NCBI GenBank assembly: GCA_024275095.1
Contig: JAJRZV010000087.1
Location: 1 to 14,986 of the forward strand
Reading direction: 5' to 3'
Length of the DNA stretch: 14,986 nucleotides
DNA from: a bacterium
GTDB taxonomy: Bacteria; JAJRZV01
The notes beneath the pieces are model-generated. The model did no database searches, was not told the DNA's origin, and saw only the letters and a list, made by a program, of their open reading frames with translations. Below, in pieces: positions 1 through 14,986 of this stretch (position 1 is its first letter; every line of letters starts with the position of its first letter). Both the position numbers and the translations under genes were made by a program.

Positions 1-2
1 GG

Positions 3-1820
3 TCGGGACAGGGGGACCTGCGGGGGTGCGTGTGGCGGTCCCTCGACCTTACGGGCTGGGTGAGATTCGATTCTCCCTCGAGTGATTGTGATATTCCTCC
101 CGGCGGTGCAGGCACCTTCAGTGTTGTGTTCAGTACCGTGCCCACAGTGAGTGCTGACACTGTGTATACCTTTACAGGTGACCCGCGCGATGCGGTAACG
201 CTTGACCTTGCAGTACTCAAGGATAATGTAATCGTTACGCCATATGCACTGACACTTACCCGTTCACCAGCCGGTCCTCTTCCCGCTGACGGCACTTCTT
301 ACTATGTGCTCACTGCGACCCTTACGAACAATTCGTACCCTGTAACGGGAGTAATAATTGATTTTAACTCCACCGCAGGAACGTTAAGCGCTTCCACCGG
401 ACGAACAGATGCGAACGGACAGGCAGTGGTTTACCTTTACGCTCCTGCATCGAGTGTGGATGTTTCAGGTGTGGCCACAGCATCGTATCTTAACGCAGAA
501 GCGTCAACCCCTGTGTCATTTACAGGGGTCACAGGACCCAACCTTCAGTATGTTGGTGGCACGCTTGAGCCCCAGGTTGCAGAAAAAGGCTTTCCCGTGT
601 CTTTTTCACTTCAGGTGTATAACGTGGGCACAACGTATATGTCCCTGCTTACAACTTCGTATTTGCTGATTTCTGATGGCGTTACTGATTACATTGCTTA
701 TCTTGCAGAACCCGTTACTGTGCCTGTTGGAACATATACAACCCTCTGGTTCGGTCCTGAAGTGATGCCTTCGGGTATTTCTGCTGGAACCTATTACCCG
801 GATTTGTACTTCACCGACGGCGTGACGTTTCAGTGGCGAGACGTAAGCGATGATGTGCTCGTGTTTTTGAGACCCAGCGTGGTTAATGTGGGTCGCGAGT
901 TCGGTTCGGGCAACGTGTGGATTGAGATAAGCAGTGAGGTGGGTCAGTCAGTGGAGGTGGTATACAAAGACGCTTTTGAAGGAGGAGTGTGGACACCTGC
1001 GGCCACGTTTACCATGTCAACAACCAGGGTAATATGGACGGATGACGGCACGCAGACCGTGACAGCTCCCACCTATGTGAAGGAGCGCTATTATCGCGTG
1101 CGTGTGGAAGGTACGGATGCACTCAGTTACGAGATGCCGGGTGTGTACCGAATTGATGTGGTGGGTGGCTACACGCTCGTTTCGTTTCCGCTGGAGCTCA
1201 CCGTGAATACACCCTACGAGATTTTCCAGGAGCAGCTTGTGGGTGATATTTCCGAAATCGCAGCGGACAGGATTCTCTACTGGGATGTCGCCCAGCAATC
1301 TTATCGCTACGCCTGGAAATTCGATTCCGACGGAGCCTACCCCGACCTGGATAACAAGTGGATAGAGACGGATCTCGGGGGTGAAACCACCATCACACTT
1401 GATCCTGATGAGGGGTTTTTTGTACAGAGCCGGCATGGTAACCAGAGCTTTCAGGTTGTGGGGTTTGTTTCGCAGACCGATCGTCAGAGGAGCATTGTTT
1501 ACAGGTTACAGATTTTCGGCACCACTTACCCTGTAGAGGTCACCCTCGGTGCCTCAGGTTTCTGGGAAAGCGGGGCTAACGGCGATATCTCTGAAATTGA
1601 CGCCGACAGGGTGCTTTACTGGGACCCTGCCGCTCAGTCGTTTCGATACGCGTGGTTGTTTGACTCAGATGGAGCGTATCCTGACTGGGATGGGAAATGG
1701 ATAGAAACGGACCTTGGAGGTGAAACCACCATTACGCTGATGCCGGGTGTGGGTTACTTTTACCAGGACAGGCTTAATGATTTTATCTGGGTTTATCCCA
1801 AACCCTATAGTGAACCGTGA
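3..1820 (+). CDS. Large secreted Ig-like (Big_1/CARDB) protein, 5' partial
   Basis: The reading frame is open to the left edge with no stop before the first GTG at 30, so the true start is probably outside the window. Numbering from that GTG, residues about 72-166 look like a bacterial Ig-like Big_1 (invasin-type) domain: alternating beta strands, the motif TDANGQA and a closing VSFTG. Residues about 170-282 resemble a CARDB-type adhesion module, and residues 1-60 look like the end of a similar domain. The C-terminal third holds two copies of a 62-residue unit (about 405-466 and 518-579). There is no membrane anchor or sorting tail; the protein ends in YPKPYSEP. The role is probably extracellular or surface-associated (adhesin or scaffold). 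Substrate and partner are unknown. The protease gene follows after 9 nt, suggesting co-expression. Confidence 0.8.
   Translation, partial: SGQGDLRGCVWRSLDLTGWVRFDSPSSDCDIPPGGAGTFSVVFSTVPTVSADTVYTFTGDPRDAVTLDLAVLKDNVIVTPYALTLTRSPAGPLPADGTSYYVLTATLTNNSYPVTGVIIDFNSTAGTLSASTGRTDANGQAVVYLYAPASSVDVSGVATASYLNAEASTPVSFTGVTGPNLQYVGGTLEPQVAEKGFPVSFSLQVYNVGTTYMSLLTTSYLLISDGVTDYIAYLAEPVTVPVGTYTTLWFGPEVMPSGISAGTYYPDLYFTDGVTFQWRDVSDDVLVFLRPSVVNVGREFGSGNVWIEISSEVGQSVEVVYKDAFEGGVWTPAATFTMSTTRVIWTDDGTQTVTAPTYVKERYYRVRVEGTDALSYEMPGVYRIDVVGGYTLVSFPLELTVNTPYEIFQEQLVGDISEIAADRILYWDVAQQSYRYAWKFDSDGAYPDLDNKWIETDLGGETTITLDPDEGFFVQSRHGNQSFQVVGFVSQTDRQRSIVYRLQIFGTTYPVEVTLGASGFWESGANGDISEIDADRVLYWDPAAQSFRYAWLFDSDGAYPDWDGKWIETDLGGETTITLMPGVGYFYQDRLNDFIWVYPKPYSEP
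1242..1427 (+). repeat. C-terminal protein repeat, unit 1
   Basis: This in-frame 186-bp unit encodes 62 residues beginning GDISEI and containing FDSDGAYPD and KWIETDLGGETTITL. It matches unit 2 (1581-1766) at 49 of 62 residues in my ungapped hand alignment. The offset between units is 339 nt (113 codons). Divergence at the DNA level suggests an old, selected duplication rather than a recent slip. Confidence 0.85.
1581..1766 (+). repeat. C-terminal protein repeat, unit 2
   Basis: This is the second copy of the 62-residue unit, with the same length and no gaps relative to unit 1. The differences are concentrated in the last 15 residues and at a few hydrophobic positions (A/D, V/P, K/L, L/W). 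The unit lies near the end of the protein, a position often taken by surface-binding or sorting modules. I do not recognise the fold by name. Confidence 0.85.
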
Positions 1821-1829
1821 GAGGGATTG

Positions 1830-4800
1830 ATGAAGAAAAGATTTATCCTTGGATTGGGAATAATTCTGTTGGGTACGGCAGGTGCCTCTTTTCGCGCTGC
1901 CGCGCAGGCACCCTTGTTTAACTGGGGTGAATCGGGATGTGAAATTCAGGATGAGTACGGGAATCCCCTCACCAACCAGCTGATACTTCTCATCGGCGTG
2001 GGAGCTAACGGAGTTATTGACCCGCCGGATGCCGACGGGGTCGGTGGAGACGACGTGTTGCTCGCAGTTGTTTCCGGGGATGCAAACCCCAACTACATTA
2101 ATCCATTGGAAGTTGTACCCGGTGTGTGCAGCCAGCAGTTTTCGTACGATTCGGAGTTTTCCAATCTCGCCAACGGTGATGTTATATACCTGCGCGCTTA
2201 TAACGGTACCACCATCGCCAATTCCACCTATTACGGCAATTCCCCTACAGACGTGGTGGACCTTTCCATCGGATTTGATGCGACGCCCGATGGACCCTGG
2301 CAGACAAATATTATCAATCCTTATTACACTTCCGTGGTCCTCGCGTATTTTAAAGCCCGGCCTGCCGCCGGTGGCGTGCTTCTCAAATGGGCTACCGGCA
2401 GCGAAACAGCCAACATCGGCTTCCAGATTTATCGTTCACGCTCCGCGGATGGACCCTATGAGGAACTGGCCAATGGATTTGTTCCTTCCCAGGCAATTGA
2501 ACCTGCGGGAGCATTTTACACCTTCTTTGACTGGACGGCAGAGCCTGGAGTCACCTACTACTACGTGCTTCAGGATGTACCCGCTGAAGGTATGCCCGTG
2601 GAGTATGGACCGGTTTCGGCACAGGCGCTCCTTTCTGCAGAACCCCGCGTTCTCGAATGGGAAGAGGACGAATCTATTTTTGTGGAAGTTGAACTTCAGG
2701 GCTTTAACGTAGGGTATTCTCCCCAGGGTCACGTGATAGAAATTCCAACTTTTTCGCCGGCGGAAATACCAGGCCAGTATCTTCTCCCCATCCGGCAGTT
2801 CGACTACGGTGTTCCTCCTCAGGGAAATATAAGAGTCGAGCTCGTGGATGCCGACACAGTAGATGTCTACGGCGTATACATGGAACCTTACTACCCCTTG
2901 CAGCTGACTGATCCCACATTGGGCTCGTATCCAATCCCGGTTTCAGAACCACCTGCTACTCCTGTAAGCCTCTCTTCCGTCGATTTTCTGCGAGACCAGC
3001 GGATCGCTCACGTGCTCGTGTACCCTGTGAGATACATTCCGGAAGAGAACAGGGCGGTCGTTTACTTGCGCGTCCGCTTTCGCATTACGTGGTCCGGAAC
3101 AGGGAAGGAAAATCTCGACAAAGGGTACGAGTGGGTTCTCAGAGGACTGGATAATTATCTGGAGTCACGCAGACTCAGGGTTGCGAGACGAACGAGCGCG
3201 GTTGTGAGTCTTCCGGAGGCTCTGCGCGTTCGCACTGATGAACGCACACTTTATCGTATCCCGGAGGCCGTTCTTGCGGATACATTCTCTTCCAGTGCGA
3301 GCAGTTTCGTGTTGAAAGGGTTAAGCGGTGAAAAAGCGCACATTAATTCGGGAGGATATCTGGTTTTCCTGGGTGGAGCCGGTGATGGATTCTACACGCC
3401 TGTTTCCGCCTTTCTCATCTATCCCGGAACCTCCACTCGCACGGCAGGTGCATTTGATGCAGCTCCCTCAGGTGCTTCGGTTTCCAGTGAGGTGGAGTGC
3501 GAGAGGGAACAGGGAGAGCCGTTAAGGTATATCGCCAGCATGTCTCACCATCCACCTGAAGAGAAGTGGATATGGAAGCGCGCTTTCGGAGGTGGAAGTG
3601 TTGACCTCCCCTTTGCACTCGGTGGTTATACCAGCGGTGACGTGTCGTTCCATATTCACCTGATCAACTCTACAGATGTCGATGCGTCTGTGGAGTTTGT
3701 ATATAACGGGAGTGTGCTGGCAGGGAGTTATACAGACATTTCGCCTCATTCCGACCTGATGTTCACAGTAACAATACCACAGGCACTTCTTGTGGGTACT
3801 GAAGGCTCTCTGACCATGAATGTTCTGTCAGGAACCCAGGTGCTTGTAAAAGGTATGAGAGCCGTGTATTCGTGTTCCACCACTTTTTACACTCCCTTTC
3901 CTTTCAGAGTGACTTCAGAAGGCGATTATTCTTTCAGCACCACGGGTGAGGGTCCCTATCTCATTTTCAAACTCAGCAATAACGATATAAACGAAGTGGC
4001 CTACAACGTGGAGGTTACAGGAACGTACACGCTGACCGCACACCTTTTACCCGGCGATTATATCGTGGCCGGTGTACCGAACATTCCCGATGTTCTCGAA
4101 ATCAAACCTGCCTCCTACATTTCCGATCCCGCAGGTACTGTGGATTATCTCATAATTACCCCACAGAGGTTTGCTTCCGCCCTTAATCCTCTTATACAGT
4201 TGCGCACCAATGAAGGCATGAACGTTCGGGTGTTCTCTGCCCAGCAGATATACGATACGTTTGCTGCCGGTAATACCACGCCCGCAGCGATCAAAGAGTT
4301 CCTCGCGTACGCTTACAACAACTGGGGACAGCCATCGTTTGTGCTGTTCGTGGGAGATACTTCTTACGATTGTCTGGGAGTATATGCACGCACCTGGGGT
4401 GATACGGGGGAGGACCGTTGTGTACTTCCTTCTCTATTTGTGAACACGAACTACTATAACCTTTCCGTACCTTCCGATAATGCTCTTGTAAGCATTGCGG
4501 GAAACGACTCCGTTCCCGATATTGCATTCGGGAGATTGCCTGTGAAGGACGTTTCAGAGCTGAGAGATATGGTTCAGCGGATCGTGGATTATGAAAACGA
4601 TACGGCGGATGAGTCCTATTACCGCCTCCTGTTTTTTGCAGACAAAAGCGGAGATTTTCTCGAGACGGCGAAGGCAATGATTGATTCTGTTCCTGAGGGG
4701 TATCCCCACGTGTTGAGCTGGGAAGGGGAACTTTCCAGTGACCAGATGCGAGCGGGCATTGTTTCGCAATGGCAGAAGGGCGGACTCTTTGTGCATTACA

Positions 4801-5429
4801 TTGGCCATGGTTCTACGCTCTTCTGGGGAGCGGACATGTTCTTTTCAACCGATGATCTTTTCACCTTCAACACAACGCGTCCTGTGGTGTTCGCTCCTCT
4901 TACGTGCCTGAATGCGTTTTATACAGACCCCGTAAATGTGGTCATTGCCGAAGGGGCATTGCTGTCGGGTAATGCTGTGGCCGCCTGGGCTTCCACAGGG
5001 TCGACCACTTTACCCACGCAGAGGAAACTGTTTGAGGTCTTTTACGATGCTGTTTTCAGAAAAGGGATTTACCGGATAGGACAGGCGGCTGTGTATGCAA
5101 AAACGTTCATGGAAAGAACAGGAGATTGGAAGGACGTGATTGTCACCTGGACACTTCTTGGAGACCCGGCACTCAAGGTGAAGGTTCGCGCAGTGGAGGT
5201 GCTGGAAGGAAATGTCAAATCCTGGCCTCCACCGATCGAATTTCCAGAAGACACGGCCGGGAAAGAATACGAGCCTGGAGGCGGGATACATATACCCGTT
5301 ATAGATAAGGCAAAAGGCAGCTCGTGTAATTACAGCGGGACATCAGGAGGACCTTGCTGGCTTCTGATGCTCTTTTTTGCGTGTTACCTCATGTTTCGTG
5401 TTCTCACAAGAAGATGGACAATGCGATGA
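1830..5429 (+). CDS. Gingipain-type (peptidase C25) cysteine protease, secreted
   Basis: This is a 1199-residue secreted protease. ATG 1830 is preferred over the in-frame TTG at 1827 because it begins MKKRF, and a purine-rich GAGAGGGA (1819-1826) lies just upstream. A signal peptide probably ends at AQA|P, residue 27. Residues about 169-275 form an fn3-like module (LLKWATGSE, GFQIYRS). Residues about 340-435 resemble the propeptide region of C25 proteases. The C25 domain spans about 773-1118. It has the catalytic His in HYIGHGS (H993, compare GHGS in gingipains), the nucleophile in LTCLN (C1026) and the closing LLGDPALKV. The last 37 residues are Cys/Gly/Ser-rich, then hydrophobic, then basic, resembling a CTERM sorting or anchoring signal rather than a type IX C-terminal domain. 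The stop overlaps the next small gene (ATGA). Cleavage specificity cannot be read from the sequence. Confidence 0.88.
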   Translation: MKKRFILGLGIILLGTAGASFRAAAQAPLFNWGESGCEIQDEYGNPLTNQLILLIGVGANGVIDPPDADGVGGDDVLLAVVSGDANPNYINPLEVVPGVCSQQFSYDSEFSNLANGDVIYLRAYNGTTIANSTYYGNSPTDVVDLSIGFDATPDGPWQTNIINPYYTSVVLAYFKARPAAGGVLLKWATGSETANIGFQIYRSRSADGPYEELANGFVPSQAIEPAGAFYTFFDWTAEPGVTYYYVLQDVPAEGMPVEYGPVSAQALLSAEPRVLEWEEDESIFVEVELQGFNVGYSPQGHVIEIPTFSPAEIPGQYLLPIRQFDYGVPPQGNIRVELVDADTVDVYGVYMEPYYPLQLTDPTLGSYPIPVSEPPATPVSLSSVDFLRDQRIAHVLVYPVRYIPEENRAVVYLRVRFRITWSGTGKENLDKGYEWVLRGLDNYLESRRLRVARRTSAVVSLPEALRVRTDERTLYRIPEAVLADTFSSSASSFVLKGLSGEKAHINSGGYLVFLGGAGDGFYTPVSAFLIYPGTSTRTAGAFDAAPSGASVSSEVECEREQGEPLRYIASMSHHPPEEKWIWKRAFGGGSVDLPFALGGYTSGDVSFHIHLINSTDVDASVEFVYNGSVLAGSYTDISPHSDLMFTVTIPQALLVGTEGSLTMNVLSGTQVLVKGMRAVYSCSTTFYTPFPFRVTSEGDYSFSTTGEGPYLIFKLSNNDINEVAYNVEVTGTYTLTAHLLPGDYIVAGVPNIPDVLEIKPASYISDPAGTVDYLIITPQRFASALNPLIQLRTNEGMNVRVFSAQQIYDTFAAGNTTPAAIKEFLAYAYNNWGQPSFVLFVGDTSYDCLGVYARTWGDTGEDRCVLPSLFVNTNYYNLSVPSDNALVSIAGNDSVPDIAFGRLPVKDVSELRDMVQRIVDYENDTADESYYRLLFFADKSGDFLETAKAMIDSVPEGYPHVLSWEGELSSDQMRAGIVSQWQKGGLFVHYIGHGSTLFWGADMFFSTDDLFTFNTTRPVVFAPLTCLNAFYTDPVNVVIAEGALLSGNAVAAWASTGSTTLPTQRKLFEVFYDAVFRKGIYRIGQAAVYAKTFMERTGDWKDVIVTWTLLGDPALKVKVRAVEVLEGNVKSWPPPIEFPEDTAGKEYEPGGGIHIPVIDKAKGSSCNYSGTSGGPCWLLMLFFACYLMFRVLTRRWTMR

Positions 5430-5608
5430 TGAAGGAGCGGAAGAAGAGGGGAAAAAAGAATAGCGGGGGGAGGGTTAAGCGGTCGAAAAGGAGAAAGTTT
5501 TCTCCGCCCCGAATTCTCGAAGAAATGGTGATAGAGGCACGAGCTGGAGTGTGCAACTCTCCGCCCACTTTCGGCAAGGACGCAACCTGCGATAACCTTT
5601 TCAGTTGA
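5426..5608 (+). CDS. Small peptide, candidate RiPP precursor
   Basis: This 60-residue ORF shares ATGA with the protease stop and its TGA lies inside the TTGA where the radical SAM gene starts. Such double coupling supports a real gene, although no strong ribosome binding site is visible. ATGs at 5414 and 5429 are alternative starts. The N-terminal 24 residues are extremely Lys/Arg-rich. Next comes KFSPPRILEE, which resembles the K-[W/F]-x-x-P-x-I-x-E element I recall from PqqA-like and GeoRSP-type leaders. The final 20 or so residues, from ARAGVC to TCDNLFS, hold two Cys plus Ser, Thr, Pro, Gly and Asp. There is no hydrophobic segment. I infer a substrate of the adjacent maturase, with the core near the C terminus. 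Alternatives are a small basic nucleic-acid-binding protein or a non-functional overlap ORF. Confidence 0.55.
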   Translation: MMKERKKRGKKNSGGRVKRSKRRKFSPPRILEEMVIEARAGVCNSPPTFGKDATCDNLFS

Positions 5609-6600
5609 GTTCAGAATATTCACACAGTGATGTGTTTAAAGGTATTACGAACGTCCTGGTGGAAGTCACAGAGAACTGTCCTCTTGACTGTCGCCATTGC
5701 TACCTGAAAGCCCGCAGGCGCAGGAAACACCATCTTCCGGTGAAGACATTCGCATCTTTTATTCAGATACTCCGCGACCACGGCGGCCTGTTTTTGACGC
5801 TGACAGGCGGAGAGCCTCTTCTGCATCCTCACGTGGATGACTTGCTGAAAATAGCCGCAGATGAGGGGTATGTGATAAGAATTTATTCCAGCCTTCAGAA
5901 TGTGTCGGAATCTCTTTTTGAACTGATTTCCGCCTTTCCTGTCATGGAAATAGAGACAAGTCTTTGCGGAGCCTCTGATGATGAACATGACAGCGTTACC
6001 GGCGTGAAAGGGAGCTTCTACCGTACCGTTGAGGCCATAAAGCGTTTGCGGAAAGAGGGTGTGAAAGTAAACATTAAGATGATAATTACGCGGGAGAATT
6101 TTTCTCAAATCGCTTTGGTAAAACGCCTGGCCCGGGAACTGGATGTGAATTTTTTTGCGAGCCCTGTCATTCTTCCGTGTGGTGGAGATTTCCGAATCCC
6201 CGAAAAGTTCCTTACAAAGAGGCAGTTGAAAGAACTCTTCGAAACTCACGCAGATGTCGCTGGTGGTGTTTCACCCCGTCGCGTTGTTTTCCCTTTGTGT
6301 AATATCGAAAAAGGAATATTCCTGTCTTCCCGCGGAGAAGTACGCCGGTGCATGGAACATCCGGAAATCCTTGGGCATCTTCCAGAAGATGATTTAAAAG
6401 CAGTTCTTGAGAGCTCACGTTTTCGTGAAGCAGCGAATATCGCCCGGGAGCCCCCGATAGCAGAGTGTAAAGAATGCGCCTTTATTCAGTGGTGCAGGCC
6501 CTGCCCGGCCCTTTTGAAAAATGATACTGTCAAGAAGTTGATGATAGAGCAATTCTGCCGCATAGCACACGTGAGATATGATATAACATCCAGAACCTGA
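5605..6600 (+). CDS. Radical SAM/SPASM peptide maturase
   Basis: This 331-residue protein begins with a radical SAM domain. CPLDCRHC (C25, C29, C32) is the CX3CX2C ligand set for the SAM-binding [4Fe-4S] cluster, and TGGEP (67-71) is the SAM-contact motif. The C-terminal SPASM domain has a full seven-Cys set: C232-X11-G-X4-C249, then C288-X2-C291-X5-C297-X2-C300, then C318. This predicts two auxiliary [4Fe-4S] clusters as in PqqE and RiPP thioether or C-C crosslinking enzymes. No RRE/PqqD-like domain is fused: only 24 residues precede the first Cys. An in-frame stop at 5593-5595 leaves TTG 5605 as the furthest possible start; GTG 5632 is the alternative. Neither has a Shine-Dalgarno, so coupling from the small peptide gene is likely. 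The exact reaction cannot be assigned; heme-related or other SPASM roles remain possible. Confidence 0.88.
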   Translation: MSSEYSHSDVFKGITNVLVEVTENCPLDCRHCYLKARRRRKHHLPVKTFASFIQILRDHGGLFLTLTGGEPLLHPHVDDLLKIAADEGYVIRIYSSLQNVSESLFELISAFPVMEIETSLCGASDDEHDSVTGVKGSFYRTVEAIKRLRKEGVKVNIKMIITRENFSQIALVKRLARELDVNFFASPVILPCGGDFRIPEKFLTKRQLKELFETHADVAGGVSPRRVVFPLCNIEKGIFLSSRGEVRRCMEHPEILGHLPEDDLKAVLESSRFREAANIAREPPIAECKECAFIQWCRPCPALLKNDTVKKLMIEQFCRIAHVRYDITSRT

Positions 6601-6604
6601 TAGT

Positions 6605-6611
6605 GGAGAGG
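6605..6611 (+). promoter_or_regulatory. Ribosome binding site of mlaE
   Basis: GGAGAGG sits 4 nt before GTG 6616 in the 15-nt gap after the radical SAM gene. It is one of the clearest Shine-Dalgarno sequences in the window and supports the GTG start of the permease. Confidence 0.7.
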
Positions 6612-6615
6612 CGCA

Positions 6616-7365
6616 GTGTATCGTTTCTTTCTTCTCGTATCTGATTATATTCGCCTGGCCGCTTTAAGCTTTCGGTATGCTTTCAGAAGACCCTGGTACG
6701 GCTCAGAAATTATCAAGGAAATGGATAAGATGGGCACTTATTCATTACCCATCGCAGCCATTACAGGCTTTTTCACGGGGCTCGTGCTTGCACTTCAAAC
6801 AGCCAGGAGTCTGGAAGCGTTTGGTATCAAAACGTACATCGGTCAGGTTCTGGCAATTACGGTGGTCAGGGAATTGGGACCGGTGATTGGTTCTTTGATG
6901 ATTGCCGGCAGGGTGGCATCGGGCATCGCTGCGGAAGTGGGAGCGATGGTTGTTGGTGAACAGATTGATGCGTTGAGGGTGATGGGTGTCAACATTATTA
7001 AAAGGGTTGTCATTCCCAGGGTGGTGGCCGGTGTGGTGATGCTGCCTGTGCTGATCGTTCTTGTAGATGTAACGGCCCTTATGGGCGGTGCTGTCGTTTC
7101 TACGTTCGTTTTGCGATTTCCTTCGTCTTTTTACTGGTCGTCAGTTTTGCAGATACTCACTTATCACGACCTTATTATGGGATTTACCAAACCTGTTGTA
7201 TTTGGATATATCATCGCATCCTATTCCACGTTTGCTGGTTTGAGGTCCTCAGGGGGGACGGAAGGAGTGGGGAGAGCCACAACCTCTGCGGTGGTTACAT
7301 CTTCAATACTTATCATTCTCGCTGATTTTATTCTTACCAAAATTTACTTTCTCGTGCTGTGGTGA
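6616..7365 (+). CDS. mlaE: MlaE-family lipid ABC transporter permease
   Basis: This 249-residue integral membrane protein is of usual length for MlaE/YrbE (DUF140) permeases. The family's hallmark cytoplasmic stretch is present: RELGPV at 85-90, then AGR (97-99), AAEVGAM (105-111) and VGEQIDAL (113-120). Hydrophobic segments lie around 45-62, 125-150, 190-205 and 225-247. It should form the inner-membrane channel of an MCE lipid transporter, moving phospholipid between inner membrane and periplasm with the MlaF ATPase and MlaD ring encoded next. The start is GTG with a good ribosome binding site. The next gene begins 10 nt after its stop. Direction of transport in this organism is not known; E. 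coli Mla is generally described as retrograde. Confidence 0.93.
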   Translation: MYRFFLLVSDYIRLAALSFRYAFRRPWYGSEIIKEMDKMGTYSLPIAAITGFFTGLVLALQTARSLEAFGIKTYIGQVLAITVVRELGPVIGSLMIAGRVASGIAAEVGAMVVGEQIDALRVMGVNIIKRVVIPRVVAGVVMLPVLIVLVDVTALMGGAVVSTFVLRFPSSFYWSSVLQILTYHDLIMGFTKPVVFGYIIASYSTFAGLRSSGGTEGVGRATTSAVVTSSILIILADFILTKIYFLVLW

Positions 7366-7375
7366 GGGTTGTAGA

Positions 7376-8134
7376 GTGGCGGATGAACTGATCAGATTTC
7401 AGAGTGTTTCGAAATACTACGATGATATTCCTGTGTTGAGGCATGTCTCCTTTAACCTTAAAAAGGGGGAACAACTTGCTATCATAGGAGGTAGTGGTAG
7501 CGGGAAGACCACGATCTTAAAAATTATACTGGGATTAATTGTCCCTGAAGAAGGGGAGGTCTTTCTGTACGGAAAGCCTGTTCGAGCATTGAGAGAGGAT
7601 GAACTCAATCGTCTCAGGAGCCGAATGGGCATGGTGTTTCAATCAGGAGCGCTCTTTGATTCTCTCACGGTGTGGGATAACGTTGCCATGCCGCTTCTGG
7701 AGGAGATAGAGAGGGTGCGCAAGATTACGGAAGAAGATATAGAGGAAATTGATGCGAGAGTGAGAGAAATGCTGGGCCTTCTTGACCTCAAGGGTGTAGA
7801 GCAAATGTTGCCTTCGGAACTGAGCGGAGGCATGATGCGCCGGGTTGCAGTCGCCAGAGCTCTGATTAAACAGCCAGAGCTCATTCTTTATGATGAGCCG
7901 ACCGTGGGACTGGACCCTATCACCGCTGATAGAGTTACACGCTACATTGAGAGCCTTCAACAGCGACTTCATGTATCCTCTATCGTGGTCACTCATGATC
8001 TCCGTTTCGCAATGCGCGTGACCAGCCGTATAATTATGCTGGTGAAAGGTCGAGTCGTGTTTGATGGTTCGAAGGAGGAGTTCCTCAAAAGCACGCAGGA
8101 TCATGTCGTGCTTTTCAGGGAGGCGGGATTGTGA
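7376..8134 (+). CDS. mlaF: MlaF-family ABC transporter ATP-binding protein
   Basis: This 252-residue ABC ATPase has every expected motif: Walker A GGSGSGKTT (38-46), Q-loop Gln89 in MGMVFQ, signature LSGGM (149-153), Walker B LILYDEP (169-175, catalytic Glu174), D-loop GLDP and switch His207 in VVTHD. The phrase FQSGALFDSLTVWDNVA after the Q-loop and the MMRRVAVARAL helix are typical of the MlaF/Ttg2A subfamily. It powers the transporter with the flanking MlaE and MlaD. The GTG start has a modest GAGGG at 7364-7368 upstream. Its TGA overlaps the GTG of mlaD (GTGA), indicating translational coupling and balanced subunit synthesis. Confidence 0.95.
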   Translation: MADELIRFQSVSKYYDDIPVLRHVSFNLKKGEQLAIIGGSGSGKTTILKIILGLIVPEEGEVFLYGKPVRALREDELNRLRSRMGMVFQSGALFDSLTVWDNVAMPLLEEIERVRKITEEDIEEIDARVREMLGLLDLKGVEQMLPSELSGGMMRRVAVARALIKQPELILYDEPTVGLDPITADRVTRYIESLQQRLHVSSIVVTHDLRFAMRVTSRIIMLVKGRVVFDGSKEEFLKSTQDHVVLFREAGL

Positions 8135-9012
8135 AGGTGAGCAGATGGAAAAAGATCCGCGTGGGAGTGCTTGTAACCCTGGCTTCGATAATTGTTCTGG
8201 TATTTATCATGTTGATAGACGAGAGAGGGGGGATTTTTGCATCCTACAGCCGGGTGAAGGCTTATTTTAAAACGGTTTCCGGGTTGCGTGTGGGAGCCAT
8301 CGTGTACCTTCTGGGTGTGGACGTGGGCGAGGTCAACCGTATCTTTTATGAAGGTGAAGGCGTTGTGGTGGAAATGGACATTTTATCGAAGGTGCTTGAC
8401 AGGATTCCTTCCGACTCAGTGGCACTTATAAAAACGCAGGGCCTTCTCGGCGATAAAATGATTGAGATTCGACCAGGCACCTCTTCCACTCCGATACAGG
8501 AAGGGGGGGTGCTGCGGGGTGAGTCAGAGGGAGAGATATACGAAAACGTCGCCCGGGCAGGTGTGGTGGTCCGCAAAGCGGCACGGATTGTTGAGGAACT
8601 GGAAGAAATTCTTAGAGAGATAAGGTTGGGCAAGGGCTCTATCGGGAAATTCTTCAAGGATGATACGCTTTACGAAAACGTGAATAAAACAGCCTCCAAT
8701 CTCAACATGCTTGTTGTGCATCTTTCCAAAACCAGTGAGCGCCTTCAGGAATTTATAGACTCGGTTAACGAACAACTGGTGCAAAAGGGCACGTTTAAAA
8801 AACTTTCTGATACTGCAGCGCAGTTGAATCTTGCCGTTTCGGATTTGAGGTCCATCATTCTTTCGTTGAAGGAAGGGAGGGGTACGGCGGGAAAAGTGAT
8901 CAAAGATGAAGAGTTTTACAATTCTCTTACGTCGGTGGTGAAGGAACTGAAAATTCTCATTAACGACATTAAGGAAAATCCTTCTCGATACATGAGCATA
9001 AAGATCTTTTGA
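8131..9012 (+). CDS. mlaD: MlaD-family MCE substrate-binding protein
   Basis: This 293-residue membrane-anchored MCE protein has one N-terminal transmembrane helix (about 10-29) and an MCE domain (about 38-117) with the hallmark GLLGDKMIEI (104-113). It is longer than the roughly 180-residue E. coli MlaD. The extra C-terminal region is a largely helical periplasmic tail with two matching motifs, KGSIGKFFKDDTLYENV (168-184) and RGTAGKVIKDEEFYNSL (250-266), and a shorter related KGTFKKLSDTA between them. MCE proteins assemble into hexameric rings that hold lipid over the MlaE permease. The GTG start overlaps the mlaF stop and is preceded by GGGAGGCGGGA. mlaB, mlaC and mlaA homologues are not in the window. 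Confidence 0.93.
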   Translation: MKVSRWKKIRVGVLVTLASIIVLVFIMLIDERGGIFASYSRVKAYFKTVSGLRVGAIVYLLGVDVGEVNRIFYEGEGVVVEMDILSKVLDRIPSDSVALIKTQGLLGDKMIEIRPGTSSTPIQEGGVLRGESEGEIYENVARAGVVVRKAARIVEELEEILREIRLGKGSIGKFFKDDTLYENVNKTASNLNMLVVHLSKTSERLQEFIDSVNEQLVQKGTFKKLSDTAAQLNLAVSDLRSIILSLKEGRGTAGKVIKDEEFYNSLTSVVKELKILINDIKENPSRYMSIKIF

Positions 9013-9022
9013 GATGGTTGAT

Positions 9023-10393
9023 ATGAAGCGTGCATTGTTGAGTGTGACCTGGATTGTTCTGGTTGTATTTGCTACAGGATGCTCTCGAAAGGTGAAAATT
9101 GTGGAATTCGTTGATTATCAATGCCCCTCGTGCAAGAGAGCGGCTGTTCACATTAAAAAATTAAAAAAAGAGTTTGGCAGAAAACTTGTCGTTGAGGTTA
9201 AAAATTTACCGGTTAAACATTTGCATCCCTACGCTGTCATCGCGGCGAAAGCTGCTGAGTGTGCACGCAAACAGCACAAGTTCTGGCCCATGTATTTCAA
9301 GCTGTTTGAAAAGTCCCCTGTTCTTTCCAGAGAGGACATTCTCAGTTATGCGGTGGAGCTGGACCTGAATATAGATAGGTTTATTCCATGTCTTGACAGC
9401 AGAGAAACAAGCAGGATTGTTCAGGAGCACCTTACAGAGGCAAGAAAGCTCAAGCTCACGGGAACACCCTCTTTTGTCATAGAGGGAGAGGTGCTTACAG
9501 GAGTGCCTTCATATGAGACGTTAAGGACGATTGTGAAAAGACTTATCAGTGGCCACCGCTTTAAGCATTCAACCGTAAAAATCACGGTGGTTAACGATGA
9601 AAAATGCCCTACCTGCGGAACAACCCGATATGTTGCGGAGCTGAAAAAGATTTTCTTTAACAATGAAGTAAGAACGCTGAGCGTATACTCCCCGGAGGGG
9701 AAAAAATTAAAGAAGGACTACGGCATTCAATGGCTTCCGGGAATAGTCATTACCGGAGAGCCGGAAGAATATGCAAACTTCTATGTGATGTATCCACTGC
9801 GTCTTGTGAAGGTTAAGGGAGCATATGTGGTAAACCCTGCTTTTTATCAAATTGGCTATTCAGACGAAATACCGTCTCAGGATCCGTTGATGACGTATGG
9901 TTCACCGGGGAAGGCGCTTGTCAGGATGGTTCCCTATACATCGTTTGGACCGGGATGTAGAGGGTGTGCAGAGGCTGCCAAGTACATTCAATCCATTGTG
10001 GAGCAGTTCCAGGGCAGGGTTTCCGTAACTTATAAATTCCTCGTCATCAATAACGATGATCCTGCTTATGAGGCGGCGCTGGCAGTATTGTGTGCGGCAG
10101 AGCAGGGGGGCATGGCAAGAATGATGAAAATAATTTACACACGCGGGTTTACACGTGATTACAGGGCCTTTGCTCAGGCCGCCGGAGTTAAAAACCTCAG
10201 AAAGTTTACAGAATGTATTTCCGAGCGTCGTTATAAGAACAAAATTGCAGAAGCTGTGCGTGAAGCGGTAAGACTGTGGGTGCCGTTTGCCCCCTATACC
10301 TTCATAGATCACTACCGCTTCCCGGATATACCTAATCCCAAATGGTTGAAAGGTCTTCTGTCAGACCTGGTCGCTCTGGCTGCGCGGCGCTGA
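9023..10393 (+). CDS. Triple-thioredoxin-fold lipoprotein (DsbA-like N-terminal domain)
   Basis: From ATG 9023 (preferred over ATG 9014, because it opens directly with MKRALL) the protein is 456 residues. Its signal peptide ends in FATGC, giving probable lipidated Cys20, although Ala at -3 is not the best lipobox residue. Module 1 (about 22-175) is DsbA-like: FVDYQCPSC (C34-C37) and cis-Pro149 in GTPSF. Module 2 (about 188-275) carries CPTC (195-198) and a WLPGIVI segment that could hold a cis-Pro. Module 3 (about 300-450) carries CRGC (312-315) and APYTFID near the end. I infer a periplasmic thiol:disulfide protein or multi-module redox relay. It lies 10 nt after mlaD and overlaps the following transporter gene. 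The oxidising or reducing partner (DsbB/VKOR or DsbD type) is not visible here. Confidence 0.8.
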   Translation: MKRALLSVTWIVLVVFATGCSRKVKIVEFVDYQCPSCKRAAVHIKKLKKEFGRKLVVEVKNLPVKHLHPYAVIAAKAAECARKQHKFWPMYFKLFEKSPVLSREDILSYAVELDLNIDRFIPCLDSRETSRIVQEHLTEARKLKLTGTPSFVIEGEVLTGVPSYETLRTIVKRLISGHRFKHSTVKITVVNDEKCPTCGTTRYVAELKKIFFNNEVRTLSVYSPEGKKLKKDYGIQWLPGIVITGEPEEYANFYVMYPLRLVKVKGAYVVNPAFYQIGYSDEIPSQDPLMTYGSPGKALVRMVPYTSFGPGCRGCAEAAKYIQSIVEQFQGRVSVTYKFLVINNDDPAYEAALAVLCAAEQGGMARMMKIIYTRGFTRDYRAFAQAAGVKNLRKFTECISERRYKNKIAEAVREAVRLWVPFAPYTFIDHYRFPDIPNPKWLKGLLSDLVALAARR

Positions 10394-11943
10394 AGAGGGT
10401 ACTGAACCTTCTGGCAGTTGCTGCAGTTGCTGCGTGTGGAAGCGCCTGCGAAACAACACCCCATGAGCAGGTTTTGCGCTTACCCATCGCCAGTGAACCA
10501 CCTACCCTTGACTGGAATGTTGCCACTGACAATGTCAGTTTACGCGTTCTCACCCAGATTATGGAAGGTCTCACCTTTATTGATGCTCATGGCCAGGTGC
10601 GCCCGGCTCTTGCTGAAAGATGGGTTTACCAACCTGAAGTCCCTTCCTATATTTTCGTTTTGAAGAAGGGGGTTGTCTGGTCTGACGGAGTCCCTCTCAC
10701 AAGTGCTCATTTCGTGGAATCCATTAAACGCCTTTTAAGTCCTGAAACAGGCTCGCAATACGCGTACTTTGTTTTCGATATAAACGGGGCCAGGTGTTTC
10801 AACGAAGGCAGGTGTCCCTGGTCTCAAGTGGGTGTTAAGGCTCTGGATAAAAGAACTGTTCAGTTCATTTTAGAAAAACCGGCGGTTTATTTCCCCTACA
10901 TTGTATCTTTCATGGTGACCTATCCCATAAGACCAGATGTTTTGGAGGCTCGCGGGGAAAAAGCATTTGAACCTCCTTTTCCTGTGGTAGGCCCCTATGT
11001 GCCCCTCGAATGGCGTCACCATTATAAAATCGTGCTTGCAACCAACCCGCGGTACCACGGCCGAAAGCCGTTTGTTCCTCGTGTTGAAATGTATGTGGTG
11101 GAAGAGCCTCTTACAGCACTTCTCCTTTTTGAGACAGGCGACCTTGACATGGCACCACTTTTTCCACTGGCTTACAGGCGTTACAGAACTGATCCACGAT
11201 TTCGTGATGTTACGGTGTTTAGAGGCTATTACTACGGTTTTCATATTACTCAGGAGCCTGTGAACCACGTGGAGCTGAGACGCGCCCTTGCCATGGCAAT
11301 AAATAGAGAAGCTGTGGCTGAGGCACTGAGAGGCATTGCCACTCCTGCTTCTTCGTGGATACCCCCTGGAATGTCTGGATACAATCCCCGGGTTGGACTC
11401 AGGTTTGATCCTGAGGAAGCGAGAAAATGGCTTGAAAAATATTACAAAGAGACGGGCCGGAACTCTGTCGAACTTACCATTTACTTCAACGCGTCGCCAG
11501 AGAACCAGGTGGTGGCAGAGAATGTACAGGAGCAGTGGAAGAAAAATCTAAATATCAATGTAAATCTTGAAATGATGGAGTGGAATGCGTACCTTCAGAT
11601 GCTTGATGAGAATCCACCTGCTGTTTTTCGGCTGGGCTGGGGAGCCGATTTCCCGGACCCGCATAATTTTATGGAAATTTTTACCTCCTGGAGCGGTAAT
11701 AATCACACTGGATGGCACTCGTCTCTTTATGACAGGCTGATCATAGAAGCATCGCAGGAGAGAGATTCAAAGCGCCGTTTTGAACTCTATACCAGGGCTC
11801 AGCCACTTCTGCTTGAAGAGGATGTGGTGATTGTTCCCTTGTTTTTTTCACGGGCCACTTATCTTACGAACCCGCATTTTCGGAACCTGGAAATCACCCC
11901 GATGGATATTCTCTATGTCAAAGATGTAGTACCGGAGGATTAA
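10342..11943 (+). CDS. Peptide-type ABC transporter substrate-binding lipoprotein (SBP family 5)
   Basis: This protein captures a peptide or similar solute in the periplasm for the OppB/OppC permeases that follow. It has the SBP_bac_5 opening (LRLPIASEPPTLDWNVATD), then QIMEGLTF, ALAERW, FVLKKGVVWSDG, RRALAMAINRE and WGADFPDP. The full length of 533 residues is usual for the family. A lipobox VAAC puts lipidated Cys at residue 32 from ATG 10342. The start is uncertain. ATG 10342 lies 52 nt inside the previous gene without a Shine-Dalgarno. A CTG at 10390 forms CTGA with the previous stop and would give a standard 16-residue lipoprotein signal sequence (KRVLNLLAVAAVAAC after the start). Substrate specificity cannot be told; dipeptide, oligopeptide, glutathione and nickel binders all share this fold. 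Confidence 0.9.
   Translation: MVERSSVRPGRSGCAALKRVLNLLAVAAVAACGSACETTPHEQVLRLPIASEPPTLDWNVATDNVSLRVLTQIMEGLTFIDAHGQVRPALAERWVYQPEVPSYIFVLKKGVVWSDGVPLTSAHFVESIKRLLSPETGSQYAYFVFDINGARCFNEGRCPWSQVGVKALDKRTVQFILEKPAVYFPYIVSFMVTYPIRPDVLEARGEKAFEPPFPVVGPYVPLEWRHHYKIVLATNPRYHGRKPFVPRVEMYVVEEPLTALLLFETGDLDMAPLFPLAYRRYRTDPRFRDVTVFRGYYYGFHITQEPVNHVELRRALAMAINREAVAEALRGIATPASSWIPPGMSGYNPRVGLRFDPEEARKWLEKYYKETGRNSVELTIYFNASPENQVVAENVQEQWKKNLNINVNLEMMEWNAYLQMLDENPPAVFRLGWGADFPDPHNFMEIFTSWSGNNHTGWHSSLYDRLIIEASQERDSKRRFELYTRAQPLLLEEDVVIVPLFFSRATYLTNPHFRNLEITPMDILYVKDVVPED
11934..11938 (+). promoter_or_regulatory. Ribosome binding site of oppB-like gene
   Basis: GGAGG lies 4 nt before ATG 11943, inside the last codons of the binding-protein gene. 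It supports the TAATG overlap start of the permease, where stop and start share one A. Confidence 0.75.
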
Positions 11944-12863
11944 TGCTCAGGCGGTTGTTTAACAGACTTGTTCTCGGGATTTTTATTGTATTTGCTGTGG
12001 AGAGTGCCACGTTTGTGCTCATGCACGCGGTTCCCGGGGGTCCGTTCTATTCCGAAAAAGCTCTTCCTGAACAGGTAAGGCAAAACATCATGGAGAAGTA
12101 CGGACTTGACCAGCCTTTATACGCGCAGTATCTGCGTTATCTTTCCATGACGATGCGTTTTGATTTTGGGCCCTCTCTGAAGTATCGAAGCCGATCAGTA
12201 CGCGACATTATCGCGTCCAGTTTTCCCACATCACTGGCTCTGGGGGGAATGGCTCTTTTACTCGCGGTTGTTATCGGGCTTCCCCTTGGTACCATTGCCT
12301 CTCTCTATCGTGGAAGAGCCGCAGGCCGTGCGGCAGATACGGCCGCTGCTTATGGTATCTCTTTGCCCAGTTTTATTATTGCTATCGTTCTCATCTACGT
12401 TGTCTCCTATCTGGCTCGTTTGCTGCCTCCTGCCCTGTGGGAGTCACCTTTTCATGTTGTGCTTCCTGTTCTTTCTCTTGCCATACCAACCTCTTCTGTG
12501 ATTGCACGGCTGGTAAAAGAAGGTGTTGTAGAAAATCTGGGCAGATCGTTTTTGGTGGCAGCACGTGCAAGGGGTGCTGCAGGAATGCGATTTGTTTTGC
12601 ACGTGTTACGTCCATCAATGGCTTCGCTTCTCGGAATTTTCGGGCCCATCATCGCAATGCTTATCACCGGTTCATTCGTGGTTGAACAGGTTTTCGCCAT
12701 TCCGGGACTGGGACGCTATTTCGTTCTCAGTGTGATGAACAGGGATTATCCACTGATAATGGGTGTCACAGTATTTTACTGTGTGGTACTTGTTGCAGCC
12801 AATATTGTCTCGGATATATTTTTCTCGTTTCTTGACCCTCGCTCGAGAGAGCAGGCCTTATGA
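11943..12863 (+). CDS. oppB: OppB/DppB-type peptide ABC transporter permease
   Basis: This 306-residue inner-membrane permease has about six hydrophobic segments and the usual OppB/DppB features: an N-terminal RRLFNRLVLG helix, HAVPGGPF, EKYGLDQPLYAQYLRYL, the ATPase-coupling EAA loop (AARARGAAGMRFVLHVLRPS, about 206-225) and the conserved VEQVFAIPGLGRYF near the end. It forms the translocation pore together with the product of the next gene. The start overlaps the preceding stop by 1 nt and its own stop overlaps the next start (ATGA). The symbol is given at family level; dppB or gsiC would fit as well. Confidence 0.92.
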   Translation: MLRRLFNRLVLGIFIVFAVESATFVLMHAVPGGPFYSEKALPEQVRQNIMEKYGLDQPLYAQYLRYLSMTMRFDFGPSLKYRSRSVRDIIASSFPTSLALGGMALLLAVVIGLPLGTIASLYRGRAAGRAADTAAAYGISLPSFIIAIVLIYVVSYLARLLPPALWESPFHVVLPVLSLAIPTSSVIARLVKEGVVENLGRSFLVAARARGAAGMRFVLHVLRPSMASLLGIFGPIIAMLITGSFVVEQVFAIPGLGRYFVLSVMNRDYPLIMGVTVFYCVVLVAANIVSDIFFSFLDPRSREQAL

Positions 12864-13672
12864 AAGGGTTGAGCATGAGAATGAGCGTGATAATCCTTTC
12901 AATCATTATTCTGTCCGCTGTTGCAGCTCCCTACATAGCACCATATTCACCTGAGGCTCAGGATATTGCTCACGCCCTGGAAGGCCCTTCAACAGCTCAC
13001 CCTCTCGGGACCGATGAACTTGGACGTGATGTGTTGTCCCGCCTGATATACGGCGCACGTATTACGCTGAGCGTAGCATTTTTTTCATCTCTCCTGGCGG
13101 TGTTTGCGGGTACACTGGTAGGACTCGCCGCGGGTCTGGGAGGACGTGCCGTTGACAATGCAGTAATGCGCATAGTGGATTTCTTTTATTCTATTCCTGA
13201 CCTTTTGCTCATTGTGCTCATTACTGTGATGGCAGGTCGGTCAGTGGGGTCCATTATTTTTGCGATCGGTGTGACTTCATGGGCCTCGGTTTCCCGGATG
13301 GTAAGGAATGAGGTGATTTCATTGAAGACTGCTGATTTTTTTGCAGCAGCCAGGGCAGAAGGTCAATCTCTCGTCAGAACGGTGTTTTTTCACATTGTTC
13401 CCAACCTGGCAGGTGTTATTCTTGTGGTGCTTTCTCTTCGTGTACCTGCTGCTGTTATTGCAGAATCTTCACTCTCTTTTCTGGGGCTTGGACTCAATCC
13501 ACCTGCTGCTTCGTGGGGGGTACTGTGTCAGTCGGGTTTCCGCGGGATGGCTTTCTACCCTCACCTTATATTTCCACCGGCTGTGGCCATATTCATGACA
13601 GTGTATTTATTTAACATACTTGCCGACCTTTTTTCCGAGCAGGTAAAACCCTGGAGTACGTCCAGAAGTTAA
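12860..13672 (+). CDS. oppC: OppC/DppC-type peptide ABC transporter permease
   Basis: This 270-residue second permease subunit has the family signature HPLGTDELGRDVLSRLIYGA (47-66), the EAA loop AAARAEGQSLVRTVFFHIVP (162-181) and the closing ESSLSFLGLGLNPPAASWG. It is slightly short because the N-terminal cytoplasmic part before the first helix is only about 8 residues. The start is the ATGA overlap with the oppB-like gene; ATG 12875 is a possible later start. It is the last plus-strand gene: its TAA overlaps the end of the convergent arsR gene by 4 nt. No oppD/oppF ATPase genes follow, so energy must come from ATPases encoded elsewhere. Confidence 0.92.
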   Translation: MKGLSMRMSVIILSIIILSAVAAPYIAPYSPEAQDIAHALEGPSTAHPLGTDELGRDVLSRLIYGARITLSVAFFSSLLAVFAGTLVGLAAGLGGRAVDNAVMRIVDFFYSIPDLLLIVLITVMAGRSVGSIIFAIGVTSWASVSRMVRNEVISLKTADFFAAARAEGQSLVRTVFFHIVPNLAGVILVVLSLRVPAAVIAESSLSFLGLGLNPPAASWGVLCQSGFRGMAFYPHLIFPPAVAIFMTVYLFNILADLFSEQVKPWSTSRS

Positions 13673-14055
13673 GAATCCGTAGATGCACGTTGCAGGTCAT
13701 CTTTGAGGGCACGGCGTAGAATGGTCTGCACAATGGAGAACGCTTCTTTGATTTCCGGGTAACGCAGCGAATAAATAACCCTGTTACCTTCCTTCCGCCG
13801 GGTTAAAATTCCTTTGTCCGTAAGCACTTTCAAGTGCTGTGATACGTTAGGAAGAGATGTCCCCAGCATTTCCGCCAGTTCACCCACAGTCATTTCATGT
13901 TGTGAAAGGCAGTCAATAATCATCAAGCGTTTGGGATGGTCAATAGAGCGACAAAACTCAGCCTGGAGATAGTAAATATCAGGAATCTTGCTCACAATCT
14001 CAAGTATAAATTTTGACACATTCTTTGGCAATACTTTTGGTTCAGAAAAACGCAA
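13669..14055 (-). CDS. ArsR/SmtB-family transcriptional regulator
   Basis: This 128-residue winged-helix repressor has a recognition region at about 56-78 (VGELAEMLGTSLPNVSQHL) and a wing at 84-97 (TRRKEGNRVIYSL). The classic ELCVCDL metal-binding motif is absent, because the equivalent helix reads ELAEML. Its only Cys, C35 and C49, lie near the dimer and first helices, so a thiol-based or non-metal signal is possible but unproven. I recall similar ArsR proteins in sulfur-metabolising anaerobes. The most upstream start is TTG 14055, with no Shine-Dalgarno; GTG at residue 13 is an alternative. An inverted repeat and -10-like box lie upstream. Its 3' end overlaps the oppC-like gene tail to tail. 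Its targets are unknown. Confidence 0.88.
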   Translation of the reverse strand: MRFSEPKVLPKNVSKFILEIVSKIPDIYYLQAEFCRSIDHPKRLMIIDCLSQHEMTVGELAEMLGTSLPNVSQHLKVLTDKGILTRRKEGNRVIYSLRYPEIKEAFSIVQTILRRALKDDLQRASTDS

Positions 14056-14080
14056 AAAACAACACGATTAGTAAAGTGTT

Positions 14081-14109
14081 TTTATAGAGGGAATGATTAC
14101 GAATAAAAA
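14081..14109 (-). promoter_or_regulatory. Candidate arsR promoter
   Basis: On the minus strand a TATAAA (14081-14086) resembles a -10 box. Seventeen nt upstream is TTTTTA (14104-14109), a weak -35 matching TTGACA at three positions. Transcription would start near 14074, about 18 nt before the TTG start. The -35 touches the inverted repeat at 14108-14126, the arrangement expected for autorepression. Confidence 0.4.
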
Positions 14110-14126
14110 TCAAATTTATTTTGATT
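14108..14126. promoter_or_regulatory. Candidate ArsR operator (perfect 7-5-7 inverted repeat)
   Basis: AATCAAA-tttat-TTTGATT is a perfect dyad with 7-bp arms and a 5-bp centre, located about 55 nt upstream of the arsR start and abutting the candidate -35. ArsR dimers bind AT-rich dyads in this kind of position. The assignment is inferred from sequence and location only. In this AT-rich gap some chance dyads are expected. Confidence 0.45.
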
Positions 14127-14219
14127 GTGTGATTCAGTTTCCCTGTGTGTTAAAATGTAGTGTATGGAACGATTTTACAACAATTTATAAGGGTATATAA
14201 GGTGGTGTCTTTGAAGTTT

Positions 14220-14986
14220 TTAAAAATTTTCACAGGCAATCAGGGCGGCGCCGAGAGCACCCACAATTTGCGGTTCTTCCGGGACATTGATGGGCACATG
14301 GAGCTCTTCTTCGAGGGCCTGTACGACCCCGCGGTTTTTGGCGACACCTCCGGTCATGGTGACCTCTGGGATTATTCCCACGCGTTTGGCCATTGGTGCC
14401 ACACGTAATGCAACCGCCCGAAAAAGTCCGCGAATGATGTGAGACCTTTTTTCACCACTGTGGATGAGTGATATAACCTCAGACTCGGCAAAGACTGTAC
14501 ACATGCTGGTGATGCGTGCTGCACGTGGTGCATTTAGACCTTCCTCGACCATTGCAGAAAGGTCCATTTCGAGAACACGACTCATGTTTTCCAGGAAGCG
14601 CCCCGTTCCTGCTGCACATTTGTCGTTCATAACAAAGTCAACAACCCTTCCATCCTGATCAATGCTGATAGCTTTTGAATCCTGGCCCCCGATGTCTATA
14701 ACCGTGTGCGTATTCGGAAAAAGGTGCCTGGCTCCTCTTGCATGGCACGTAATTTCTGTAACGTGGCGCTGTGCTCCTGGCACACGCTGGCGGCCGTAAC
14801 CAGTGGCTATTATACAGGCGGGATTTGCCTGCTCAAGACCCGTTGTTCTCAGGGCTTCATTGAGGGCTTCCCGTGCTGCCCGTGCTCCGTCAAACCCTGT
14901 CGCCTTTACAACATATGCGAGGATGCGGGCATTTTCATCAATAATAACCACATCCGTGCTCTGGGAGCCCACGTCTATGCCGGCGA
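14220..14986 (-). CDS. BadF/BadG/HgdC-type ATPase activase, 5' partial
   Basis: The frame runs off the right edge; the visible part starts AGIDVGSQSTDVVIID, the phosphate-1 loop of the ASKHA fold, so only a few N-terminal residues are missing. Family motifs follow in order: ATGYGR, IDIGGQDSKAI (phosphate 2 region), NDKCAAGTGRFLE and SMCTVFAESE, which carry the two Cys that usually bind one [4Fe-4S] cluster between the subunits of a homodimer, then TGGVAKNRGVV and PEEPQIVGALGAALIA at the end. Such proteins use ATP to push one electron into a 2-hydroxyacyl-CoA dehydratase or benzoyl-CoA reductase type partner. The partner is not in the window; in these systems it is often adjacent, here beyond the right edge. 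Its size and single domain fit HgdC-like activases rather than the large fused forms. Confidence 0.9.
   Translation of the reverse strand, partial: AGIDVGSQSTDVVIIDENARILAYVVKATGFDGARAAREALNEALRTTGLEQANPACIIATGYGRQRVPGAQRHVTEITCHARGARHLFPNTHTVIDIGGQDSKAISIDQDGRVVDFVMNDKCAAGTGRFLENMSRVLEMDLSAMVEEGLNAPRAARITSMCTVFAESEVISLIHSGEKRSHIIRGLFRAVALRVAPMAKRVGIIPEVTMTGGVAKNRGVVQALEEELHVPINVPEEPQIVGALGAALIACENF

Follow-up and report, generated by a model that had tools for sequence, protein, structure and literature searches.

The YxxP element is a known recognition motif of lasso RREs (PMC12710340), and discrete lasso-like RREs have already been noticed beside radical SAM enzymes (PMC7470986). Here, we analyzed a 14,986-nucleotide stretch of bacterial DNA (the window), in which a gene of 60 codons overlaps the gene of a radical SAM/SPASM enzyme. 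With YxxP lasso-type precursors served by a discrete PqqD-like RRE, this locus shares an aromatic-x-x-P-x-[ILV] leader, and its relatives have PqqD and HprK-like genes. It differs from them in its radical SAM/SPASM maturase, in the Cys of its core and in the lack of any PqqD found in the window genome; neither a lasso cyclase nor a B2 peptidase was seen among the window ORFs examined. Sactipeptide and ranthipeptide maturases of the SkfB, AlbA and PapB type likewise combine a SPASM radical SAM enzyme with a Cys-bearing core, but the window enzyme has no fused RRE and stays under the NCBIfam cut-offs, and its cross-link is only a predicted one. The HprK, PqqD and radical SAM proteins of the relatives give sub-cutoff matches to the SynChlorMet system of NCBIfam (ScmC, HprK-like; ScmD, PqqD-like; ScmE/ScmF, radical SAM), whereas their scores far under the cut-offs, the C25 peptidase partner and the failure to find ScmC- or ScmD-like genes in the window genome set the two apart. 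As in PqqA/PqqE and MftA/MftC, a small peptide adjoins a SPASM enzyme; in contrast to these, no PqqD or MftB partner was found, the leader motif is another one and the scores are sub-cutoff. SCIFF ranthipeptides, with six Cys in forty-five residues, are unlike the window peptide, which has two in 60.

We consider it probable (about 0.82) that the 60-residue gene encodes a RiPP precursor and that the overlapping enzyme is its maturase, the modification itself being a predicted step. The initial annotation had proposed such a locus, and we support this reading because profiles of the family score the peptide, because its aromatic-to-Cys spacing is the 18 residues seen in relatives, and because the nearest relative of the enzyme, in genome G043, comes with the most similar peptide; the association with C25 peptidases adds to this. 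Against it stand a low codon score, a long enzyme branch with AU results that also allow a non-peptide placement, a VLxGCK-seeded profile that misses the peptide, the failure to find PqqD and a variable second Cys. The features of the locus are listed in the table.

Table. Features of the candidate RiPP locus in window coordinates.
Feature	Position	Strand	Basis or remark
Surface protein, Ig-like Big_1 similarity	30..1820	+	6 bp upstream of C25 gene
C25 (gingipain/PorU-type) peptidase, 1200 aa, probably secreted	1827..5429	+	Pfam Peptidase_C25 3.5e-63
Cys/Gly-hydrophobic-Arg C-terminal tail of C25 protein	5319..5426	+	Sequence; similar tail in G043
Precursor peptide gene	5426..5608	+	60 aa, ATG ATG start; scored by profiles of other precursors built without the window
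Leader motif F-S-P-P-R-I (residues 25-30), YxxPx[ILV] element	5498..5515	+	Common to relatives' peptides
Predicted core AGVCNSPPTFGKDATCDNLFS (residues 40-60)	5543..5605	+	Aromatic-to-Cys spacing 18; cleavage point inferred
Cys43	5552-5554	+	In predicted core of precursor
Cys55	5588-5590	+	In predicted core of precursor
Radical SAM/SPASM maturase, 331 aa, without RRE domain	5605..6600	+	Pfam, Cys motifs, predicted structure

The layout of the small gene is as initially described: it begins in an ATGA that also contains the TGA stop of the C25 peptidase gene, and its own TGA stop lies in a TTGA whose TTG starts the radical SAM gene. The translation is MMKERKKRGKKNSGGRVKRSKRRKFSPPRILEEMVIEARAGVCNSPPTFGKDATCDNLFS. 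Its two Cys lie 12 positions apart and not 15, as had been stated. Codon usage is intermediate: the in-frame log-odds is 2.0, where real genes have a median of 15.6 and out-of-frame sequence gives -31. The gene is present as a single copy in its genome, where nothing else reaches a significant precursor-like score. The surface protein gene at the start of the window is a probable operon neighbor, its tie to the peptide system being conjectural. Lipid transport genes of the MlaE, ABC ATPase and MlaD types begin on the same strand 16 bp past the radical SAM gene (6616-9012). The product encoded at 9014-10393 has several thioredoxin-like domains and is related to Rcas_1661 (seleno)lipoproteins.

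The enzyme carries both the CX3CX2C motif (C25, C29 and C32) and the full set of seven SPASM Cys (232, 249, 288, 291, 297, 300 and 318) that had been noted for it, and it matches Pfam Radical_SAM (3.4e-19) and SPASM (3.3e-5). Its predicted structure (pLDDT 87) shows a radical SAM and a SPASM fold, which leave no space for an RRE. The closest PDB structures are the peptide-modifying SPASM enzymes SuiB, SkfB and anSME, of which SkfB is also the best PDB sequence match (about 23% identity in the structural alignment). None of the NCBIfam equivalog cut-offs was reached; the best model, TIGR04053, gave 89 bits where 395 are required, and the models for PqqE, MftC, GeoRSP, ScmE/ScmF, SkfB and AlbA scored far under theirs.

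The window genome alone represents its phylum in the searched genome set. The enzymes of the relatives are about 20-34% identical to that of the window. A single-sequence search with the window enzyme found G043 (33%), G059 (30%), G149 (34%) and others at E values of 1e-43 to 1e-25, and 80 more loci emerged when 84,980 genomes were scanned with alignment A1; the best of these usually have a PqqD-like gene upstream and often an HprK-like gene as well. No relative was found in a search of viral contigs. Among relatives the prevailing cluster order is [C25 peptidase]-PqqD-rSAM-peptide-HprK-like. Enzymes of peptide-type loci score a median of 95 bits against the window enzyme, and the others 60. 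In all best trees the window enzyme falls, on a long branch, on the peptide-type side, with SH-aLRT support of 97 (126 rows), 99 (69 rows) and 99/99 (47 rows), and in the careful tree the G043 enzyme is its sister (94/91). Grouping with non-peptide SPASM families, which had been named as an outcome that would refute the proposal, is thus absent from the best trees, although AU tests are compatible with such a placement (p 0.88 in a poorly searched tree, p 0.42 in the careful one).

A motif search of small ORFs beside the relatives' enzymes ([KR]..[WFY]xxPx[ILVMF]..[LIVMF]) exposed Cys peptides adjoining many of them; a positional ORF listing brought in L142 and L144 as well as L051, a PqqD-precursor fusion, and a spacing regex added L045, L120, L122 and L139. 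In total, 37 loci have a Cys peptide whose leader is of the lasso type (YxxPx[ILV]). Counted from the aromatic residue, the first Cys comes 18 residues later in 13 of the 37, as in the window, and 20 later in 12. Family alignments show an invariant leader P, a nearly invariant Y (F in the window) and an invariant first Cys; the P-x-I element and the first Cys are kept beside homologous enzyme genes with a variable N terminus, which the initial annotation had named as support, whereas the second Cys, for which it had named the same, varies in position. The leader had been likened to that of PqqA; its motif is instead of the lasso YxxP type. Likewise, the basic N terminus (K or R at 14 of the first 24 residues) had been thought unusual, but a basic run ahead of YxxP is common in the family and that of the window is just longer. 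The peptide lies immediately upstream of its enzyme in the window, as stated, while this arrangement is not that of the family, in which the precursor gene is downstream of the radical SAM gene in 35 of the 37 loci. The C-terminal CDNLFS of the window peptide resembles CTNLYS in L122.

Against a profile of the other precursors, the window peptide scored 25 bits (E 1.1e-5), a value that is partly circular because the spacing regex was modeled on the window. A cleaner test used a profile that was seeded with only the three position-found peptides, iterated with the window left out, and run on a set of about 15,000 ORFs and shuffles. Over successive rounds, the window peptide obtained E values of 2.6e-3, 3.3e-4, 4e-5, 4.2e-6, 1.5e-4 and 2e-4. 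Since the best of 5,000 composition-matched shuffles reached only E 0.69 or worse, the window precursor is more than a chance match. A profile seeded with VLxGCK-type precursors alone did not find it, and only profiles of the AG[IV]C subtype do, which places it in an AG[IV]C-like subtype. A tblastn search of the peptide against the relatives' loci returned noise only. No model for the window peptide exists in NCBIfam, Pfam or PHROGs, and the relatives' precursors that were tried had no match in NCBIfam or Pfam; a Pfam Rrp14 match to the window peptide (0.42) was set aside as an artefact of basic composition.

With profile A6, built with the window peptide among its rows, the G043 peptide KKRYIKPKIISREKIEARANVCPSTSGGKSSGSTPPCSVLTS came up on a different contig from the radical SAM gene of that genome. 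By eye it is the nearest to the window peptide (IEARANVC versus IEARAGVC). On its 3' side are a Lamin-Tail surface protein and then a truncated C25-like gene that matches the N-terminal part of the C25 profile (E 7.6e-10 and 2.6e-9). The Lamin-Tail protein (L195 3100-3211) and the window C25 protein both end in a Cys/Gly-hydrophobic-Arg tail that, as far as its sequence goes, resembles a sorting signal.

C25 is the family of the gingipains and of the type IX sortase PorU. The window protein carries the His-Gly (HYIGHG) and Cys (LTCLN) motifs, and its gene stands for a recurrent partnership left out of the initial annotation: C25 genes occur at 11 of 51 peptide-type loci and at none of 74 other radical SAM loci (Fisher 2.6e-5, to be taken as indicative because the loci are of unequal length and some are not independent of others). 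Ten of these loci (L043, L048, L051, L069, L070, L072, L073, L074, L142 and L144) have the C25 gene co-directional and ahead of the cluster; in L052 it is on the opposite strand. We found no description of C25, PqqD, HprK and SPASM together in a literature of which many subscription papers lay outside our reach, and C25 and gingipains go unmentioned in a review on proteases of RiPP leaders. We also weighed a gingipain-like cut after Arg39 but rejected it, as an Arg at this position is not conserved in the family.

The window departs from its relatives in the carrier and the kinase. The assembly is 97.02% complete in 136 contigs, the window contig being 15 kb. A PF05402 search of this genome gave nothing above cut-off, and a tailored PqqD profile that matched 8 of 8 control relatives had no match in it at E 1. 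An HprK profile found only the housekeeping HprK (adjoining RapZ) and PEP carboxykinase there, and no RiPP-type HprK-like kinase. The precursor gene occupies the slot that PqqD takes in L043, L048, L069, L070, L072 and L073, and in L051 (4483-4923) the same slot between the C25 and radical SAM genes holds a PqqD-precursor fusion of 146 residues. PqqD is either lost or in the unassembled 3%. In the latter case the precursor would be genuine and the pathway of the ordinary RRE-dependent type, a variant differing only in its carrier, with PqqD and the HprK-like kinase among the missing sequence. That the contig begins just upstream and that in relatives the cluster can be spread over more than one contig speak for this explanation, but the sensitive profiles recovered only housekeeping proteins and the precursor itself fills the PqqD slot; we regard it as possible, though doubtful. 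An alternative, put forward tentatively and to be thought unlikely, is a YxxP RiPP pathway that works without PqqD or any RRE, in which the precursor would sit in the slot of a lost PqqD, possibly having arisen from a PqqD-precursor fusion, the basic N terminus would take over enzyme binding, and the product would work with the secreted gingipain-type C25 protein.

Two further explanations deny the small gene its role. It may be the decayed, nonfunctional remnant of a fusion such as that in L051, with the enzyme acting on another substrate; the shared slot, the low codon score, the very basic N terminus and the absence of PqqD would all suit a remnant. However, the leader motif, the spacing of 18, the Cys and the C-terminal hexapeptide shared in part with L122 are retained, the frame is open with tight overlaps on both sides, and this is the sole significant precursor-like gene in the genome, which makes decay very unlikely. 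A chance ORF between two genes, beside a SPASM protein that acts on something other than a peptide, would fit the long branch, both AU results and the lack of any NCBIfam equivalog, yet it is at odds with profile scores far above those of shuffles, the exact spacing, the matching peptide in the genome of the sister enzyme and the C25 context, and we hold it to be highly improbable.

Returning to the precursor and maturase reading, we infer that the enzyme would bind the leader without a PqqD carrier and form one or two radical cross-links at Cys43 and/or Cys55. Thioethers, each with a loss of 2 Da, are the most likely product, because, of all core features, the Cys placed at a constant distance from the leader is conserved best; epimerization or C-C/C-O links may occur instead. 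The core of about 21 residues would then be freed from the leader and exported, and it may act with the C25 peptidase, which is probably secreted and membrane-anchored, or be processed by it. The window system offers a natural test of an RRE-free reading of the YxxP leader.

The wider peptide family of these radical SAM enzymes is widespread and spans little-known phyla, including Elusimicrobiota, Kiritimatiellota, Planctomycetota, Omnitrophota, Desulfobacterales and others, has no precursor model in the libraries searched, and is statistically tied to C25 peptidases. Genome G104 (L203, L204, L206 and L207) has about ten dispersed precursors, among them a tandem triplet at L203 127-682 and a pair at L206 7182-7627; as most lack a nearby radical SAM gene, one maturase may serve many peptides. 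Genomes G149 and G287 contain several precursors with long Gly/Ser/His-rich cores (L197 7447-8910, L201 7130-8568, L198, L199 and L200), some of which adjoin a second SPASM enzyme. In L131 (5629-5871), the precursor gene is antisense to its radical SAM gene and overlaps the end of the latter by a few bases.
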